From NCBI RefSeq assembly GCF_000193375.1, contig NC_015315.1, positions 1,806,622 to 1,870,621 of the forward strand: a stretch of 64,000 nt of DNA, written 5' to 3'. Position numbers and translations under genes: made by a program. Under the pieces are notes generated by a model. The model did not search any database and had not been told where the DNA came from. It saw nothing but the letters and a program-made list of their open reading frames with translations. Of this stretch, positions 1 through 64,000 are shown piece after piece. Every line of letters starts with the position of its first letter. The first letter of the stretch is position 1. The stretch is from Thermoproteus uzoniensis 768-20 (GTDB taxonomy: Archaea > Thermoproteota > Thermoprotei > Thermoproteales > Thermoproteaceae).

Positions 1-245
1 CTGTAGGCCACCGACTCTACATATCTGAAGTCCTCGGGCCTCGTCGTTGTCGAACCGAAGGTCTTCTCGAGCCTTTCCAAGGCCTTGACTATGGTGGGTA
101 TCTTTACGTCCTTCCCGGTGGCCGCGTCGACCAGGGGCTTTATGGCGCGCGCAACGGCCGAGAGGTTGGCGAGGCCCGTCGACAACACTAACGAGTATAG
201 GGGGTTTCCCTCCACTGCCAGCCTCACGGCTTCCTGTATTTTCAT
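1..245 (-). CDS. Unrecognised protein, N-terminal part (cut by window edge)
   Basis: An open frame starts at an ATG at 243-245 and runs off the left edge, giving about 81 residues (MKIQEAVRLAVEGNPLY...). It is helical-looking and mixed in charge, with no motif I recognise. An A/T-rich stretch with cataaaaac about 25 bases upstream fits an archaeal TATA box and a leaderless start. The gene diverges from the TauE-family gene across a very A/T-rich spacer. Function unknown. Confidence 0.7.
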   Translation of the reverse strand, partial: MKIQEAVRLAVEGNPLYSLVLSTGLANLSAVARAIKPLVDAATGKDVKIPTIVKALERLEKTFGSTTTRPEDFRYVESVAY

Positions 246-366
246 TGAATTTGAATAACTTAATTGTTTTTATGCTTTTCCTTATATTAAAGAAAAACTT
301 ATTTTAATGAAAAATAATATATCTTAAATATTTTTGTTTCATTTATGTCATAAATAAGACAAAAAG

Positions 367-377
367 TTTATATTTTT
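367..377 (+). promoter_or_regulatory. TATA box of the TauE-family gene
   Basis: The A/T block tttatattttt stands about 23-25 bases before the ATG at 395 with no Shine-Dalgarno-like sequence between. This is the usual layout of leaderless crenarchaeal transcripts and recurs before most first genes in this window. Confidence 0.6.
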
Positions 378-394
378 GATGTATACAGGCTCTT

Positions 395-1219
395 ATGGAC
401 ATCGGCGTGGTCCAATACGCCCTTTCGGTGATATCGGGCGTGCTGGTGGGGTTCTCGCTCGGTCTAATAGGCGGAGGCGGCTCGATACTTGCCGTGCCGC
501 TTTTCCTCTACTTCGTTGGCCTTTCGGCGTTGCCCAACTCGGCGCATATAGCCATAGGCACGACGGCGTTGGCGGTCGGGATAAACGCATTTATAAACTC
601 GTATATGCATTTCAAGAAGAGGAACATAGCGCCTAGGGTTGGCGCTGTGTTTGCGGCCGTGGGTCTCGTGGGCTCGTTAATAGGCGCATATCTAGGCCAC
701 ATAACGCCGGGCACCTCGCTCCTGACATACTTCGCGATAGCCATGATAGCTCTGGGCATCTACGTGGCTGTTAGGAAAGAGCCAGCGAGGGCCGGCGGGC
801 TGGAGGAGCTCGAAAGAGTTACGGAGGCCGCGAGGAGGTGCCCGAGGCTCACGCCGTCAGTCATAGCCAAGGTCGCCGGCTTCGGGTTCGTCGTAGGCCT
901 GCTCAGCGGGTATTTCGGCATAGGCGGCGGCTTCTTGATAGTGCCGAGCCTCATGTTCTCGGCCGGCCTCTGCATAACCAGGGCCATAGGGACGAGCCTC
1001 TTGAGCGTGGGCACCTTCGGCGTGGCGGCCGGCGCGGAGTACTGGTACTACGGCAACGTCATACCGCTCGTCGCGTTGCTCTACGTGCTGGGCGGCATCG
1101 GCGGCGGGTATCTGGGAACGAGTCTGGCAGTGAAGGCTCCGAAGGACGCCTTGAGGAAGGCCTACGGCGCGATCATCGTGGCCGTCGGCATCTATATGCT
1201 GTACAGGATATACGGCTAG
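395..1219 (+). CDS. TauE/SafE (DUF81) family membrane exporter
   Basis: The 274-residue protein has about eight hydrophobic segments arranged as two related halves. Each half carries the glycine-rich motif typical of TauE/SafE proteins (GLIGGGGSILAVP near residue 25 and GYFGIGGGFLIVP near residue 170). The family moves sulfur-containing anions such as sulfite, sulfoacetate or thiosulfate across the membrane; the substrate here cannot be read from sequence. The last four bases overlap the end of the convergent cysteine-cluster gene. The start is supported by the TATA box 25 bases upstream. Confidence 0.9.
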   Translation: MDIGVVQYALSVISGVLVGFSLGLIGGGGSILAVPLFLYFVGLSALPNSAHIAIGTTALAVGINAFINSYMHFKKRNIAPRVGAVFAAVGLVGSLIGAYLGHITPGTSLLTYFAIAMIALGIYVAVRKEPARAGGLEELERVTEAARRCPRLTPSVIAKVAGFGFVVGLLSGYFGIGGGFLIVPSLMFSAGLCITRAIGTSLLSVGTFGVAAGAEYWYYGNVIPLVALLYVLGGIGGGYLGTSLAVKAPKDALRKAYGAIIVAVGIYMLYRIYG

Positions 1220-1848
1220 AGCAAGTCCTTTATGGTCAGCTCAGGCCTAAAACGCCTGATGAAGGCGAACCCGTTGACGACGGGATAGAAGGGGCTGCTT
1301 CCTCCGTCTTGTAAATCCACGTACCCCTTCTGCCAAAGGTCGCTCAATATACGGGCGTAGAGGAGCCTCTTCTCCACGGTCTCTCTGGCCACTTGGACCT
1401 CCCTTGGCGCGTACTGCACCGCTATCCTTATATCGCGCATCTTGACCAACTCGCGGGGGGAGAGGTCGGACCTGACGACGGGACATAGCGTCGACATGAC
1501 GAAGTTTATCTCCATCCTTATCTCCTTGGCGACGGGGTCCAGCTCGTACCTTATCACCTTGGGCAGATAGGGAAACGACCTGCAGGTCAGAGGCTTGTAG
1601 AGGCCGTGCACGAGGCATTTAGTGCCCTTGAGGAAGGGGCATTTGCCCTCTTCGTCAAGCAACATGAGGTAGCTGAGCGCCACCCTCACGCCGCTTATGG
1701 TGTCGAGAAGCGTATAGGCCGGGGCGAACTTGACCCTCACATCGAGATCGCGCGCCAACGACTCCAGCACGTACACTTCGTGCGGTAGCACGGTCACTGG
1801 GCTGGCCCTGCAACAGAGGGCGCAATTAGGCATACAGGCGAACGTCAC
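1216..1848 (-). CDS. YkgJ-type cysteine-cluster protein
   Basis: The 210-residue protein starts with GTG and opens with CMPNCALCC, a CxxxCxxCC cluster. It is followed by further cysteines in KCPFLKGTKC and LTCRSFPYL. This spacing is the hallmark of the YkgJ/CxxCxxCC family, predicted to bind zinc or an iron-sulfur cluster; its members are mostly uncharacterised. It may be a small redox or metal-binding protein of the cytoplasm. It converges on the TauE-family gene with a 4-base overlap, and its upstream region contains tttataaatt. Confidence 0.75.
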   Translation of the reverse strand: MTFACMPNCALCCRASPVTVLPHEVYVLESLARDLDVRVKFAPAYTLLDTISGVRVALSYLMLLDEEGKCPFLKGTKCLVHGLYKPLTCRSFPYLPKVIRYELDPVAKEIRMEINFVMSTLCPVVRSDLSPRELVKMRDIRIAVQYAPREVQVARETVEKRLLYARILSDLWQKGYVDLQDGGSSPFYPVVNGFAFIRRFRPELTIKDLL

Positions 1849-1916
1849 CGCGACGTATGTCCGCTCGCACTTTATAAATTAATCTCCATGTAAACTCCCA
1901 GACATGTCAAGAGGAC

Positions 1917-2285
1917 TTATGAGGGGGCTATCCTAACTACGCCGACGTCGTCGAAGTCCTCGTCGTTGGACAATATCGTGTCTATGCCGTATATCTGCAT
2001 CGTGGCTAGATGGAGCCTATCCTCGAAGTCCTTAGGCCTCTCCAAGCTCCTCGCCCTGGCCAGGACGTCTAGGTCTAGGGGCAACACAACGGCTATATCT
2101 CTCACGGCATCCACCACCTCTTCTCGGCGCGTCAACACGTAGAGGAGCCAGGCCGAGATGGAAGATGTGGCTAACCTGCCTAAGTACCTCCTTATAAGCT
2201 CGCGGGAGCCCTCGCCGAATTCAGGATGGGCTGTCAAGAAGTAGTAGAGGACGTTTACGTCAACGTAGATCCACTTGCGCCGCAT
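1917..2285 (-). CDS. vapC: PIN-domain toxin of a VapBC pair
   Basis: The 122-residue protein has the PIN-domain layout: an N-terminal acidic residue in WIYVDVNVLYYFL, a central acid, and the C-terminal ILSNDEDFDD that supplies the last metal-binding acids. PIN toxins are Mg-dependent ribonucleases. It overlaps the upstream AbrB-like antitoxin gene by 26 bases, so the two are probably translationally coupled. Target RNA unknown. Confidence 0.85.
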   Translation of the reverse strand: MRRKWIYVDVNVLYYFLTAHPEFGEGSRELIRRYLGRLATSSISAWLLYVLTRREEVVDAVRDIAVVLPLDLDVLARARSLERPKDFEDRLHLATMQIYGIDTILSNDEDFDDVGVVRIAPS

Positions 2286-2487
2286 CCTCTAAGGCCTTCT
2301 CTATCTCCTCAAGGGAGGCGTATCTAGGCGGGCCGAATCTGCCGTAGTAGGAATCCACGGCATCCACCGGCTCCAGCAACAAGCCTCCCTCGACTATCCT
2401 TATTCTGAACCGCCGCGCGTTGAGACGGCGTCTGATCTCCGCGGGTATGTAGATTCTGCCCGATCCATCCATCTCGACAATTTCCAC
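2260..2487 (-). CDS. vapB: AbrB/SpoVT-type antitoxin
   Basis: This 75-residue protein opens with MEIVEMDGSGRIYIPAEIRR, the swapped-hairpin AbrB DNA-binding fold (a 'GRIxIPxxIR' signature). The acidic C-terminal tail (EEIEKALEDAAQVDLR) would wrap the toxin. The start is a GTG, about 22 bases after cttatatatt on the minus strand. It is the first gene of a two-gene toxin-antitoxin operon and probably autoregulates it. Confidence 0.85.
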   Translation of the reverse strand: MEIVEMDGSGRIYIPAEIRRRLNARRFRIRIVEGGLLLEPVDAVDSYYGRFGPPRYASLEEIEKALEDAAQVDLR

Positions 2488-2585
2488 GTGTGTCCAGTTT
2501 TGTCAATATATAAGTTTTTTGGAAATAGCATCGCCGAGGGCGGCATCGAGCCCTAAGACTTTTTAAACCCGGCGCATCTGGTGGC

Positions 2586-2873
2586 ATGATATCGGTGACG
2601 CAGATACTGGCCTTGGTCGTGCCGTTTATATTCGGACTGCTCATAGGAGTCCTGATAAGGCGCCTCATCGGCGTGGCCTTGGTGTTGCTGGCCATATTGC
2701 TGTTGGCGGTGGCGGTGGGCTACATCTCGCCGTCGACGGCAATGGGCATTATCCAAAGCTTGGGCTACACGGCGTATCAAGCGGCCGAGAAGCTCGGCGT
2801 GTTGAAGGCGATGATTCCCTACTCATCCCTGACCTTCATAATAGGCCTCGTGATAGGGCTCTTGATCAAGTAA
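2586..2873 (+). CDS. Small membrane protein of unknown function
   Basis: The protein has 95 residues and three strongly hydrophobic stretches (residues about 7-25, 27-50 and 78-94) separated by a short amphipathic segment. There is no recognisable motif or catalytic residue. The sequence ctttttaaac about 25 bases before the ATG looks like its TATA box. The 3' end overlaps the convergent MFS gene by 8 bases. Function unknown. Confidence 0.65.
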   Translation: MISVTQILALVVPFIFGLLIGVLIRRLIGVALVLLAILLLAVAVGYISPSTAMGIIQSLGYTAYQAAEKLGVLKAMIPYSSLTFIIGLVIGLLIK

Positions 2874-4026
2874 GGCCTCTGAACTCCTTGGTTTTGCCGA
2901 AGAGAGCGAAGAAAGCCGCCGACATGGCGGCGACGGCTGGGGCTAGGACGAGCCACATGGCGCCGTATCCCCAGAGCTCTGCCGATGCGCCTAGGGCGGG
3001 CGGTATAGCCGTGCCCAATATCACCAGGTAGGAGGAGAAGAGGGAGTTCACGGCGTTTCTCTCCTCCAACGACGTAGTCCTGACTATCATTATCGTCGAC
3101 AGCGTGAAGACGCTTCCGTGCGGCACTCCGAGGATAGCCATGGCGGCCGCCAGCAAGAGGTAGTTCTTGGAGGCGTAGAAGACGGCTAGGCCCAACAAGG
3201 TGAGCGCCACGGACACGGCGAATGCCTTATTCACGTCTCTGACAGGTCTGAGGAACATATAGAGGCGCGTGAGCATAGACACGGCGAAGAAGGGCAGGAA
3301 GAGCGAGTAGGCAACTGCCTTGGCGAGGCCCAGCTCCTCGGAGGCGTATATGGGCAGATAGGTCACGAAGGCGATGAAGGGGACGTTGTACGACGTAATG
3401 GCGAGAGCCGCCGAGATGAAGCCTTTGCTGAATAACGCCGATCTGTAGGTGGCGCGGAGGTCGGCCGACCTAGCGCCCACTATGGGGATCCTCGGCGATA
3501 GGGCGGCCAGAAGGATCGCAAGCGGGAGGAAAAAGAGGAACACATCTCTGTAGCTGTACCTGGTCAGTATCGCCGTCTCGTAGGCCGGGCCTATTACGAG
3601 GCTTGTGCTGAGCGAGAGGGAGTATGCCGCCAGTAGCCTCTCGGCGTACTCCGGCCTCACGGACGCCAAGTTTATCAAGTTGGGCATAACTACGCCGAAG
3701 GACAGACCGGATAGGAACGAGGCGATCCAGAGCTCCGCAACCCCCGACAGCCAGAAAATCGCCAGCACGAGGGGAATCGCGAACGCGGCGGCGACTACGG
3801 CTTTTTTCCTCGGCGACGGGCCCAGCGCCACGTTTATCACCGAGCTGCCGATAAGCTGGCCGACGGCGCCGACCGCCGCCAAGGCGCCTATCAGGGACGG
3901 CGTGAGGCCCAGCTCGCGCGCCAGAGGCGGCACCGTGCTCTGCACCATGTAGTTGACAGACCTCGTAGCTATGGTCAGCAGGGCTATCAGCACGACCAAG
4001 CTTACGACGTCTCTTTCCAGGCGCAC
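2866..4026 (-). CDS. MFS family transporter
   Basis: The 386-residue protein has about twelve transmembrane segments with a long middle loop, typical of the major facilitator superfamily. The region SPSLIGALAAVGAVGQLIG near residue 40 resembles drug/sugar-type MFS carriers. Substrate unknown. It starts with GTG, and ctttttatag lies about 22 bases upstream, so it probably has its own promoter. It is a single-gene unit between the small membrane protein and the RNase P RNA. Confidence 0.85.
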   Translation of the reverse strand: MRLERDVVSLVVLIALLTIATRSVNYMVQSTVPPLARELGLTPSLIGALAAVGAVGQLIGSSVINVALGPSPRKKAVVAAAFAIPLVLAIFWLSGVAELWIASFLSGLSFGVVMPNLINLASVRPEYAERLLAAYSLSLSTSLVIGPAYETAILTRYSYRDVFLFFLPLAILLAALSPRIPIVGARSADLRATYRSALFSKGFISAALAITSYNVPFIAFVTYLPIYASEELGLAKAVAYSLFLPFFAVSMLTRLYMFLRPVRDVNKAFAVSVALTLLGLAVFYASKNYLLLAAAMAILGVPHGSVFTLSTIMIVRTTSLEERNAVNSLFSSYLVILGTAIPPALGASAELWGYGAMWLVLAPAVAAMSAAFFALFGKTKEFRGLT

Positions 4027-4144
4027 GTAGGCTTAACGACCGCTATAAAAAGCCTCCGCCGTCAAGCACGCCTGCCGGATTTCTCCGGCGAAAGACGGAT
4101 CGCTTGTATGGTCGTGAGGCGGCCCATGTGAAACTCCAACTAAG

Positions 4145-4357
4145 TAGGGGGCGCCGCATACCCCCGCTTCTGTTCGGTATCGATCTAACCCCCTACCCGG
4201 GCCTCGCCGCGGCCTCACAGGCCCTGCTTGGGGGCCGCGCCCCCAGCTGGTTTTTACCCCCGCCTTTCGGCGGCCTGCCGGGAGCCTCCGCGGGCGGTGC
4301 GGGAGGTTCCAGAGGGCGGCCGTCTCCGAGCCGCCCCCGTCCCCTCGGCGCCCCCAC
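4145..4357 (-). ncRNA. rnpB: RNase P RNA, minimal type T (Thermoproteaceae form)
   Basis: Seen on the minus strand: a perfect 10-bp terminal helix P1 (GGGGGCGCCG at 4355-4346 with CGGCGCCCCC at 4156-4147). A P3-like hairpin (GGGCGGC/GCCGCCC) follows, then GGAACCTCCC resembling conserved region I. Further on are a GAAA-capped hairpin (CCGCC/GGCGG), a 7-bp TGGGGGC/GCCCCCA hairpin, and near the 3' end AGATCGATACC then GAACAGAA. The last two match the universal CR-V and 'ACAGAA' blocks of RNase P RNA. Only about 210 bases separate the two P1 strands, too little for a specificity domain. This agrees with the shortened type T RNA known from Thermoproteaceae. A TATA-like element lies about 20 bases upstream. 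Confidence 0.85.
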
Positions 4358-4373
4358 TGTATGTCTGTACTCC

Positions 4374-4384
4374 CAATAAAAAGG
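4374..4384 (-). promoter_or_regulatory. TATA box of the RNase P RNA gene
   Basis: On the minus strand the sequence reads CCTTTTTATTG, ending 17-20 bases before the first base of P1. It is the only A/T-rich block in an otherwise G/C-rich stretch. Confidence 0.5.
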
Positions 4385-4451
4385 AATCTAGGAGTTAGCG
4401 TAGAGCAAGCCCGACGCGCATGTGCCGTCTCTCCGCGCCTTCCGCATCGCG

Positions 4452-4735
4452 TCAAGCCTCTACGTCGATCGAGTAGCCCGACCCTAGCTCAAACGTCAAG
4501 GCGTCGCAGATTGCGTGGAGGAACGCTTCCTCAGTTCCGTAGAGCCCAGCCAAGAGGAGCCCCCAGCCGCCGAGCTGGCCGAAGCCCAGGCCCACTAGCT
4601 TGCGTAGTAGTTGACGCTGGGCTCAGTGGCCGGGAAGGACCTGTGCTTGGCCAATATCCCGCCGCTAGGCCTATCTCAACAACCTTGCCCGGCGCAAAGT
4701 CCGCCAAATCGGCGTTAGACGTTGTCGGCAGTCCT
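4452..4735 (-). pseudogene. Frameshifted remnant of an unrecognised gene
   Basis: Read on the minus strand, protein-like sequence appears in successive frames: KVVEIGLAAGYWPSTG, then FPATEPSVNYYA, then KLVGLGFGQLGGWGLLLAG continuing through LYGTEEAFLHAICDALTF to a TGA at 4452-4454. No single frame is open across the whole stretch, so I read it as a short gene broken by two indels, or as sequencing errors. Family not recognised. It lies between the RNase P RNA and glgA, so this 750-base gap is accounted for by the RNA plus this remnant. Confidence 0.35.
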
Positions 4736-4754
4736 TTGTTCTCGCCGCAATCTT

Positions 4755-4763
4755 GATAAATTA
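4755..4763 (+). promoter_or_regulatory. TATA box of glgA
   Basis: The sequence gataaatta ends 17 bases before the GTG at 4781. It is the sole A/T-rich element in this spacer and supports the GTG as a leaderless start. Confidence 0.5.
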
Positions 4764-4780
4764 GGGACGGCACAGACCGG

Positions 4781-6343
4781 GTGAGAGCTCCCGAGGCGGT
4801 CGGCAAGGTCTACCTGCTCACTTTCGAGTACGCGGGTCTGGTGAAGGTTGGAGGGCTGGGCGAGGCCGTGAGGCAGTACGCCGTGGCTCTGGCCAGGCGG
4901 GGCCTCGACGTGACGGTCCTCATGCCGTCGCACGGGAGACATCTGGATCCCAACAGGGGATTTCCCCTATCGCCTCTGGACTTCCGCGCGTGCGGCGACA
5001 GGCGGGGCCTCGACGGGAGGCTGTACCCCTACTGCCTCGGGGCGGAGAAGACCGAGGTCGACGGGGTTAAGGTCGTCATGTTCAAGGGGCTGGACACGGC
5101 CACGGGCCTCGTCTTCGATAGATGGTACCCCTACGAAAACGTCGAGGAGAAGGCCGCCCTCTTCGCGAGGGCCGTCGTGGCCTACGCCGAGAGGTACGGG
5201 TTGCCCGATCTAATCCACGCCAACGACTGGCATTCCGGCCTCGCGGGTGTGGCGTTGAGGGACTACGCCGAGAGGAGAGGGCTCGCCGTGCCTCTGGTCT
5301 ACACGATACATCTATCGTCGGGGTACTCCTTCCCGTGGCACTACGCGTCGGCCGATTGGGCAGGTCTGCCCGACAGGCCCCATCTGGTCTGGAGGGTCTG
5401 TTGTCACAGGCGGGAGCTCTACTCGTCTGTGTGGGACTCAGTGGGCGGCTCCGCCGAGGGGTTCGCAGTTGTTGAGAGCGACGTGGTCTCCAGCGTCAGC
5501 TGGGGATACCTCAACGAGGCGCTTTCGAAATACGGCGACTGGCTTAGAGGCAAGTCGTGCGTCCTCTACAACTCCACCGATTGGAGGATAGAGGAGGCCG
5601 AATCACACTTCCGCAAGCTGGCTCCCGACGGCTCTCCCTGGAGCTTAGTGGAGCGGGTGGAGAGTATGGGGGGAGAGGGCTCCCTAGACAGAGGAGGCGC
5701 CCTCTTCCTGGCGGTGGGGCGCGCCACGAGCCAGAAGGGGCTGGATCTCGCCGTGAGGGCGCTCGACTTCGCCCTGTCCGCGCGCCTCTTGGTGTTGGCG
5801 ATACCGGTGGGCGACTTCGGGTACGAGGAGTACCTACGCCGCCTCGTCCGCGAGAGGCCGGGGAGGGCCTTCCTGTCCTTCGCCAAGATCCCCAAGGATC
5901 TCTACATGGCGCTCAACTACGCGGCGACGGCGCTGGTTATGCCGTCCCGCTGGGAGCCCTTCGGCATATCTGCCATAGAGGCCATGGCGGTGGGGACGCC
6001 GGTCATAGCGTCGGCGGTCGGCGGGTTGCCGGAGGTCGTCGTCGACTTCCGGGGCGGCGACGGCGTGGGGTTGCTCGTGCCGCCCGAGGACGTCGCGGCG
6101 TTAGGGGCGGCCATGGAGTCTCTCGCTAACTGGATATGGTCGTTTAAGCCCGGCTCTATCCCGGACGGACGGCTTAGGGAGATCGCCTCAGCGAGGGGCC
6201 CAGAGTATGTAAAAGACTTGAAGCGCTACATATCGCGGTACGTCGACGAGAAGTTCAGAGAGAAAAATCTCTACGATCAGCTAAGACATTGTTACGAAAA
6301 GGCGAGGCAGATGGCCTTCTTCAAGGCGATAACGCCGGCTTAA
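4781..6343 (+). CDS. glgA: Glycogen/starch synthase (GT5)
   Basis: The 520-residue protein transfers glucose from ADP- or UDP-glucose to the growing end of glycogen. It has the N-terminal KVGGLGEAV (family KxGGL motif binding the nucleotide sugar), HANDWHSG near residue 148, and the GT-B C-terminal motif SRWEPFGISAIEAMAVG with the catalytic Glu. Length matches archaeal GT5 enzymes. It is followed at once by a sugar-phosphate nucleotidyltransferase that could supply its donor. The start is a GTG just after a TATA box. Confidence 0.93.
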   Translation: MRAPEAVGKVYLLTFEYAGLVKVGGLGEAVRQYAVALARRGLDVTVLMPSHGRHLDPNRGFPLSPLDFRACGDRRGLDGRLYPYCLGAEKTEVDGVKVVMFKGLDTATGLVFDRWYPYENVEEKAALFARAVVAYAERYGLPDLIHANDWHSGLAGVALRDYAERRGLAVPLVYTIHLSSGYSFPWHYASADWAGLPDRPHLVWRVCCHRRELYSSVWDSVGGSAEGFAVVESDVVSSVSWGYLNEALSKYGDWLRGKSCVLYNSTDWRIEEAESHFRKLAPDGSPWSLVERVESMGGEGSLDRGGALFLAVGRATSQKGLDLAVRALDFALSARLLVLAIPVGDFGYEEYLRRLVRERPGRAFLSFAKIPKDLYMALNYAATALVMPSRWEPFGISAIEAMAVGTPVIASAVGGLPEVVVDFRGGDGVGLLVPPEDVAALGAAMESLANWIWSFKPGSIPDGRLREIASARGPEYVKDLKRYISRYVDEKFREKNLYDQLRHCYEKARQMAFFKAITPA

Positions 6344-6370
6344 TATTTATGTTCAGGCGCACTGATATGT

Positions 6371-7594
6371 ATGGGCGTCAGAGTCGCCGTTATTCCTATC
6401 GGCGGCGAGGCGGTACGCCTCCGGCCTCTCACCGTCGAGACGTCAAAGGCCATGGTCCGCATCCTCAACAGGCCCCTTATAGAGTTCACCATAGTCGGCT
6501 TGGCTAGACAAGGCGTTGAGGAGATCATAATGGGGGTCAGGGGCTACTACAACTACAAGGACGTCTACGACTACTTCGGCGAGGGCTACTGGCTCGAGAG
6601 GGAATACGGCGTGAGGGTCCGCCTGAGGTATATGCCGAGGGCCGAGACCCGGGGCAACGCCGAGGCTGTGAAGATCTCCCTCGAGTATTACGGCGTGAGG
6701 GAGCCTGTGCTGGTCGTGCAGGGCGACAACCTATTCGAGATAGACCTGGACTCCTTCTACAAATTCCACGAGGCCAATAGGGCGTTTATGACCATCGCGT
6801 TGAAGGAGGAGGAGAGGGTCGAGGAATTCGGCGTGGCGGCCGTCGACGAGAGGATGAGGATTCTGAAGTTCGTGGAGAAGCCCAAGCGGAGGGAGGACGC
6901 CCCTAGTAATTTAGTCAATACAGGCCTCTATTTGCTCTCGGAAGATTTCTTGAATTTCTTCGAGGGTGAGGTGGGGTCCAAACTGTATAGGGAAGGGCTA
7001 ATGGACTTCGGATCTAACGTGATTCCGGCCGTCATAGGCGCAGGCCTGCCCGTCTACGGGTTCGTCACCAAGGGCTTTTGGTTCGACGTGGGGAGCCCGG
7101 AGCGGTACCTGGCGGCGGCCCAGTACTTGTTGGGCAATCTAGGCCCGTCGGACCTCGCCTCGGAGGAGATCCTGCCCCGCGTCTTTGTCCAGGGGACGAG
7201 CCCCGAGTCGCTGGCGCTGAAGAGGGAGTTGAAGGAACGCATAAACTCGGGCGATATAAAGGTGGAGGGCAATGTGCTGATAGGGAGGCACGTCAAGATA
7301 GGGAGGGGCGCCTACCTGAAAAACGCAGTCATAGACAACTACACAGTTCTAGGCGACGGGGCTGAGGTCGTCGACTCTGTAGTCATGGACAGATCGGTGT
7401 TGGGGCCGAGATCCAGAGTCGAGAGATCCATAGTGGGGAGGCATAGCGCAGTCGGGGAGGGGTCGTACCTGGTAAATTCCGTCCTAGGCAACGACGTGAC
7501 TGTCGGCGCAGGCGCCGTGTTGATAAACGCCAAGGTCTGGCCGCATAAGTCAGTCGGCGACGGCGTGAAGCTGGAGAACTTCGCGCTGACCTAG
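6371..7594 (+). CDS. Sugar-1-phosphate nucleotidyltransferase with beta-helix tail
   Basis: The 407-residue protein joins an N-terminal nucleotidyltransferase domain (residues 1-240) to a C-terminal left-handed beta-helix of hexapeptide repeats (about 290-400: VLIGRHVKIG, AVIDNYTVLGDG, SVVMDRSVLG). The nucleotide loop reads PIGGEAVRLRPLT rather than the usual GGxGTRLRPLT, so the Gly-Thr is altered. FVEKP and a conserved Asp in VVQGDNLFEID are present. Likely product is ADP-, UDP- or GDP-hexose; next to glgA, a glucose-1-phosphate activating role is the natural guess. TATA (ttaatattta) lies just upstream. Confidence 0.85.
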   Translation: MGVRVAVIPIGGEAVRLRPLTVETSKAMVRILNRPLIEFTIVGLARQGVEEIIMGVRGYYNYKDVYDYFGEGYWLEREYGVRVRLRYMPRAETRGNAEAVKISLEYYGVREPVLVVQGDNLFEIDLDSFYKFHEANRAFMTIALKEEERVEEFGVAAVDERMRILKFVEKPKRREDAPSNLVNTGLYLLSEDFLNFFEGEVGSKLYREGLMDFGSNVIPAVIGAGLPVYGFVTKGFWFDVGSPERYLAAAQYLLGNLGPSDLASEEILPRVFVQGTSPESLALKRELKERINSGDIKVEGNVLIGRHVKIGRGAYLKNAVIDNYTVLGDGAEVVDSVVMDRSVLGPRSRVERSIVGRHSAVGEGSYLVNSVLGNDVTVGAGAVLINAKVWPHKSVGDGVKLENFALT

Positions 7595-7629
7595 GCAATA
7601 ACTTTTTAGGCAGACCCCAATCGCCGTCT

Positions 7630-8355
7630 ATGGCCGCGTTGCCTAGGCCAGGCCTCGGCGTGTACATAACCGCGAACTGGCCCAACCGCGACGTCTTCGC
7701 GAAGTTCCTCGACGCCGTTAAGGGCATCGCCGACTTCGTGGAGATAGGGATACCTACGGATAACCCGAAATACGACGGCCCCTTCATAAGGTCCAGCCAT
7801 AGATCCGTGCAGGTCAAGGGCCTCGACGCGTTGAGGGGGCTGAGATTGCCCGAGAACGCCGTCTTGATGGGCTACGCCGAGGATTTCGCCGGAAGGTTCG
7901 ACGAGCTGGCCAGAGCGGCCGCCGAGGCGGGCGCCGTCTCGGTCCTCCTCCCCGATCTCTTGATAGATATGCCAGAGATGCTCGACGCCTACGTGGCGGC
8001 GATGAGGAGGGAGGGGCTGGCGCCCACGTTCTTCCTCCCCGGCAAGTTCCCATACGCATTAGCCGAAAGGCTGGCCGGCTACGGCCCTCTATTCATATAC
8101 GTGGGCCTATACGCGGCGACCGGCATTAAGTTGCCCGTCTACGTCGAGAGGAATATCAAGCTTGCCAGAAGCCACATAGGCGGCATCTACCTAGTCGCGG
8201 GCTTCGCGATAGATAGCCCCGACAAGGCGAGGGCCCTAATCGAGGCGGGGGCCGACGGGCTTGTGGTGGGCACCGCCGCCATGAGGCGGCTCGCCGAAGG
8301 CGGCGTGAAGGCCGCCGTCGACTTCCTCTCGGAGATACGGAGGGCGATTAAATGA
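7630..8355 (+). CDS. trpA: Tryptophan synthase alpha chain
   Basis: The 241-residue TIM-barrel protein cleaves indole-3-glycerol phosphate to indole and glyceraldehyde 3-phosphate. The catalytic Glu and Asp lie in DFVEIGIPTDNPKYDGP (residues 36-52) and the phosphate-binding end in GADGLVVGTAA. It is shorter than bacterial TrpA (about 265), as usual in archaea. It is the first gene of the trp cluster; its TGA overlaps the ATG of the next gene (ATGA). Confidence 0.92.
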   Translation: MAALPRPGLGVYITANWPNRDVFAKFLDAVKGIADFVEIGIPTDNPKYDGPFIRSSHRSVQVKGLDALRGLRLPENAVLMGYAEDFAGRFDELARAAAEAGAVSVLLPDLLIDMPEMLDAYVAAMRREGLAPTFFLPGKFPYALAERLAGYGPLFIYVGLYAATGIKLPVYVERNIKLARSHIGGIYLVAGFAIDSPDKARALIEAGADGLVVGTAAMRRLAEGGVKAAVDFLSEIRRAIK

Positions 8356-9176
8356 GGGCCTACGCCTATCCGCTCGTCGTAGCCGCCATCTGGGGGCTCG
8401 CCTATCCCCTAACCAAGTATCTGGTGGCCTTCTTCTCGCCGGGCTTCATAGCGTTTTTCAGAGCGCTCGTCGGCTTCTTGATGCTGTCCGCTGTGTCGAA
8501 GCCGTCGCGGCTGGATTGGCGAGTGGCCGCCGCGGGCGTTCTGAACATGGGCGCCACCGTGTTGCTCATAAACCTCTCGGTCATGCTGTCCAACAGCCCA
8601 GGCCTCGTGTCGTCTCTCATGTACACACAGCCCCTATTCCTAATCGCCCTTTCCGCCGCCTTATTGAGGACTCAAGTTAAGGCGAGCGAGGCCCTCGGCG
8701 TAGCTCTCGGAGTGCTCGGCGTGGTCATATCGGCGATGGGAGGCGGCGCCAGCCTTTATGACTTACTGCCGGTGCTCGGCGGATTTATATGGGCGCTGGG
8801 CACCGTGGCCTATAGGCAGTGGCTTGCGGAAAGGCCTCCGACGGCCACCACCGCGACCATGAACGGCGTAGCGGCAATTTTCCTGCTACCGGCCGCGGCG
8901 CTGTCCTGGAGGGCTTCCTTCACCGTGAGGGCCACTCTTCTCTTGATAATACTTGCTGTGTTGGCCCAAGGCGTGGCCTGGCTCCTGTGGTTCCGCTCAG
9001 TCCGCGAGCTCGGCCCGGTAAAGGTCGGCGAGCTGTCGTTGCTTGTGCCGGTGTTCGCATATTTGTTTTCCTATCTGGCCTTTGGTGCGATCCCCACAGC
9101 CGATCAGATAGTGGGGTCGGCGCTTATACTGCTCGGCATATTGACGATCTATATAGGCGCGGCAAAGCTTAAATAG
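8352..9176 (+). CDS. EamA/DMT family transporter inside the trp cluster
   Basis: The 274-residue protein has ten predicted membrane helices in two EamA repeats (the first begins PLVVAAIWGLAYPLTKYLV). The drug/metabolite transporter family exports small metabolites including aromatic amino acids. It overlaps trpA by four bases and is followed by trpB2, so it is almost certainly co-expressed with tryptophan synthesis; export of tryptophan, indole or a related compound is an inference. Confidence 0.88.
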   Translation: MRAYAYPLVVAAIWGLAYPLTKYLVAFFSPGFIAFFRALVGFLMLSAVSKPSRLDWRVAAAGVLNMGATVLLINLSVMLSNSPGLVSSLMYTQPLFLIALSAALLRTQVKASEALGVALGVLGVVISAMGGGASLYDLLPVLGGFIWALGTVAYRQWLAERPPTATTATMNGVAAIFLLPAAALSWRASFTVRATLLLIILAVLAQGVAWLLWFRSVRELGPVKVGELSLLVPVFAYLFSYLAFGAIPTADQIVGSALILLGILTIYIGAAKLK

Positions 9177-9205
9177 GGCCGGGTACTCGGCTCTATGTCG
9201 TCGGG

Positions 9206-10438
9206 GTGGATAGGTGGTACAACATAGGTGCCGATCTGCCCATCCCGTTACCTCCGCCTAAAGATCCAGACGATGGCGATAGCAGAATCGCGTTGCTCAC
9301 CAAAATTCTGCCCTCGGCGTTGATAGACCAGGAGTTCACCGCGGAGCGCTGGATACCGATACCGGAGGAGGTCAGAGAGGCCTACGCGCGGATGGGGAGG
9401 CCCACGCCGTTCAGAAGAGCCGAGGGGTTCGAGAGGAAGCTCGGCGTGAAGGTCCATATCTACTATAAATACGAGGGGGCTCTGCCGGTCGGAAGCCACA
9501 AGTTGAACACGGCGCTGGCCCAGGCCTACTACGCGAAGCTGGACGGCGCCGAGGAGGTAGCCACCGAGACAGGCGCAGGACAGTGGGGCATGGCCGTGTC
9601 GCTGGCGGCCGCCTTGTTCGGCCTCAAGGCCACTGTGTTCATGACGAGGTCTTCCTACAACAGCAAAAGGCAGAGGGTCACATTCATGAAGGCGTATGGG
9701 GCGACCGTCTACCCGAGCCCCAGCGACGTGACCGAGACCGGGAGGAAGTTCAACAAGCCCGACCATCCGGGCTCCCTCGGAATAGCTATCTCGGAGGCTG
9801 TTGAGTACACCTTGGCCGGCGAGAGGAGGCGGTATCTGCCGGGTAGCGTTCTCGAGTTCGTCTTGATACACCAGTCGGTCATCGGCCTTGAGGCCATCGA
9901 GCAAATGCCTGAGGAGCCCGACTACGCTGTCGGCTGTGTGGGCGGCGGCTCTAACTTCGGAGGCTTCACGTATCCAATGATAGGGATGAAGCTGAGGGGC
10001 GAGGGCTTCGAGAAGACGAGGTTCCTGGCCGCCGAGTCTGCCGCCGCGCCTAAGCTCACGTCGGGCGACTACCGCTACGACTTCCCGGACGCCGTTGGGG
10101 TATTGCCCATGATTAAGATGTACACGCTCGGCCACGACTTCGTCCCGCCGGCGGTCCACGCAGCGGGCCTCCGCTACCACGGCGCCGCCCCCAGCCTCTC
10201 GGTCCTCAAAAGGCTGGGCTTGGTCGAGGCGGTGGCCTATAGGCAGGAGGAGGTCTTCGAGGCAGCCGTCATGTTCGCGAGGTCCGAAGGTATAATACCG
10301 GCGCCCGAGAGCTCCCACGCAATAAGGGCGGTCGCAGATCTCGCCAAGAAGTTGCCTCCGGGCTCCGTCATAGCGTTCAACCTGTCCGGCCACGGGCTTC
10401 TGGACGTAGACGCGTACGAGAAGGCCCATGTCGCTTAA
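9206..10438 (+). CDS. trpB2: Tryptophan synthase beta chain, TrpB2 type
   Basis: The 410-residue PLP enzyme condenses indole with serine. The PLP lysine lies in PVGSHKLNTALAQAYYAK (about residue 95), followed by TETGAGQWG, and the glycine-rich phosphate loop is GCVGGGSNFGG. The long N-terminus and the sequence RWIPIPEEVREAY are typical of TrpB2 rather than TrpB1. TrpB2 proteins are known to bind TrpA weakly or not at all. The start is GTG at 9206; an ATG at 9195 is in a closed frame. It overlaps trpD by 11 bases. Confidence 0.92.
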   Translation: MDRWYNIGADLPIPLPPPKDPDDGDSRIALLTKILPSALIDQEFTAERWIPIPEEVREAYARMGRPTPFRRAEGFERKLGVKVHIYYKYEGALPVGSHKLNTALAQAYYAKLDGAEEVATETGAGQWGMAVSLAAALFGLKATVFMTRSSYNSKRQRVTFMKAYGATVYPSPSDVTETGRKFNKPDHPGSLGIAISEAVEYTLAGERRRYLPGSVLEFVLIHQSVIGLEAIEQMPEEPDYAVGCVGGGSNFGGFTYPMIGMKLRGEGFEKTRFLAAESAAAPKLTSGDYRYDFPDAVGVLPMIKMYTLGHDFVPPAVHAAGLRYHGAAPSLSVLKRLGLVEAVAYRQEEVFEAAVMFARSEGIIPAPESSHAIRAVADLAKKLPPGSVIAFNLSGHGLLDVDAYEKAHVA

Positions 10439-11420
10439 AAAACTGGGCGAGGGAGGGGCTCTGAGCTACGAGGAGAGCTACGCGCTTGCCCTATCGATGT
10501 TGAGGGGCGAGCTGGGCGACGTGGAGATCGCCGCGGCGTTGACCGCCATGAGGGTTAGAGGCGAGACGCCTGAAGAGGTGGCGGGCTTCGCCAGAGCGGC
10601 GCGCGACACCTGCGTCAAGGTGGAGGTGGATCTACCTGCGATCGATACGGCGGGGACTGGAGGCGACGGGCAGAGGACGATAAACCTCTCGACGGCGGCG
10701 GCGCTCGTGGCGTCGGCGGCCGGCGCGTACGTGCTCAAACACGGCAATAGGTCAGTAACGAGCCCGACGGGTAGCGCGGACTTCCTCGAGGCTTTGGGCT
10801 ACAACATAAACCTAAAGCCGGCCGAGGCCATCCAAGCCCTCAAGGCGTCTAGGTTCGCCTTCCTCTTCGCGCCGGCCTACCACCCCACGTTCTCCCGGGT
10901 GGCCCCAGTCCGCAAGAGGTTGCCGTACAGGACCATATTCAATATAGTAGGCCCGTTGGCAAACCCTGGACAGGTGAAGAGGCAGGTAATCGGCGTTGCG
11001 GAGAGACGGCTTATGCCTGTGGTTGCCAGAGCCGCCGCCATGCTGGGCCTAGAGCACGTCCTCGTCGTGCACGGAGAGCCCGGGATCGACGAGGTCTCCA
11101 TAGAGGGAGCCACCGCTGTGGCTGAAATGAGAGGCGGCAGAGTGGAGGAGTACGTCGTGACGCCCGAGGACCTAGGGATACCCCGGGGCAGAATACCTAG
11201 GGCCGACACCAGAGAGGAGTCGGTGGCCAAGACCTTGAGGGGCTTAAGAGGCGAGGACCGCGAGGCCGAACACGCCATAGCTGTCAACGCGGCGTTCGCC
11301 CTATATGTGGCCGGCCTGGCCGGGGACGTCAAGGACGGCCTCGAGCTAGCTCTGCAGACCATAGAGTCGGGCCGCGCTGCGCAACACGTGGATGTGGTCG
11401 TCAGGGCGAGCAGGCCGTGA
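10428..11420 (+). CDS. trpD: Anthranilate phosphoribosyltransferase
   Basis: The 330-residue enzyme joins PRPP to anthranilate. Hallmarks are DTAGTGGDGQRTINLSTAAA (PRPP-binding GTGGD, residue about 75), KHGNRSVTSPTGSADFLEA and GPLANPG. It overlaps trpB2 upstream and shares four bases (GTGA) with trpF downstream, showing tight coupling of the cluster. Confidence 0.95.
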   Translation: MSLKKLGEGGALSYEESYALALSMLRGELGDVEIAAALTAMRVRGETPEEVAGFARAARDTCVKVEVDLPAIDTAGTGGDGQRTINLSTAAALVASAAGAYVLKHGNRSVTSPTGSADFLEALGYNINLKPAEAIQALKASRFAFLFAPAYHPTFSRVAPVRKRLPYRTIFNIVGPLANPGQVKRQVIGVAERRLMPVVARAAAMLGLEHVLVVHGEPGIDEVSIEGATAVAEMRGGRVEEYVVTPEDLGIPRGRIPRADTREESVAKTLRGLRGEDREAEHAIAVNAAFALYVAGLAGDVKDGLELALQTIESGRAAQHVDVVVRASRP

Positions 11421-12055
11421 CGCTTCTGAAGATCTGCGGGCTGACCAGACAAGTCGACGTAGAGCTCGTGGACAGAATAGCTGACTACGCCGGCTTCATA
11501 ATAGATCCCGAGACCAAGTCGCCCAGAAGGATAACGCCCGACGCCGCCAGAGATCTGTCATCGGTTCTGAGCAGGGCGAGGCCGGTCGCGGTCTTCGACG
11601 CATACGATCCAGCTCTGGCCGTGGATCTGGCCGCGCGTTACGATTTCCCCGTGGCGCAGATGCCGCAGATATTCGGCGGAGACGTGGAGGACCTCGCGCG
11701 GGAGAGGGGCATCTCGTTAGCCCCCGTAGTGCTTTTCGGCAGAGACGACGTCTTGGGGAGAGTAGCGCGCCTAGCCGGCGGCCGCTACGAGTACGTGCTT
11801 GTGGACGCGGTGAAGGGGTCGCGCACAGCATACAGCCACGGCCTCCGCCTACCTCTCGAGCTTATAGAGGCCGTCTCGGCGTTCGGCAAAGTCGCGGTGG
11901 CAGGCGGGATCACGCCGGACAACGTAGAGCACGTCTTGAGGTTCAAGCCGTATATGGTAGACGTCGCCAGCGGCGTGGAGGCCTCGCCCGGCGTGAAGGA
12001 CAGTAGAAAGGTCTACGCGCTGGCCGAAAAAGTCAAGGGGAGTATACAGGACTAA
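11417..12055 (+). CDS. trpF: Phosphoribosylanthranilate isomerase
   Basis: The 212-residue TIM-barrel enzyme carries out the Amadori step after TrpD. The N-terminal LLKICGLTR places the catalytic Cys, and FGKVAVAGGITPDNV plus VDVASGVEASPGVKD form the phosphate site with the catalytic Asp. The start is a GTG overlapping the trpD stop. It is the last gene of the cluster; trpC, trpE and trpG are not in this window. Confidence 0.94.
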   Translation: MTLLKICGLTRQVDVELVDRIADYAGFIIDPETKSPRRITPDAARDLSSVLSRARPVAVFDAYDPALAVDLAARYDFPVAQMPQIFGGDVEDLARERGISLAPVVLFGRDDVLGRVARLAGGRYEYVLVDAVKGSRTAYSHGLRLPLELIEAVSAFGKVAVAGGITPDNVEHVLRFKPYMVDVASGVEASPGVKDSRKVYALAEKVKGSIQD

Positions 12056-12218
12056 CCCACGTCGCCAGCCGGTATATATGCCGATTGATAGATCTTTGCC
12101 GGCCATCTAGCCGCTCGCGGCTTATGCCGGCCGACGAAAGCTTGAAAGCGCCTAGGCGGGGCGAGCCCTAGGAGTTGTCGAACAGAGAAGCCTAATAACC
12201 ACCGACGATTTAGTATCC

Positions 12219-12704
12219 GTGTTGCTGGTGTTGGTTTATTCGACCGACGAGAGCCTGGCGTCTAGTGTGCTGAGGGATCTCCGACATATAGAGATCGCGC
12301 CGGGCGTAGCCGTCACTTGGGAGCAGGAGGAGAAGGTGGGCAGAATACTCGGCGCGGCTAAACGCAAGCTTATAGAGCGCTGGGAGGCCGAGGGCTCGGG
12401 CCCCTCTCTAGAGTATGCGGTATTGAAGCTGACCGACGAGCAGTACAACGCCGTGAGGCATATGGTGAGGAGGGCCCTCGACGAGAGGGCATCGGCTCTG
12501 GCCGGAGAGTTGAGGAGGCTGGCCGCCGACATGAGGAGGGGGAAGGGCCGCGTCCAGGAGCTTAAGGCGAGGTTTAGGCGGCTGGCGAGCGCCGTCGCCG
12601 AGCTGAACGAGGCCTCGGCGAGGCTGGACATACACACCTCGGCGCTGGCCGAGCTGAACGAGGCGTACCGGGAGGCCAACGCCGAATATTTAAAATTAAA
12701 ATAG
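12219..12704 (+). CDS. Coiled-coil protein of unknown function
   Basis: The 161-residue protein starts with GTG. A short beta-like N-terminus ([17 protein letters not shown]) is followed from about residue 40 by long charged helices ([20 protein letters not shown]) with heptad-like leucine and alanine spacing, suggesting a coiled coil or helical bundle. No family recognised. The next gene starts 12 bases after its stop, so the two may be co-transcribed. Confidence 0.7.
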
Positions 12705-12715
12705 CCGATATATCT

Positions 12716-13273
12716 ATGCTAAACCCCGAGGAGCTGAAGAGGTTCATCAAGAGGAGCAACTCCGTGCTCGTGGTCTGGGACGTTCAAGAAGCCCTCGTGA
12801 ACGCCGTATTCAACAGAGAGGAGTTCTTGGCCAAGCTGAAGGAGTTGATAGATGGGGCTAGACGGCTCAACGTGCCCATCGTCTATACCAAGATAACGCC
12901 GTTCCCCGAGAGGTTCGCCTCGCCGTTTCGGAGAAGCTGGAATCCCGGCGACATCTACAAGGACGTGTACCCGCGCGAAGGCGATGTGGTCTTGAATAAG
13001 AACACGACGTCTATATTCGTCGGCACGAACTTCGAGCTACTGTTGAGGAACGCGGGCATAACCACTATAGTGTTCACAGGCATAGCGACAGACATAGGGG
13101 TGGAGACGTCGGCACGCCACGCCCAAGCTCTGGGCTACCTACCTGTCGTCGCCAAGGAGGCTGTGTCCTCCGCCGATAAGGCGGCCCACGAGAGGTCTCT
13201 GGCCAATATGGCGAGGCTGTTCCCCGTACTGACCAACGCCGAGATACTGGAGCTCTGGGAAAGAAACCCGTAG
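12716..13273 (+). CDS. Isochorismatase-fold protein lacking the catalytic Cys
   Basis: The 185-residue protein has the cysteine-hydrolase fold: Asp22 in VVWDVQEAL and Lys94 in [10 protein letters not shown] sit where the triad needs them. The third residue, expected in a TGxxTxxCV block, is glycine ([15 protein letters not shown], Gly127). Other archaeal and thermophile members share this Cys-less form, so it may have another activity or a binding role. Compare the normal paralogue at 61992-62597, which keeps the Cys. Confidence 0.82.
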
Positions 13274-13309
13274 CTCTGCTAGGCGAGGTCTATACGCGCG
13301 ATGCGGCAG

Positions 13310-13351
13310 TTGTCTATTTCTCTTTACAAGACAAACACCTATTGTCTGTTT
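13310..13351 (+). promoter_or_regulatory. TTGTCT repeats upstream of the ABC operon (operator candidate)
   Basis: TTGTCT occurs at 13310 and 13342, with its reverse complement AGACAA at 13329-13334. The second and third copies form a 6-bp inverted repeat with a 7-base spacer (13329-13347). A second inverted pairing (13310 with 13329) has a 13-base spacer. The cluster ends about 15 bases before the probable TATA box (ggtattttat, near 13364-13373) of the ABC gene at 13394, a good place for a regulator. Confidence 0.4.
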
Positions 13352-13393
13352 GACTTTATAGAAAGGTATTTTATCCTCGGCCTTTAGGGACCC

Positions 13394-14302
13394 ATGGACT
13401 TCGTCGTCGGCGAGGGCCTACGCAAGAGGTTCGTGAGCAAGGAGAGGATGGGGCTGTTCAGGAGCAGGGTCAAGGTCGTCGAGGCGCTGGCCGGCGTCGA
13501 CATCTCTATAGGCAAAGGCCGCCTCCTATCCCTAGTGGGCCCCAACGGCGCCGGCAAGACGACCTTAGTGCGTATATTCGCCACGCTCCTCCTGCCGGAT
13601 GGAGGCAGGGCCTACGTAGGGGGATTCGACGTCGTGCGCGAGGCCGATAAGGTCAGGCGATTGACGGGCCTCATGTTATACCCGGACAAGGGATTCTTCG
13701 GCCGCCTCACCGGCCTGGAGAACTTGGTGTACTACGGCATGTTGTACGGCATGGGCAGAAAAGACGCCGAGAGGAGAGCCCTGGAGCTTCTGGAGCTGGT
13801 GGGGCTGTGGGACGCCAGACATAGGCCCTACGAGGAGTACTCCATGGGGATGAAGGCGAGGCTCGGCTTGGCTAAGGCCTTGATGAACGACCCTGAGCTC
13901 TTGTTGCTAGACGAGCCCACCGTAGGCGTGGATCCACTAGGCGCCAGGAAGATAAGGGAGGTGATTAAGGGGCTCAAGAAGGACGGGAAGACCGTGCTCT
14001 TTACCTCCCACAACCTGTACGAGGTCGAGGAATTATCCGACGAGGTTGCCCTCATCGTCAAGGGGAGGATACTTGCTAAGGCGCCGCCGGATAGGCTCAA
14101 GAAGAGCTTGGGGTTCGAGCCGGAGGCCGTCGTGAAGGCCGTGTGCAACGGCAGAGAGGAGGCGATCTCGCGAAAGGGCGGGGGCGAGGCCTTGGTGGAG
14201 CTGGTCAAGAAGGCCGCCGAGGAGGGGTGCACGGTGTTGGAGGCGTATGTCAGAGAGCCGCCGCTAGAGGAGGTAGTCGTCAAGACGATCGGCGGCGTAT
14301 GA
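13394..14302 (+). CDS. ABC transporter ATP-binding protein
   Basis: The 302-residue ATPase has Walker A GPNGAGKTT (49-57), Walker B LLLLDEPTVGVD (about 168-180), the H-loop FTSHN, and a signature YSMGMKARLGLAKAL in place of the common LSGGQ, as in several ABC-2 type exporters. A C-terminal domain of about 80 residues follows. Its stop overlaps the start of the first permease (ATGA). The pair of permeases indicates a drug, lipid or polysaccharide type exporter; substrate unknown. Confidence 0.92.
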   Translation: MDFVVGEGLRKRFVSKERMGLFRSRVKVVEALAGVDISIGKGRLLSLVGPNGAGKTTLVRIFATLLLPDGGRAYVGGFDVVREADKVRRLTGLMLYPDKGFFGRLTGLENLVYYGMLYGMGRKDAERRALELLELVGLWDARHRPYEEYSMGMKARLGLAKALMNDPELLLLDEPTVGVDPLGARKIREVIKGLKKDGKTVLFTSHNLYEVEELSDEVALIVKGRILAKAPPDRLKKSLGFEPEAVVKAVCNGREEAISRKGGGEALVELVKKAAEEGCTVLEAYVREPPLEEVVVKTIGGV

Positions 14303-15063
14303 GGGCCGGCCTCTACCTCGCGGCAAGGCACTACACGAGATATTACGCGCTTTCCCTCGCCTTCTCGCTCATCGCGCCGTTCATAAGCGGTCTGTTTTAT
14401 CTAGCGGGCTGGGTCGTCACCGGAGGACGTGCAGATATCGACAAATTCCTCTACCAGCTCATCGGCGTCGTGTTGATAATGCTGGCCCAGCTGGCCACGT
14501 CGGACTTTCTGTGGACGCTACACGGGCTTATGTCGGGCGGACAGCTGGAGTACCTAGCCGCGTCGCCAGCCGGGCCTCTGCCCACGCTGGTCTCGTATTA
14601 CCTCGTCCAGCTGGTTGTCTTCGGAACAGGATTCTCCACCACCACGGCCGTAGTGGTTGCCGCCATCAAGGGGCCTATATACGGCGTTGCGGTCCCGCTG
14701 GCGGTCGCCGTGGCGGCCGCGTCCTCGTTGCCGCTAATAGGGATAGCCCTCTGCTCGGCGTATCTCGTGCCGTACTTGCGCAACCCATCGCCGATAACTA
14801 TGCTTCTCAACGTCGCGATTGTGTCCCTCGGCGGCGTTGTGTATCCGGCGTCGGTTCTACCGTCGGCGTTGCGCCTCGCCTCTTCCCTCCTGCCTTTCAC
14901 CGAATGGGCAGAGCTCGTGCGGGGCGTGGCGTTGCGTCTCGAGGTCCCTCCACGGGCCCTGGGCCAGCTTCTCGGATACATGGCGTATTTCGCCCTAGGC
15001 CTGCTCGTCTGGAGGTCGCTCATGATTAGGTTCAAGAAATCGGGGCTCTACCATGTTTGGTAG
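14299..15063 (+). CDS. ABC-2 type permease, first subunit
   Basis: The start ATG at 14299 overlaps the ATPase stop, giving 254 residues (MRAGLYLAARHYTRYY...). About six hydrophobic segments and the C-terminal SLLPFTEWAELVRGVAL region fit ABC-2 membrane subunits. The last 11 bases overlap the second permease gene. It would pair with the preceding ATPase in the cytoplasmic membrane. Confidence 0.85.
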   Translation: MRAGLYLAARHYTRYYALSLAFSLIAPFISGLFYLAGWVVTGGRADIDKFLYQLIGVVLIMLAQLATSDFLWTLHGLMSGGQLEYLAASPAGPLPTLVSYYLVQLVVFGTGFSTTTAVVVAAIKGPIYGVAVPLAVAVAAASSLPLIGIALCSAYLVPYLRNPSPITMLLNVAIVSLGGVVYPASVLPSALRLASSLLPFTEWAELVRGVALRLEVPPRALGQLLGYMAYFALGLLVWRSLMIRFKKSGLYHVW

Positions 15064-15820
15064 CGTAGCTAGAGAGCTCCGGGTACTTGTGAGGAGGAGG
15101 GCCTGGCCTCTGTTGGCTATAGACACGATAGTGAACGCCCTATGGTTCGCGAGCATAGCCCTAGCCATCGCGTGGTACGGCGCCGATGTGGCCCAGACTC
15201 TGCGCTACACCTTCTGGGGCGTCGCGGAGCTCTTGATATTCTCGGCCCAGACCTGGACGGCCGCCGCGTTCAGCGACTATGTGAGGAACGGCGTTATGGA
15301 CTACGTCGCCGCCTCCACAGAACGCCTACACGTATACCTGATCGCGTCCATGCTCGCCGCATCTATCCTGGCGTTCCCCGGCGTGTTGACGAGCACAGCC
15401 GTATACTACCTACTGCTAGGCGAGACTCCGCCTATCGCCCAGCCCTATCTCTTCGCCATAGCGCTCGTTATATTCACCATGGCGTCTACGCTGATATCTG
15501 CCGCAACCACGTTGTTGCTCGCCGCCCTCAGGAACCCGAGCCTGGCGGCGAACGTAATCCAATGGGTCGTGCCGATGTCGGGCGGCATGATACCGCCGAC
15601 CGTCATGCCGAGGGCCGTCGCGAGGTGGTTCACGCTGTCGCCGCTTCAATACGTCGTCGCGCCCTTGACGTATTCCGCCACAGGGACGTGGCTCGTAGAT
15701 CCGGCGGTCACGCTGTCCATAGGCGCGATCGTAGTCGCGCTGTTCTACTGCATTGTCGTATACGCTGCCGAGACCGCGTTGAGGAAGTTCAGGAGGTGCG
15801 GCAAGTGGGGGTTTGAGTAG
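15053..15820 (+). CDS. ABC-2 type permease, second subunit
   Basis: The 255-residue protein has six predicted helices and the ABC-2 landmark VPMSGGMIPPTVMPRAV followed by a SPLQYVVAPL segment. It is related to the preceding gene, implying a heterodimeric channel. It completes the three-gene operon 13394-15820. Confidence 0.85.
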   Translation: MFGSVARELRVLVRRRAWPLLAIDTIVNALWFASIALAIAWYGADVAQTLRYTFWGVAELLIFSAQTWTAAAFSDYVRNGVMDYVAASTERLHVYLIASMLAASILAFPGVLTSTAVYYLLLGETPPIAQPYLFAIALVIFTMASTLISAATTLLLAALRNPSLAANVIQWVVPMSGGMIPPTVMPRAVARWFTLSPLQYVVAPLTYSATGTWLVDPAVTLSIGAIVVALFYCIVVYAAETALRKFRRCGKWGFE

Positions 15821-15868
15821 CGCGGGCGCCTCTTGACCGCCGCATCGGCTAACTGGGCCCGGCTCAAC

Positions 15869-15877
15869 CTTATTTAT
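15869..15877 (+). promoter_or_regulatory. TATA box of the KaiC-like gene
   Basis: The sequence cttatttat ends 18 bases before the GTG at 15896. Its position argues that translation begins at 15896 and not at the in-frame TTG 63 bases earlier. Confidence 0.5.
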
Positions 15878-15895
15878 CCGCCCTCCAGATCTGAC

Positions 15896-16708
15896 GTGTC
15901 CGAGGTCGAGAGGATCTCGACGGGCATTAAGGAGCTGGACGACGCGCTTGAGGGCGGGATACCCAAGGGCAGTTGGGTGGTGGCCACGGGGGAGCCGGGC
16001 GTCGGGAAGTCCATACTCGCCATGCATTTCGCGTACGCGGGGCTGAAGGCAGGCGACCCCGTCGTCTACGTCACGACTGAGCAGGAATACAGAGACGTGG
16101 TGGTCCAGGCGAGGCAACTGGGCATGGACTTCGGGAGGTACCCGACCTACAGCCTGGGCTGGCGGAAAGAGCCCGAGGAGTTGCCCCAGATAGTGGTCGT
16201 CGACATCTTCGGCCTCTTGAAGGTGGCGAGGCAGTTGACTGAAAAGTCGAAGGAGGAGAGCTCCGATAAGGTCAAACGCTACGCCGCCCTCTCGGTCGAC
16301 ACGCTGATAGAGGCGATAGGCGAGGCCTACAAGGTGCTGGAGGTTGTCGAGGAGGGCAGAGGCGCCCCCGTGAGGCACGTCCGCCTCGTGATAGACTCCA
16401 TGTCGGCGTTCTGGGTGGACAAACCCGTCATGGCCAGGAAGTACTCGTACCAGCTGAAGATAGCGACCCACCGCGATAACGTAACGGCGCTTCTCACCAG
16501 CCAGTACGCGCCCACCACGGGGCAGGCCTACGGCTTCGGGCTGGAGCATATAGCCGACGGGGTGATCCACATGTGGATGGACGACGTGGAGAGCGCCAGG
16601 GAGGTGAGGCGCCATCTAATAATCAAGAAGATGAGGATGACGAACCACAGCCGCAAGGCCTTCGACGTGGAGATCGAGCCGGGGAGGGGGCTGGTCCTGA
16701 GGCAGTAG
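15896..16708 (+). CDS. KaiC-like RecA-superfamily ATPase
   Basis: From the GTG at 15896 the protein is 270 residues: MSEVERISTGIKELDDALEG, Walker A GEPGVGKS at 32-39, the catalytic Glu pair in YVTTEQEYRD, and Walker B VRLVIDSMSAF. Single-domain KaiC/RadA-like ATPases are common in Crenarchaeota; proposed roles include signalling and repair, none proven. A longer frame from TTG 15833 is open, but the TATA box lies inside it. Its 3' end is 8 bases from the convergent L30 gene. Confidence 0.87.
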   Translation: MSEVERISTGIKELDDALEGGIPKGSWVVATGEPGVGKSILAMHFAYAGLKAGDPVVYVTTEQEYRDVVVQARQLGMDFGRYPTYSLGWRKEPEELPQIVVVDIFGLLKVARQLTEKSKEESSDKVKRYAALSVDTLIEAIGEAYKVLEVVEEGRGAPVRHVRLVIDSMSAFWVDKPVMARKYSYQLKIATHRDNVTALLTSQYAPTTGQAYGFGLEHIADGVIHMWMDDVESAREVRRHLIIKKMRMTNHSRKAFDVEIEPGRGLVLRQ

Positions 16709-16716
16709 GCGGCTTT

Positions 16717-17268
16717 TTAGATCATTCTGGCTATTAACTCGTTTATAGCAGGGCCTCTATAGCCGAGGTCGCCGCCCTCTGCGAAGCTCCTCTTGACGTC
16801 CTTGAAGCCGCCGATAGGCGGATGTAACCTAAAGAACGGCTTCATGTAGGGCACGCATAGCACTTTCCCCTCCTTCCTAGGCCAAGTGCCCCTCTTGGGA
16901 CAAGCTATCCTCTCTATCTCGCCGGAGACGTACGCAAGCGCCAGCTCCTCGAAGCTCTGCCACCCGTACTTCCTCAGATGGTCCTCTGTCAGAGGCCTGT
17001 CCCCGACTATTCTGCCTCTTCTGGCCAAGACTTGGGCCAAGGTGTCGGCGTCTATCTCGCCCCAAGTGATCCAGCTCTGGGCCTTCTCCAACATGCCCTC
17101 GACGTCGGGCTTGGCCACCACAAGCGACATCACGAACTTCCTCCTGAGCCTCAGATAGCTCAACGTAGCCTCTACCTCCCTAGGCGTGTTCACGACGCCG
17201 CGTATCCTTATGACGGCGTATCGCGGATATACGGCCCTCTCGGCTTGTCCCTCCACTACGGCGGTCAT
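16717..17268 (-). CDS. rpl30: Ribosomal protein uL30 (L30P)
   Basis: The 183-residue protein matches the archaeal/eukaryal L30/L7 family ([20 protein letters not shown] near residue 16), with the long C-terminal extension of that family ([17 protein letters not shown]). It belongs to the large subunit. The start overlaps the S5 stop by four bases (ATGA), so the two are translationally coupled. Confidence 0.95.
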
Positions 17269-17873
17269 ATCTTGAACCTATAGGTATTCCTCAGCGCGTT
17301 GTAGGTGGCGAGCGCGAAGTTCAACGTGGTCCTCGTGTCGCCAAACGTCTTGGTCCACACGTCCTTTATGCCGGCGAGCCTCAGTATGGCCTTCGCCACG
17401 TCGCCCGCCACGAGCCCTACGCCCTTTGGGGCCGGTATCAGCCTAACCACGACGCTGCCTGACTTGCCCTCGACCACGAAAGGCACGGAGTGAGGCTCGT
17501 CGCAGGAACACCTCCAGGAACCGCATCCCCTTCTGACCGGCGTTATGTTGAGCTTCGCCTCCCTGACGGCCTTCTCTATGGCTTGCCTGACCTGGCGGGC
17601 CTTGCCTATGCCTATGCCCACGTAGCCGTCCTCGTTGCCCAACGCGACCACGGCCTGGAACTGGCTCACCTCGCCTGCGTCTGTCTGCCTCTGGACGATG
17701 TTTATACTCAAGAGCTCCTGTTTCAGATTGGGGAGAAGCGCGTCGACTATCTCGGGCTCCTTTATCAACATATTCGCCGCGAAGACCTCATCTATGGTCC
17801 TTATCTTCCCCTCCTTGACTAGCTGGCCGAGGCGCGTCCTCGGCTCCCACATCGAAAGATCTACGGCGCTCAT
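17265..17873 (-). CDS. rps5: Ribosomal protein uS5 (S5P)
   Basis: The 202-residue small-subunit protein has the double-stranded RNA-binding segment ([20 protein letters not shown]) and the archaeal Cys-rich insert [19 protein letters not shown]-like atttaaat lies upstream of the ATG. S5 and L30 form a two-gene unit here, whereas L15 and SecY, usually directly downstream, are 3 kb away on the other strand. Confidence 0.95.
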
Positions 17874-17990
17874 CGCCGTACCGTGTTCCGGCTAATATTT
17901 AAACATTTAGCGCCGGCCTCGCCGAACGCCCCCGACCTCGGCGCGTCTCCGGCCTCGAGCCGGGAGAGATTCTCGCTTACCTCTTCGAGG

Positions 17991-18362
17991 TCAGACCCTC
18001 ACTAGTACATCTATGAGCCTTCTATACCACCCCTCGAACTGTTCCCTAGTGGTTACGTGTATTTCGAAGATCCCCCTCACTCCAAGCCCCTCCTCTATTA
18101 TACTAGCCAGCTGGGCCGCTTTGGCCAGCTCGCCGCCATAGAGGTCCGACACAATCAATATATCTATGTCGCTGTCCGGGCGCATATCGCCTCTGGCATA
18201 GCTGCCGAAGAGGAACACCTCGGCGCTTGGATCTGCCGCAGTGGCTATCCTCTTTATCTCTGCGAGGTAGCGGTCGAGGTTCGCGACGACGGCCCTCCTC
18301 GCCTCCGCTCTTCGCCTCAGAAGCTCTACGAATTCTCTAGACATAACGCTATAGAGCCCCAC
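17991..18362 (-). CDS. MNT-type nucleotidyltransferase
   Basis: The 123-residue protein has the minimal nucleotidyltransferase motif FLFGSYARGDMRPDSDIDIL (GSxxRG then DxD, residues about 50-70). It sits downstream of a HEPN gene and overlaps it by 37 bases. Such MNT-HEPN pairs act as toxin-antitoxin systems in which the MNT partner modifies and silences the HEPN ribonuclease. ATG codons at 18362 and 18344 are both possible starts; the second would reduce the overlap. Confidence 0.87.
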   Translation of the reverse strand: MGLYSVMSREFVELLRRRAEARRAVVANLDRYLAEIKRIATAADPSAEVFLFGSYARGDMRPDSDIDILIVSDLYGGELAKAAQLASIIEEGLGVRGIFEIHVTTREQFEGWYRRLIDVLVRV

Positions 18363-18706
18363 TCATCGGCCAGGTGCAGGGCCGCCTCGGCGTCCTCCCG
18401 CCTCGCCTTATAGGGCAGATACCTAGACGAGATATAGGCGTACTCCAGAACGGCCAGATTCGCGCTCCACTTCTTCAGGAAGTCGGGAAGTCCGCAGACG
18501 GCGCCGTAGATCTCCACCACTCTATCTAGAAGATCCCGGAGGTAATGCGTCTTGGGGAAATCTCCCAGCCTTCTGTAGAGCAGATATTTTGAGTACAGCT
18601 GGACGTACTGTTGGATGTGGAAAAGCGCCAGCTCGTAGTGCCCGCGCTCTAGGGCGTAGCGCGCGTGTTCCAGGAACTGGAGCGCTCTCTCTTTCAAGAC
18701 GCTCAC
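18326..18706 (-). CDS. HEPN-domain protein paired with MNT
   Basis: The 126-residue all-helical protein matches archaeal HEPN proteins (COG2250 type): LQFLEHARYALERGHYELAL, a central LRDLLDRVVE helix and the YISSRYLPY motif. The classical RX4-6H ribonuclease motif is not clearly present. It starts with GTG, with a TATA-like ctttttaatt upstream, and is the first gene of the HEPN-MNT pair. Confidence 0.87.
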   Translation of the reverse strand: MSVLKERALQFLEHARYALERGHYELALFHIQQYVQLYSKYLLYRRLGDFPKTHYLRDLLDRVVEIYGAVCGLPDFLKKWSANLAVLEYAYISSRYLPYKARREDAEAALHLADEWGSIALCLENS

Positions 18707-18774
18707 GGAGATAGAGGTCCCCGAAATTAAAAAGCTCCAGCGATCGCGGCGCGGCCCCCTCCGCCTGGGAGACG

Positions 18775-19386
18775 CTACTGGACCATCGACTGTCCGTCGC
18801 CTTTCAACCTCTTCAGAGTGCCCCAGCTATGCCTAATACACTCAACAGCTATCTTGCCCGAGCGCAGCGCGGAGATAGTCTTGCTGTCTGAGGGGTAGCC
18901 CGAGCCGAAATCGCCCATCTCAGATCTCAGCATATCGACCAGGCGGTCTCTGACGACCTTGGCCACAATGCTGGCGGCCGCCACTTGCGGCACGCGCTCG
19001 GCCTTGTTCATGGCCACTACTCTACGCCCCGACATCCTCGAGAGCAGTTCGGAGAACCGCTCCGGCTTGGGGTCGGGGCTATCCACGTAGTATACGTCCG
19101 CGTCGCACAGCCGCATCAATTTCGCGGCCTCCTCGGCCTCCAACAGATTGAGCTTGTGGGACGCCGCCCATTCGTCTATCACGTGGGGCTCTAAAACTAC
19201 ATAGTTTACACACTCTGCCGACTTCAATATCAGCGGGTAGAGCCTTTCCCGGGCCTTCCTGGACAGCTCCTTGGAGTCCCTGACGCCGAGCGCCCTCAAC
19301 GCCTTCTCGTTTCCCGCAACAATAGCCAACACCATGGGGCCCACGACGGGGCCGCGCCCCGCCTCGTCGATGCCTGCGACAACCAC
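18775..19386 (-). CDS. rnhB: Ribonuclease HII
   Basis: The 203-residue enzyme cuts RNA in RNA-DNA hybrids. Catalytic residues Asp7-Glu8 are in GIDEAGRGPVVGPM, another Asp is in VYYVDSPDPK, and the family motif QVAAASIVAKVVRD follows. Size matches archaeal RNase HII. It starts with GTG and diverges from a small zinc-finger gene with only 24 bases between starts. Confidence 0.95.
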   Translation of the reverse strand: MVVAGIDEAGRGPVVGPMVLAIVAGNEKALRALGVRDSKELSRKARERLYPLILKSAECVNYVVLEPHVIDEWAASHKLNLLEAEEAAKLMRLCDADVYYVDSPDPKPERFSELLSRMSGRRVVAMNKAERVPQVAAASIVAKVVRDRLVDMLRSEMGDFGSGYPSDSKTISALRSGKIAVECIRHSWGTLKRLKGDGQSMVQ

Positions 19387-19410
19387 AAATACGGATACAT
19401 AGGGGGTAAT

Positions 19411-19584
19411 ATGGACGTGCCCAAGGAGCTTTCAGCCTATCTCCAGATAGTGGAGGAGGGAGGGGCGAAACACATAGTGTGTAGGAAATGCGGCAAGCGG
19501 TTCTTCTCAATAAAGGACGCCGCCAGACACCTCGCGTCGGTGCACGACATAAAGTTCGCGTCTCAATTCTATGAAAAAGTTTAA
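19411..19584 (+). CDS. Small C2H2 zinc-finger protein
   Basis: A 57-residue open frame (MDVPKELSAYLQIVEEGGAK...) holds one classic C2H2 finger, CRKCGKRFF with HLASVH, spacing Cx2C-x13-Hx4H. Small single-finger proteins of this kind are frequent in Crenarchaeota and archaeal viruses and are thought to bind DNA or RNA. It is followed 23 bases later by a HEPN gene whose TATA box (gtttaagta) overlaps its stop codon. Confidence 0.75.
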   Translation: MDVPKELSAYLQIVEEGGAKHIVCRKCGKRFFSIKDAARHLASVHDIKFASQFYEKV

Positions 19585-19607
19585 GTATGGAAAGCGATTA
19601 GCACGAC

Positions 19608-19979
19608 ATGATGATACATCCCAAGTGGTATGAGCGCCACGTGAGGCATCTCAACGACGCGATATCCGCCCTTGAGGAGGGCGATCACAGATCTGCTTGC
19701 TACAACGCGTACGTGTCGGTGGAAGCGCTCGCTAAGGGGATATTGGGCTACGACCCCTACGGGCACTTCCAGGATATAAAGAGGTTACCGGCGCTCGTCA
19801 AGGAGGTAGCCGGCGCAGAGCCTCCCGAGGACGTGAGCAAATGCGCCGCTTGCTTAGAGAGCCAGGCCTTCGGCGAGAACGGCGAGCGGTGTATAAAATG
19901 CGCCGAAGTTATCAGCAACTACCTCTACGTATTCCTCAAGGCTAGGGAAAGGCAGAGGCAGATCTGGAGGCCTTACTGA
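19608..19979 (+). CDS. HEPN-like protein with two CxxC pairs
   Basis: The 123-residue protein opens with helices resembling HEPN domains (YERHVRHLNDAISALEEGDH then ACYNAYVSVEALAKGIL). Unlike ordinary HEPN proteins it carries KCAACLES and RCIKCAEV about 17 residues apart, which could form a four-cysteine metal site. No MNT partner follows; the gene upstream is the C2H2 finger. The 3' end overlaps the convergent UDG gene by 7 bases. Confidence 0.75.
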   Translation: MMIHPKWYERHVRHLNDAISALEEGDHRSACYNAYVSVEALAKGILGYDPYGHFQDIKRLPALVKEVAGAEPPEDVSKCAACLESQAFGENGERCIKCAEVISNYLYVFLKARERQRQIWRPY

Positions 19980-20617
19980 CATCCGGCGTAGGCCTTGGCC
20001 GCCTTGAGAACGGCCTCCAGCGCCTCGAGGTCGAGCCGGCCCGTGTTGGTGTTGCGCGGCGAGGGGTGATACGACGCGTACACCCTTACGGGCCCCACGT
20101 CCGCGAAGGCGCCGTGGGAGAACTCGGGCGGCCGCGAGCCCAAGGCCCTAAACACGGCTACCCACGCCACCCTCCCGAGCGCCACGACGGCCCTCGGCCT
20201 CACGAGCGACAGCTCGGCCTTCAGCCAAGGCGAGCAGTTCGCGAGCTCCTCAGCGTTCGGCCTATTGCCCGGCGGCGCGCATTTGACCGCCGAGGTTATG
20301 TAGACGCACCTCACCTCTGTCCCGTCGTCTCTCGAGACGCTGTAGGGGTGGTTGGAGAGGCCCACTGCGTGTAGTGCCCTAAAGAGGAACTGGGCTGAGG
20401 AGTCGCCGGTGAACATCCTGCCGGTCCTATTCCCCCCGTGCGCGGCCGGCGCCAGGCCAACCACCATTATCTTCGCCTTGGGATCGCCCCAGGGAGGGAC
20501 CGGGCGCCTCCAGTAGGCCTGTCCGGCGAATTTAGGCAACGGAGGCACACCCTCCCTATACGCCACGAGCCTGGGACATCTCCTGCACTGGACCAGCGCC
20601 CTCAAGAGCTCCTCCAT
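19973..20617 (-). CDS. Family 5 uracil-DNA glycosylase (UDGb)
   Basis: The 214-residue enzyme removes uracil and other deaminated bases from DNA. Motif A is GLAPAAHGGNRTGRMFTGD, which lacks the polar catalytic residue of other UDGs and defines family 5. Motif B is ASYHPSPRNTNTGR. Four cysteines (CRRCPR, VKCAPP, ANCSPW) fit the iron-sulfur cluster. It is well suited to a hyperthermophile with rapid cytosine deamination. Confidence 0.93.
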   Translation of the reverse strand: MEELLRALVQCRRCPRLVAYREGVPPLPKFAGQAYWRRPVPPWGDPKAKIMVVGLAPAAHGGNRTGRMFTGDSSAQFLFRALHAVGLSNHPYSVSRDDGTEVRCVYITSAVKCAPPGNRPNAEELANCSPWLKAELSLVRPRAVVALGRVAWVAVFRALGSRPPEFSHGAFADVGPVRVYASYHPSPRNTNTGRLDLEALEAVLKAAKAYAGCQ

Positions 20618-20655
20618 AGAGTCAAAGCTTATATAGGGGCTAATAAAGTTCAGCG

Positions 20656-21129
20656 ATGGTCCGCCGTTTTAAGCCGGCGATTAAGTACAGGAGAGGCACG
20701 AGGACTCACGGCTGGGGTAGGGTGGGCCAACACAGGAAAAGCGGTTCGTCGGGCGGCAAGGGCATGGTGGGATTTCACAAACACAAGTGGTCTTTCGTGA
20801 TGGTGCACGCAGAGGAGACGTCGGGCTGGCCCTTCTACGGCAAGCACGGCTTCAAACAACCTAAACAGATATCGGTAGAGTGGAGGCCCATCAACGTGGG
20901 CAGGCTGGAAGAGCTGGTCGAGGAGATGGAGAGCCGCGGCGCCGCGGTTAAGGAGGGCGGGAGATACGTCGTGGATCTGCTCAAGCTGGGCTACAACAAG
21001 TTGCTGGGCGGCGGAGAGGTTTCGCGGCCTCTGGTGGTCTACACGCCGGTGGCGACCCGCGCGGCCGTCGAGAAGATCGCTAAGGCGGGCGGCGAGGTCC
21101 GCATAGTCCACGGCGTCATACACAGATAA
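20656..21129 (+). CDS. rpl15: Ribosomal protein uL15 (L15P)
   Basis: The 157-residue large-subunit protein has the basic, glycine-rich N-terminus typical of L15 ([17 protein letters not shown]) and the C-terminal [12 protein letters not shown]. Its stop overlaps the secY start by one base, the conserved L15-SecY arrangement. It lies on the opposite strand from S5-L30. Confidence 0.95.
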
Positions 21130-22544
21130 TGGAGTCTCTAGACCCCATTTTGGAGCGGCTTATAACGGTCCAGAGGCCCAAGAAGGCGTTGCCTCTATCA
21201 ACCCGCCTAATGTGGACCGCCCTAGCCGCCCTCGTCTACATCATAATGACCATCACGCCGCTTTGGGGGATACACAGGACAGCGCCTACCGGCGCCGCCG
21301 CGTCCATATTCTACAACCCGTTGGTGTCGACGATATTCGGCACCACCTTCGGCACTTGGGCCCAACTGGGCATAGGCCCCATAGTGGTGGCCGGCATAAT
21401 CATGGAGATACTCCAGTTCTCCGACTTGTTGCCCTTCGACCTAAACGACAAGAAGGACAGACTTAGGTTCTCTGCTTTCCAGAAACTCCTGGCGCTGGTC
21501 ATGGCCGCCGGCGAGACCGCGGCCACGATAGCGACAGGCACCTTCGGCCAGCTGACGCCCATAGAGGCCCTCGCGGTGTTCGTCCAGCTGTTAATCGCGA
21601 CCCAGATAGTGATTCTGCTTGACGACATGATAGCCAAGGGGTGGGGCTTCGGCGGAAGCGCCATAAACCTGATAATACTGCTCTCGATAACCAGGACCTT
21701 CTTCGTAGATCTATTCTCCTGGAACATGCCGACCTTCCCCAACATCAACCCAGCCGACTACCCCGCCATGCAACTCCCGCTCGGCTTCGTGCCCGCTCTG
21801 GCCGTCGCCGTGTACAACACGATCCACGGGATCTCCCCGGGGATACTCGATCTATTGTTCAGACAAGTGCCTCCCTCGATCGCCCTGCCCGACGTGGTGA
21901 GCCTCGCCGCCACTCTGGCCCTGGCCTACATAATAGTCTACATAGAGCAGATGCACGTCAACATACCGGCCGCCTATACGCAGTACTGGGGCTTTAGGAT
22001 AAACATACCTCTGAGGTTCATGTACGTGTCGGTGATACCCATAATCTTCACGGCCTACTCCCTCATCTTGGCGGAGCAGATAGTCGCCGGGGTAGCCGCG
22101 CTGACAGGCGGCATATCCCCCGCGCTCGCCGTGTTGCTCACCGCCATGACCCCCGCCAGGATATTGACCCCCGACTACATAGTGCTCCACATACTGCTCT
22201 ACGCCGCGCTGGCCACCGTCTTCGCCTGGCTGTGGGGGCAGATAGGAGGCATAGGCCCCGACGAGTACGCCAAGAGCTTAGTCCAGTCGGGCCTCCACGT
22301 GCCCGGCTTCAGACAGAGCGAGAGGATTATGGCGAGGGTTCTCAAAAGGCCCATAAACACGCTTATACTGCTCAGCGGAATGATCGCCGGCACGTTGGCG
22401 GCTATCGGCGATATCTTCGGCGTGTGGGGATCCGGGATAGGCCTCATACTCCTCGTCGAGATAGGGCTGGGCTACTACACGCAGATATTGCAGGAGGGCT
22501 TGATGGAGGTCTACCCAGGCCTTAAGCGGGTCTTGAGCCAGTAG
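21129..22544 (+). CDS. secY: Protein translocase channel SecY
   Basis: The 471-residue membrane protein has ten or so helices and archaeal SecY landmarks: GTWAQLGIGPIVVAGIIMEI (plug region), FRINIPLRFMYVSVIPIIF and the C-terminal GIGLILLVEIGLGYY. It forms the Sec61-type channel with SecE and Sec-beta. Directly coupled to L15 upstream; a 51-residue acidic protein follows after 2 bases. Confidence 0.96.
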   Translation: MESLDPILERLITVQRPKKALPLSTRLMWTALAALVYIIMTITPLWGIHRTAPTGAAASIFYNPLVSTIFGTTFGTWAQLGIGPIVVAGIIMEILQFSDLLPFDLNDKKDRLRFSAFQKLLALVMAAGETAATIATGTFGQLTPIEALAVFVQLLIATQIVILLDDMIAKGWGFGGSAINLIILLSITRTFFVDLFSWNMPTFPNINPADYPAMQLPLGFVPALAVAVYNTIHGISPGILDLLFRQVPPSIALPDVVSLAATLALAYIIVYIEQMHVNIPAAYTQYWGFRINIPLRFMYVSVIPIIFTAYSLILAEQIVAGVAALTGGISPALAVLLTAMTPARILTPDYIVLHILLYAALATVFAWLWGQIGGIGPDEYAKSLVQSGLHVPGFRQSERIMARVLKRPINTLILLSGMIAGTLAAIGDIFGVWGSGIGLILLVEIGLGYYTQILQEGLMEVYPGLKRVLSQ

Positions 22545-22546
22545 CG

Positions 22547-22702
22547 ATGTCGACGGCGCCCGCGGGCCAGCTCGCTAAGAGGCTGAGGGATGTCGTGGAC
22601 GAGCTGGAGGCCGCCGTGGAGGACGGCGACTGCAAGCTGGTCGAGGAGGCGCTTGACGAGTTGAGGAGCATAATAGACGAGCTGGAGGAGCAGGGGGCTT
22701 AG
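22547..22702 (+). CDS. Small acidic coiled-coil protein after secY
   Basis: A 51-residue frame begins at ATG 22547, two bases after the secY stop (MSTAPAGQLAKRLRDVVDEL). It is almost entirely helical with repeated acidic and leucine positions. The close spacing suggests it is a real third gene of the L15-SecY unit. Function unknown. Confidence 0.6.
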   Translation: MSTAPAGQLAKRLRDVVDELEAAVEDGDCKLVEEALDELRSIIDELEEQGA

Positions 22703-22730
22703 CTTCTTTTTATATCGGCCGCGTCCCTAC

Positions 22731-23549
22731 GTGGACATCGCCGTACCTCACGACGTTTTGTCGGAGGCCCCCGACGAGGAGAGCAAGGTGAGGAAATTGG
22801 GCTACATAGCAAGAGGGGCCGCCGTCTTCCGGGCGGAGAACTTGATAATATATACATACGGCAACGACGTTGATTGGGAAGAGGTGGAGCGGATGAGGCT
22901 ATTGCTCGAATACGCGTCGACGCCGCCCCACCTGCGCAAGAAGCTCTTCAAGTTAGATAGGAGGCTTAGGCTCGCCGGCCTACTGCCGCCGTTGAAGATA
23001 CCGAGCCACACACCCCCGAAGGAGCCCTCCGTAGGGGACGTGATAGAGGGCGTCGTCGAGAGGTGGGACGGGTACTACTCCCTAGTGTATATAGGCGGCA
23101 GGAGATACGCCAAGATCCCCAAGCCCTACCCCATAGGCTCCCGCCTACTGGTGAAGATCGAGGCAGAGACCGACCGGCCCGACATATATAGAGCTGTCGT
23201 GGTCAAGAAGCCGCCCGACTACTGGGGATACAAGGTCGAGGTCAAGCCCTTTAAGCAACTGGCCGACGGCTACGACACCGTGATCTACACGGGCAGGGAG
23301 GGCCGATCTGTGTGCGAGGGCTTGCCGAGGCCCGTAGGCCGCACCTTAGTGGTGTTCGGCGGGCCGAGAGCCGGCGTTGACGAAATAGCGAAAATAGAAG
23401 GGGTAGAGCTGAAGGGCCTATTCCTCAACTTCATACCGAGACAGGGAACCGAGACTGTCAGGACCGAGGAGGCCATCTTCGCCGTCTTGGCCCTCCTCAA
23501 CTACGCAAGCGTGTGCAGCGTGGGCAAGCCGACGAAGATTGAAAAATAG
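22731..23549 (+). CDS. SPOUT-superfamily RNA methyltransferase (DUF171)
   Basis: The 272-residue protein matches the archaeal/eukaryal SPOUT family related to human C9orf114: an N-terminal half-knot, an inserted OB-like domain (VGDVIEGVVERWDGYYSLV, about residues 100-160), and the C-terminal knot motif FGGPRAGVDEI with FIPRQGTETVRTEEAI. It is predicted to methylate rRNA or tRNA uridine with SAM. A TATA-like ctttttatat lies just before the GTG start. Confidence 0.85.
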   Translation: MDIAVPHDVLSEAPDEESKVRKLGYIARGAAVFRAENLIIYTYGNDVDWEEVERMRLLLEYASTPPHLRKKLFKLDRRLRLAGLLPPLKIPSHTPPKEPSVGDVIEGVVERWDGYYSLVYIGGRRYAKIPKPYPIGSRLLVKIEAETDRPDIYRAVVVKKPPDYWGYKVEVKPFKQLADGYDTVIYTGREGRSVCEGLPRPVGRTLVVFGGPRAGVDEIAKIEGVELKGLFLNFIPRQGTETVRTEEAIFAVLALLNYASVCSVGKPTKIEK

Positions 23550-23572
23550 AAAAAAATTGGGGGTTTGTTTGT

Positions 23573-23740
23573 TTATTTCTTCTTGCCGATGAGGCGCCAG
23601 ACTTTTATGCCGGTGTAGGGCGAGGTGGCTACTGCGAATATCATGGGGCCTCTAGCAGTATTCTTCTCCACAGTCTCGTACTTATCAGTCTCAAACGCCT
23701 GCTTCGCCTTAATATCGTAGAACTTCAGCTTCTGTGGCAT
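23573..23740 (-). CDS. cc1: Crenarchaeal chromatin protein CC1
   Basis: A 55-residue frame (MPQKLKFYDIKAKQAF... ending YTGIKVWRLIGKKK) is readily recognisable as CC1, the small basic single- and double-stranded DNA-binding protein first described in Thermoproteus and Pyrobaculum. These organisms lack classical Alba-only or Sul7 packaging. TATA gcgtataagt lies about 25 bases upstream of the ATG. It is convergent with the SPOUT gene across 23 bases. Confidence 0.92.
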   Translation of the reverse strand: MPQKLKFYDIKAKQAFETDKYETVEKNTARGPMIFAVATSPYTGIKVWRLIGKKK

Positions 23741-23814
23741 GCCCTAACGAACGGCGATACTTATACGCCTAACGGTTAGAAAAAGATTATTAGTGGTGAG
23801 TATACTGCGGGGAC

Positions 23815-23937
23815 ATGGGCGGGAGGCAGAGGACCAGTCTGTTCATGACGTCGGAGGAAGAGGCGAAGAAGCTGGGCATAGAGACCTCAAGCGAGGAGGA
23901 GAAGGGGAAGAAGGAGAAGAAAAAAGAGAAGAAATAA
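23815..23937 (+). CDS. Short, highly charged protein
   Basis: A 40-residue frame (MGGRQRTSLFMTSEEEAKKL...) ends in an acidic-then-lysine-rich tail (EEEKGKKEKKKEKK). It has an upstream A/T-rich block (agaaaaagattatta) at a TATA-like distance and diverges from CC1. The codon use fits the neighbours and its stop is one base from the convergent VKOR stop. Function unknown; it could be a nucleic-acid-associated peptide. Confidence 0.5.
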   Translation: MGGRQRTSLFMTSEEEAKKLGIETSSEEEKGKKEKKKEKK

Positions 23938-23938
23938 T

Positions 23939-24400
23939 TTATTTTTTCAAAATATATATCTTTTTCAAAAATATTGAAATTAAAATAAAATCAATTATTA
24001 TAAATATATGCATTATAGTGCAGTATAGACAGAGAGCCTTGAGGACCACTAGCTCTATGTATAGGAGGTACGGCAGTACCGCGATACCTACAAGCCTCCA
24101 GTAGAAGAGCGACGTGAGCACGCCGTTTTTGAACGTGCGGAAGTACGCGACGACTAGGCCTATGTTGAGGACGAACCAGACAGCGGCTAAGCCGTCTAGG
24201 GGCACCGGGCCTATGTGGGCGTAGGGGCTCGACAGGACGGCGACGCAGTCTACGGTGACGCCCGGCAGTATGGCCTGGGGCAAGTAACAGCCCGGGGGCA
24301 TTCTGCCGAGGATGTACCACATGTAGAGGACTAGGGCCGACGAGATCAGCCCGCCTACTGAGAAGGCGATGAGGAGGACGAACCAGCCCGTACGTCCCAT
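23939..24400 (-). CDS. VKOR family disulfide-generating membrane protein
   Basis: The 153-residue protein has four to five membrane helices with the VKOR set of residues: Cys38 and Cys52 in the first extracytoplasmic loop, Ser57, and the quinone-site CLYC (Cys124-Cys127). It would oxidise a thioredoxin-like partner and pass electrons to a quinone, as DsbB does in bacteria. The last 20 or so codons (LISIFLKKIYILKK) are in strikingly A/T-rich DNA. It follows the beta-helix gene by 18 bases on the same strand. Confidence 0.92.
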   Translation of the reverse strand: MGRTGWFVLLIAFSVGGLISSALVLYMWYILGRMPPGCYLPQAILPGVTVDCVAVLSSPYAHIGPVPLDGLAAVWFVLNIGLVVAYFRTFKNGVLTSLFYWRLVGIAVLPYLLYIELVVLKALCLYCTIMHIFIIIDFILISIFLKKIYILKK

Positions 24401-24418
24401 GCCGAGGCGGGGGATCTC

Positions 24419-25453
24419 CTACTTATCCGTTGTGGCCGTCAGCTCCTCCAGAGCTTTTAGGTACTCCGCCGCTTTTTGGCCGAGGCCGAATCTCGACAAG
24501 TCCCTCTCCAGGAGCTGGGGGATCTTGGCCCCGTCCATGGCCCGAATCTCGCCGTCTCTGTATATGACGAGCGGGGGCACGTCCGTGTCGACGAGGCCGT
24601 AGACGTGTGATAGAGGGCCTATGTACTTCCCGCCGTATATCAACGTGCCGATGGCGGTCTTGACGAACTCCCCTATGACTGGGCCTAGCTTAGCGTAATG
24701 CCTATTGCTGTAGCTGGGCCTTATGGGCCCTAGGGTGTTCTTGAGGTTCGAGACTGTCGTGCCCGCGCCGAAGTTGACGAAGGCCGAGACGTAGCTGTCC
24801 CCGAGATATCCGTGGTGCTCCTTGTACGTGTAGGCGTCGACGATGGAGTTCTTGACCTCGTCTCTAGCCCTCACGCCGTAGTATAGGGCAGTCCCTTGCC
24901 GTATATACGAGAACGGGAGGACCTCGGACTCGGGCCCTATCACCGCCGGCCCCACTACGTAGGTGTACTCGTGGGTTTTCCCCCATATAACGGCCTCCCC
25001 CTTCACGACGCCGCCGGCCTCGCCCCTCAAGAGATCTACGCCCAGCTCCTTCAGCCGCGCGATGGCGGATCTCATGACGTCCACGTTGTTCGCGACGAGG
25101 TCGGCGTAGGTCTCAAGCGGCTTGCATTCCCTCAAGACTCCGCCGCCGAGCCCCAGATCGGCGCGCACGCCCTCGCAGTCCACGGAACCCGCCCGCAACA
25201 GATAGGGTGCGACGGACACGTCTATCCTCGGCACGTCTGGAGGTATCTCGCCGTATCTAAGCTCCAGTCTACAATATCTGCCTAGGGCGAGCGGGAGGCC
25301 TAGATCACGCCCCTCGACGTATATCGTGACGCGGTCGGCCTTGTCGCATAGGGCCAGCGCCACGAGCTCGGCTATTCTGAACCCCCCCACGACGGCCAGC
25401 GGCGGGGGGATCAAAAGCCTCGGCCTCAGTTGCCCCACCAGCGCAAGCTCCAC
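24419..25453 (-). CDS. GlmU-like left-handed beta-helix protein
   Basis: The 344-residue protein lacks a normal nucleotidyltransferase signature at its N-terminus. Its C-terminal two thirds form a left-handed beta-helix (VGPAVIGPESEVLPFSYI) with VNFGAGTTVSNLKNTLG, the landmark of GlmU-like NTP_transf_4 proteins. The N-terminal part has LVANNVDVMRSAIARLKEL, also found in that group. It probably acts on a sugar nucleotide, or is an acyltransferase-like relative; the activity is not established. The start is GTG with ttaatttaat upstream. Confidence 0.7.
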   Translation of the reverse strand: MELALVGQLRPRLLIPPPLAVVGGFRIAELVALALCDKADRVTIYVEGRDLGLPLALGRYCRLELRYGEIPPDVPRIDVSVAPYLLRAGSVDCEGVRADLGLGGGVLRECKPLETYADLVANNVDVMRSAIARLKELGVDLLRGEAGGVVKGEAVIWGKTHEYTYVVGPAVIGPESEVLPFSYIRQGTALYYGVRARDEVKNSIVDAYTYKEHHGYLGDSYVSAFVNFGAGTTVSNLKNTLGPIRPSYSNRHYAKLGPVIGEFVKTAIGTLIYGGKYIGPLSHVYGLVDTDVPPLVIYRDGEIRAMDGAKIPQLLERDLSRFGLGQKAAEYLKALEELTATTDK

Positions 25454-25516
25454 GGACTGGCTGAGGGACGTTATTAAATTAACCCCGGCCTGCCCCGCGC
25501 CGGCCTCCCGCCTCTA

Positions 25517-28315
25517 TTAGGCCTCCAGCAACCTCGCCTTGAGGTGCTCCTTCTCGCTTTCGACCAACAGCTCGGTCAGCTTGTTGAGATCGGCGCCGTC
25601 GGCCTTGGCCAAGACGGCCTCCAGCTCCTCTATGGGTATCCTGCTGGCCAAGGCGTACAGCCCCCTCCAGCCGTACCTCTCCAGTATCTCTCTGCTCTTG
25701 ACGACCTCCTCAGACCTCCGCCTCACCTCTCTCTCCAGGTTATCGGTGGAGAAGTACCTCACGACGCCCAGCTTGCCGCCGCACTTGGGGCACTTCACCT
25801 CGTAGACCTCGCCCACCCTCATCAGTCCAGTCCAGCCGCAGTCGGCGCACACGAACAACATCGTCGTGTTGAGGAGCCGCGCCTTAGCGCTCTCCAGGAC
25901 CAACCTCTTCAGCCGCTCCGGCGGTATTACCTCGAGCCTATGGGCTAGCTTGTCGTAGGCCACCTTGCCTAGATGTGTCGGGCCTCTCGCCACCTTCACG
26001 GATATCCTCCCCTCCTTGATCTGTTGCAGGACGCGCCAGAGCGACTCGAGGTCCAGATCTTGCTCTAGAGCTTCCCTCAAGGCCTCGTCGAACACGGGAG
26101 TTCCGCTGAAGGCCTCGACGAGCTTTCCTATACTCACGCTGTATATGTCGGCCTCCTTGTCCACGGCGCCGAACCTCTTGGCCACGTAGAGGAACCTCCT
26201 CTTGAAGGAGCCGGACTTTATGAGGGCCGACTTCACGAGCTCGGCCAGCTCCACCGGCTGGAGATCGGCGAGTCTCCTCAAGGCCGCCACGACGGCCTCG
26301 ACCGGGAGGCTCCGCGAGGACTGTATTATGACCGAGTAGGGATCTTGGTGGAAGCCCACCGGCATGTCCAGCTCCTTGATCAACAACTCGCCGAGGAGCT
26401 TCGAGAGCGTCCTGTTTGCCAGCGTGCCGAGGTGGGCGTGGACCACCACGACGTTCTCCGCGAACTGCTCCACCACCACTGTCTTGTCGTCGGGTAGATA
26501 CTCGGGCGGCTGTTTATACAGCTCCTCGGCGACGTATTCGGCGGCGGCTTTAGACATGCCCATGCGGACGAGCGCCTCCGCCGCCTTGGCCCTATCGCCG
26601 AGGGCTCTGAGCTCTCTCTTCAAGGCCCCGACCCCTTGCGCCACCTCGAACGGCACCGGTATCTCCTCGCCCACCCAGCTCGGTATGGCCCCCGACGGGT
26701 CGTCCACCTCCACCACCTTTATCGCTCTGCCATCTACCTCAGTTATCAGCCAAGGCCTCCCCCTAAAAACGAACTTGACTCCCGGCGTGCCGTACTCGGC
26801 CACGAAAGCCTCGTCGAGCGTCCCTATGAGCTCGCCCGTCTTGGCGTCGACCACGGCGTATTGCCTCTCGTCGGGTATCATGGAGAGCGTCTCGAAGAAA
26901 TACCTGTAGAACCCCCTATTGCGCGGCCGCACTACCACGTCGTCTTCCTCGAAGTAGAGGGCCAGCCTCGGCTTCAGCTGGTCCATGAACTTGGCGACTC
27001 TACGGAGCTCCTCCAGGGTGAGATCCCTGTAGGGATACGCCCTCTTGATAATCTCGTAGAGCTCCTGGAGCTTCCAACGGGGCCTCAACATGAGGAAGGC
27101 GGCGATCTGGTTCGCCAAGACGTCGTAGGGCTTGTAGGGCACCTTCGTGGCCTCGAGGAGGCCCGCCTTGGCTCTCCTGACGATCTCGAAGGCCTCCAGC
27201 ACGTCGTTCACGTCGTCGCCTATTATCACTCCTCGAGGCACCAAGGTCAGCCTATGCCCGCTTCTGCCCACTCTCTGGACCAGCCTCACGACTTGGTGCG
27301 GCGAGAGGTACTGGATCACTAAGTCAACGTGGCCTATATCTATTCCCAGCTCCAGGCTCGAGGTGGCGACGACTGCCTTCAACCTGCCGCTCTTCAAGCC
27401 ATTCTCGACGGAGAGTCTGACCATCTTGGAGAGCGATGAGTGGTGGACCGAGGCGGGCAGGTCCGGATACGCCTGCGCGAGCCTGAAGCCCAACAGCTCG
27501 GCCATGCTCCTCGTGTTAACGAAGATGAGCGTCGTCCTATTCCTCTCGACCAGCTCCTTTATAGTCCTCAGACGCGCCACGACGTCCTCGTGGGTGGACA
27601 GCCGTTGGGCGTCGGCGCGGTCCCTATCGTCGGGAATGGGCCTAACTACCTCCAACTTCATGTGCCTCACCACGTTCACCTGGACAACCTCGTAGGGCCT
27701 CCCGACGCCGAACAAGAACTTGGCGACCTCGTCGACCGAGCCGACGGTTGCCGAGAGCCCGATTATCTGCAGATCCCTGCCGACGTGGTACCTAAGCCGC
27801 TCGAGAGTGACGCTGAGCTGGACGCCCCTCTTGTCCTCGGCCAGCTCGTGCACCTCGTCAACAATTACCCACCTCAGCTGCTTCAAGTGCTCCAGCAACC
27901 TCTTGCCGGTGAGTATCGCCTGGAGCATCTCGGGCGTCGTTATGAGCATGTGCGGCGGGTTGCGGCTCTGCCTCTGCCTATCCGCCTCGTCGGTATCGCC
28001 GTGTCTGACGTCGACCGATATGCCCAGCTTGGCCCCCCACCACTTCAGTCTGTCCAACAGATCTCGGTTGAGGGCGCGGAGGGGGGTTATGTAGAGGATG
28101 TATATGCCGGGCTCCGTCGCGCCCAGCTCCAGGAACTTGGAGAAGACGGGCAGTATGGCGGCCTCGGTCTTCCCCGACCCGGTCGGGGCTATGATCAAGA
28201 CGTTGCGGCCCTCCAGCACCAGCGGTATGGCCAGCCTCTGGGGCTCCGTGGGCTCGTTGAACCCCTTCTCGGCTAGAGCCGCCCTAATCGCTTCGTGCAA
28301 CGCGGCGAAGGCCAC
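25517..28315 (-). CDS. lhr: Lhr-family DEAD/DEAH-box helicase
   Basis: The 932-residue helicase has Walker A APTGSGKT (43-50), motif II DEVH (153-156), motif III SATVGS, and motif VI QRVGRSGHR. The Lhr-core winged-helix and C-terminal regions follow. A four-cysteine zinc motif (FVCADCGWTG then VKCPKCGG) lies near residue 840-870. Lhr proteins unwind DNA and RNA:DNA hybrids during repair. It starts with GTG; attttTATTTC-like sequence lies just upstream. Single-gene unit. Confidence 0.93.
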   Translation of the reverse strand: MAFAALHEAIRAALAEKGFNEPTEPQRLAIPLVLEGRNVLIIAPTGSGKTEAAILPVFSKFLELGATEPGIYILYITPLRALNRDLLDRLKWWGAKLGISVDVRHGDTDEADRQRQSRNPPHMLITTPEMLQAILTGKRLLEHLKQLRWVIVDEVHELAEDKRGVQLSVTLERLRYHVGRDLQIIGLSATVGSVDEVAKFLFGVGRPYEVVQVNVVRHMKLEVVRPIPDDRDRADAQRLSTHEDVVARLRTIKELVERNRTTLIFVNTRSMAELLGFRLAQAYPDLPASVHHSSLSKMVRLSVENGLKSGRLKAVVATSSLELGIDIGHVDLVIQYLSPHQVVRLVQRVGRSGHRLTLVPRGVIIGDDVNDVLEAFEIVRRAKAGLLEATKVPYKPYDVLANQIAAFLMLRPRWKLQELYEIIKRAYPYRDLTLEELRRVAKFMDQLKPRLALYFEEDDVVVRPRNRGFYRYFFETLSMIPDERQYAVVDAKTGELIGTLDEAFVAEYGTPGVKFVFRGRPWLITEVDGRAIKVVEVDDPSGAIPSWVGEEIPVPFEVAQGVGALKRELRALGDRAKAAEALVRMGMSKAAAEYVAEELYKQPPEYLPDDKTVVVEQFAENVVVVHAHLGTLANRTLSKLLGELLIKELDMPVGFHQDPYSVIIQSSRSLPVEAVVAALRRLADLQPVELAELVKSALIKSGSFKRRFLYVAKRFGAVDKEADIYSVSIGKLVEAFSGTPVFDEALREALEQDLDLESLWRVLQQIKEGRISVKVARGPTHLGKVAYDKLAHRLEVIPPERLKRLVLESAKARLLNTTMLFVCADCGWTGLMRVGEVYEVKCPKCGGKLGVVRYFSTDNLEREVRRRSEEVVKSREILERYGWRGLYALASRIPIEELEAVLAKADGADLNKLTELLVESEKEHLKARLLEA

Positions 28316-28373
28316 GACGCGGGGATTACCTGCGAAATAAAAACGTTTTCAGAATACATCGATCCCCTTAGAG

Positions 28374-28384
28374 TAATATATATT
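28374..28384 (+). promoter_or_regulatory. TATA box of the secreted-protein gene
   Basis: The sequence taatatatatt ends 22 bases before the ATG at 28406. This settles the start of that gene at 28406, as opposed to an upstream in-frame ATG at 28295. Confidence 0.55.
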
Positions 28385-28405
28385 AAGGAGCTCCTCCCCG
28401 CCTCC

Positions 28406-28975
28406 ATGCGCCTTCCTGCCCTGTTGCCTTTACTGGCCGCGCTCGTCCTGGCCTTCCCATCGACGTTCCAAATATTGGTGGGGCCGAACGCGACTATTCC
28501 CGTCTCGATCAACGGATCCGCGTTGGTGGTCAACGGAACTAGATACAACGTGCCCCAGCTCCCATACACGTGGATTGCCTTCCCGCCGTCTGCCAAGAGC
28601 TATTTAGCGGTCGTAGGCTTGAGCTACCCGTTCTCCGCATGTCAGTTCGCCTCGACGCCCGATGGCTTCTCGGTGTCTTGCGAACAGAACCAGCCCATGA
28701 CGGTTGTCTACGTGGCCTCGCCCGGCTACAGCCTATACTGCGATCAACAGCCCCTGTCGCGGCAACTCGAGGGACAGGTGGGGGTACTTCAGTTCAACTC
28801 TCTGCGGCTCGACTGCCGGCTGATAAGAGGCGCGGTCGGCGCTACGTTGAACCCGTCTCTAGGCTTGCTTACAGCCGTCCTGGGCGCGGTCGCGTCCGCC
28901 TTAGGTATTGCGTTTGCCGGGCTCCTCCTGGCGATGGTCCTCAAGCAAAGAGGAGGAGAAGCGTCTTCTCGGTGA
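28406..28975 (+). CDS. Secreted, C-terminally anchored protein of unknown function
   Basis: From ATG 28406 the protein is 189 residues. It has a signal peptide (MRLPALLPLLAALVLAFPS), an extracytoplasmic beta-rich domain with several cysteines (SACQF, VSCEQN, LYCDQQ, LDCRL), and a C-terminal membrane helix ending in KQRGGEASSR. Four or so exported cysteines suggest disulfide bonds, which fits the VKOR and PDO genes nearby. Family not recognised. The 3' end overlaps the convergent CBS gene. Confidence 0.75.
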   Translation: MRLPALLPLLAALVLAFPSTFQILVGPNATIPVSINGSALVVNGTRYNVPQLPYTWIAFPPSAKSYLAVVGLSYPFSACQFASTPDGFSVSCEQNQPMTVVYVASPGYSLYCDQQPLSRQLEGQVGVLQFNSLRLDCRLIRGAVGATLNPSLGLLTAVLGAVASALGIAFAGLLLAMVLKQRGGEASSR

Positions 28976-29771
28976 CCATCCCTATCACGTTCCCGCTTTC
29001 TCTGTCCACGACAGGCACGCCGCCCACGTCGTACTCCAACATCTTCTTAACTATATCGGTCACGTAGTCGTCTGGCGAGGCCAAGAATATTGGGGACTTG
29101 GCTATGTTGATGGCGTATTCGTTGACGATCTCGTCAACGTCGCCTTCCTTGGCCTTGTTGAACGTCGACTCGTCGGCGAAGTAGCGCAACACGTCCTTCG
29201 CGTGTAGCATGGAGATGACCTTGCCCTTCTCGTCGACTATGGGGTACCTCCTGAATCTGTATACTGTGATGCCCTCGAGCGCGTCCATGACCGTGGAGTA
29301 CTTGGTCAAGACGTACACGATCCTCGTCATCACGTCTCTGATCTGGTGGGGGAACCCGGCCTGAGCCACTATCTTCATGGCGTCCCACTCGGTGAAGATT
29401 CCCACAAGCCTTCCGTCCTCGTCGACAACAGGCATGGAGCCGAAGTTGTGTTTGAGGAAGAGCGATATGGCCTCCCCCACCGTCATGTTGGGCCTCGCCG
29501 TTATGACGTTCCGCGTGGCGAACTCTATCGCGGGCCGCATGTAGACGTCGCCGTATAGGGATTTGCCGCCCGACTCGACGAAGGAGTATATGGCGTCCAG
29601 GATATCCAACGCGGTTATTATGCCGAGGAGGCTCTTGTCCTTCACTATGGGCAACCTCCTTATGTCTAGCTCGACCATCTTGCGCAAGGCGTCTATCACC
29701 TTGTCCTTCTCGCCTAAAGTCACCACGTTCTTCGTCGCAACTTCAGCCAGAGGCGTCGACAATACGTCCAC
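28941..29771 (-). CDS. Four-CBS-domain protein
   Basis: The 276-residue protein is four CBS units in tandem; each has the strand-helix pattern, e.g. IRRLPIVKDKSLLGIITALD, GSMPVVDEDGRLVGIFTEWD, and VGGVPVVDRESGNVIGMVTE. CBS pairs bind adenosyl ligands (AMP, ATP, SAM) and act as energy sensors. No effector domain is attached. The GTG start is preceded by tttataaa at TATA distance. Confidence 0.9.
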   Translation of the reverse strand: MDVLSTPLAEVATKNVVTLGEKDKVIDALRKMVELDIRRLPIVKDKSLLGIITALDILDAIYSFVESGGKSLYGDVYMRPAIEFATRNVITARPNMTVGEAISLFLKHNFGSMPVVDEDGRLVGIFTEWDAMKIVAQAGFPHQIRDVMTRIVYVLTKYSTVMDALEGITVYRFRRYPIVDEKGKVISMLHAKDVLRYFADESTFNKAKEGDVDEIVNEYAINIAKSPIFLASPDDYVTDIVKKMLEYDVGGVPVVDRESGNVIGMVTEKTLLLLFA

Positions 29772-29827
29772 ATATCAACCACCTACTATGTTTATAAATG
29801 CTACTCTCGGCGGGCGGCCGCTCGCGC

Positions 29828-30406
29828 TTAGCCGATCGGCGGCTGCCTCTCGGGCGATCTGGCCAGGAGCCATTCGGCCAAGGCCCTAAACGCCTTTCCT
29901 CTATGGGAGAAGGCCGACTTCTCCTCCAGGCTCATCTCGGCGAACGTCTTAGTGTGGCCGGCAGGCACGAAGATGGGGTCGAATCCGAACCCGCCAGAGC
30001 CTCTGGGCTCGCCTATTATGAAGCCCTCGGCGATCCCGGCGAAGACCTTGACAGACCCCTCCACGCATATCGCCACGGCCGACTTAAAACGCGCCGATCT
30101 ATTCTCTACGCCGGTCATGAGCTTGAGGATCCCGGCGATCCCTAGAGTTCGGTAGACGTACTCCGAGTAGGGGCCCGGGAACCCGTTGAGCGCATCTATG
30201 TAAAGCCCGGCGTCCTCCACGGCGACGAGCTCCTCGCCGAGCTCGCACAGCCTCCTCGCGGCAACCTCCGCGACGGCCTCCACGTCGTCTGCCTGTATCT
30301 CGAGCTTCTCGACGTCCTTCTGCTCCACCTCTATGGAGTACTCGCCGAGGACGTGCCTCGCCTCGGCAACCTTGTGAGGGTTCGATGTCGCAAGGTAGAT
30401 CCGCAC
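29828..30406 (-). CDS. Non-canonical purine NTP pyrophosphatase (ITPase, RdgB/HAM1)
   Basis: The 192-residue enzyme hydrolyses ITP, dITP and XTP to monophosphates and so keeps deaminated purines out of nucleic acids. Hallmarks are LATSNPHKVAEA (residues 5-16), VAVEDAGLYIDALNGFPGPY and GSGGFGFDPIFVPAG. GTG start. Together with the UDGb gene it forms part of the cell's defence against base deamination. Confidence 0.94.
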   Translation of the reverse strand: MRIYLATSNPHKVAEARHVLGEYSIEVEQKDVEKLEIQADDVEAVAEVAARRLCELGEELVAVEDAGLYIDALNGFPGPYSEYVYRTLGIAGILKLMTGVENRSARFKSAVAICVEGSVKVFAGIAEGFIIGEPRGSGGFGFDPIFVPAGHTKTFAEMSLEEKSAFSHRGKAFRALAEWLLARSPERQPPIG

Positions 30407-30485
30407 GCCACGTCGCCGGCGCCGCGTTTTATTGTTTACGGTCCGGCGCGGTTCAAAATTTATAATACGGCCTCTTCGTAGGGCC

Positions 30486-31073
30486 GTGCACGTCCCCTAC
30501 GCCCGCGAAGAGCTGGAGGTTCCTCAAGGAGTCTCCGTGTCGGTGGAGAAGATAGGGCTTTTCGACTACAAGGTGGCGGTCAAGGGACCTCTGGGCTCTA
30601 TCGAGAGAGTCTACAGAAATGTCCCGGTCTCCATATCCATGTCGGAGGGCAAGATCGTGCTGGAGGTCTTCGGGGCCAGGAAGAGGGAGTACGCAATACT
30701 GGGCACGATAAAGGGCGAGCTGAAGAACGCCTTCTTGGGCGTCACCAGAGGGTGGAGGTACAAGCTCAAGATAATATACACTCACTTCCCTATGTTGGTC
30801 AAGGTACAGGGAAGCCAGCTCACCATAGAGAACTTCCTCGGCAGGAAGTCCAAAATTGTGCTCGAGATACCTAAGTCCGTGAAGGTCCAGCTACAGGGGA
30901 AGGAGGACATAGTCGTCGAGGGGATAGACCGCGACGTCGTCAGCCAGTTCGCGGCCAATATCCAGAGGGCGACCGAGCTCCACGGAGACGAGAAGCCGGC
31001 ACCGCACGGCCGCGAGGGAGGCCTCGGAGTGGTCGACGGCATATATGTCTACGGAGTCGAACACGTCAAGTGA
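30486..31073 (+). CDS. rpl6: Ribosomal protein uL6 (L6P)
   Basis: The 195-residue large-subunit protein (VHVPYAREELEVPQG...) has two L6 domains; the second contains LTIENFLGRKSKIVLEI. I chose GTG 30486 because the TATA box ttataa (30460-30465) lies just before it, although the frame is open further upstream. It is separate from the rest of the spc operon. The end overlaps the thioredoxin gene by 29 bases. Confidence 0.94.
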   Translation: MHVPYAREELEVPQGVSVSVEKIGLFDYKVAVKGPLGSIERVYRNVPVSISMSEGKIVLEVFGARKREYAILGTIKGELKNAFLGVTRGWRYKLKIIYTHFPMLVKVQGSQLTIENFLGRKSKIVLEIPKSVKVQLQGKEDIVVEGIDRDVVSQFAANIQRATELHGDEKPAPHGREGGLGVVDGIYVYGVEHVK

Positions 31074-31485
31074 GCTGGAGGCGATACTCAGAAGGAAGGC
31101 CCTCCAGCTCCTGTCCGGCGGCCGGCGTTGTTGCTCGGTGAAGTATCCCGTCGGCTATGTGTTGAACAGCGTGGAGGAGCTGGGCGAGGCGGTCAAGAGC
31201 TGTAGGGCGGCCTTTGTGATGTTCTTCGGGAGGACTTGTCCCTACTGCAGAGCGTTCGACCCCATATTCAGACATGTAGGCGCGAAATACGCAGATCTGG
31301 CCAACTTCGTCAAGGCCGAGGTGGAGAGGTTTGCCTTCACCGCGTCAGCGCTGGGGGTTATGGGTACTCCGACAACATTCGCGTTCGTGGACGGCGAGCC
31401 TGCCGAGGCACTGCCCGGCTTCGCCATAGCCCCCGTCTTCGAACAATTCGTCCAGCGGAATCTGCGGAGCGCCCGTTGCGGCTAG
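31045..31485 (+). CDS. Thioredoxin-domain protein
   Basis: The 146-residue protein has a thioredoxin fold with the active site FFGRTCPYCRAF (CPYC near residue 68-71) and the cis-proline in GVMGTPTTFAF. An extra N-terminal segment carries CC at about residue 29-30, and Cys-Gly ends the protein. It is a candidate cytoplasmic thiol-disulfide exchanger. It overlaps the L6 gene and precedes a CoA-disulfide reductase-like gene by 36 bases. Confidence 0.87.
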   Translation: MSTESNTSSELEAILRRKALQLLSGGRRCCSVKYPVGYVLNSVEELGEAVKSCRAAFVMFFGRTCPYCRAFDPIFRHVGAKYADLANFVKAEVERFAFTASALGVMGTPTTFAFVDGEPAEALPGFAIAPVFEQFVQRNLRSARCG

Positions 31486-31521
31486 GGGCCAACTGATTTA
31501 AATACACAATACGCCGGCTGT

Positions 31522-32868
31522 ATGGTCAGGGTAGTCATAATAGGCGGGGGAGCGGCCGGCGCGTCTGCGGCCGCTAGGGCCAGGAGGCTCGACCCCAACG
31601 CCGAGATTGTCATGGTGGAGGCCGGCTCAATGATCACCCACGCCCCCTGCGGCATACCCTACGCCGTCAGCGGCGTGGTGGCCGACTACAAGAGCCTCAT
31701 GACCTATACGCCCGAGGAGTTCGAGAAAGAGAGGAATATAAAGGTGCTCATAAACGCCAAGGCGGTAGACGTAGACCCCGACAAGAGGACGGTGACGGTC
31801 GTCAGAGGCGGGAGGAGCGAGACGTTGCAGTGGGACAAGCTGATAGTGGCCACGGGGGCCAAGCCTCTCGTGCCCAAGATCCCCGGCGTCGATCTGCCCG
31901 GCATATTGACGGTGCGGTTGCCCGACGACGTGCCTCTGCTGAAGTCGGAGCTCGCAGACGCGTCGACGGTCGGCATAGTCGGCGGCGGGTACATAGGCGT
32001 GGAGATGGCGGAGGCCCTCCTCCATCTAGGCAAGAAGGTGATCCTCTTCGAGATGATGGACAGACTGCTCCCGGCGGCCCTAGACGCCGATATGTCCTCC
32101 GTATTGGCCGAGGAGATGAAGAAGCGCGGCGTGGATCTCCACTTGGGCGAGAAGGTGGTGGAGTTCAGGGGATTCGGCGGGAAGGTCTCGGCGGTTGTGA
32201 CGGAGAAGGGCGAGTATAAGGTCGATAAGGTGATACTCGCCGTGGGCGTCAAGCCCGACGCGGACCTCGCGTTGAAGGCCGGCGCGAAGCTGGGCGAAAC
32301 CGGCGCGGTCGCTGTCAACGAATACATGGAGACCGGCGCTCCCGACGTCTACGCCGCAGGCGATGTGGCTGAGAAGGTTCACAGAGTCACCGGCCGCAAG
32401 GTCTGGATACCGCTTGCCCCCTCCGCCAATAAGGAGGGGCAGGTGGCCGGCGGCAACGCAGTCAAGGGGAGGGTCTTGAGGTTCCCCGGCGTGGTGGGCA
32501 CCGCGGTCACCAAGTTCTTCGACCTGTACGTAGCGAGGACCGGCTTGAGCGAGGAGGAGGCGCAGAAGCTCGGCATCAAGTACGACAAGGCGGTGATCAA
32601 GGCGAGGACAAAGGCCCAGTACTACCCCGGCTATGCCCCAGTCCACGTGAAGATGTTGGCGGATCAGTCCGGGAGGATTCTGGGAGTCCAAGTGCTCGGC
32701 TGGGACCACATAGTGGCGGCCTACGCCGATATAGCGGCGGTGGCCGTAGAGCGCGGCGCCACTATAGAGGATCTGTTCTTCGCCGATATAGGCTACATGC
32801 CCGCCACGGCGCCTGTGTGGCATCCGTTGATAGTTGCGGCTAGGGTTTTATCAAGAGGCAAACTTTGA
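31522..32868 (+). CDS. CoA-disulfide reductase / NADH oxidase family flavoprotein
   Basis: The 448-residue enzyme has the FAD-binding GGGAAGASAA (residues 8-17), the single redox Cys43 in MITHAPCGIPY typical of CoADR and NOX, an NAD(P)H site GGGYIGVEMAEAL, and the FAD motif DVYAAGDVAE. It likely reduces CoA disulfide, polysulfide or O2 with NAD(P)H. TATA tttaaatac precedes the ATG. It neighbours a thioredoxin gene, so a disulfide role is favoured. Confidence 0.9.
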   Translation: MVRVVIIGGGAAGASAAARARRLDPNAEIVMVEAGSMITHAPCGIPYAVSGVVADYKSLMTYTPEEFEKERNIKVLINAKAVDVDPDKRTVTVVRGGRSETLQWDKLIVATGAKPLVPKIPGVDLPGILTVRLPDDVPLLKSELADASTVGIVGGGYIGVEMAEALLHLGKKVILFEMMDRLLPAALDADMSSVLAEEMKKRGVDLHLGEKVVEFRGFGGKVSAVVTEKGEYKVDKVILAVGVKPDADLALKAGAKLGETGAVAVNEYMETGAPDVYAAGDVAEKVHRVTGRKVWIPLAPSANKEGQVAGGNAVKGRVLRFPGVVGTAVTKFFDLYVARTGLSEEEAQKLGIKYDKAVIKARTKAQYYPGYAPVHVKMLADQSGRILGVQVLGWDHIVAAYADIAAVAVERGATIEDLFFADIGYMPATAPVWHPLIVAARVLSRGKL

Positions 32869-32919
32869 GGTGTGGCAAGTCGTAGCTGATTGTTATAAAC
32901 AAGCCGGTTTCTAGACATT

Positions 32920-33846
32920 ATGATAACGGTTATAGGAAGCGGGAGGGTAGGCGCAACTACGGCCGCCATGTTGGGCCTCCTAGGCATCGACAACAAGATA
33001 GTGCTGATAGATATCGTGAAGGGCCTCCCGCAAGGCGAGGCCCTCGACTTGAACCACATGTCGTCCATATTGGGCCTCGACGTGTACTACGTCGGCTCCA
33101 ACGACAACGCGGACATGAGGGGTAGCGACCTCGTCATAGTGACGGCAGGTCTTGCGAGGAAGCCGGGCATGACTAGAGAGCAGCTGTTGGGCCAGAACGC
33201 CGATATTGTGTACGGCATAGGGAAGGATATAGCTAAGTACGCCCCGGACTCCGTAGTGATTCTGACGACCAACCCGCTGGACGCTATGACGTACGTCATG
33301 TGGAAGGCGACCGGCTTCCCGCGCGAGAGGGTTATAGGCTTCAGCGGGGTGCTAGACGGCGGCAGGCTGGCGTTCTACGCAGGCCAGAAGCTCGGCATAT
33401 CTCCTGCCTCGATTATACCGATCGTGTTGGGGCAACACGGAGAGAGCATGTTCCCGGTTCCCAGCAAGAGCTTCGTCTACGGGGTGCCGTTGGACAAGTT
33501 GCTCAAGCCCGAGGAGATCAAGGAAGTGGTCGACGAGACGGTCAAGGCAGGCGCCAGAATAACCGAGCTCAGAGGCTTCTCCTCCAACTGGGGCCCGGGC
33601 GCGGGCGTCGCCCTCATGGCCAAGGCAGTCAAGAGGGACGAGAGGAGGGCCTTGATAGCCTCGGTGGTCCTCAAAGGCGAGTACGGCGTCACTGATGTGC
33701 CGGTCGAGGTCCCCGTAGTGTTGGGGAGAGGCGGGGCGGTGAAGGTGTTGGAGGTCGAGCTCGGCGCAGAGGAGAAGGCCAAGTTCGCCCAAAGCGTCGA
33801 GGCCATACGCAAACTATTAAACTCGTTGCCGGACAAATATAGGTGA
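32920..33846 (+). CDS. mdh: Malate dehydrogenase (LDH-like fold)
   Basis: The 308-residue NAD(P)-enzyme has GSGRVGATTAAMLG (7-20), VIVTAGLARKPGMTR (catalytic-loop arginine region), LTTNPLDAMTYV and VLGQHGESMFP (catalytic His). The LDH-like MDH group is typical of archaea. It interconverts malate and oxaloacetate in the cytoplasm. Its stop overlaps the start of the next gene (GTGA). TATA gttataaac lies upstream of the ATG. Confidence 0.94.
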   Translation: MITVIGSGRVGATTAAMLGLLGIDNKIVLIDIVKGLPQGEALDLNHMSSILGLDVYYVGSNDNADMRGSDLVIVTAGLARKPGMTREQLLGQNADIVYGIGKDIAKYAPDSVVILTTNPLDAMTYVMWKATGFPRERVIGFSGVLDGGRLAFYAGQKLGISPASIIPIVLGQHGESMFPVPSKSFVYGVPLDKLLKPEEIKEVVDETVKAGARITELRGFSSNWGPGAGVALMAKAVKRDERRALIASVVLKGEYGVTDVPVEVPVVLGRGGAVKVLEVELGAEEKAKFAQSVEAIRKLLNSLPDKYR

Positions 33847-34250
33847 GCGAGGTAATAGTCGAGATCCAAGGCCCTCTGGTTTTCAGACTCGTCCACGACA
33901 GGGAGCTGGGATATCTATACGCTCACATACCGGTGAGCAAGAGGCTATCGGGGGCTGTCGTCAGAGAGATAAGGACGGCGACGCACGACCCGTGGCGCTA
34001 CGTGGAGGGCGTGGGGCTCCTCCTCGACATATCGGCGTGGACTAACGAGAGCGATCTCGACCCGCAGACGGTCGGCAAGGCTCTAGAGGCGAAGTATAAG
34101 GAGATCTTGGACTCCATAAAGAAGATAATCGACGAGGCCGGCGAGGCTAAGCCCAAACGGAAGAAGAGGAGAGGACGGAGGAAGTCGAGAAAGTCGAAGA
34201 GGTCTAAGTCCAAGAGGAGTAGAAAGAAGGGTCGAAAAAGTAAAAAATGA
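33843..34250 (+). CDS. Protein with a lysine/arginine-rich tail
   Basis: The 135-residue protein has an N-terminal domain of about 95 residues (EVIVEIQGPLVFRLVHDREL) that I cannot assign. Its C-terminal 35 residues are nearly all Lys, Arg and Ser (KRKKRRGRRKSRKSKRSKSK). The tail resembles histone-H1-like or ribosome-associated tails and suggests nucleic-acid binding. It is coupled to mdh through a GTGA overlap, and the PDO gene follows after 18 bases. Confidence 0.75.
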   Translation: MSEVIVEIQGPLVFRLVHDRELGYLYAHIPVSKRLSGAVVREIRTATHDPWRYVEGVGLLLDISAWTNESDLDPQTVGKALEAKYKEILDSIKKIIDEAGEAKPKRKKRRGRRKSRKSKRSKSKRSRKKGRKSKK

Positions 34251-34268
34251 CATACGGATAGAGGGTCC

Positions 34269-35009
34269 ATGGCCGAAGCAACGCCAATAGGACCCGCACC
34301 AGCCGAGGTGCCTCATATTGAGGTCGACGAGGAGACGAAGGAGATAATAAAGGAGACGCTATCCCAGATGGATTCCCCCGTCGAGGTCAACTTCTTCCAC
34401 AGCAACGACTGCGGGGGGAGGGAGACCAACTGGTGCGTCCCCACCGAGGAGTTGCTCGATCTATTGGGCCAGCTCGCTCCGCCCGAGAAGCTGATAATCA
34501 AGAAGTACGACGTAGTGAAGGACCGAGACGCCGTGGCTAAATTCGGAGTCGAGCCCACCAGAATACCCGCGGTGTATTTCGGAGACGGCTTCATAAAGTA
34601 TTGGGGGGCGCCGCTAGGCGAGGAGGTGAGGGCCTTTATAGAGACCATAGTGAGGCTCTCAACCAAACGCACGGGCTTAAGAGCTAGGACCAAAAACGAG
34701 CTGGCCGCTCTGGCCGAGAAGGCCCAGAAGAGGGTCTACGTGATGACTGTCGTGACGCCGTCGTGCCCCTACTGCCCATACGCCGTCCTGCTGGCCAACA
34801 TGTTCGCCTACGAGAGCAAGGGGAAGGTTGTCTCGATAATGGTCGAGGCCTATGAAAACCCCGATATAGCGGACCAGTATGGAGTGACGGGCGTGCCTGC
34901 GGTCATACTCATGCGCGAGGGCGACCCCATGGGCAATATGGAGTTCGTGGGCGTCCCGCCCGAACACGAGCTGTTGGCCCGCGTCAAGGAGTACGCGGGA
35001 GTCCAGTAA
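34269..35009 (+). CDS. Protein disulfide oxidoreductase, first active site altered
   Basis: The 246-residue protein is two thioredoxin folds in tandem, the architecture of archaeal PDO. The C-terminal unit has the active CPYC at 166-169 and cis-proline in TGVPAVIL. In the N-terminal unit the usual CxxC is replaced by two cysteines eight apart (SNDCGGRETNWCVPT, Cys48 and Cys56). PDO forms and shuffles intracellular disulfides. It converges on the thioredoxin-CcdA gene with no gap. Confidence 0.9.
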   Translation: MAEATPIGPAPAEVPHIEVDEETKEIIKETLSQMDSPVEVNFFHSNDCGGRETNWCVPTEELLDLLGQLAPPEKLIIKKYDVVKDRDAVAKFGVEPTRIPAVYFGDGFIKYWGAPLGEEVRAFIETIVRLSTKRTGLRARTKNELAALAEKAQKRVYVMTVVTPSCPYCPYAVLLANMFAYESKGKVVSIMVEAYENPDIADQYGVTGVPAVILMREGDPMGNMEFVGVPPEHELLARVKEYAGVQ

Positions 35010-36254
35010 TTAGATAAAGCTCTGTAGCTTCCCGAAAACCACGCTCCACAGACCTAAGCCGGCCGCCTCGCCCAGCAAGAGGATCCCCAACGCTATGGAG
35101 GCGATCCCTACTACGAGCTCGAGCCTCCTGCCCCACTTGCTCAAGCCCATAGACCTCACCGCGGCCTTCTTGCCCCACCTAGATATGGCCTTAAGTATCG
35201 CGTAGAGCGCGGCCGCGAGCCCCAGCGCATACGCCAGCATAATGGCGAAGCCGTCTAGGAAATTGCCGGACACAAGCGCCGAGACCGCGGCTAGGCCCAT
35301 GAAAGGCGCTATGCACGGAGTCCAGACAGCCCCCAGCGACAGGCCGAGCGCGAAGTCACCGGCCCCCCTAGCCGCCTTGGAGGCTTTGGTCTGGAGGCCC
35401 GACATGGCCACCACGAACCTCCTCTCGAGCGGGGGGACCACCAGAAGAAGGCCCAACATGAGTAGCACAGCGCCTCCCGCGCCCTCTAGGGCAACTCTAA
35501 AGCCCGACGCGGCTTGGCCCAACGCCGATACGAGGACGCCGAAGGCGCTGAACGAGAGGACCATGCCTGCGAGGACCTTCCAGAGGCTGCGGCGTGCGGC
35601 CACGGCGACGGCCCCGACGGTCAAGACGGGGAGGACGCAGGGAGAGAATACGCTGGCGGCGCCAACCGCGAAGGCGACCGGGAGAGCCAACAACGGCTGT
35701 ACGCCGCTCTGGGCCGTCGTCGCGACGGGCGGCCGGACCCCGACGGTCTCCGTAGGGACCGCGAAGCCGGATAGGATCAGGAACTCCAGGAAGCCCTGCG
35801 GCGGAAGGCCGCCCAAGAGAAGGCCTTTGAGATACAGCTTGCCCCCTATGTCGTAGCCCACTAACATAGTGGGGGTTCCCAATATGGGTACTTGATAGGG
35901 GCCGTAGTAGGGCTTCGTGTAGCCCGCCTGCCCGTTCTCCACGACAAACACAGAGCCGTTTATGTATACGGGTATAGAGCTCACTGGGACGTAGGTTATA
36001 TCTATGGCGACGAGGTTGAAGCCGGAGAGGGCGGACGCCACGGTCGAGTTCGTGAAGACCTGCGTCTTCATGTACTCGCAAGCGGGGCACCCCTCCTCGT
36101 CTACGAACACGAAGGTCGGGCCTTGATGGGACGCCAGATAGGAGCTCAAGTCCTGCAGGCTGGAGGCCTCGTAAAACTTCAAGCCGCCTATCTGAACTAG
36201 AGACCCCGCGAAGGCGATGGCCGCAAGGAGCAGGAGGAGGACCGGCGACCGCAT
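35010..36254 (-). CDS. Thioredoxin-CcdA fusion, DsbD-like electron carrier
   Basis: From ATG 36254 the protein is 414 residues: a signal peptide, an exported thioredoxin-like domain (GCPACEYMK, Cys56 and Cys59), and a CcdA-type transmembrane domain. The membrane part has the paired Cys motifs FSPCVLPVLTVG and WTPCIAPFMGL. It would carry reducing power from cytoplasmic thioredoxin to the outside, opposite to VKOR. An in-frame TTG at 36260 is possible but less likely. The promoter faces that of the HEPN-MNT-like gene. Confidence 0.88.
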   Translation of the reverse strand: MRSPVLLLLLAAIAFAGSLVQIGGLKFYEASSLQDLSSYLASHQGPTFVFVDEEGCPACEYMKTQVFTNSTVASALSGFNLVAIDITYVPVSSIPVYINGSVFVVENGQAGYTKPYYGPYQVPILGTPTMLVGYDIGGKLYLKGLLLGGLPPQGFLEFLILSGFAVPTETVGVRPPVATTAQSGVQPLLALPVAFAVGAASVFSPCVLPVLTVGAVAVAARRSLWKVLAGMVLSFSAFGVLVSALGQAASGFRVALEGAGGAVLLMLGLLLVVPPLERRFVVAMSGLQTKASKAARGAGDFALGLSLGAVWTPCIAPFMGLAAVSALVSGNFLDGFAIMLAYALGLAAALYAILKAISRWGKKAAVRSMGLSKWGRRLELVVGIASIALGILLLGEAAGLGLWSVVFGKLQSFI

Positions 36255-36286
36255 TCCCAAAATCGTTTATACCAATATTAATTTTT

Positions 36287-36916
36287 ATGGACGCGTTGAG
36301 GAGGGTGGCGGAGGCCTCCTCGGAGGGGCCTCTCTGGAGGGCCTACGTGGCCGCCAAGCACGTTGTTGAGGCCGCAGCCCGTGCCGTGGTCGAAATGGGC
36401 CTTCCGAGACCTGCCAGATGCGAGGATCTGCCCCGAGTATTGGCAGGCGCGTTGCTGGACGCCGCCGACGCGGCGAAGCTCGCCGAGGTCGTCAAAGCCG
36501 CCAAGACTATGCACAGAGTCCGGGACAGAGCCTACGCCGAGAAGATAGCCGAAGACGCCGTGAGGCTTCTGGAGAAATTAATTAAGGGCGTCAAGAGGAG
36601 GTACCCCGATCTGCGGACCGGCGAGGGCTTCAGATACGCCTTGAAGGCCGCGCGGGTGAAGGCGGCGTACTCCCTCGGGCCCAACACGGTGGCCGTCAGG
36701 CCCGAGAAGCCGCTGAGCGTGGAGGAGAGGATGCGGCTGGCCGTAGACCTATCGGCGGAGCTCGGGATACCTCCGGAGAAGCTCGTCGTAGCAGACGCAA
36801 GCGAGCCGGGCGTGCTCGAGGAGCTCGTCAGGACTGGAAGGCTTCTATACGCGGAGGACCTAGATGAGGAGATAATGTGGCTCGCCGAGAGATACACGGA
36901 ATACATATGTTGTTAG
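36287..36916 (+). CDS. HEPN-MNT-like fusion with missing catalytic half
   Basis: The 209-residue protein has an N-terminal all-helical part resembling HEPN of the DUF86 type (AKTMHRVRDRAYAEKIAEDA). Its C-terminal part resembles the last half of an MNT nucleotidyltransferase: NTVAVRPEKPLSVEERMRLA, VVADASEPGVLEELVRTG, and LLYAEDLDEEIMWLAERY. The GSxxRG...DxD catalytic section is absent. I infer a fused and degenerate toxin-antitoxin gene; function otherwise unknown. It shares a short A/T-rich promoter region with the divergent CcdA gene. Confidence 0.6.
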   Translation: MDALRRVAEASSEGPLWRAYVAAKHVVEAAARAVVEMGLPRPARCEDLPRVLAGALLDAADAAKLAEVVKAAKTMHRVRDRAYAEKIAEDAVRLLEKLIKGVKRRYPDLRTGEGFRYALKAARVKAAYSLGPNTVAVRPEKPLSVEERMRLAVDLSAELGIPPEKLVVADASEPGVLEELVRTGRLLYAEDLDEEIMWLAERYTEYICC

Positions 36917-36968
36917 GGAGCGCATGTTTTGGAGCCCTGAAGCGGCGACATAAAACCGGCGCGATCAG

Positions 36969-37084
36969 TCGGCCCGCCGGGATTCGAACCCGGGACCGCC
37001 CGTTACAGGTCCTGGGGGCTTTCTGGAGGTGTACCCCCAGGGGCTGTCTACAGCCGGGCGCTCTCACCGCTGAGCTACGGGCCG
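36969..37084 (-). tRNA. tRNA-Tyr (GTA) with a 43-base intron
   Basis: On the minus strand the ends CGGCCCG and CGGGCCG pair, with A73 at 36969. The C1-G72 pair is typical of archaeal tRNA-Tyr. The D stem is GCTC/GAGC, the anticodon loop CTGTAGA, and the T arm CCGGG-TTCGAAT-CCCGG. The total of 116 bases minus 73 for a mature tRNA leaves 43 for the intron, probably at 37/38. The intron holds a perfect 8-bp stem CCTGGGGG/CCCCCAGG. CCA is not encoded. The stem base pair 31-39 would be G-A in my reading, so the exact splice sites are uncertain. Confidence 0.88.
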
Positions 37085-37163
37085 TATCGCCGGCGTATCT
37101 CTACTCGCTGTTTTTAAAAATTTTTCTCCGATTCAGCCCGGCGGCTATTTTACCGGCTTCTGG

Positions 37164-37191
37164 TTTTTATAGTACTAAAGTACTTAAGTAC
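37164..37191 (+). promoter_or_regulatory. TATA box and palindromic operator of vapBC
   Basis: The TATA box tttttatag (37164-37172) overlaps AGTACT (37171-37176), and a 12-bp perfect palindrome GTACTTAAGTAC (37180-37191) follows directly, touching the ATG at 37192. Since the antitoxin is a ribbon-helix-helix-like protein, this is the obvious site for autoregulation. Confidence 0.55.
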
Positions 37192-37449
37192 ATGAGTGAG
37201 AAGGAGGTCATCAAGGTGGAGATACCTAGGTGGCTTGCCGAAAGGCTGAGGAGGTATGCGGCCGAGAGATACGGCGTGAGGAGGGGGGCGCTTTCGCGCG
37301 CCGTCGTGGAGATACTGGAGAGGGAGCTCGGCGGGCCTGCCGAGGGGGGTGGGCTCGATCGGCTTGTGGGCCTCGGGCTGAGCTCCGATCTGGAGTGGGG
37401 CGGCGAGGATCTGGGAGAGGCTCTGCGGAGGCGCCATGTATCTAATTGA
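37192..37449 (+). CDS. vapB: Ribbon-helix-helix-like VapB antitoxin
   Basis: The 85-residue protein begins MSEKEVIKVEIPRWLAERLR, a short beta strand followed by helices as in RHH DNA-binding antitoxins. The C-terminal region (LGLSSDLEWGGEDLGEAL) would contact the toxin. The ATG at 37192 fits the TATA box 24 bases upstream. It overlaps the PIN toxin by 14 bases. Confidence 0.82.
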   Translation: MSEKEVIKVEIPRWLAERLRRYAAERYGVRRGALSRAVVEILERELGGPAEGGGLDRLVGLGLSSDLEWGGEDLGEALRRRHVSN

Positions 37450-37828
37450 CGCCAACGTGTTTCTGGAGCTCCTATATAGGCGGCAGAGGTGGCGCGAGTC
37501 CTACCGCTTTCTGGAGCGCGTGAGGGCGGGGGACGTCAAGGCGTACGTCCTCCAGTTCGCCCTACACGGGATCTCGGCGATTTTGGGAAAGCCGGAGCTC
37601 GTCAAGGTTTTCTTGGCCGAGATCTCGACGTGGCGTGGGCTCGACGTGATAAGGAGCGACGTAGCGGACGAGATAAGGGCGGCGGAGGAGGCGGTGCGTG
37701 TCGGCTTGGACTTCGACGACGGGATTCACTATTTCTACGCCAAGAGGCTCGGCTTGACCTTAGTGAGCTTCGACAAGGACTTCGACAAGACAGACTTAAA
37801 GAGGCTGGAGCCCGGAGAAATTGCGTAG
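37436..37828 (+). CDS. vapC: PIN-domain toxin (VapC)
   Basis: The 130-residue protein has Asp5 in MYLIDANVFLELLYR, a central DFDDGIHYFYAKRLG and the C-terminal VSFDKDFDK, the acidic residues that hold Mg in PIN ribonucleases. It is coupled to the antitoxin gene. The module lies beside tRNA-Tyr, a common landing place for such genes. Confidence 0.87.
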   Translation: MYLIDANVFLELLYRRQRWRESYRFLERVRAGDVKAYVLQFALHGISAILGKPELVKVFLAEISTWRGLDVIRSDVADEIRAAEEAVRVGLDFDDGIHYFYAKRLGLTLVSFDKDFDKTDLKRLEPGEIA

Positions 37829-38095
37829 GCTGGGCGCCTACACGCGCCGCGCCTCCGGCTAGTCGGCATCTGCCCAAGCCAGCCCGCGGGCGTCGCTATA
37901 TTGGCCAGACGCCGGGGGCGCGCGCCTAGGTCTTCTGCATGCCCGGCCCAAGACCGATCAGAAACACGCCGCCGGGGCTACGCGGTCCCCTACTGTGTCC
38001 CTTCGGCGGGTCCTAGACGGCAAGCCCGCCGTCTATAAGGCGGCTGGCGCATTGGGGCCACCTCTTAATTTTTATCCCGGCCGACACACTAGATT
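37829..38095 (+). other. 267-base gap with a GC hairpin, no gene seen
   Basis: I find no convincing open frame. A perfect 7-bp inverted repeat AGACGGC/GCCGTCT with a 6-base loop lies at about 38017-38036. Near the right end cttaattttta stands about 20-28 bases before the GTG at 38096 and looks like the promoter of the membrane cluster. The hairpin could be an RNA element or terminator of the vapBC operon; nothing more can be said. Confidence 0.4.
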
Positions 38096-39142
38096 GTGAG
38101 GAGATACGTCGTGTTCGCGCTCGCGGTTCTCTTCGCCTATTCCGTCTACTCGCTCCTCTCTCCCTCCCTCGCCGTCGGGGGCGGCCTGGGCGCGCTGCCT
38201 CTCAGCTCGGGCATGCCTGTATTGATATCGCCGGCGAATGCCTTGAGCCTGCGCGTCTCCAGCCCTCTGCTGGACTACCTATTGGCCTTCATATACCTCC
38301 TCTTCGCAGTATTGGCGTGGCTCGCGTACCAGATATCGCTACTCCTCGCGCACCTACTACGCCTAATGCCGTTGCCTTCGCTCGTCAACAGCACTCCGGC
38401 GACGGGCGTCCCTCCCACGTCGACTACTCCGCCTATAGGTGGAGGGGGCGGAGGGGCGCCCTCGGGCACGGGCAACGCGCCCACCGCCATCAACGTGCCC
38501 ATTCCTCTAGTGCTGGCGGCGATCGCCGTCCTCGCCGTCGTGGCGTTGTTGGCCGGAGCGCGGCGGAGGCAGATCTCGGGCGCCGCCAGCGCCGAGGCGG
38601 GCGGCCAGGCGCAGCCGGCGGAGCCTCTAGAGCCTACTAAGATCGCCGAGGCGTTCAGACCGGCCGGCCCTCCGGAAGTCTCGGCCGATTTGCCTCCGCC
38701 GGTTAGGCCCCGGTTAGTCAGATGGCCTCTCGCCGACGACGTGCCTCCCGTATGGCCTCTGGGGAGGCCTCTGGTGGTGGAGCCCGCCTACGAAGGCGTC
38801 GACATCGCGGCCTCGGGATGCGCCTCGGCGCCGTCCACAGGCGCCTTGGTGCTCTCCTCGGATAAGCCCTGTCTGGGGCGCGTGGTCGCCAGGCGGGGCG
38901 GCGAGGAGGAGGACCTGTCGGTCAAGTTCTCCGACCTCCACAGAGAGATAGCCAACTCCTTCCACGAGGCGTTCAAGTCCGCTCCGGGCTGGATGACGGC
39001 GAGGGAGATAATGGCCCAATTGGGCGCCCCTCCGGACGTGGTGGAGATTTTCGAGAAGGCGGCGTACAGCGATCTGCCCCTGGACTACGACGAATTCGCC
39101 AAGTTCTACAGATGGCTTAGAGGCCATGAAGGCCGTATATAG
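38096..39142 (+). CDS. Membrane protein with DUF4129-like C-terminus
   Basis: The 348-residue protein has an N-terminal helix, a second near 55-80, a Gly/Pro/Thr-rich linker (TSTTPPIGGGGGGAPSG), a third helix near 140, and a proline-rich cytosolic stretch. The C-terminal domain (IANSFHEAFKSAPGWMTARE) resembles DUF4129. In other genomes this domain accompanies MoxR-DUF58-transglutaminase clusters. GTG start. It is the first gene of a five-gene operon. Confidence 0.75.
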   Translation: MRRYVVFALAVLFAYSVYSLLSPSLAVGGGLGALPLSSGMPVLISPANALSLRVSSPLLDYLLAFIYLLFAVLAWLAYQISLLLAHLLRLMPLPSLVNSTPATGVPPTSTTPPIGGGGGGAPSGTGNAPTAINVPIPLVLAAIAVLAVVALLAGARRRQISGAASAEAGGQAQPAEPLEPTKIAEAFRPAGPPEVSADLPPPVRPRLVRWPLADDVPPVWPLGRPLVVEPAYEGVDIAASGCASAPSTGALVLSSDKPCLGRVVARRGGEEEDLSVKFSDLHREIANSFHEAFKSAPGWMTAREIMAQLGAPPDVVEIFEKAAYSDLPLDYDEFAKFYRWLRGHEGRI

Positions 39143-39959
39143 CTACGCCGCCTCCGCGGCCATAGCACTGCTCGCGTTGTTGTTGCCGTTGCCTCTGGCG
39201 GAGCTGGCGCTTTCGCTCTCTCTGGCGATAGCCGCGAGGGCTCTCGGCGGAATTAAGGCCGTCGTCCCCGCAACCGCCGCGGCGTATTTAGCAGTAAGGG
39301 GGTTCGTGAACCTCTTCGTCGTAGGCGCGGCGTGGGCCGTGGAGCCTCTCCCTCTCCTCGCCGCTGGCTACTACCTGGCGAGATCCTCGGAGGCCAGATC
39401 TCTGTACCTCTTCGCCGCCTCGCGGGCGCTCTACTTCGCCGCCGTTCTGGTCTTCCTCACCGCTCCCTTCCTCCCCGGCTGGGCGAGGGCTCTCTGGATT
39501 CCCGCCCTGCTTCTGGCCGTGGGGAGCCCTCTGAGGCGGGCCGGCGGCTCGGCGAGGTTGGCGGGGCTTTCTCTAACCGCGGCCGGCCTCATGCTGGCCG
39601 TCGCGTTCCTCGTGTCGCCTCTGTCCGAGGAGGCCTCAAACGATATAATATACATCGCGTTGATTGGCGTGCCCGCGGTGGCTTTAGTGGCGGGGAGGGG
39701 AGAGGGGGAGGAATATATACCGACGCCGTCCAGTATATCTATCGCGGCCGACGACAGGCGGTTTAGGGAAGCCGCCGAGGAGTACGTGGAGAGGGGCAGG
39801 GCGGAGGCCGTCATAGCGATAATATCCTACGCCTACGCCTTGGCCGGACTGCCCGTGGAGGCGGCCGTGAACGAGGCCCTCGCCCTCAGAGGAGCAAGGG
39901 GGAAGAAGGGCAGGAAGAGGGCGCTGGAGTCGGCGTTGTCCAGATTAAAGACGCCATGA
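39126..39959 (+). CDS. Multi-pass membrane protein of the MoxR cluster
   Basis: The 277-residue protein has seven or eight hydrophobic helices in residues 1-195 followed by a soluble helical tail (AEEYVERGRAEAVIAIISYA). It overlaps the preceding gene by 17 bases and the MoxR gene by four. No family recognised beyond its constant position in the cluster. Confidence 0.75.
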   Translation: MKAVYSYAASAAIALLALLLPLPLAELALSLSLAIAARALGGIKAVVPATAAAYLAVRGFVNLFVVGAAWAVEPLPLLAAGYYLARSSEARSLYLFAASRALYFAAVLVFLTAPFLPGWARALWIPALLLAVGSPLRRAGGSARLAGLSLTAAGLMLAVAFLVSPLSEEASNDIIYIALIGVPAVALVAGRGEGEEYIPTPSSISIAADDRRFREAAEEYVERGRAEAVIAIISYAYALAGLPVEAAVNEALALRGARGKKGRKRALESALSRLKTP

Positions 39960-40882
39960 GCTTGAGGGAGGCCATAGACGAGATCTCGCGGTACTACGTG
40001 GGTGATAGGTCCGTCGTGGAGAAGATAATGGCGGCGCTAGTGGCCGGCGGCCACGTCCTCATAGAGGACGTCCCGGGCGTTGGGAAGACCCTCCTGGCGA
40101 AGCTCTTCAGCAGAGTGCTGGGCCTCTCCTACAGGAGGATCCAGTTTACCCCCGACCTCCTCCCCAGCGACATTATAGGGACCAAGGTGTGGCGTAGGGA
40201 GCGGGAGGAGTTCGAGACTATAAAGGGCCCCATCTTCACCAACGTCCTCCTCGCCGACGAGATAAACAGAGCGCCGCCGAAGACGCAGGCCGCCTTGCTC
40301 GAGGCGATGCAGGAGCTCCAGGTGACTATAGAGGGGGAGACCTACCAGCTGGACAAGCCCTTCTTGGTCCTGGCGACCCAGAACCCGATAGAGCTCGAGG
40401 GCACGTACCCCCTGCCTGAGGCCCAGCTCGACAGGTTCATGATACGCCTCTCTCTGGGCTATCCGGACGACAAGAAGCTCCTTAAGGAGAGGCTGGCGTG
40501 GCGGTCGGACGACCCCGCGTCGCTGGCCCGCACGGTCCTCAACAAGGAGGCGGTCCTGGCCGCCATGTCGTCTGTGGAGGACGTGGAGGTCGTGGACGAG
40601 TTGCTGGAGTACATAGCTCAATTCGCCGCGATAAGAAACGACAGGAGAGTTGCGGCGGGCCCCTCGCCGAGGGCCCTGGCGTCTCTCTTGAAGGCCGCGA
40701 GGGCCTACGCTCTCATTCAAGGCAGGAAGTACGTGGTGCCCGACGACGTGAAGGCGCTGGCCGTCGACGTGCTGGCCCACAGAATATACCTCAAGCCTGA
40801 GTACAAGCTAGAGGGCGTCGACACGCGGGCCGTGGTGCGCGAGTATCTGTCCAAGATACCTGTGCCGAGATGGAGACGATAG
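39956..40882 (+). CDS. MoxR-family AAA+ ATPase
   Basis: The 308-residue ATPase has Walker A EDVPGVGKTLLAKLF (about 37-51), Walker B NVLLADEINRAPPKTQAALL, and the sensor ATQNPIELEGTYPLPEAQLD, all diagnostic of MoxR. MoxR proteins are chaperone-like and act with DUF58/VWA partners, the next gene here. It overlaps both neighbours. Confidence 0.94.
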   Translation: MSLREAIDEISRYYVGDRSVVEKIMAALVAGGHVLIEDVPGVGKTLLAKLFSRVLGLSYRRIQFTPDLLPSDIIGTKVWRREREEFETIKGPIFTNVLLADEINRAPPKTQAALLEAMQELQVTIEGETYQLDKPFLVLATQNPIELEGTYPLPEAQLDRFMIRLSLGYPDDKKLLKERLAWRSDDPASLARTVLNKEAVLAAMSSVEDVEVVDELLEYIAQFAAIRNDRRVAAGPSPRALASLLKAARAYALIQGRKYVVPDDVKALAVDVLAHRIYLKPEYKLEGVDTRAVVREYLSKIPVPRWRR

Positions 40883-42000
40883 CCCGCTACGCCATAGCGC
40901 TCGAGATACCCGCTCTGGCCCTCGCCGTATTTACGCGCAGGCCGGAGCTCCTCCCGGCCGTGATATTCCCCATAGCCTTGTTAGCCCTCTTCTACCTCGT
41001 ATACGCAAGGGGGTGGCGGGTGGAGGTCTCCGCACAGATCGAGAAAAGGGAGCTAAAAGTTGAGGACCAGCTCTCCTTGAGGATAGAGGCGAGATCCGAC
41101 GTCCCCGGCGTGCTCCTCTACTCGGCGCTAGACGACAGGAGGCTGGTAGCGACGGAGCCTCCGGCGGGGGCGCTGTACCTATCCCGCAAGTCTTCGGCGA
41201 CGGCCAGCGCGATTGCTGGATTGCCGGGCCGCTATCCCGTGTCTGGCGTAGACTGGGCGTTCTACCCGTTGACGCTGTCGCGCCCAGTTAGGGGACAGAC
41301 CCCGGCGGGCGAGGTGGAGGTGAGGCCGTACCTCGCCAAGGCGGGTCTGAGGGCCGCCGCGGCCAGCCTCGGAATGCCGCGTGCGCCGGGCCCGCTCGCC
41401 GGTCCCCACTCCACTGAGTTCCTGGAAGTGCGGGAGTACAGGCCTGGGGATCCCTATAAGTTGATAAACTGGAAGGCCTACGCCAGGACTGGCTTGCTAT
41501 ACGTCAACGAGAAGCTGAGGGAGGGGCACAGCACGCTCTACGTGGTGCTAGACGCCAGCTCAAGCTGTAGGGCAGACGCCGTAGGCCACGGCGCATCCAT
41601 AGCGCTGAGTTTGGCTTACGCCGCCGTCGAGGCCAAGCTCCCCGTGGGCCTCTTCGTGATCCCCAGCGGCGTGTTGCTACCGCCGACGGACTCGCCGGCC
41701 GGGCTCAAGCTGATCCGCGAGGCCTTGATGAGGCTGGACCTAAAGCCGCCCAGATACAGCCCGGCCCCGCCTAGGGCAGATACCTACGTCTACATCTCCT
41801 GCAGGCCTCAGGCCGAGTATATCGAGAGGCTGTGCCTCAGCGCCAGGAATGTCCTCGTCGTCGAGGTCGCGCCCGCGAGGGGCGCGTTTGCCGAGATCGC
41901 CAAGCTCTTCGCGAGTAGGAGGGAGAGGGTGCTCTGCGCCGACAAGATCGTCTGGTCCCCGCCGCTGGAGCCGCCGACGCGCGTGCTCGCCCGCCTATGA
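40870..42000 (+). CDS. DUF58 protein
   Basis: The 376-residue protein has two N-terminal membrane helices, a beta-rich middle and the DUF58 signature EYRPGDPYKLINWKAYAR near residue 190. A VWA-like region follows (YVVLDASSSCRADAVG). DUF58 is the usual partner of MoxR. It overlaps MoxR by 13 bases and the next gene by four. Confidence 0.9.
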   Translation: METIARYAIALEIPALALAVFTRRPELLPAVIFPIALLALFYLVYARGWRVEVSAQIEKRELKVEDQLSLRIEARSDVPGVLLYSALDDRRLVATEPPAGALYLSRKSSATASAIAGLPGRYPVSGVDWAFYPLTLSRPVRGQTPAGEVEVRPYLAKAGLRAAAASLGMPRAPGPLAGPHSTEFLEVREYRPGDPYKLINWKAYARTGLLYVNEKLREGHSTLYVVLDASSSCRADAVGHGASIALSLAYAAVEAKLPVGLFVIPSGVLLPPTDSPAGLKLIREALMRLDLKPPRYSPAPPRADTYVYISCRPQAEYIERLCLSARNVLVVEVAPARGAFAEIAKLFASRRERVLCADKIVWSPPLEPPTRVLARL

Positions 42001-42485
42001 GGTACATAACGGCATACCTAGCGGCGACGGCGGCCGCCCTCGTTCTGGCAAGCCTCCCCGGGCTCAGCCCGCTTCCGTTGCTGGCCTCCGCGATCTCGGC
42101 GGCAGGCCTCGCGGTCCTGCGCCGCAACGGCCTCCTGTCGGCGGCAGTCTACGTGATAGCCTTCGCGCTCCTCGCTCTGTCGTCCCGGCCGCTTCTGGCG
42201 CCTTTGGCCGAGCCGGCGGCGTTTCTGTCGCTCTACGCCTATAGGCTGGGCGAGTTGCGGAGGAGGCTGGCCTTGAGGGGGTACGACTTGGCTGGGGTAG
42301 AGGCGGCGTTGTCCAGAGCCGGCTTGACCGTGGCTATTTGGTCCGCCGCGGCTCTCGGCGTGTCGTATCTCCTGTACTTCGCGCTTATAGCGCTTCCACG
42401 GCTACCGCCGGCCGTTGCCGTGACGCTCTCCGCGGCCTCCCTCGCAGTAATCCTAATATTGTCCCTAGGACGTACCAGAGGGTGA
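41997..42485 (+). CDS. Small membrane protein ending the MoxR cluster
   Basis: The 162-residue protein has about five hydrophobic helices and a short loop with basic residues (YRLGELRRRLALRGYDLA). It overlaps the DUF58 stop (ATGA). The stop codon lies within the C box of a C/D sRNA candidate. Function unknown. Confidence 0.72.
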   Translation: MRYITAYLAATAAALVLASLPGLSPLPLLASAISAAGLAVLRRNGLLSAAVYVIAFALLALSSRPLLAPLAEPAAFLSLYAYRLGELRRRLALRGYDLAGVEAALSRAGLTVAIWSAAALGVSYLLYFALIALPRLPPAVAVTLSAASLAVILILSLGRTRG

Positions 42486-42533
42486 TGTAGGTCGGAGATG
42501 CTGACAGGTGATAGGAACGGCAGATCTGACTAG
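42478..42533 (+). ncRNA. C/D box sRNA candidate
   Basis: All four boxes are present with ideal spacing: C GTGATGT (42482-42488), a 12-base guide, D' CTGA (42501-42504), a 3-base spacer, C' GTGATAG (42508-42514), an 11-base guide, D CTGA (42526-42529). Such RNAs direct 2'-O-methylation of rRNA or tRNA at the base pairing with the fifth guide base before D or D'. It overlaps the stop of one gene and ends at the stop of the convergent zinc-ribbon gene. Target not determined. Confidence 0.72.
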
Positions 42534-42739
42534 ACGATCCTCAGCCCGACGGCCTTTAGGTCCTCGGTGAGACAGGCCCGGCAATACGCCACGACTCTCC
42601 CGTCTGATATCCTTATATAGCTGGCCTCCTCCCAAGCCACCTCGGCGCCGCACTTGGCGCATCTGAGCCTGGAGACTCTGAAGGGCGGCTTTCCCCTCGA
42701 CAGCTCGCCGTTGCGGAGGCGTAGAAGCCAGAAATCCAC
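42530..42739 (-). CDS. Small zinc-ribbon protein
   Basis: The 69-residue protein carries two CxxC pairs (LRCAKCG, Cys27/30, and AYCRACL, Cys53/56) forming a zinc ribbon. A strongly A/T-rich block with tttttataat lies about 20 bases upstream of the ATG. Partners and function are unknown; three C/D sRNA candidates surround it. Confidence 0.78.
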   Translation of the reverse strand: MDFWLLRLRNGELSRGKPPFRVSRLRCAKCGAEVAWEEASYIRISDGRVVAYCRACLTEDLKAVGLRIV

Positions 42740-42799
42740 GATAACTTACTTGTCCATTATAAAAATAAGAATAATAAAATAAAATATTTTTTCAGTTTT

Positions 42800-42857
42800 A
42801 TATCAGCACTTCGCCGTAGTCCTCACCGCGCGGAAGCGCCCTTGACTCATCACGGGG
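42800..42857 (-). ncRNA. C/D box sRNA candidate, minus strand
   Basis: On the minus strand: C GTGATGA (42853-42847) and D CTGA (42806-42803) separated by exactly 40 bases. Inside is a C'-like GTGAGGA (42826-42820), 13 bases before D. D' is degenerate. The size and box spacing match archaeal C/D sRNAs. An A/T-rich element (42868-42881) lies upstream. Confidence 0.55.
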
Positions 42858-42887
42858 CGTTAAACCTCTTAAAATAAAAACAACGCG

Positions 42888-42946
42888 TGCTTGTGATGAA
42901 TGCGGGATGTCCCGAGCGGTGAGGGGCCACTACCGGCGCTGAGCCT
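42888..42946 (+). ncRNA. C/D box sRNA candidate, plus strand
   Basis: Plus strand: C GTGATGA (42893-42899), a 12-base guide, D'-like CCGA (42912-42915), C'-like GTGAGGG (42919-42925), a 13-base guide, D CTGA (42939-42942). It overlaps the last codons of the convergent CitE-like gene. It is divergent from the candidate at 42800-42857, with the A/T-rich block cttaaaataaaaac between them. D' and C' deviate from consensus. Confidence 0.5.
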
Positions 42947-43757
42947 CTCTCGCCTTCTCTAAGACGCGCTTGGCCAGCTTGTAGTGCACGTTGTCTATCA
43001 AGGCGTCGTCGAGCCTAATGGCCCCGCGCCCTTGCCTCAACGCCTCCTCATATGCCGAGACGACCCTCTCAGCCCAAGCGATCTCCTCTGCTGAGGGGCT
43101 GAACACCTCGTTGGCTATGGGTATCTGGCTCGGGTGAATCACTTGTTTGCCCACGAAGCCCAACGCCTTTGCCTCGAGGCACTCGCGTCTGAAGCCCTCG
43201 GCGTCTTTCAAGTCGAAGAAAACTCTGTCTATGGGATCCGCCCCGTAGGCCGCCGCAGTGGCCACGACCAAGGTCTTTATGGTCTGGTTCCCCACGTAGG
43301 CCTTGTAGTCGCCGCCTACGGAGAGGGCGAAGTCCGCCACGCCGTAGGACACCGCCGCCACGCCCTCGCTCCTGACTATGTCCTCTATCCTCAACAAGCC
43401 CCTCGCGGTCTCGATCATGGGCTCCACCCTCCTGCCAGTTCCCCTGTAGATGAAGTCCAAGGGGGCCTCAGCCTTGGGGACCACCACGCACTCGACCTTG
43501 TCGAGCCGCGAGACCAGATCCATATCGGCGTAGAAATAGGGGGTGTCCAACGGGTTGACCCTGACACACAGCTCCTTGCCGCTCCAGTCCAGCTCGGGCA
43601 CGAGCCTCGACAAGATCTCCCTGGCTCTGCCCTTCTCCTCGGGCGGCACGGAGTCCTCTAGGTCCAATATCACCGAGTCCGGCCTCAACTCAGCCGCGGC
43701 CTTCCTTATCATCCTCTCGTTATTGCCCGGCACGTAGAGCTGGGATCTACGGATCAC
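42930..43757 (-). CDS. CitE-like CoA-ester lyase (HpcH/HpaI family)
   Basis: The 275-residue TIM-barrel protein has RSQLYVPGNNERMIRKA, the metal-site DSVILDLEDSVPPEEKGRAR and MIETARGLLRIEDI, and ends in GKQVIHPSQIPIANEVFSPS. This is the citrate lyase beta/malyl-CoA lyase family. Given the adjacent CoA-transferase it probably cleaves a 3-hydroxyacyl-CoA such as malyl- or citramalyl-CoA to acetyl-CoA plus a 2-oxoacid. It overlaps the upstream gene by four bases. Confidence 0.88.
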   Translation of the reverse strand: MIRRSQLYVPGNNERMIRKAAAELRPDSVILDLEDSVPPEEKGRAREILSRLVPELDWSGKELCVRVNPLDTPYFYADMDLVSRLDKVECVVVPKAEAPLDFIYRGTGRRVEPMIETARGLLRIEDIVRSEGVAAVSYGVADFALSVGGDYKAYVGNQTIKTLVVATAAAYGADPIDRVFFDLKDAEGFRRECLEAKALGFVGKQVIHPSQIPIANEVFSPSAEEIAWAERVVSAYEEALRQGRGAIRLDDALIDNVHYKLAKRVLEKAREAQRR

Positions 43758-44860
43758 GCCCTAACGACGCCTCGACCAATTAACTGTTCTATCTCCGAGT
43801 CGCCGTAGCCCAACTCCCTGAGCACCTCGCGGGTGTGTTCGCCTATGTTGGGAGCCCTCGCGCCGTGGAGCGAGCCGGGGAGGGGCAACCTCGGCACGCG
43901 GACGCCGTCCCTCCCGCCCGCGCTGGTAGTATCCCAAGACGCGTCTTCGTCGGCCGCGGCGGCTCTTATGTCGAGCATCGGCGCGGCAGGCACATCGTGC
44001 TCCAATAACAGCCTCAGCAACTCGTCCGTCCTATACCTCGACGTCTCCGCCTCTAGGATCTTATGGAGCTCCTCCCTGTGTTGTACCCTCCCGGCGTTTG
44101 TGGAGAACCTGGGGTCGGAGCACGCCACTGACCTCAAGGCCCCACACAGCCTGGCCCATATGGCGTCGTTCGCGACGGCTATGTATATCTCCCCGTCGGC
44201 GGTCTTGAAGAGCTCGTAGGGCGCCCAGAAGGGTAATTTATCGCCAGACGCCTCGAAGATCTTGCCGAGGGTCTGAAGGGCGATTATGTAATACCCCAGC
44301 CACACCAGATCGCTCTGGAAAAGGCTCACCTCGTAGTAGCCGGGCCTCCGCTGGAGCAGGGCCCAGAGCACGGTCAAGGCGCAGTAGAGCCCGGCCCCCA
44401 TATCGGTTATAGACGCCGGCAACCTCGCTCCGCCGTTGCTCCACATGACGCCGCTCACGGCCTCGACCAGCGTGCCGAATGCGGGCCAATTGCTCTTGGC
44501 GCCTCCGGACGGGTAGCCCTTTATGGAGCAGTGGACCAAGTTCTTGTTGGCCCCGAACAAGACATCTCTGCCGAGCCCCAGCCTCTCGAGGGCGCCCGGC
44601 GCCAAGTTCTCCACAAGCACGTCGCTCCTCTCGACGAGCTTCAGGAATATCTCCCTCCCCTCTGGCCTTTTCAGATCCAAGGCCACCGACCTCTTGCCTC
44701 TGTTGAGGAACACGAATATGGAGTCGCCCATGACGTCGTCCCGCCTCGTGGGGTCGCCCCCCACCGGCTCTACCTTAACTACGTCGAAGCCGAGCTGGGC
44801 CAGGAGGAGGCCGGCGTAGGGGCCCGCTATTACGTGGCCGAGCTCAACCGCCCTGTACAT
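43754..44860 (-). CDS. Family III CoA-transferase (CaiB/BaiF)
   Basis: The 368-residue protein has the N-terminal AVELGHVIAGPYAGLLLAQL, VVKVEPVGGDPTRRDD, the catalytic Asp in SITDMGAGLYCALTV (about residue 150) and IGEHTREVLRELGY. Such enzymes transfer CoA between carboxylic acids, e.g. succinyl-CoA to citramalate or malate. It overlaps the synthetase gene upstream by 17 bases and the lyase gene downstream by four. Confidence 0.92.
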   Translation of the reverse strand: MYRAVELGHVIAGPYAGLLLAQLGFDVVKVEPVGGDPTRRDDVMGDSIFVFLNRGKRSVALDLKRPEGREIFLKLVERSDVLVENLAPGALERLGLGRDVLFGANKNLVHCSIKGYPSGGAKSNWPAFGTLVEAVSGVMWSNGGARLPASITDMGAGLYCALTVLWALLQRRPGYYEVSLFQSDLVWLGYYIIALQTLGKIFEASGDKLPFWAPYELFKTADGEIYIAVANDAIWARLCGALRSVACSDPRFSTNAGRVQHREELHKILEAETSRYRTDELLRLLLEHDVPAAPMLDIRAAAADEDASWDTTSAGGRDGVRVPRLPLPGSLHGARAPNIGEHTREVLRELGYGDSEIEQLIGRGVVRA

Positions 44861-46511
44861 TCCCTCTTTCCATCTCCCTGCGCCTAAGCTCGTAGCGCTT
44901 GAGCTTGCCCGTCTCCGTCCTAGGTAGCTGGTCCACGAACTCGATCTCTCTGGGATACGCGTAGGCCGCGAGTCGGCTTTTCACGAAGTTCTGGATATCC
45001 CTCTTCAGCTCCTCGCTGGGCTCGACTCCCGGCTTAAGCACGACGAAGGCCTTGACTATCGTGCCGCGGACGGGGTCCGGCTTCCCTATCACGGCGGCTT
45101 CAAGGACGGCCGGGTGCTTCGCCACGACCTCCTCTATCTCCTCGGGCCCCAGCCTATAGCCTGCCACCTTGATCACGTCGTCGACCCTCCCCTTGAACCA
45201 GAGATAGCCGTCGCCGTCCTTGACCCCAGCGTCGCCTATTATGAACCACCCGTTCTTGATCTTGGCCGCGGTGGCCTCGGGGTTCTTCCAATATCCGAGG
45301 AAGGCGACGGGGTCCGGCAACTTGACCGCTATTAGGCCCTCGGATCCCGGCGGCAGCGGCCGCCCCTCTTCGTCCACCACATCCACTACGTGTCCAGGCG
45401 CCGGCCTGCCTATAGAGCCAGGCCTGGCCCAGAGCGAGTTGTTTGTAACGACCAGGTTCGTCTCGGTACATCCGTAGAACTCGTTCACCGGCGCCCTAAA
45501 CGCCTGGGACGCCCACTCGACGAGTTCCCTCCCCGGGGCCTCCCCCGCCGTGCTGACCGCCCTCAACCTTAGGCCGAAGTCCTTGAGGGGTTGCGGGTAC
45601 TCCCGCCTTATCATCCTCAGGGCTGTCGGTGTTATGAACGCGGCGGTTACGCCGTACTCCTCCATGACCTTAAGGGCGTCGCCTGCGCTGAATCCGCGGG
45701 ATCTCCTGTAGGCCACGACGGGCCTCCCGAAGTAGAGCGACGGCAGGACCACGTCGCCGAGGGCGCCTATCCAGCCCCAGTCTGCGTTGGTCCAAAACAC
45801 GTCGTCTTCCCGAGGAGCCATTTCGAAGTACAGCTGATATGTAGGCACGTGCCCCAGCAGGAATCTGTGGGCGTGTAGGACGCCCTTAGGAGGACCGGTA
45901 CTGCCCGACGTGTAGAAGAGCTGGGCCGGATCCTCGCTTCTGGTGGCGACCGCGTCGATACGCCGACCCGACCTCGACTGATCCTCGAGGGAATACTCCT
46001 TGCCGCCTCTGGGCTCGGAACCCACCACATATATGGCCCTTAGGTGTTCTATCTTGCTGACAGCGTCGAGGACGTCCCTCCTCGCCCCCTCGGCTATCAG
46101 GGCCTTGGCGCCGCTGTGCCTCAGCCGGTACTCTACCCCCTCCGTGCCTATAAGCGGCGAGATGGAGAGAGCTATAGCCCCCAGCCTATAGATAGCGCTC
46201 AGCGCCACCACGACCTCGGGGCGCGGCTGCAGATACACGCCGACGACGTCGCCCCTCCCGACCCCTATATCCCTTAAGGAGCTCGCCAGTCCGTCCGACA
46301 GCTTTTTCAATTCGCCGAAGGTGAGCGAGTATCTGTTCCCCTCGTCGTCTAGGTAGTAGATCGCCAGCCTGTCGCCGAATCCTCTTTCCACATTACGGTC
46401 TATAATAGCATAGCCTATATTGAAATATTCAGGTATATTCCATTTAAAACTAGAATATAATTCATTATATGAAGAAAAAGAATATTTCCTTAAGTCTATT
46501 TCTTCGCTCAT
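44844..46511 (-). CDS. AMP-forming acyl-CoA synthetase
   Basis: The 555-residue protein (from ATG 46511, which overlaps the transporter stop as ATGA) has YTSGSTGPPKGVLHAHRF (phosphate loop), FYGCTETNL, and KNGWFIIGDAGVKDGDGYLW with the C-terminal GRVDDVIKVAGYRLGPEEIE and catalytic Lys in TETGKLKRYELR. It resembles acetyl/propionyl-CoA synthetases. An upstream in-frame ORF start would extend it by six residues. The first 40 codons are unusually A/T-rich. Confidence 0.92.
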   Translation of the reverse strand: MSEEIDLRKYSFSSYNELYSSFKWNIPEYFNIGYAIIDRNVERGFGDRLAIYYLDDEGNRYSLTFGELKKLSDGLASSLRDIGVGRGDVVGVYLQPRPEVVVALSAIYRLGAIALSISPLIGTEGVEYRLRHSGAKALIAEGARRDVLDAVSKIEHLRAIYVVGSEPRGGKEYSLEDQSRSGRRIDAVATRSEDPAQLFYTSGSTGPPKGVLHAHRFLLGHVPTYQLYFEMAPREDDVFWTNADWGWIGALGDVVLPSLYFGRPVVAYRRSRGFSAGDALKVMEEYGVTAAFITPTALRMIRREYPQPLKDFGLRLRAVSTAGEAPGRELVEWASQAFRAPVNEFYGCTETNLVVTNNSLWARPGSIGRPAPGHVVDVVDEEGRPLPPGSEGLIAVKLPDPVAFLGYWKNPEATAAKIKNGWFIIGDAGVKDGDGYLWFKGRVDDVIKVAGYRLGPEEIEEVVAKHPAVLEAAVIGKPDPVRGTIVKAFVVLKPGVEPSEELKRDIQNFVKSRLAAYAYPREIEFVDQLPRTETGKLKRYELRRREMERGNVQGG

Positions 46512-47794
46512 AGAAGCTCTTGGCAACACCTATCCCTAGACAGTAGGACGAACACCAAAGCTATTAGGGCGCCTATTATGGTCACCAGCGATATGGCTGT
46601 GACAGTGCCGTAGGTCTGCCCTATCGATTTCAGGAGGTACGTGCTTATATAGGGCGCGAAGGAGCTGAACGCGACGCCTAGGTTTAGGATAAAGCCTATC
46701 CCGCTGAACCTGACCTTGGTCTCAATGGTCTCGGCCAGCCAAGCAGGCAAGACGGAGTACTGCGACGAGAATACCATGCCCATGAGAGCTGCCCCTATGA
46801 CCAAGTTCGCAAGTTGCCCGCCCGCTATAAGTATCCAGATGGGGTAGAGCGTCAAGGCGGCTATGGCGTAATACGTAGCAAGTATCGACTTCCTCTTACC
46901 CAGCCTATCGCTGAGATGGCCGAAGAGGGGGCCGAGCAACATCCAGGTTAGGCCAGCAGACAGCGAGGCGAGTATCACGCCCTCTCTCCCGTAGCCCAGT
47001 AACGGTAGCAGAGTCCCGAAATAGCCTATGGATCCATAGTATATCAGCGATTCTCCGAATATCACTAAGGTGGCTATTATTACGAAGAGCCAATATCTCC
47101 TAAGGAGCGCCAAGAACGGTATACGCTCGACAGCCGGCTTGCCCTTCTTCAGCCAGATCTCGCTTTCTCTAATTTTCCACCTCACGAAGAGGGCAATTGC
47201 CAGAGGCACCGCTCCGAACCAGAAAAGTATTCTCCAGCCGTACGCCATCATGGCGTCCTTTGTAGGGGCGAACACTGTGGCGAGGGCGACCGCAGCCGCG
47301 GCGAAGACCGACGCAAGCCCGGCGCCGCCTTGCGCAACGCCGCCGAGGAGCCCCCTCATGTTAGGCGGGGCGAACTCTGCAGTTATCGTCAAGCCGCCGG
47401 CCCACTCGCCGCCTAGGAAAATGCCTTGGAGTATCCTGAATAGGACGAGGAGCGCCGCGGCCGCCACGCCTATCTGGGCATATGTGGGAAGGAACCCGAT
47501 GGCCACCGTGACCAGCCCCATGCCCAACAACACGACGAACCACGTTATCTTACGCCCCATCTTATCGCCGATATGGCCCCAGAGTATGGCGCCGAGCGGC
47601 CTCGCGAAATAGCCGAGGACCAGCAACAATAAGGTCTCGAGGAGGCTCGCTACATAGTCCGTCTTGGGGAAGAACTGGGTGGCTATATAGGGCGCCGCGT
47701 AGATATAGGCGATTAGGTCGTACAGCTCGAAGCCCCAGCCGAGGTTTGCCGAGATCGCTACCTTTATCGCATCGTTGAGTTCTGTTTGGGCCAT
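46508..47794 (-). CDS. MFS transporter for an organic acid
   Basis: The protein has 428 residues from ATG 47794 (MAQTELNDAIKVAISANLGW) and twelve helices. The motif GYFARPLGAILWGHIGDKMG and ILQGIFLGGEWAGG place it with the metabolite:H+ symporters (sialate/shikimate/proline-betaine type). It heads a four-gene operon with acyl-CoA enzymes, so uptake of a carboxylic acid is likely. TATA tttataccttt lies directly upstream within a long A/T-rich gap. Confidence 0.88.
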   Translation of the reverse strand: MAQTELNDAIKVAISANLGWGFELYDLIAYIYAAPYIATQFFPKTDYVASLLETLLLLVLGYFARPLGAILWGHIGDKMGRKITWFVVLLGMGLVTVAIGFLPTYAQIGVAAAALLVLFRILQGIFLGGEWAGGLTITAEFAPPNMRGLLGGVAQGGAGLASVFAAAAVALATVFAPTKDAMMAYGWRILFWFGAVPLAIALFVRWKIRESEIWLKKGKPAVERIPFLALLRRYWLFVIIATLVIFGESLIYYGSIGYFGTLLPLLGYGREGVILASLSAGLTWMLLGPLFGHLSDRLGKRKSILATYYAIAALTLYPIWILIAGGQLANLVIGAALMGMVFSSQYSVLPAWLAETIETKVRFSGIGFILNLGVAFSSFAPYISTYLLKSIGQTYGTVTAISLVTIIGALIALVFVLLSRDRCCQELL

Positions 47795-47963
47795 AGGCAA
47801 AAGGTATAAATAATATAAATATTTTCCCTTGTAAGCTATTGTATACCTTTATATATCGTCTTTATTTATATATAATTTATATAATTGACTAGTTAGTGTT
47901 GGGCAGATCTAAGGCCGGATTAGATTAGGTGTAAAATATTTTTAGACTTTTGTCGTATTGGAC

Positions 47964-48542
47964 GTGGACTGGGCCCGCGTTGCGAGAGACGCCTATAGGG
48001 CCGTCGCCGAGGCCTACGAGGCCTCTAGGAGGCGGCCTCTCCCAACAGCCGACATAGCCGACTTCGGCGATAGGGCGCTCGACCTGGGCTCGGGCCGCGG
48101 AGCCCAGCCCGCCTATCTAGAGGCCGCATATAGATATGTGGTCCACTGCGACCTCGCGCCGGAGCTCGTGCCGAGGGGATCCGAGGCGGTGCTCTGCGAG
48201 GCGACTGCGTTGCCTTTCAGAGACGGGGCGTTCGACGTGGTCCATGCCGTTGCCGTATATCACCACCTGCCGCCGGGAGTGCTCGGAAGGGCTTTCGCCG
48301 AGGCTTTAAGGGTCGGAGGCGCCGTGGTGGCCACCGTGTGGGATCTGTCGGGGAGCGGCGGGGTAGCAAAGCTGGTGCCGTGGCGGTGGCGCGGCGAGGC
48401 GCTCCGGGTCTACTACGCCTACGGCATCCGCGACTTGGCCGAGGCCGTCTCTGCGGCAGGCGGCGAGCTCGCCGGCGCGGGCTATATGCGGAGGGGCAGA
48501 CGCCTAAACGCCTTCGTGGTTGCCTTGAGGCGGAAAAATTAA
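47964..48542 (+). CDS. SAM-dependent methyltransferase, Trm9-like
   Basis: From GTG 47964 the protein is 192 residues, with SAM motif LDLGSGRGAQPAYLEA, motif II HCDLAPELV, AFDVVHAVAVYHHLP and a C-terminal VPWRWRGEALRVYYAY segment. That segment resembles Trm9/ALKBH8 methyltransferases acting on tRNA wobble uridine. It lies 15 bases before an Elp3 gene, which strongly supports a tRNA role. A TTG at 47958 is an alternative start; aaatattttt lies at TATA distance. Confidence 0.75.
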   Translation: MDWARVARDAYRAVAEAYEASRRRPLPTADIADFGDRALDLGSGRGAQPAYLEAAYRYVVHCDLAPELVPRGSEAVLCEATALPFRDGAFDVVHAVAVYHHLPPGVLGRAFAEALRVGGAVVATVWDLSGSGGVAKLVPWRWRGEALRVYYAYGIRDLAEAVSAAGGELAGAGYMRRGRRLNAFVVALRRKN

Positions 48543-48557
48543 TACCGGCGGATCTAC

Positions 48558-49964
48558 GTGGAGCTCCCTGCGGTGAGGAAGCCCGTCAGGTCGGCCAGCG
48601 GCGTCCACGTGGTGGCCTTAATGACTGGGCCTTCGCCGTGTCCCGGTCAGTGCGTCTTCTGCCCGACCGCCAGGGGGGTCCCCAAGTCCTATATGCCGGA
48701 TTCCCCGGCCGTCATGAGGGCCTCTAGGTCCCGCTACGATCCCTACAGGCAGGTTGTGGCCAGGATATCCAACTACCTGGCGGGGGGCCACAGGCCCAGC
48801 AAGATCGAGGCGATAGTTATGGGAGGCACCTTCACTGCGTTGCCCCGTAGCTACCAGTTCTGGTTCGTGGGCAACCTCCTCAAGGCGCTGAACGACTACC
48901 CCAATTGGTCCTCGGCCTCGGCCGTAGTCGACATTGAGGCGGAGCAGGCGAGGAACGAGACGGCGGCGCTGAGGCTGGTGGCGTTGACCGTGGAGACGAG
49001 GCCGGACTATCTGGAGAGGGGGCAGATAGACGACCTTCTAGAGATGGGCGTAACGAGGGTCGAGATAGGGGTCCAGTCCATATACGACGACGTGCTCTCG
49101 TTGGTTAGGCGGGGGCACGGCGTGAAGGAGGTTGTCGAGGCGACGGCCAGATTAAAGGACGCGGCCTACAAGGTCTGCTACCACCTAATGCCGGGCTTGC
49201 CGGGGAGCGATCCGGATAGGGACCTCGAGATGTTCCGGACGGTGTTCGAGGACCCGGCATTCAAGCCGGACTGCGTGAAGATATACCCAACCCTTGTGGT
49301 CCCCGGCACCGAGCTATACGACTGGTGGAGGTCGGGCCGTTACAGGACGTACGACGAGGAGACTTGGCGTTGGTTGCTGGCCGAGATATACGCGTCTGTG
49401 CCGCGCTGGGTGAGAGTCATGAGGCTGGGCAGAGACATACCTCTACACCACGTCGTGGACGGCCCGCGTTGGGGCAACATGAGGGAGGTCGTCGAGGAGG
49501 AGATGGAGCGCCGCGGCCTCCATTGTAGCGAGATCAGGTGCAGGGAGGCGGGCATCAAGGCGGTCCACGGCAGGCCCGCCGACGGGAATATAGAGTATAG
49601 GCGGCACGTTTACGAGGCCAGCGGAGGCCTGGAGTACTTCTTCGAGGCGGTGGGCCGCGACGACACCCTATACGGAATATTGAGGCTCCGCATACCCGCC
49701 AATCCCTGGAGGCCCGAGATCGATCGCCGGACTGCTCTGGTTAGGGAGCTACACGTCTACGGCCCCGAGGTCCCTGTGGGAGCCGACGGAGGGCCTTGGC
49801 CGCAACATAAAGGTATAGGCAGAAAATTGATGGCGTTGGCCGAGGAGGCGGCAACCGCCGAGGCGGCGAGGCGCGTGGTCGTGATATCGGGGATCGGGGC
49901 GAGGCCCTACTTCGCGAAGCTGGGATATAAGAGGTGCGGGCCCTATATGTGTAAGGAGCTCTAG
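48558..49964 (+). CDS. elp3: Elp3: tRNA U34 radical-SAM/GNAT enzyme
   Basis: The 468-residue protein has a radical-SAM cluster PSPCPGQCVFCPTARG (Cys28, 32, 35), GGTFTALP, VEIGVQS, HLMPGLPGSDPDRDLEMF and a C-terminal GNAT domain (KGIGRKLMALAEEAA). It is shorter than usual at the N-terminus, starting just before the SAM domain. Archaeal Elp3 carboxymethylates wobble uridine in tRNA using acetyl-CoA. GTG start. It overlaps the convergent surface-protein gene by 4 bases. Confidence 0.94.
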   Translation: MELPAVRKPVRSASGVHVVALMTGPSPCPGQCVFCPTARGVPKSYMPDSPAVMRASRSRYDPYRQVVARISNYLAGGHRPSKIEAIVMGGTFTALPRSYQFWFVGNLLKALNDYPNWSSASAVVDIEAEQARNETAALRLVALTVETRPDYLERGQIDDLLEMGVTRVEIGVQSIYDDVLSLVRRGHGVKEVVEATARLKDAAYKVCYHLMPGLPGSDPDRDLEMFRTVFEDPAFKPDCVKIYPTLVVPGTELYDWWRSGRYRTYDEETWRWLLAEIYASVPRWVRVMRLGRDIPLHHVVDGPRWGNMREVVEEEMERRGLHCSEIRCREAGIKAVHGRPADGNIEYRRHVYEASGGLEYFFEAVGRDDTLYGILRLRIPANPWRPEIDRRTALVRELHVYGPEVPVGADGGPWPQHKGIGRKLMALAEEAATAEAARRVVVISGIGARPYFAKLGYKRCGPYMCKEL

Positions 49965-52507
49965 ACCCCGGCCTCCACCTCGGCGGCAGCCCTACGGCGT
50001 CTTATAAGTATATAGGCGCCCGCCCCGCCTCCGGCCGCGGCGGCTATAGCTATTAAGGGTATTGGGTTGAGGCTCCATATCGCCGTGTATACGCCGGGCC
50101 CTGTTATGACAACCGTAGGCGAGTTGAAGGACTGACCTCCAGGCGCCTCCCATCCCTTGAACTCGTAGAGCAACGGCGGAGGCGACCAGACCTGCGCGGG
50201 CGTCACCTCCACGGTCATGGCGGAGCCGGCGTCGGCCCAAGTCTGGGATATAGAGGGCGTCCCGAACCTGCTCTGGAACGTGACTTGGTACTGGGTCTTT
50301 GTGGCGTATGTGACGTTCATGGGGCCGTTTACGGCTATTTGGGCCGTAGGCGTCGACGGGCCGGCCTTGCCGTTTATGATCCAGTAGGCGAACGCGGTCC
50401 TGACAGAGCCGGAGGAGTTGAGCACCGCGGGGATGTTGAGGGTGGCGGTGGAGCCCCTATCGAGCCAGGCCGACGGCTTGCCGTTGACGGTGCCGGGGGA
50501 CTTAACAGACACGAGGTACTGGACGGAGTAGACGGGATCTACCGACATGGGGCCCATTACCTGCGCGGTGAAGTTGCCGCTCTCTCCGTTGCTCCACCCT
50601 CTGAAGTAGAGCCGCGTGCCGTTATCGAAGTAGTAGACGCTCGGCGCCGCGAACGCAGCGTAGGAGCCCTGGTCGGCCCAAATAGACTGGGACCCGTTCA
50701 CGGTAGCCGGCCATTTGGTCGTCACCAGGTACTGCAACACGTAATACGCAGTCGTGGTGATGGGATAGGTGGTGACGTACGGGGAATATCCCGAGGCCAC
50801 CGGGTTGCCGAACTGGTCGTATGCTGTTATGTACACAAGGGCCCACCTGGCGGTTGAGTTTATCTGGACCACTGGGGGCGCGCTTATTCTGTAGACGGCT
50901 GTCACCGTCGTGGGGCCGTTTATCTTCACCGCTATGGAGGGCGCCGGTATGTTCACCGGCGTGCCGTTTATCAGCCAGTGGTCCAGCGTCATGTCGGCCG
51001 TGGTGCCCGCGCCGGCGGGCCCTCCGAACATCAAGACCTTGACGCTAGGCTGTGCGGCGTATATGGTGGTGCCAGATGCCCAAGTCGGCCCGCTGACCAG
51101 GCCGGGCGGATTTACGGAAACTCTGTACTGGAGCTGGTAGTAGATAACTATGGGCTGTTGTAGGTTGCCAGTTATCGTCAACGAGACGTTGTTGAGCGGC
51201 GCGCAACGGGACGACTCGGTTAGGTATCTGTACTGCGGGATTATGGACACAGAGCCCACCGGCAATAAGACCTGCGTCGTGTTGGAGACTTTGTAGGTGA
51301 AGGTGGTGCCGCCGGACACCACGTCTATGGTCTCGTTGATGCAGGGCTCCGGGCCCGAGATCTCTATGGTCGCGACCGGATCAACTATCTTAACGGTGCC
51401 TATTGCGAGGCGCTGGAACTTGACCGCGGTCCAAGTCTCGACCGCGACGGTCAAGCCGTCCCAAGAAACCGCTACGCTGGTCACGGGAGCGCCTGCGTCC
51501 CACTCGGCCGCTCTATGGCCGTTCCAGAAGACGACGACCTGTCCGCCGAGCGTCCCCACAACGACTATCGAGCCGTTTCCAGAAACTGCGATGGCTGTGG
51601 GGGCGGAGGGCAATAGAGCTGTGTACCAGAGGGAGCCGCCTCTATACACGTAAAGGATGTCGTAGACGCCGACGGCCAACGTGGAGCCGTCTTGGCTCAC
51701 CGCGGCGGCCACGGCAGGCGTGTTGGTCCCGTACTCGGTTATGGCGCCGGGGGTGAGATCGACGCCGAGAGGCCATATGTATATATGGGGCAACGCGCCC
51801 TTGTAGAACGAGACCGCGTAGGGCGGCCCCTTCGGGTTTACGCCTATGTAGAAGACGGAGCCGTTGAGGCTGGCGAGCTGTGACAGAGAGCCGCCGGAGA
51901 TCTGGTAGAGACCTCCGTTGAACGTGCCCACGTAGAGGGTGTTCCCATCTCTGCTGTACGCTAGATACGTCACGGGCGAGCCTACATTGTATGTCGCTAG
52001 GACGCCCTTCTCGCCTAATACTATCACGCGCCCGCCGACTGTGCCGACGGCTACATCGACGCAGTTGGTCGCTACGGCTGTGATGTTGGCGTTGCTGAGG
52101 CCGTAGGACCACTCCATGTATCCGTAGGGCGTGAAGAGCGAGACTATGGAGTACTTGGCTAGGATGACCGTGATGTAGGAGGCGTTGGTGGTTGCGGGAG
52201 ACGTCGTCGACGGGCGAAGGGCGCTGGTTATTGCCTGCAATAAGGTGTAGAGGAAAGACGTGTTGAGGTAGACCTGGTAGATATACGGCCTGTCGGCCAT
52301 GGCGAGACAGCCGCCGTATGCGTTGGTGGCTATGAGCGGGTAGTGGGCCGGGGTGCTCCAGATAGATCCCCCGTTTTCCGGAACGATATTCACGGAGCCT
52401 TGAGTTGCTTGATAAACTATATCTAAACTCTCTGTACCTAACAAATAGGCGTGGGCCAGCGTTGCTCCTAAGACGATAAGCAATAGTACCGGTATTACCC
52501 CCTTCAT
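49961..52507 (-). CDS. Large surface protein: beta-propeller plus InlB-like repeats
   Basis: The 848-residue protein has a signal peptide (MKGVIPVLLLIVLGATLAHA) and an N-terminal WD40/PQQ-like propeller (e.g. VTYLAYSRDGNTLYVGTFNG, VSQDGSTLAVGVYDILYVYR, residues about 120-370). The C-terminal half carries divergent repeats of the Flg_new_2/InlB B type (YQLQYRVSVNPPGLVSGPTW; GPMNVTYATKTQYQVTF). It ends in a membrane anchor and RRRRAAAEVEAGV. It is probably an envelope-attached exported protein of unknown ligand. Confidence 0.83.
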   Translation of the reverse strand: MKGVIPVLLLIVLGATLAHAYLLGTESLDIVYQATQGSVNIVPENGGSIWSTPAHYPLIATNAYGGCLAMADRPYIYQVYLNTSFLYTLLQAITSALRPSTTSPATTNASYITVILAKYSIVSLFTPYGYMEWSYGLSNANITAVATNCVDVAVGTVGGRVIVLGEKGVLATYNVGSPVTYLAYSRDGNTLYVGTFNGGLYQISGGSLSQLASLNGSVFYIGVNPKGPPYAVSFYKGALPHIYIWPLGVDLTPGAITEYGTNTPAVAAAVSQDGSTLAVGVYDILYVYRGGSLWYTALLPSAPTAIAVSGNGSIVVVGTLGGQVVVFWNGHRAAEWDAGAPVTSVAVSWDGLTVAVETWTAVKFQRLAIGTVKIVDPVATIEISGPEPCINETIDVVSGGTTFTYKVSNTTQVLLPVGSVSIIPQYRYLTESSRCAPLNNVSLTITGNLQQPIVIYYQLQYRVSVNPPGLVSGPTWASGTTIYAAQPSVKVLMFGGPAGAGTTADMTLDHWLINGTPVNIPAPSIAVKINGPTTVTAVYRISAPPVVQINSTARWALVYITAYDQFGNPVASGYSPYVTTYPITTTAYYVLQYLVTTKWPATVNGSQSIWADQGSYAAFAAPSVYYFDNGTRLYFRGWSNGESGNFTAQVMGPMSVDPVYSVQYLVSVKSPGTVNGKPSAWLDRGSTATLNIPAVLNSSGSVRTAFAYWIINGKAGPSTPTAQIAVNGPMNVTYATKTQYQVTFQSRFGTPSISQTWADAGSAMTVEVTPAQVWSPPPLLYEFKGWEAPGGQSFNSPTVVITGPGVYTAIWSLNPIPLIAIAAAAGGGAGAYILIRRRRAAAEVEAGV

Positions 52508-52566
52508 GCCCCTCTCCGCGACCTCTAATATATACTTTACGTTTTACCGACTATGCGAGAGCCGGC

Positions 52567-53694
52567 TCAGGCCTTAAGCCTCTCCACGTACGGCGAGAGC
52601 AGGCGCGAGAGGCCCTCTGTCAGCGACGAGGCGTACTGGTCCACGAGGCTGAGCTCTATCAAGGCGCCTAGATCCGCCTCGGAGAAGCCCCTGGCCCTTA
52701 GATAGAAGGCTTTCTCCTCGTCCAGAGAGGCGTCGGCCGCCGAGTGTCTGGCGCCCTCGACGTCTCCCGTGTCTATGTAGAGGATCGGCTGGGTTATGGC
52801 CACGGCAGTCTTAGACGCTATGTAGGTGACGCCCTCGGCTATGCTCTCGCTCCACCTCCCCCTCTTGGTGATCCTGCCCAAGGCCCTCTGGACAACCCAC
52901 GACTCGTCCTTGGCTATGGCGACAAGCCTCACCCTCCCCCTCCCATACTCGCCGTCGTTGACCGCCGAGACGTAGTGGTGCACCCGCGACCTCCCCTTGC
53001 CCACCTCAAGCCCCACGACGTCGACGGAGGACTTAGTCCCCTCGACTATATATTCCTCAATTAGGCTGTTCATGGAGCCCAAGGCCGCCAGCGGCCGCGC
53101 GACCACCGACGCGTTGCTTCTGACCAACATACGCGACAGCACGTAGTGCGGCCCTCCGCCGGAGATCGAGGCGAACGCTATGTTGATCGAGGCCCCATCG
53201 CCCACAGCCCCCTCTATCAGGGCGGAGTTGAGGACGTCGCCCTCGCTCTCGGCTATCACCGAGACGTCGCCCGCGAAGCCGTCGGCGAAGTCGAGCACGA
53301 TATAGGCCGCCGAAAAGGCCCGGTCGCCACGCGCCGAGATCCGGACGGCTATGGGCGCCTCGGGGGTTCCCGAAAACCGTATATGGACCACCTCGGGCAC
53401 TCTGGAGGCCACGGCGGCGTTCATCTTGCTATCCAGCTGGATAAGCTTCAAGGGGGCCTCGTCGACGGCCTCGACCTCGACGCCCCTACAAGGCCCAGCC
53501 CCCGCGTATCGCCCGTTCAACACGAGGATCTCACAAGGCGCGGCCTTGCCCGATATAGGCGGCGGCTCGGCGCCGTAGCCCTCGTACTTAGTCCAGTCTA
53601 CGTAGTGCTTTACGCCCGGAGAGTCCGCCATTTCTTGGTAGGGCAACTTCGCCTCCAGTTGTCGCGCGAGCGGTTTCAGCTCGGAGAGCTTCAC
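52567..53694 (-). CDS. SufB/SufD family Fe-S assembly protein
   Basis: From GTG 53694 the protein is 375 residues, starting MKLSELKPLARQLEAKLPYQ. The C-terminal ILYIDTGDVEGARHSAADAS with YLRARGFSEADLGALIELS is the SufB/D hallmark. The beta-helical core (SISGGGPHYVLSRMLV) matches as well. SufC, its normal ATPase partner, is not in this window. An A/T-rich ttttattaat block shared with the divergent Nudix gene lies just upstream. I cannot separate SufB from SufD. Confidence 0.85.
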   Translation of the reverse strand: MKLSELKPLARQLEAKLPYQEMADSPGVKHYVDWTKYEGYGAEPPPISGKAAPCEILVLNGRYAGAGPCRGVEVEAVDEAPLKLIQLDSKMNAAVASRVPEVVHIRFSGTPEAPIAVRISARGDRAFSAAYIVLDFADGFAGDVSVIAESEGDVLNSALIEGAVGDGASINIAFASISGGGPHYVLSRMLVRSNASVVARPLAALGSMNSLIEEYIVEGTKSSVDVVGLEVGKGRSRVHHYVSAVNDGEYGRGRVRLVAIAKDESWVVQRALGRITKRGRWSESIAEGVTYIASKTAVAITQPILYIDTGDVEGARHSAADASLDEEKAFYLRARGFSEADLGALIELSLVDQYASSLTEGLSRLLSPYVERLKA

Positions 53695-53730
53695 GGCATT
53701 AACGATTTCTATTAATAAAATGGGAGAGGT

Positions 53731-54141
53731 GTGGAGGTCTCGGCCGGCGCTGTGGTGTTCTACGACGGCGGCGGGGAGGTGGAGTATCTCTTGTTGCTCT
53801 ATCCGGGGGGCCATTGGGATTTTCCCAAAGGCAATATAGAGCCCGGCGAGGCGCCCGAGCAGACGGCCTTGAGGGAGATAAAGGAGGAGACGGGCCTCGA
53901 CGTGGAGCTGGTGCCCGGGTTCCGGAGGGAGATAGAGTATTTCTACTACAGAGAGGGGAGGAGGGTGAGGAAGAAGGTTATATATTTCCTGGCGAGAGCC
54001 CGGAGCAAGGACGTCAAGATCTCGTGGGAGCACAAAGGATATGTATGGTTGCCGTTCGGCCAGGCGCTGGCCAGGACGACGTTCGAAAACTCGCGGAGGG
54101 TGCTGGCGGATGCGCATAATTTTTTAAGGGGGAAGAGGTAG
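53731..54141 (+). CDS. Nudix hydrolase
   Basis: The 136-residue enzyme has the full Nudix box GNIEPGEAPEQTALREIKEE continuing to TGL. It begins VEVSAGAVVFYDGGGEVEYL and resembles Ap4A-type pyrophosphohydrolases. It would hydrolyse a nucleoside diphosphate linked to another moiety. GTG start, divergent from the SufB/D gene. The hemerythrin gene starts 2 bases after its stop. Confidence 0.92.
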   Translation: MEVSAGAVVFYDGGGEVEYLLLLYPGGHWDFPKGNIEPGEAPEQTALREIKEETGLDVELVPGFRREIEYFYYREGRRVRKKVIYFLARARSKDVKISWEHKGYVWLPFGQALARTTFENSRRVLADAHNFLRGKR

Positions 54142-54143
54142 GC

Positions 54144-54563
54144 GTGGATCTGATAACGCTCCTCAAGATAGAGCACGCGGTCTTCAAGGTCCGTTTCTCT
54201 CTCATGTATAGGCTTCCCGACGACGCCTTCTGGGACGAGTTCTCGGCCCTACACCGCTTCGTGGTGGACGTTCACGCGAGGGCCGAGGATCTCTACGTAT
54301 TTCCGTTGTTTCCCGAGAAGGAGATACATCCCTACGCGGCCGATCATAAATTGATACAATCTCTCGGGGACTATATACTGAGGGAGAAGGATAGGCGGCG
54401 TTTCGAGAGGTACGTCTCTGTGGTCACGTACCACAACGACCACGAAGAGCTCGAGGTGTTTCCGAAGGTCGGTAGGCATATCCCCGTGGCCCTAGACGTG
54501 ATAGAGAAATACGGCGCAGAGAACTACGTGAAGCTCGTCGGGCTGGACCCCCGCCGGTTCTAG
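54144..54563 (+). CDS. Hemerythrin-like (HHE) protein
   Basis: The 139-residue helical bundle has His11, His37, His44 and Glu48 in LHRFVVDVHARAEDL, His68 in YAADHKLI, and the NDHEELEVFP motif (His100, Glu104). This set fits a di-iron site. It could sense or carry oxygen or act in iron and redox handling. It directly follows the Nudix gene and overlaps the next, convergent gene by four bases. Confidence 0.87.
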   Translation: MDLITLLKIEHAVFKVRFSLMYRLPDDAFWDEFSALHRFVVDVHARAEDLYVFPLFPEKEIHPYAADHKLIQSLGDYILREKDRRRFERYVSVVTYHNDHEELEVFPKVGRHIPVALDVIEKYGAENYVKLVGLDPRRF

Positions 54564-55054
54564 GCCTCCTCGACGCTGTAGATCTGGCCCGCCAGAGCCG
54601 AGAGGACGGCGCAGTCGCGCGTCATGGCCTCCCACAGCTTGCTCTCGAGCTGGGCCAGCCTGGTTCCCTCCTCCGGCATATAGCGGAGGAGCGCCTTGGC
54701 GAGGGCCGCCGCCTTGGCCAAAGGCTCCGGACACCCCAGCCCTCTATTTGCCTGTAAAGATCCGGCGCCTCCCAGCCTCGCCACGACGTCGTCCGGCACC
54801 TCAGCCGCCACGGCAACGAACGCGGCCGGATCGTCCAGGGCCTCCCTCGCCTTTCTGACAGTGCTGTCGAGCTCCTCCGCGGCCTTCATGAGCATCTCGA
54901 AGTTGTGTTGGCCGAGGGCCTTTCGGAGCGCCGAGAAGAAGGCGGCCTCGTCTGACATAAGCCGCTCCGGCTTCATACCCATGGCCTTCAACTTGGTCAG
55001 TATCATAGCCCTCGTCGACTCGTCGAGGTAGGCCAAGAACATGGCTGGTTTCAC
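54560..55054 (-). CDS. Helical protein of unknown function
   Basis: The 164-residue, mostly helical protein (KPAMFLAYLDESTRAMILTK...) has a GTG start supported by atataaattt about 22-28 bases upstream. It contains two cysteines near the C-terminus (RGLGCPEPL and RDCAVLS). I recognise no family. It overlaps the hemerythrin gene by four bases at its 3' end. Confidence 0.7.
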   Translation of the reverse strand: MKPAMFLAYLDESTRAMILTKLKAMGMKPERLMSDEAAFFSALRKALGQHNFEMLMKAAEELDSTVRKAREALDDPAAFVAVAAEVPDDVVARLGGAGSLQANRGLGCPEPLAKAAALAKALLRYMPEEGTRLAQLESKLWEAMTRDCAVLSALAGQIYSVEEA

Positions 55055-55100
55055 TAAAGCCGACGCGAGGCTCCAAATTTATATCTTAATGTTGGACGTA

Positions 55101-56468
55101 TTATGAAAGCGCGGCGTCGGCCTCGCGCTCGTTCAGCATAAACACGTCGAGTAGCCATCTGCGGAGGTCGTCCCTATACCTCTCCTTGAAGTTGCGGTCG
55201 GCCGACCTGAGCTCCTTAAGCGAGCAGAGCCTAACGCCGCCCGCGTAGAAGCACCTCTCGTCGTTGAGCCTTAACCGTTCGGCGTGTTCAGCGCGCCAGG
55301 ACTCTCTGATAAGCGCGGTCAAAGCCGCTAAGGCGTTCATGTATATGTCGTGCGCCTTATAGGCGGAGCCGTAGGGGCTGAAATAGGAATGGACCTCGCC
55401 GGCCGGCCCCAGCTTGGTCGCTTGATAATAGAAGTGGTCGCTTGTCGAGAGGAGCCTCCACAGCCGCAAGACGTCCCCGCCTATGGCCTTGGCGTAGGGG
55501 TACAGCCACTTGAGCGTAGCGAAGGCGTTGCGTTGCAGTTCGTTGCCCAGCCACGCCGAGAGGTCCCTCTCGTCGGCCCAGCTTATTGTGGCCCAGGGAG
55601 GGACGTCGAAGACGTCCCTAGGCGCGTGCCTCGCGGCGGCCTCCGACACGGTGGCGAACCTCAACCTCGGCCTCCGCGCGATCTCCCGCGGGAGCCACCG
55701 CAGGAACTCGTGGATGCCCGACTCAGGCCAGTGGTGTTCGCCGAAAGTCTCGTAGTCGACCGCTATGAGCACGAGATCTCCCTGGACTGCCTCGAGCCAC
55801 GAGGCGTACTTGTCCGCCGTCAAGGGCCATTGATCCCACCACCGCGCGCCGAATCTGAAGCCCACGTCGTCGCTCAGCCTGTAGTTCCTCGTGAGGACGC
55901 GGACGTCGCACCCCCAGGCCCTATAGACGTAGTTGGGCGATCTCCAGCTCAAGACCCAGTCGGCGCCCTCGGTGATTACAGTCCTAAACCCCATCTGGCC
56001 CAGGCGGCAAGCTATGTCGTTGTTGTACATGAACTCGGTGTTCTCGGCGGCGGCCGGCCTATAGCCTATCAACTCCTCTACGGCCTTTGCCTGCATCTTG
56101 ACCTGCTCCTCGAACTCCTCGACGTCGACGAACCAAGCCAAGCTGTGGTAATAGGTCTGGGCGACGAACTCGAAGCCTCTCGACGCCAGCTCGCGGAAGA
56201 GCTCCAGGACGTCCGGCGCCTTCTCGCGCATCTGCTCCAGCGCCAGGCCGCTTATGCTGAAGGTTGCCCTAAAACCGACCTCCTTGGCGGCCTCCAAGAC
56301 TATTTCGGTGGCCTTTCTGTAGACGCGCTCGGCCACCCGCGAGAATATGGCCGAGTCCAGCTCGGGGTAGAACATTTCCCGGAACGACGGGATTCGGGGA
56401 AAGACCTTGTATAGGTCGGGCCTCAGCCTGTAGGGCTGGTGCACCTCGAAAAACAACACCACGTCCAT
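55101..56468 (-). CDS. GH57 family alpha-glucan hydrolase
   Basis: The 455-residue protein shows the GH57 conserved regions: FFEVHQPYRLRP (HQP), FSISGLALEQM, PAAAENTEFMYNND (nucleophile Glu) and VAVDYETFGEHHW-type DYETFGEHH (acid/base Asp). It resembles the MJ1611-type alpha-amylases of archaea. It has no signal peptide, so it probably acts on intracellular glycogen or maltodextrins. It fits glgA and the phosphorylase in this window. Confidence 0.93.
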   Translation of the reverse strand: MDVVLFFEVHQPYRLRPDLYKVFPRIPSFREMFYPELDSAIFSRVAERVYRKATEIVLEAAKEVGFRATFSISGLALEQMREKAPDVLELFRELASRGFEFVAQTYYHSLAWFVDVEEFEEQVKMQAKAVEELIGYRPAAAENTEFMYNNDIACRLGQMGFRTVITEGADWVLSWRSPNYVYRAWGCDVRVLTRNYRLSDDVGFRFGARWWDQWPLTADKYASWLEAVQGDLVLIAVDYETFGEHHWPESGIHEFLRWLPREIARRPRLRFATVSEAAARHAPRDVFDVPPWATISWADERDLSAWLGNELQRNAFATLKWLYPYAKAIGGDVLRLWRLLSTSDHFYYQATKLGPAGEVHSYFSPYGSAYKAHDIYMNALAALTALIRESWRAEHAERLRLNDERCFYAGGVRLCSLKELRSADRNFKERYRDDLRRWLLDVFMLNEREADAALS

Positions 56469-56701
56469 TGCCTAGATCCACCGCCACCACTTAATAACAA
56501 TACAGCCACCTCCCTCCAAGGCCTTGCCTGAGGAGTCCCGGCCAAGCCGCATGGCTTTGGCGCCCCACATCGCGTGCAAGATTTGTGAGGCCGCAACTCG
56601 GCCGGCGTTTCGCAAGCCGGCGTTGTTCAGCGGCGTCGGTGTTAGGGCTCCGCGGAGCGCGGTCCGGCTTAAGGCTTAAAATTGCTAATTCTAAATTGCA
56701 C
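56469..56701 (+). other. 233-base intergenic stretch, nothing clear
   Basis: I see no gene here. It is GC-rich with a short hairpin (CTCCGCGGAG near 56650) and ends with ttaaaattg, which stands 21-28 bases before the GTG of the next antitoxin and is its likely TATA element. Confidence 0.35.
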
Positions 56702-56896
56702 GTGGGCACCACAATTACGATTTCCCGCGAGACTAAGGCGTTGTTGGAGGCTTTGAAGGGTGATAAGACGTGGGACGAGTTTCTGCGCGAGATGGCCGAG
56801 GAGATAATGAGGAGGCGTAGGGAAGAGGCGAAGAGGGAGCTGGCGCGGTTGCTGGAGGCGGAGGAAGTCGAGAGAGCTAAATGGTCAAGGTACTAG
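56702..56896 (+). CDS. vapB: VapB-type antitoxin
   Basis: The 64-residue protein (MGTTITISRETKALLEALKG) matches short archaeal VapB antitoxins: a beta strand then basic helices, with an acidic-basic tail (RLLEAEEVERAKWSRY-like end). The GTG start follows an A/T-rich block at TATA distance. It overlaps the PIN toxin gene by 16 bases. Confidence 0.85.
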   Translation: MGTTITISRETKALLEALKGDKTWDEFLREMAEEIMRRRREEAKRELARLLEAEEVERAKWSRY

Positions 56897-57258
56897 TAGA
56901 TACCGACGTCGTAATAGACTGCGTAAAGGGCCGGCTTGAGCTCGGTGAGGGTGTATACTACATCTCGGAGATCACCCTATACGAGCTCCTCAGAGGATTT
57001 ACAGATATTGAAAGAGCGAAGAGGTTGCTGGAGGACATATTCTTGGTGGTCTGGAACGACAACTCTATATTGCTGAGAGCCGCGGAGATCTATAGAGAGC
57101 TGAGGCGACGCGGCGTCACCATAAGCGACGCCGACATTCTGATAGGGGCGACGGCCATAGCGAAAAACATGCCGCTCTGGACTAGAAACGTGAAGCACTT
57201 CACCCCTCTAGCGGAGTTCGGCCTCAAGCTCTACAGAGAAGGCCCCAGACCGCCGTAA
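56881..57258 (+). CDS. vapC: PIN-domain toxin (VapC)
   Basis: The 125-residue protein opens with VKVLVDTDVVIDCVKG (Asp7, Asp9) and has EITLYELLRGF and ISDADILIGATA with the second acid cluster, then LWTRNVKHF. This is the classic VapC layout. Third VapBC pair of the window. Confidence 0.9.
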   Translation: MVKVLVDTDVVIDCVKGRLELGEGVYYISEITLYELLRGFTDIERAKRLLEDIFLVVWNDNSILLRAAEIYRELRRRGVTISDADILIGATAIAKNMPLWTRNVKHFTPLAEFGLKLYREGPRPP

Positions 57259-57394
57259 CGCGACCCCGCCGTAGATCCCCGCGGGCAGGGTTGCATCTCT
57301 CTTACTGCAGTGGGCTGAGCGGCGGTCGGGGCGGGGCGATGCGCCGGGCGTCCATAGGAATCGACGTGCGGTAGGGAGTTGCGGGGACGCCGCC

Positions 57395-58852
57395 CTAGCC
57401 GATATAGCCGTAGTCGCGGAATAGCCTATCCATCGAGTAGTACTCGCTGAAGGTCTTGTAGGCGTTGTACGCTATCTGCCAGTAGCTTCCGTTGCTTAAG
57501 GCGTCGAGAGCCTCCTCAACCTTGCGCTTGAACTCGTCGTATTCCTTCTCCAGCTCGGGCGAATCGAGCGGCAGAAGCCTCCTCCTATCCTCGCCAAAAA
57601 GCCAGCCGTTGAACCTGTCCCTCACCACTTCCTCTACGGCGCCGTCTCTCGAGGCGACCGGCGGTATTCCGTTGATCCCAGCCTTCATGAAGGAAGTGCC
57701 CGACGCCTCCCAGCCGGAGAACGGCGTGAAGGTGAACACGTCGGAGGCCCACACGATATATCTGGCCTTCTCCACGTGCAAGTCGGGTATGTACACTACG
57801 TTAGGCCTAGACGAGGCGAGCCGTTTGAACTCCGCCATCATCCTCACGCCGAAGTCGTCGTTCGGGTGGGCCCTGCCGCCGAGTATGAAGAAGACGTCGG
57901 TGTCGAGGTCCTCGACCAGTTGCGCTATGAAGTGGGGCCTCTTGTAGCGCGTTAGCCTCCTGGCCCACACGACGACCGGCTTGTCCGTCTTGATGCCCAA
58001 CGCCTTGAGGGCCTCGGCCTTGGCCTTGGCCCTAGCCGCCTTCAGCTCGTCGGGGCTCTTCACGTCGGAGAGGGCCGGGTGCCTCCACCGCGGTATCTCC
58101 ACGGCGTTGGTGACCGCCCTTATCTTCGCGGCGTGGTGGGGGAACGTGGACAGCGCGAAGTCCAGCATCTTCTTGGAGACCACTATGCCTTCCTTGCTCA
58201 TGGCCAAGCCTATCTCGGTCAACACGACGGGGTTCATGGCGAACTCGTAGCCGAACTCCTGCTTGAAGAACCGGTTGGGGAACGTGGGGTGGCCCCAAGG
58301 CGCCGGCGTGTGTATGACCAGCCTATAGCTCGCGCCGGGCCTCACGAGCGGGACCAACGCCGTGTAGGCCTCCTGCAAGTCGAAGTACTTGACCTTGTCC
58401 CAGCCTATGTGCTTGTCGACGTAGCGCACCGCGGCCTTCGCCAAGATTACGTACTTCCTAAACCTCTCGAGGTCTGTGGACTCCACGTAGAGCCTCTCGG
58501 CCGCCTTGACGGCCCAGTCGGGCCTGAGGGGCTTGACGAAGGCGGCGGTGGCCGTGTTGAGCTGGTAGAGGTACAGCCCGATCTCGACGTCCTCCCCGCC
58601 GACCTCGATCCAACACGTGCCGGCCGGCTTGAGCGACTTCAAGAAATCGGTCTGGGGCTCTCCCTCGGGCACCAGCTGGCCGTTCTCCTCCCTATAGCGG
58701 ACGTAGCCCTTGTCGTAGAGCAGAGTGATGACGGTGTAGGGCACTCCGAGCCTCGCCGCGGCGTAGAACTTGTCTCCCTCCAACACGCCGAGCCCCCCTG
58801 CGTAGTTCTTGCTCCCGTCCAGCGCCAGCTCGGGCGCCACCGAGACTATCAC
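57395..58852 (-). CDS. glgP: Alpha-glucan (glycogen) phosphorylase, GT35
   Basis: From GTG 58852 the protein is 485 residues. Its N-terminus YAGGLGVLEGDKFYAAARLG is the GT35 entry motif; it has VVWARRLTRYKRP and FTPFSGWEASGTSFMKAGIN, in which the PLP-binding Lys sits in the conserved place (about residue 390). The short archaeal form lacks the regulatory N-terminal region. It releases glucose 1-phosphate from glycogen. The frame is open much further upstream, but the TATA box at 58874 fixes the start. Divergent from the aldehyde oxidoreductase gene. Confidence 0.88.
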   Translation of the reverse strand: MIVSVAPELALDGSKNYAGGLGVLEGDKFYAAARLGVPYTVITLLYDKGYVRYREENGQLVPEGEPQTDFLKSLKPAGTCWIEVGGEDVEIGLYLYQLNTATAAFVKPLRPDWAVKAAERLYVESTDLERFRKYVILAKAAVRYVDKHIGWDKVKYFDLQEAYTALVPLVRPGASYRLVIHTPAPWGHPTFPNRFFKQEFGYEFAMNPVVLTEIGLAMSKEGIVVSKKMLDFALSTFPHHAAKIRAVTNAVEIPRWRHPALSDVKSPDELKAARAKAKAEALKALGIKTDKPVVVWARRLTRYKRPHFIAQLVEDLDTDVFFILGGRAHPNDDFGVRMMAEFKRLASSRPNVVYIPDLHVEKARYIVWASDVFTFTPFSGWEASGTSFMKAGINGIPPVASRDGAVEEVVRDRFNGWLFGEDRRRLLPLDSPELEKEYDEFKRKVEEALDALSNGSYWQIAYNAYKTFSEYYSMDRLFRDYGYIG

Positions 58853-58873
58853 AAGCCGCTGGAAGAAGCCCCC

Positions 58874-58897
58874 CTTATAAACTTCATGCTTTAAAAG
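58874..58897. promoter_or_regulatory. Divergent promoters of glgP and the AOR gene
   Basis: Two TATA-like boxes lie 14 bases apart: cttataaa (58874-58881) for the minus-strand phosphorylase (start 58852) and ctttaaaagg (58888-58897) for the plus-strand oxidoreductase (start 58916). Each is about 20-24 bases from its start codon. The only intervening bases separate the two boxes, so one protein bound here could affect both genes. Confidence 0.6.
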
Positions 58898-58915
58898 GTG
58901 TAATTGGGTTGACCC

Positions 58916-60742
58916 ATGGCCGGTTGGCAAGGCAGAATGCTCAGGGTCGATCTGACGAGGAAGAAGTACGTCGTCCAGGAGCTGGACGCCTCTGTTGCCA
59001 GGGACTTCATAGGCGGCAGAGGCCTCGCCATAAAGATACTGTGGGACGAGCTCCCACCCGGCGTGGATCCGCTGTCGCCGCACAACAAGCTCATATTCGC
59101 CGCAGGCCCGTTGACCGGCCTCACCAACGTCAACATGGGGAAGCTGGTGGTGGCGGCCAAGTCGCCCATAACGGGCGGCTACGGCGACGGCAACATAGGC
59201 GCGTGGGCCGGCGTCTACATGAGGCGCGCGGGCTACGACGCTATTGTCGTCGAGGGCAAGGCCGAGAGACCTACATACCTCTATATAGATGAGAAGGGCG
59301 TCCAATTCCTCGACGCGTCAGATCTCTGGGGCCTCAACACCTGGGCGACTGAGGACAAGCTACAGAAAATACACGGGAGAGACGCCGGGGTCATCTCCAT
59401 AGGCCCCGCCGGCGAGAACTTGGTCAAATACGCCGTGGTGGTGGCCCAGAAAGGGAGGGCCGGAGGGAGGCCGGGCATGGGCGCCGTCATGGGCTCCAAG
59501 AACCTAAAGGCGTTGGTGGTAAAGGGCAGAGGCGAGATACCGGTGGCGGACAAGGCGATAGGCAAGATGGGGCTGGAGGCCGTGGAGCAGGGGAGGAAGA
59601 TGCCCGGCTACAACTTCTGGATGAGGCAAGGCACCACGTCCACAGTGGAGTGGGCCCAGGAGGCCAGCGTCCTGCCGACCTACAACTTCTCCGAGGGACA
59701 GTTCGACGAGTTCGAGAAGATCGGCGGAGCCATGGTCGAGAAGATGGAGGTCGACCTCAAGTCGTGCCCGCTCTGCTTCATGCCCTGCGGCCACTGGGTC
59801 CCCGCCGAGGGCGGCGTCGCCGAGGTCGACTACGAGAACATAGCCCTCCTGGGATCTAACCTGGGCATAGGCGATCTGTCCAAGGTGGCGGAGCTGAACC
59901 GCATCGCCGACCTCATGGGAATGGACACCATATCGCTCGGCAACACCCTAGGCTTCGCCATGGAGGCAAGCGAGAGGGGGCTCACCAAGGAGCACGGCTT
60001 CAAGATCGAGTGGGGCGACTACAAGGCCGCGCGGGACCTCGCGCTGGATATAGCCTACAGGAGAGGTTTCGGGGACTTGCTGGCGGAAGGCACCATGAGG
60101 GCCTCCCGGAGGCTCAAGGCCGAGGAGCTCGCGGTGCAGGTCAAGGGCCTCGAGGTGTCCGCCTACGACTGCCACGCCGCCCCCGCCATGGCGCTCGCCT
60201 ACGCCACGTCGCCTATAGGCCCCCACCACAAGGACGCCTGGGTCATATCTTGGGAGGTCAAGACCGACCGCTTCGGCTATACGAAAGAGAAGGCGGCTAA
60301 AGTCATAGAGCTACAGAGGATTAGAGGCGGCTGGTTCGAGGCGTTCGTCAGCTGCCGCCTGCCCTGGGTCGAGATATCGTTGCCGCTGGATTGGTACCCC
60401 AAGCTCTTCAAGGCCGCCACCGGCCTCGACGCAACTCCCGAGTACTTCAACGAGGTAGGCGACCGCATATACGCGCTCATAAGGGCCTTCTGGATAAGGG
60501 AATACGGCTACTGGTCTAGGGAGCTCGACGTGCCGCCGCCCAAGTGGTTCAAGAAGCCGCTGACTAAGGGCCCGCTCAAGGGCGCCCATCTGGACTACGG
60601 CAAATACCACGAGATGTTGAGCCACTACTACGACTTGAGGGGCTGGGACGAGAACGGGGTCCCGAGGAGGAGCACTCTGAGGCGCCTAGGCCTCGACTAC
60701 GTGGCGCCCGTCCTCGAGAAATACGTCGAGCTGAAGGACTAG
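58916..60742 (+). CDS. Tungsten-type aldehyde:ferredoxin oxidoreductase family enzyme
   Basis: The 608-residue protein has the AOR N-terminal region (FIGGRGLAIKILWDELP and GPLTGLTNVNMGKLVVAAKS), GGRPGMGAVMGSKNLKAL, and an iron-sulfur set CPLCFMPC (Cys283, 286, 290) with another Cys in YDCHAAPAMAL near 418. It oxidises aldehydes to acids, reducing ferredoxin, with a tungsto-bispterin cofactor. Substrate (generic aldehyde or glyceraldehyde-3-phosphate) cannot be told; adjacency to glgP hints at sugar catabolism. Confidence 0.92.
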   Translation: MAGWQGRMLRVDLTRKKYVVQELDASVARDFIGGRGLAIKILWDELPPGVDPLSPHNKLIFAAGPLTGLTNVNMGKLVVAAKSPITGGYGDGNIGAWAGVYMRRAGYDAIVVEGKAERPTYLYIDEKGVQFLDASDLWGLNTWATEDKLQKIHGRDAGVISIGPAGENLVKYAVVVAQKGRAGGRPGMGAVMGSKNLKALVVKGRGEIPVADKAIGKMGLEAVEQGRKMPGYNFWMRQGTTSTVEWAQEASVLPTYNFSEGQFDEFEKIGGAMVEKMEVDLKSCPLCFMPCGHWVPAEGGVAEVDYENIALLGSNLGIGDLSKVAELNRIADLMGMDTISLGNTLGFAMEASERGLTKEHGFKIEWGDYKAARDLALDIAYRRGFGDLLAEGTMRASRRLKAEELAVQVKGLEVSAYDCHAAPAMALAYATSPIGPHHKDAWVISWEVKTDRFGYTKEKAAKVIELQRIRGGWFEAFVSCRLPWVEISLPLDWYPKLFKAATGLDATPEYFNEVGDRIYALIRAFWIREYGYWSRELDVPPPKWFKKPLTKGPLKGAHLDYGKYHEMLSHYYDLRGWDENGVPRRSTLRRLGLDYVAPVLEKYVELKD

Positions 60743-60805
60743 CCGTCGCGGCGCCGGCCCCCTACGCCTTGGAGTATTACGAGGGCCAGCTGTGCGGGTT
60801 GGCGG

Positions 60806-61762
60806 CTAAAGCCACTGGGTCAGCTCAGTCTGGCCTCTAGGCGGTATTCTGGAAGCCTTGAGGCCCAGCCTGTTCAGCCATCTGGCGAGCTCGTCCACGT
60901 GGCCGTAGACTGTATATATCCTCTTGGCGCGGCTCCTCAAGGCGGTCTCGAGGAGGGCAGGGAAGTCGGCGTGGTTGCTGAGCGGTATGCCCACGGCGCC
61001 TTCCGGCTTGGCCACCGCGTAGTGGCCGCTCAGCTCGACCAAGAGAGAGCCCGGCGGGGGGCGGGACGTGAGGCCTAGGACGACCACCTCGCCGGGATTA
61101 GGCTTTATCCCGCGCGCCAGCTCCCTGCCGCCTGGGAAGCCGAGGGCTCTGTTGAGGGCGGCGACCTTCGGCTCCAGGTAGAGCTTGTTGCCCGGCAGAA
61201 GCCTCGCCATCTCCTGCCCCTTCCCCAGCGGGCCGGCCCTTATGGCGACAGGGGCCTCGCCTCTGTCGGCCAGCGCGGCTATCTCCTCGTAGAGCCTCTC
61301 GCGCGGCGGGAAGACGTAGTGCCGCGAGCCGTAAGTGGCCTCCATGACCAACACGTCGGCCTCGATTGCGTCGGCCCCCCTGACCACGTTGCTGCCTGCC
61401 GGGTTGAAGTCGCCGGTCAGCCCCACAGTCCCGTCCCGCGACTCTATCAGGTACATGACGCTCCCCGGCACGTGGCCTGCGTTGAGGACGTGCAGGAAGA
61501 ACTTGCCCAGATCCAGCCTGTCGCCCGGCCTGGCGAGGACGTACTTCCTGGGCCTCACGCCGTACCTCACCCGCAACACCTGGAGAGTCTCCCTGGTCAA
61601 CACGGCGAACGCCCTCCTGACGTGCCGAGTTACGTGGTCGCTGTGGCCGTGCGTTATGAGGACCGCGTCGTACTTGGACTCGTCGAAGGGCTTGAAGGGG
61701 TCTACCAAGACTCTGAAGCCCCTCCCCTCCACCACCACGCCGTTGTCGAAAAACACCCGCAC
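60806..61762 (-). CDS. MBL-fold nuclease-like protein (RNA 3'-processing relative)
   Basis: The 318-residue protein has the metallo-beta-lactamase motif LITHGHSDHVTRH, a later metal His in LNAGHVPGS and LTGDFNP, and the C-terminal GIPLSNHADFPALL plus YTVYGHVDELARWL. This resembles archaeal mRNA 3'-end processing/exonuclease-like proteins but lacks a clear full beta-CASP domain. It starts with GTG; ttttaaaaa lies 22 bases upstream. Confidence 0.82.
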   Translation of the reverse strand: MRVFFDNGVVVEGRGFRVLVDPFKPFDESKYDAVLITHGHSDHVTRHVRRAFAVLTRETLQVLRVRYGVRPRKYVLARPGDRLDLGKFFLHVLNAGHVPGSVMYLIESRDGTVGLTGDFNPAGSNVVRGADAIEADVLVMEATYGSRHYVFPPRERLYEEIAALADRGEAPVAIRAGPLGKGQEMARLLPGNKLYLEPKVAALNRALGFPGGRELARGIKPNPGEVVVLGLTSRPPPGSLLVELSGHYAVAKPEGAVGIPLSNHADFPALLETALRSRAKRIYTVYGHVDELARWLNRLGLKASRIPPRGQTELTQWL

Positions 61763-61799
61763 GTCTATGCCGAAGCTGTTTTTAAAAAGAACGCGTAGA

Positions 61800-61857
61800 T
61801 CTACGTGATGACCTGTCCCTTTGGGCCCTACATGGCCGCTTATGCCACAGGCTGACC
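61800..61857 (+). ncRNA. C/D box sRNA candidate
   Basis: C GTGATGA (61805-61811) and D CTGA (61852-61855) are separated by exactly 40 bases, the same distance as in the candidate at 42800-42857. The internal D' and C' boxes are poorly conserved. It is in a 229-base gap, and shares the A/T-rich block (61780-61788) with the divergent MBL gene. No reading frame covers it. Confidence 0.45.
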
Positions 61858-61991
61858 TCCGCCGTCCCCGACGGCGATGTTGAACGAGCTCTCTGCCTAG
61901 ACGTGCCGCAAGCCTCCGCCCGGGCTGTTCCCCGGTAGGCCGTATTGCCCAATATAGTTCTCGGCGCCGCGTCGGCCCTCCGGCCGGCCGC

Positions 61992-62597
61992 CTATTCGAA
62001 GGACACGCCGTCGACGGTGGTGAGGGTCGCCTTGTAGAGGAAGTCCATCTGCCTCAACGCCGCCGCGTAGTCGAACTCGTTGAGTGCGGCTATTGCGTCT
62101 ATCGGGACCGCCACGTCGTAGAGCCTCAGCCTGGCGCCCGCCACAGCGTGTAGGACGCAGATGTTGGCCACAGTGCCCACAACCACGAGGTGCCGCACGC
62201 CGTACATGCGGAGTATGTGGTCCAGAGGAGTCCCGAAGAACGGGTCGTACCTCATCTTCTCCACGACCAAGTCGCCCTCCCTCGGCTTGAGCTCTTCGAC
62301 TATCTGCCAGCCCCACGAGCCCTTGACCACGTGGGGGCCCCATATGGGGAACTCCACGGGGTCGTCCGGGTAATGGGTGTCTTGGGTATAGACGATGCGG
62401 ACCTTCTTGGCCCGGGCTCTCTCCAGGAGCTTGGCTATACGGGGGATTATCTCCCTGGCCGAGGGCCCGTAGAGCTTTCCGTTGGGGTGGGCGAAGTCGT
62501 TCTGCATATCGACGACCAGTACGGCGCTCTTGTCGGCGGGGAGCGAGACCTTGTCCACGATGGGTATCCTGGGCACGGCGACTGTCGCAGGCAACAT
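61992..62597 (-). CDS. Isochorismatase-family hydrolase (nicotinamidase-like)
   Basis: The 201-residue protein has an intact triad: Asp30 in AVLVVDMQNDF, Lys114 in VVEKMRYDPF and Cys147 in VGTVANICVLHAV. It resembles PncA-type nicotinamidases (metal-binding TQDTHYPDD region), which make nicotinic acid for NAD recycling, but a generic amidohydrolase is possible. Compare the Cys-less paralogue at 12716-13273. Confidence 0.87.
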   Translation of the reverse strand: MLPATVAVPRIPIVDKVSLPADKSAVLVVDMQNDFAHPNGKLYGPSAREIIPRIAKLLERARAKKVRIVYTQDTHYPDDPVEFPIWGPHVVKGSWGWQIVEELKPREGDLVVEKMRYDPFFGTPLDHILRMYGVRHLVVVGTVANICVLHAVAGARLRLYDVAVPIDAIAALNEFDYAAALRQMDFLYKATLTTVDGVSFE

Positions 62598-62712
62598 GCC
62601 GTAGAGTCCGCGGGGCGGGATAAAAACGGAGCGCGCAATCTATGCGCCCGCGCCGCCTGGCGCGGCCGCGGACCGCGGGCGTAGCTATATAAATCTGCGG
62701 CCGACCTCCTCA

Positions 62713-63387
62713 ATGGGCGCAGTCGGGAGGCAGGTCCCCGCGGTCGGGGTGCTGGCCTTCGACATATATGGCACCCTCTATGATCTGGCCTCGCTGGCCG
62801 AGGCGGCTAGGGGGCTGGTCCCAGACCCCGTGGGCTTCGTGGAGCTCTGGCGCGCCAAACAGCTGGAGTACGCCCTTCTGCTGTCCGTGATGGGGAGGTA
62901 CGAGAGCTTCCGCTCGGTCACGGAAAGGGCCTTGAGGTACACGATCAGGCGGCTGGGCCTGGGCTTGAAGGAGCGGGAGATGGAGACGCTAATGGAGGCG
63001 TGGTTGCGGCTCAAGCCCTACCCGGACGCGGCGCGGTCCTTGCCGAGACTCGCCAGGCGGCACAAGCTGGTGGCCTTGACGAACGGAGATAGGGATATGG
63101 TCGACGCGCTGTTGAGGGACACGGGCCTGAGGGCCCACTTCGCCGAGATACTCTCGGCGGAGGAGGTCGGCGTCTATAAGCCGAGCCCCAAGATCTACGG
63201 GCTGGCCTCCCGGCTGGGAGACGCCGCGTTGGTGTCGTCGAATCCCTGGGACGTCGCCGGGGCCCTCAACGCCGGCCTCAAGGCCATATACCTGAACAGG
63301 CGCGGGTTGCCGACCGAGGAGCTGGGGCCGGAGCCCACGCTCGTCGTCAAGGACCTCGACGAGCTGGCCGATGCCCTGGAGGCGTAG
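62713..63387 (+). CDS. HAD-superfamily hydrolase
   Basis: The 224-residue protein has the four HAD motifs: AFDIYGTLYD (nucleophile Asp), VALTNGDRDM, YKPSPKIYGLA (Lys) and LVSSNPWDVAGAL. The alpha-helical cap resembles type II 2-haloacid dehalogenases. Substrate unknown. The sequence tatataaatc at 62687-62696 lies about 20 bases before the ATG. Confidence 0.9.
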   Translation: MGAVGRQVPAVGVLAFDIYGTLYDLASLAEAARGLVPDPVGFVELWRAKQLEYALLLSVMGRYESFRSVTERALRYTIRRLGLGLKEREMETLMEAWLRLKPYPDAARSLPRLARRHKLVALTNGDRDMVDALLRDTGLRAHFAEILSAEEVGVYKPSPKIYGLASRLGDAALVSSNPWDVAGALNAGLKAIYLNRRGLPTEELGPEPTLVVKDLDELADALEA

Positions 63388-63402
63388 ACGGCGAAAACCG
63401 GT

Positions 63403-63529
63403 TGGCGCCGCCGCCGGGATTTGAACCCTATCCCGAACCCCCTCGCGGGGGCTCGACGGGACCTACGGGTTAACAGCGTCGGCCGCCCCCTAAGGGGACC
63501 GCCGCTATACCGGGCTTAGCTACGGCGGC
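63403..63529 (-). tRNA. tRNA-Asn (GTT) with two introns
   Basis: On the minus strand: acceptor GCCGCCG/CGGCGGC, D stem GCTA/TAGC, anticodon loop CTGTTAA, T loop TTCAAAT, discriminator G and an encoded CCA. Folding needs removal of 21 bases between positions 30 and 31 and about 29 bases in the T stem (CCG then GG). The total of 127 bases equals a 77-base mature tRNA plus 50 bases of intron. Each intron contains a strong GC hairpin (CCCC-TTA-GGGG and CCCCC-GCGA-GGGGG). Confidence 0.88.
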
Positions 63530-63536
63530 GACGGAC

Positions 63537-63560
63537 CACATAATGGAGGTCCTTTATGTG
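63537..63560. repeat. Inverted repeat next to tRNA-Asn
   Basis: CACATAA (63537-63543) and TTATGTG (63554-63560) form a perfect 7-bp inverted repeat with a 10-base spacer, seven bases upstream of the tRNA-Asn 5' end. It coincides with the expected TATA position for that gene. Confidence 0.45.
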
Positions 63561-63660
63561 CTTTTCGCTGGCGCTACCGCCTAGGTTCGTCGGCTTTGAC
63601 TTTCCCAATTTATGCCAGAATTAGGGAAAAGTTTATACGTGATGTCGGCCGGAGGCCCCT

Positions 63661-64000
63661 ATGGAGACGCCGGCTCCTAGAGCTGTAGCGGACGGCGTTT
63701 TTTGGGTGGGGGTGAACGATAGGGTCAAGAGGCTGTTCGAGGCCTTGTGGCCTCTGCCTGACGGCGTGTCCTACAACGCCTACGTCGTCGACGGCGGCGA
63801 CGTGGCCCTCATCGACGCTGCTCCCGAGGAGTTCGCCTACGAATATCTGGGGAGAGTCGGCGAAGTTGTCGGCGATCTCTCGCGGGTCAAATATCTGGTG
63901 TTGAACCACCTCGAGCCCGACCACCACGGGGCCACCCCATACATCCTCCAGAGGCTTAAACACGTCAAGGTGGTTGCGTCGACCACCGCGAGCCGCCTCA
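63661..64000 (+). CDS. Flavodiiron protein, N-terminal part (cut by window edge)
   Basis: The first 113 residues (METPAPRAVADGVFWVGVND...) include the diiron/MBL motif VLNHLEPDHHGATPY, characteristic of flavodiiron oxygen or nitric oxide reductases; the C-terminal flavodoxin domain would lie beyond the window. gtttatacg about 25 bases upstream of the ATG is a good TATA box. It probably protects oxygen-sensitive enzymes such as the AOR. Confidence 0.87.
   Translation, partial: METPAPRAVADGVFWVGVNDRVKRLFEALWPLPDGVSYNAYVVDGGDVALIDAAPEEFAYEYLGRVGEVVGDLSRVKYLVLNHLEPDHHGATPYILQRLKHVKVVASTTASRL

Follow-up and report, generated by a model that had tools for sequence, protein, structure and literature searches.

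A short stretch of the Thermoproteus uzoniensis 768-20 genome, lying between two protein genes, raises the question of whether it encodes an RNase P RNA and, if so, of which type. It was analysed within a window of 64,000 nt (the whole stretch of DNA considered here, to which positions refer unless genome coordinates are given) of this genome (G000; 1,936,063 bp). A sequence-only reading had proposed that the minus strand encodes an RNase P RNA of type T lacking the S-domain, with ends at 4357 and 4145.

Identity of the locus

The check suggested by that reading, an Infernal search of the minus strand with a type T covariance model, gave a decisive match. Using cmscan with Rfam 15, RF02357 (RNaseP-T) was found at 4354-4148 on the minus strand with 207.5 bits (E 9.4e-47; gathering score 60), and the match covers model positions 1-208 of 208. 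The proposed RNA and its location are thereby borne out, with each proposed end lying 2 nt too far out. We regard it as practically certain that the locus is the Thermoproteus rnpB gene and that its product, an RNase P RNA of type T about 207 nt long, is a ribozyme in which only the catalytic domain is left. The gene lies at genome coordinates 1810769-1810975 (minus strand); its neighbours are an MFS transporter gene (2866-4026, minus) on one side and, on the other, a starch/glycogen-synthase-like glycosyltransferase gene (4781-6343, plus). It is the single match to RF02357 in the whole genome. The type A model RF00373 (RNaseP_arch) had no match at E 0.001 anywhere in G000, while the controls of that search (M. 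jannaschii, H. volcanii, S. acidocaldarius and M. acetivorans) were positive. The features of the locus, all on the minus strand and in the direction of transcription, are the following.

4375-4382, minus: TATA-like box TTTTTATT, about 24 nt upstream of P1 (from the sequence)
4148-4354, minus: rnpB, type T RNase P RNA, catalytic domain only (full-length RF02357 match; G000:C1:1810769-1810975, minus)
4346-4355, minus: P1 helix, 5' arm GGGGGCGCCG (from the sequence; helix 1, double changes in 7 of 9 pairs)
4312-4338, minus: P3 hairpin (Rfam structure; double changes in 3 of 10 pairs)
4299-4305, minus: CR-I part of the P4 pseudoknot, 5' strand CUCCCGC (7 bp with 4167-4161)
4235-4297, minus: stem replacing the S-domain, a long helix and two small hairpins (Rfam structure)
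4191-4232, minus: P15-like stem-loop of the catalytic domain (Rfam structure)
4176-4186, minus: AGATCGATACC, CR-IV-like joining segment and P2 3' strand (sequence and alignment)
4167-4173, minus: ACAGAAG, CR-V core (from the sequence; kept in nearly all relatives)
4161-4167, minus: CR-V part of the P4 pseudoknot, 3' strand GCGGGGG (7 bp with 4305-4299)
4147-4156, minus: P1 helix, 3' arm CGGCGCCCCC (from the sequence; helix 1, double changes in 7 of 9 pairs)

An A+T-rich box is similarly placed upstream of rnpB in most relatives. The TATA-like box of rnpB was not picked up by the tRNA promoter motif of this genome, and a sigma-70 promoter scan gave nothing, as expected for an archaeon.

The rnpB gene of T. 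uzoniensis is already known, with a model in Rfam and a copy in a published table. The P finder table (PMC7191817) lists Thermoproteus uzoniensis 768-20, NC_015315.1, 1810769-1810975, minus, as T-type, and these coordinates are identical to those found here; its rows for several Pyrobaculum species and for Caldivirga also fall in the same places as ours or a few bases off. The remark of the sequence-only reading that such RNAs are commonly missed by annotation therefore does not imply novelty. Type T goes back to the work of Lai et al. 2010 (PNAS 107:22493), who, as cited in PMC7191817, gave Pyrobaculum, Thermoproteus, Caldivirga and Vulcanisaeta as hosts. It is defined by the loss of the S-domain, that is, of P11, J11/12, J12/11 with CR-II and CR-III, and P12 (PMC7191817).

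Structure of the RNA

The catalytic-domain core is complete at this locus, with P1, P2, P3, the P4 pseudoknot, CR-I and CR-V all present. The 10-bp P1 helix of the sequence-only reading was recovered: GGGGGCGCCG (4355-4346) pairs with CGGCGCCCCC (4156-4147) on the minus strand, closing 209 nt, and the tenth pair is G4355-C4147. Both 3' motifs pointed out earlier, AGATCGATACC at 4186-4176 and GAACAGAA, are in the sequence. The region labels need one correction: AGAUCGAU falls under CR-IV, and ACAGAAG (4173-4167) is part of CR-V. CR-I, CR-IV and CR-V, together with P4, make up the metal site that cuts pre-tRNA at +1. The P4 pseudoknot is absent from the Rfam structure, yet it forms (98.5% of cells paired), and it is nearly invariant among relatives, as expected of the active site; one pair has switched from G-C to C-G.

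Covariation was assessed in an alignment of 19 relatives in the RNA strand, the pairs being those of the Rfam structure plus the P4 pseudoknot (60 in all). Standard pairs occupy 89.7% of the cells of these 19 sequences, and double-sided changes occur in 21 of the 60 pairs, compared with 6.8 +/- 1.7 in shuffles and 5-8 in slid controls. In the window's own RNA, 50 of the 53 Rfam pairs are standard. Besides those in P1, double changes occur in 6 of 9 pairs of helix 7, the long stem standing in the S-domain's place, whose two hairpins lie at 4273-4260, with a GAAA-type loop, and at 4259-4249. The P15-like stem (helices 10-11) is paired in about 90% of cells and shows little covariation; two of its three innermost Rfam pairs (helix 12), as mapped, never formed in relatives and were ignored, and one P2 pair is missing from the mapping owing to a gap.

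Regarding the S-domain, the RNA has no unmatched insert relative to RF02357, and the CR-II (ACAGAAAC) and CR-III (TGA[AG]ACG) strings are absent from T. uzoniensis rnpB. Both strings are present in the 317-nt RNA of a sister-family genome (G037).

Distribution and protein partners

RF02357 scored above its cut-off in 43 of the 81 genomes of the window's class. These comprise all 19 genomes of its family and 24 of the 25 of a second family of the order (43 of 44), the sole miss being a genome that is 67% complete. The third family of the order is represented by a single genome, G037, which encodes a full-length RNase P RNA (317 nt, 112 bits). Two equal-scoring full-length matches are present there (G037:C3:108724-109040 and 182389-182705), in an assembly with a listed contamination of 5%. 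Weak 133-nt matches to RF02357 in G065 and G072 (E 4e-4 to 9e-4) were not confirmed in the locus scan at E 0.01 and were set aside. An exact-pattern scan of the named genomes returned five Thermoproteaceae contigs, one Streptomyces contig and one Acidobacteria contig; the Streptomyces and Acidobacteria hits were put down to chance similarity of G+C-rich DNA.

The protein RPP21 (Pfam PF04032) was undetected in all 44 genomes of the two T-type families and was found in G037 and G008. A two-sequence RPP21 profile built from G037 and G008 had no hit in G000, and in its family none below E 0.02. T. uzoniensis is thus, like the other genomes of the two T-type families, a host without detectable RPP21. 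Its absence from Thermoproteaceae was already known (PMC4919917), and the protein could have diverged past detection, as POP5 and RPP30 have for Pfam. In G037 and G008 the Pfam RPP29 match spans the full domain; most T-type genomes give a shortened match, and the window's genus gives none at E 0.001. Using a profile of shortened RPP29s, we detected a short RPP29 in G000 at genome coordinates 1719253-1719474 (E 7e-21), directly downstream of the L29 gene.

The Pfam profiles for POP5 and RPP30 likewise had no match in G000 or its family. With profiles from the second family, RPP30 was found in G000 at 481563-481892 (E 1e-3) and POP5 at 481999-482220 (E 3e-6). Each match is weak alone, and the assignment, which we consider good, rests partly on gene order: the two genes adjoin each other and follow L15e and a third gene, an arrangement shared with relatives. 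The RNase P set recovered in G000 thus consists of the type T RNA (RPR-T), POP5, RPP30 and a short RPP29. Across the order, the S-domain, RPP21 and full-length RPP29 disappear together, and the sister-family genome G037 keeps all three.

Several other explanations of the locus were weighed against these data. That a structured non-coding RNA or a G+C-rich intergenic stem resembles RNase P RNA by chance would draw on the high G+C content of the rnpB stretch (0.76), the large bias correction of 33.1 bits in its RF02357 match and a folding energy that is moderately unusual only (z -2.3) and would not have been convincing alone. Set against 207.5 bits, the covariation and conservation through two families, such a coincidence is virtually out of the question. 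A canonical type A RNA, with the S-domain present as an insert or as a separate piece, has nothing in its favour beyond the common catalytic-domain motifs. It is contradicted within the gene by the match to model positions 1-208 without a long insert and by the absence of the CR-II and CR-III strings, and RPP21 was not found either; we judge it extremely improbable.

The remaining explanation, slightly less remote and still very improbable, is that the locus is a decayed rnpB remnant or a partial duplicate and that the working RNase P RNA lies elsewhere in the genome. A precedent exists in the relative G065, which has a broken second copy (L040:2069-2248). The T. uzoniensis RNA, however, matches the full model, has 50 of its 53 Rfam pairs standard and consists of helices that covary, and the genome holds one match only to RF02357 and none to RF00373. 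A type T rnpB gene is the reading that we retain.

The broken copy of G065, a genome of a neighbouring genus that includes named Pyrobaculum records, lies at G065:C1:567368-567547, besides the genome's own rnpB. Its last 109 nt (3') have 96% identity to the window's rnpB and 88% to the rnpB of G065 itself. The DNA on its flanks shares 94% identity with the MFS gene of the window (1281 bp) and with a portion of the window's glycosyltransferase gene (613 bp). Judging from these identities, the segment was evidently acquired from a Thermoproteus-like donor and then decayed.

Substrates, proposed mechanism and known systems

Archaeal TATA boxes usually lie about 26 nt before the transcription start. 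Taking the tRNA loci from G000 (L092-L121), we found the motif AGCTTTAAAA (BRE and TATA-like) in 26 tRNA genes. Counted from the mature 5' end, its centre has a median position of -26, with quartiles of -26.75 and -26, and lies at -26 +/- 1 in most tRNA genes, all for this genome alone. Given the usual TATA spacing, this position points to very short leaders, and most tRNA leaders in T. uzoniensis are probably 0-3 nt long, that is, nearly leaderless, as predicted from the promoters.

One tRNA gene of the window (36969-37084, minus) was missed by ARAGORN and found by Rfam (52.9 bits). Its loop suggests Thr (TGT) as the probable identity, and the anticodon is followed by an intron of about 45 nt; the TATA-like box of this gene has its centre at about -33, farther away than in most tRNA genes here. 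Two further tRNA matches, L118 and L119 (G000:C1:1871597-1871658 and 1797019-1797080), lie about 74 kb apart on opposite strands, flanking the window on either side, and have identical 60-base upstream stretches. The two could represent the arms of a large inverted repeat. Their shared stretch itself resembles tRNA sequence, however, so the matches may sit at the wrong place within the gene.

A tentative proposal, which we hold to be possible and somewhat doubtful, is that few real RNase P cleavages are left in the genus: transcription would start at or near +1, only some tRNAs, such as that at 36969-37084, would need leader removal, and the S-domain and RPP21 would have been lost through relaxed substrate demand.

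For the cleavages themselves, the RNA would act through CR-I, CR-IV, CR-V and the P4 pseudoknot, a putative metal-binding active site at which the phosphodiester bond before nucleotide +1 of the pre-tRNA would be hydrolysed. The S-domain that would hold the tRNA elbow is gone, its protein RPP21 appears to be gone too, and the most likely partners of the rnpB RNA are POP5-RPP30 and the shortened RPP29. POP5-RPP30 attach, in other archaea, to the catalytic domain and make cleavage faster, and RPP21-RPP29 attach to the S-domain and increase the affinity for the substrate (PMC4919917); the joint loss of the S-domain and RPP21 fits this division. Type T RNAs reportedly stay catalytically active in relatives (PMC7191817), from which we infer pre-tRNA cleavage by the T. 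uzoniensis RNA; the make-up of its holoenzyme given above is likewise an inference.

These data confirm a real ribozyme gene, of a sort that protein-gene annotation would miss. They add little biologically, type T having been known since 2010 and the T. uzoniensis copy already tabulated. The small additions are the order-wide joint loss of the S-domain, RPP21 and full-length RPP29, the detection in G000 of POP5, RPP30 and RPP29, for none of which Pfam gives a match at its cut-offs, and the tRNA promoter spacing suggesting very short leaders.

Among known systems, the closest is RNaseP-T (RF02357), with the same helices, size and S-domain loss and no difference of substance. The type A RNA (RNaseP_arch, RF00373) has the catalytic domain in common with T. 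uzoniensis rnpB (P1, P2, P3, P4, CR-I, CR-IV and CR-V), whereas the latter is without P11/P12 with CR-II and CR-III. The RNase P RNA of the nanoarchaeon Nst1 (PMC4919917) is likewise a reduced archaeal RNase P RNA; in Nst1, POP5 was not found and RPP21 is kept, whereas in T. uzoniensis it is RPP21 that was not found.
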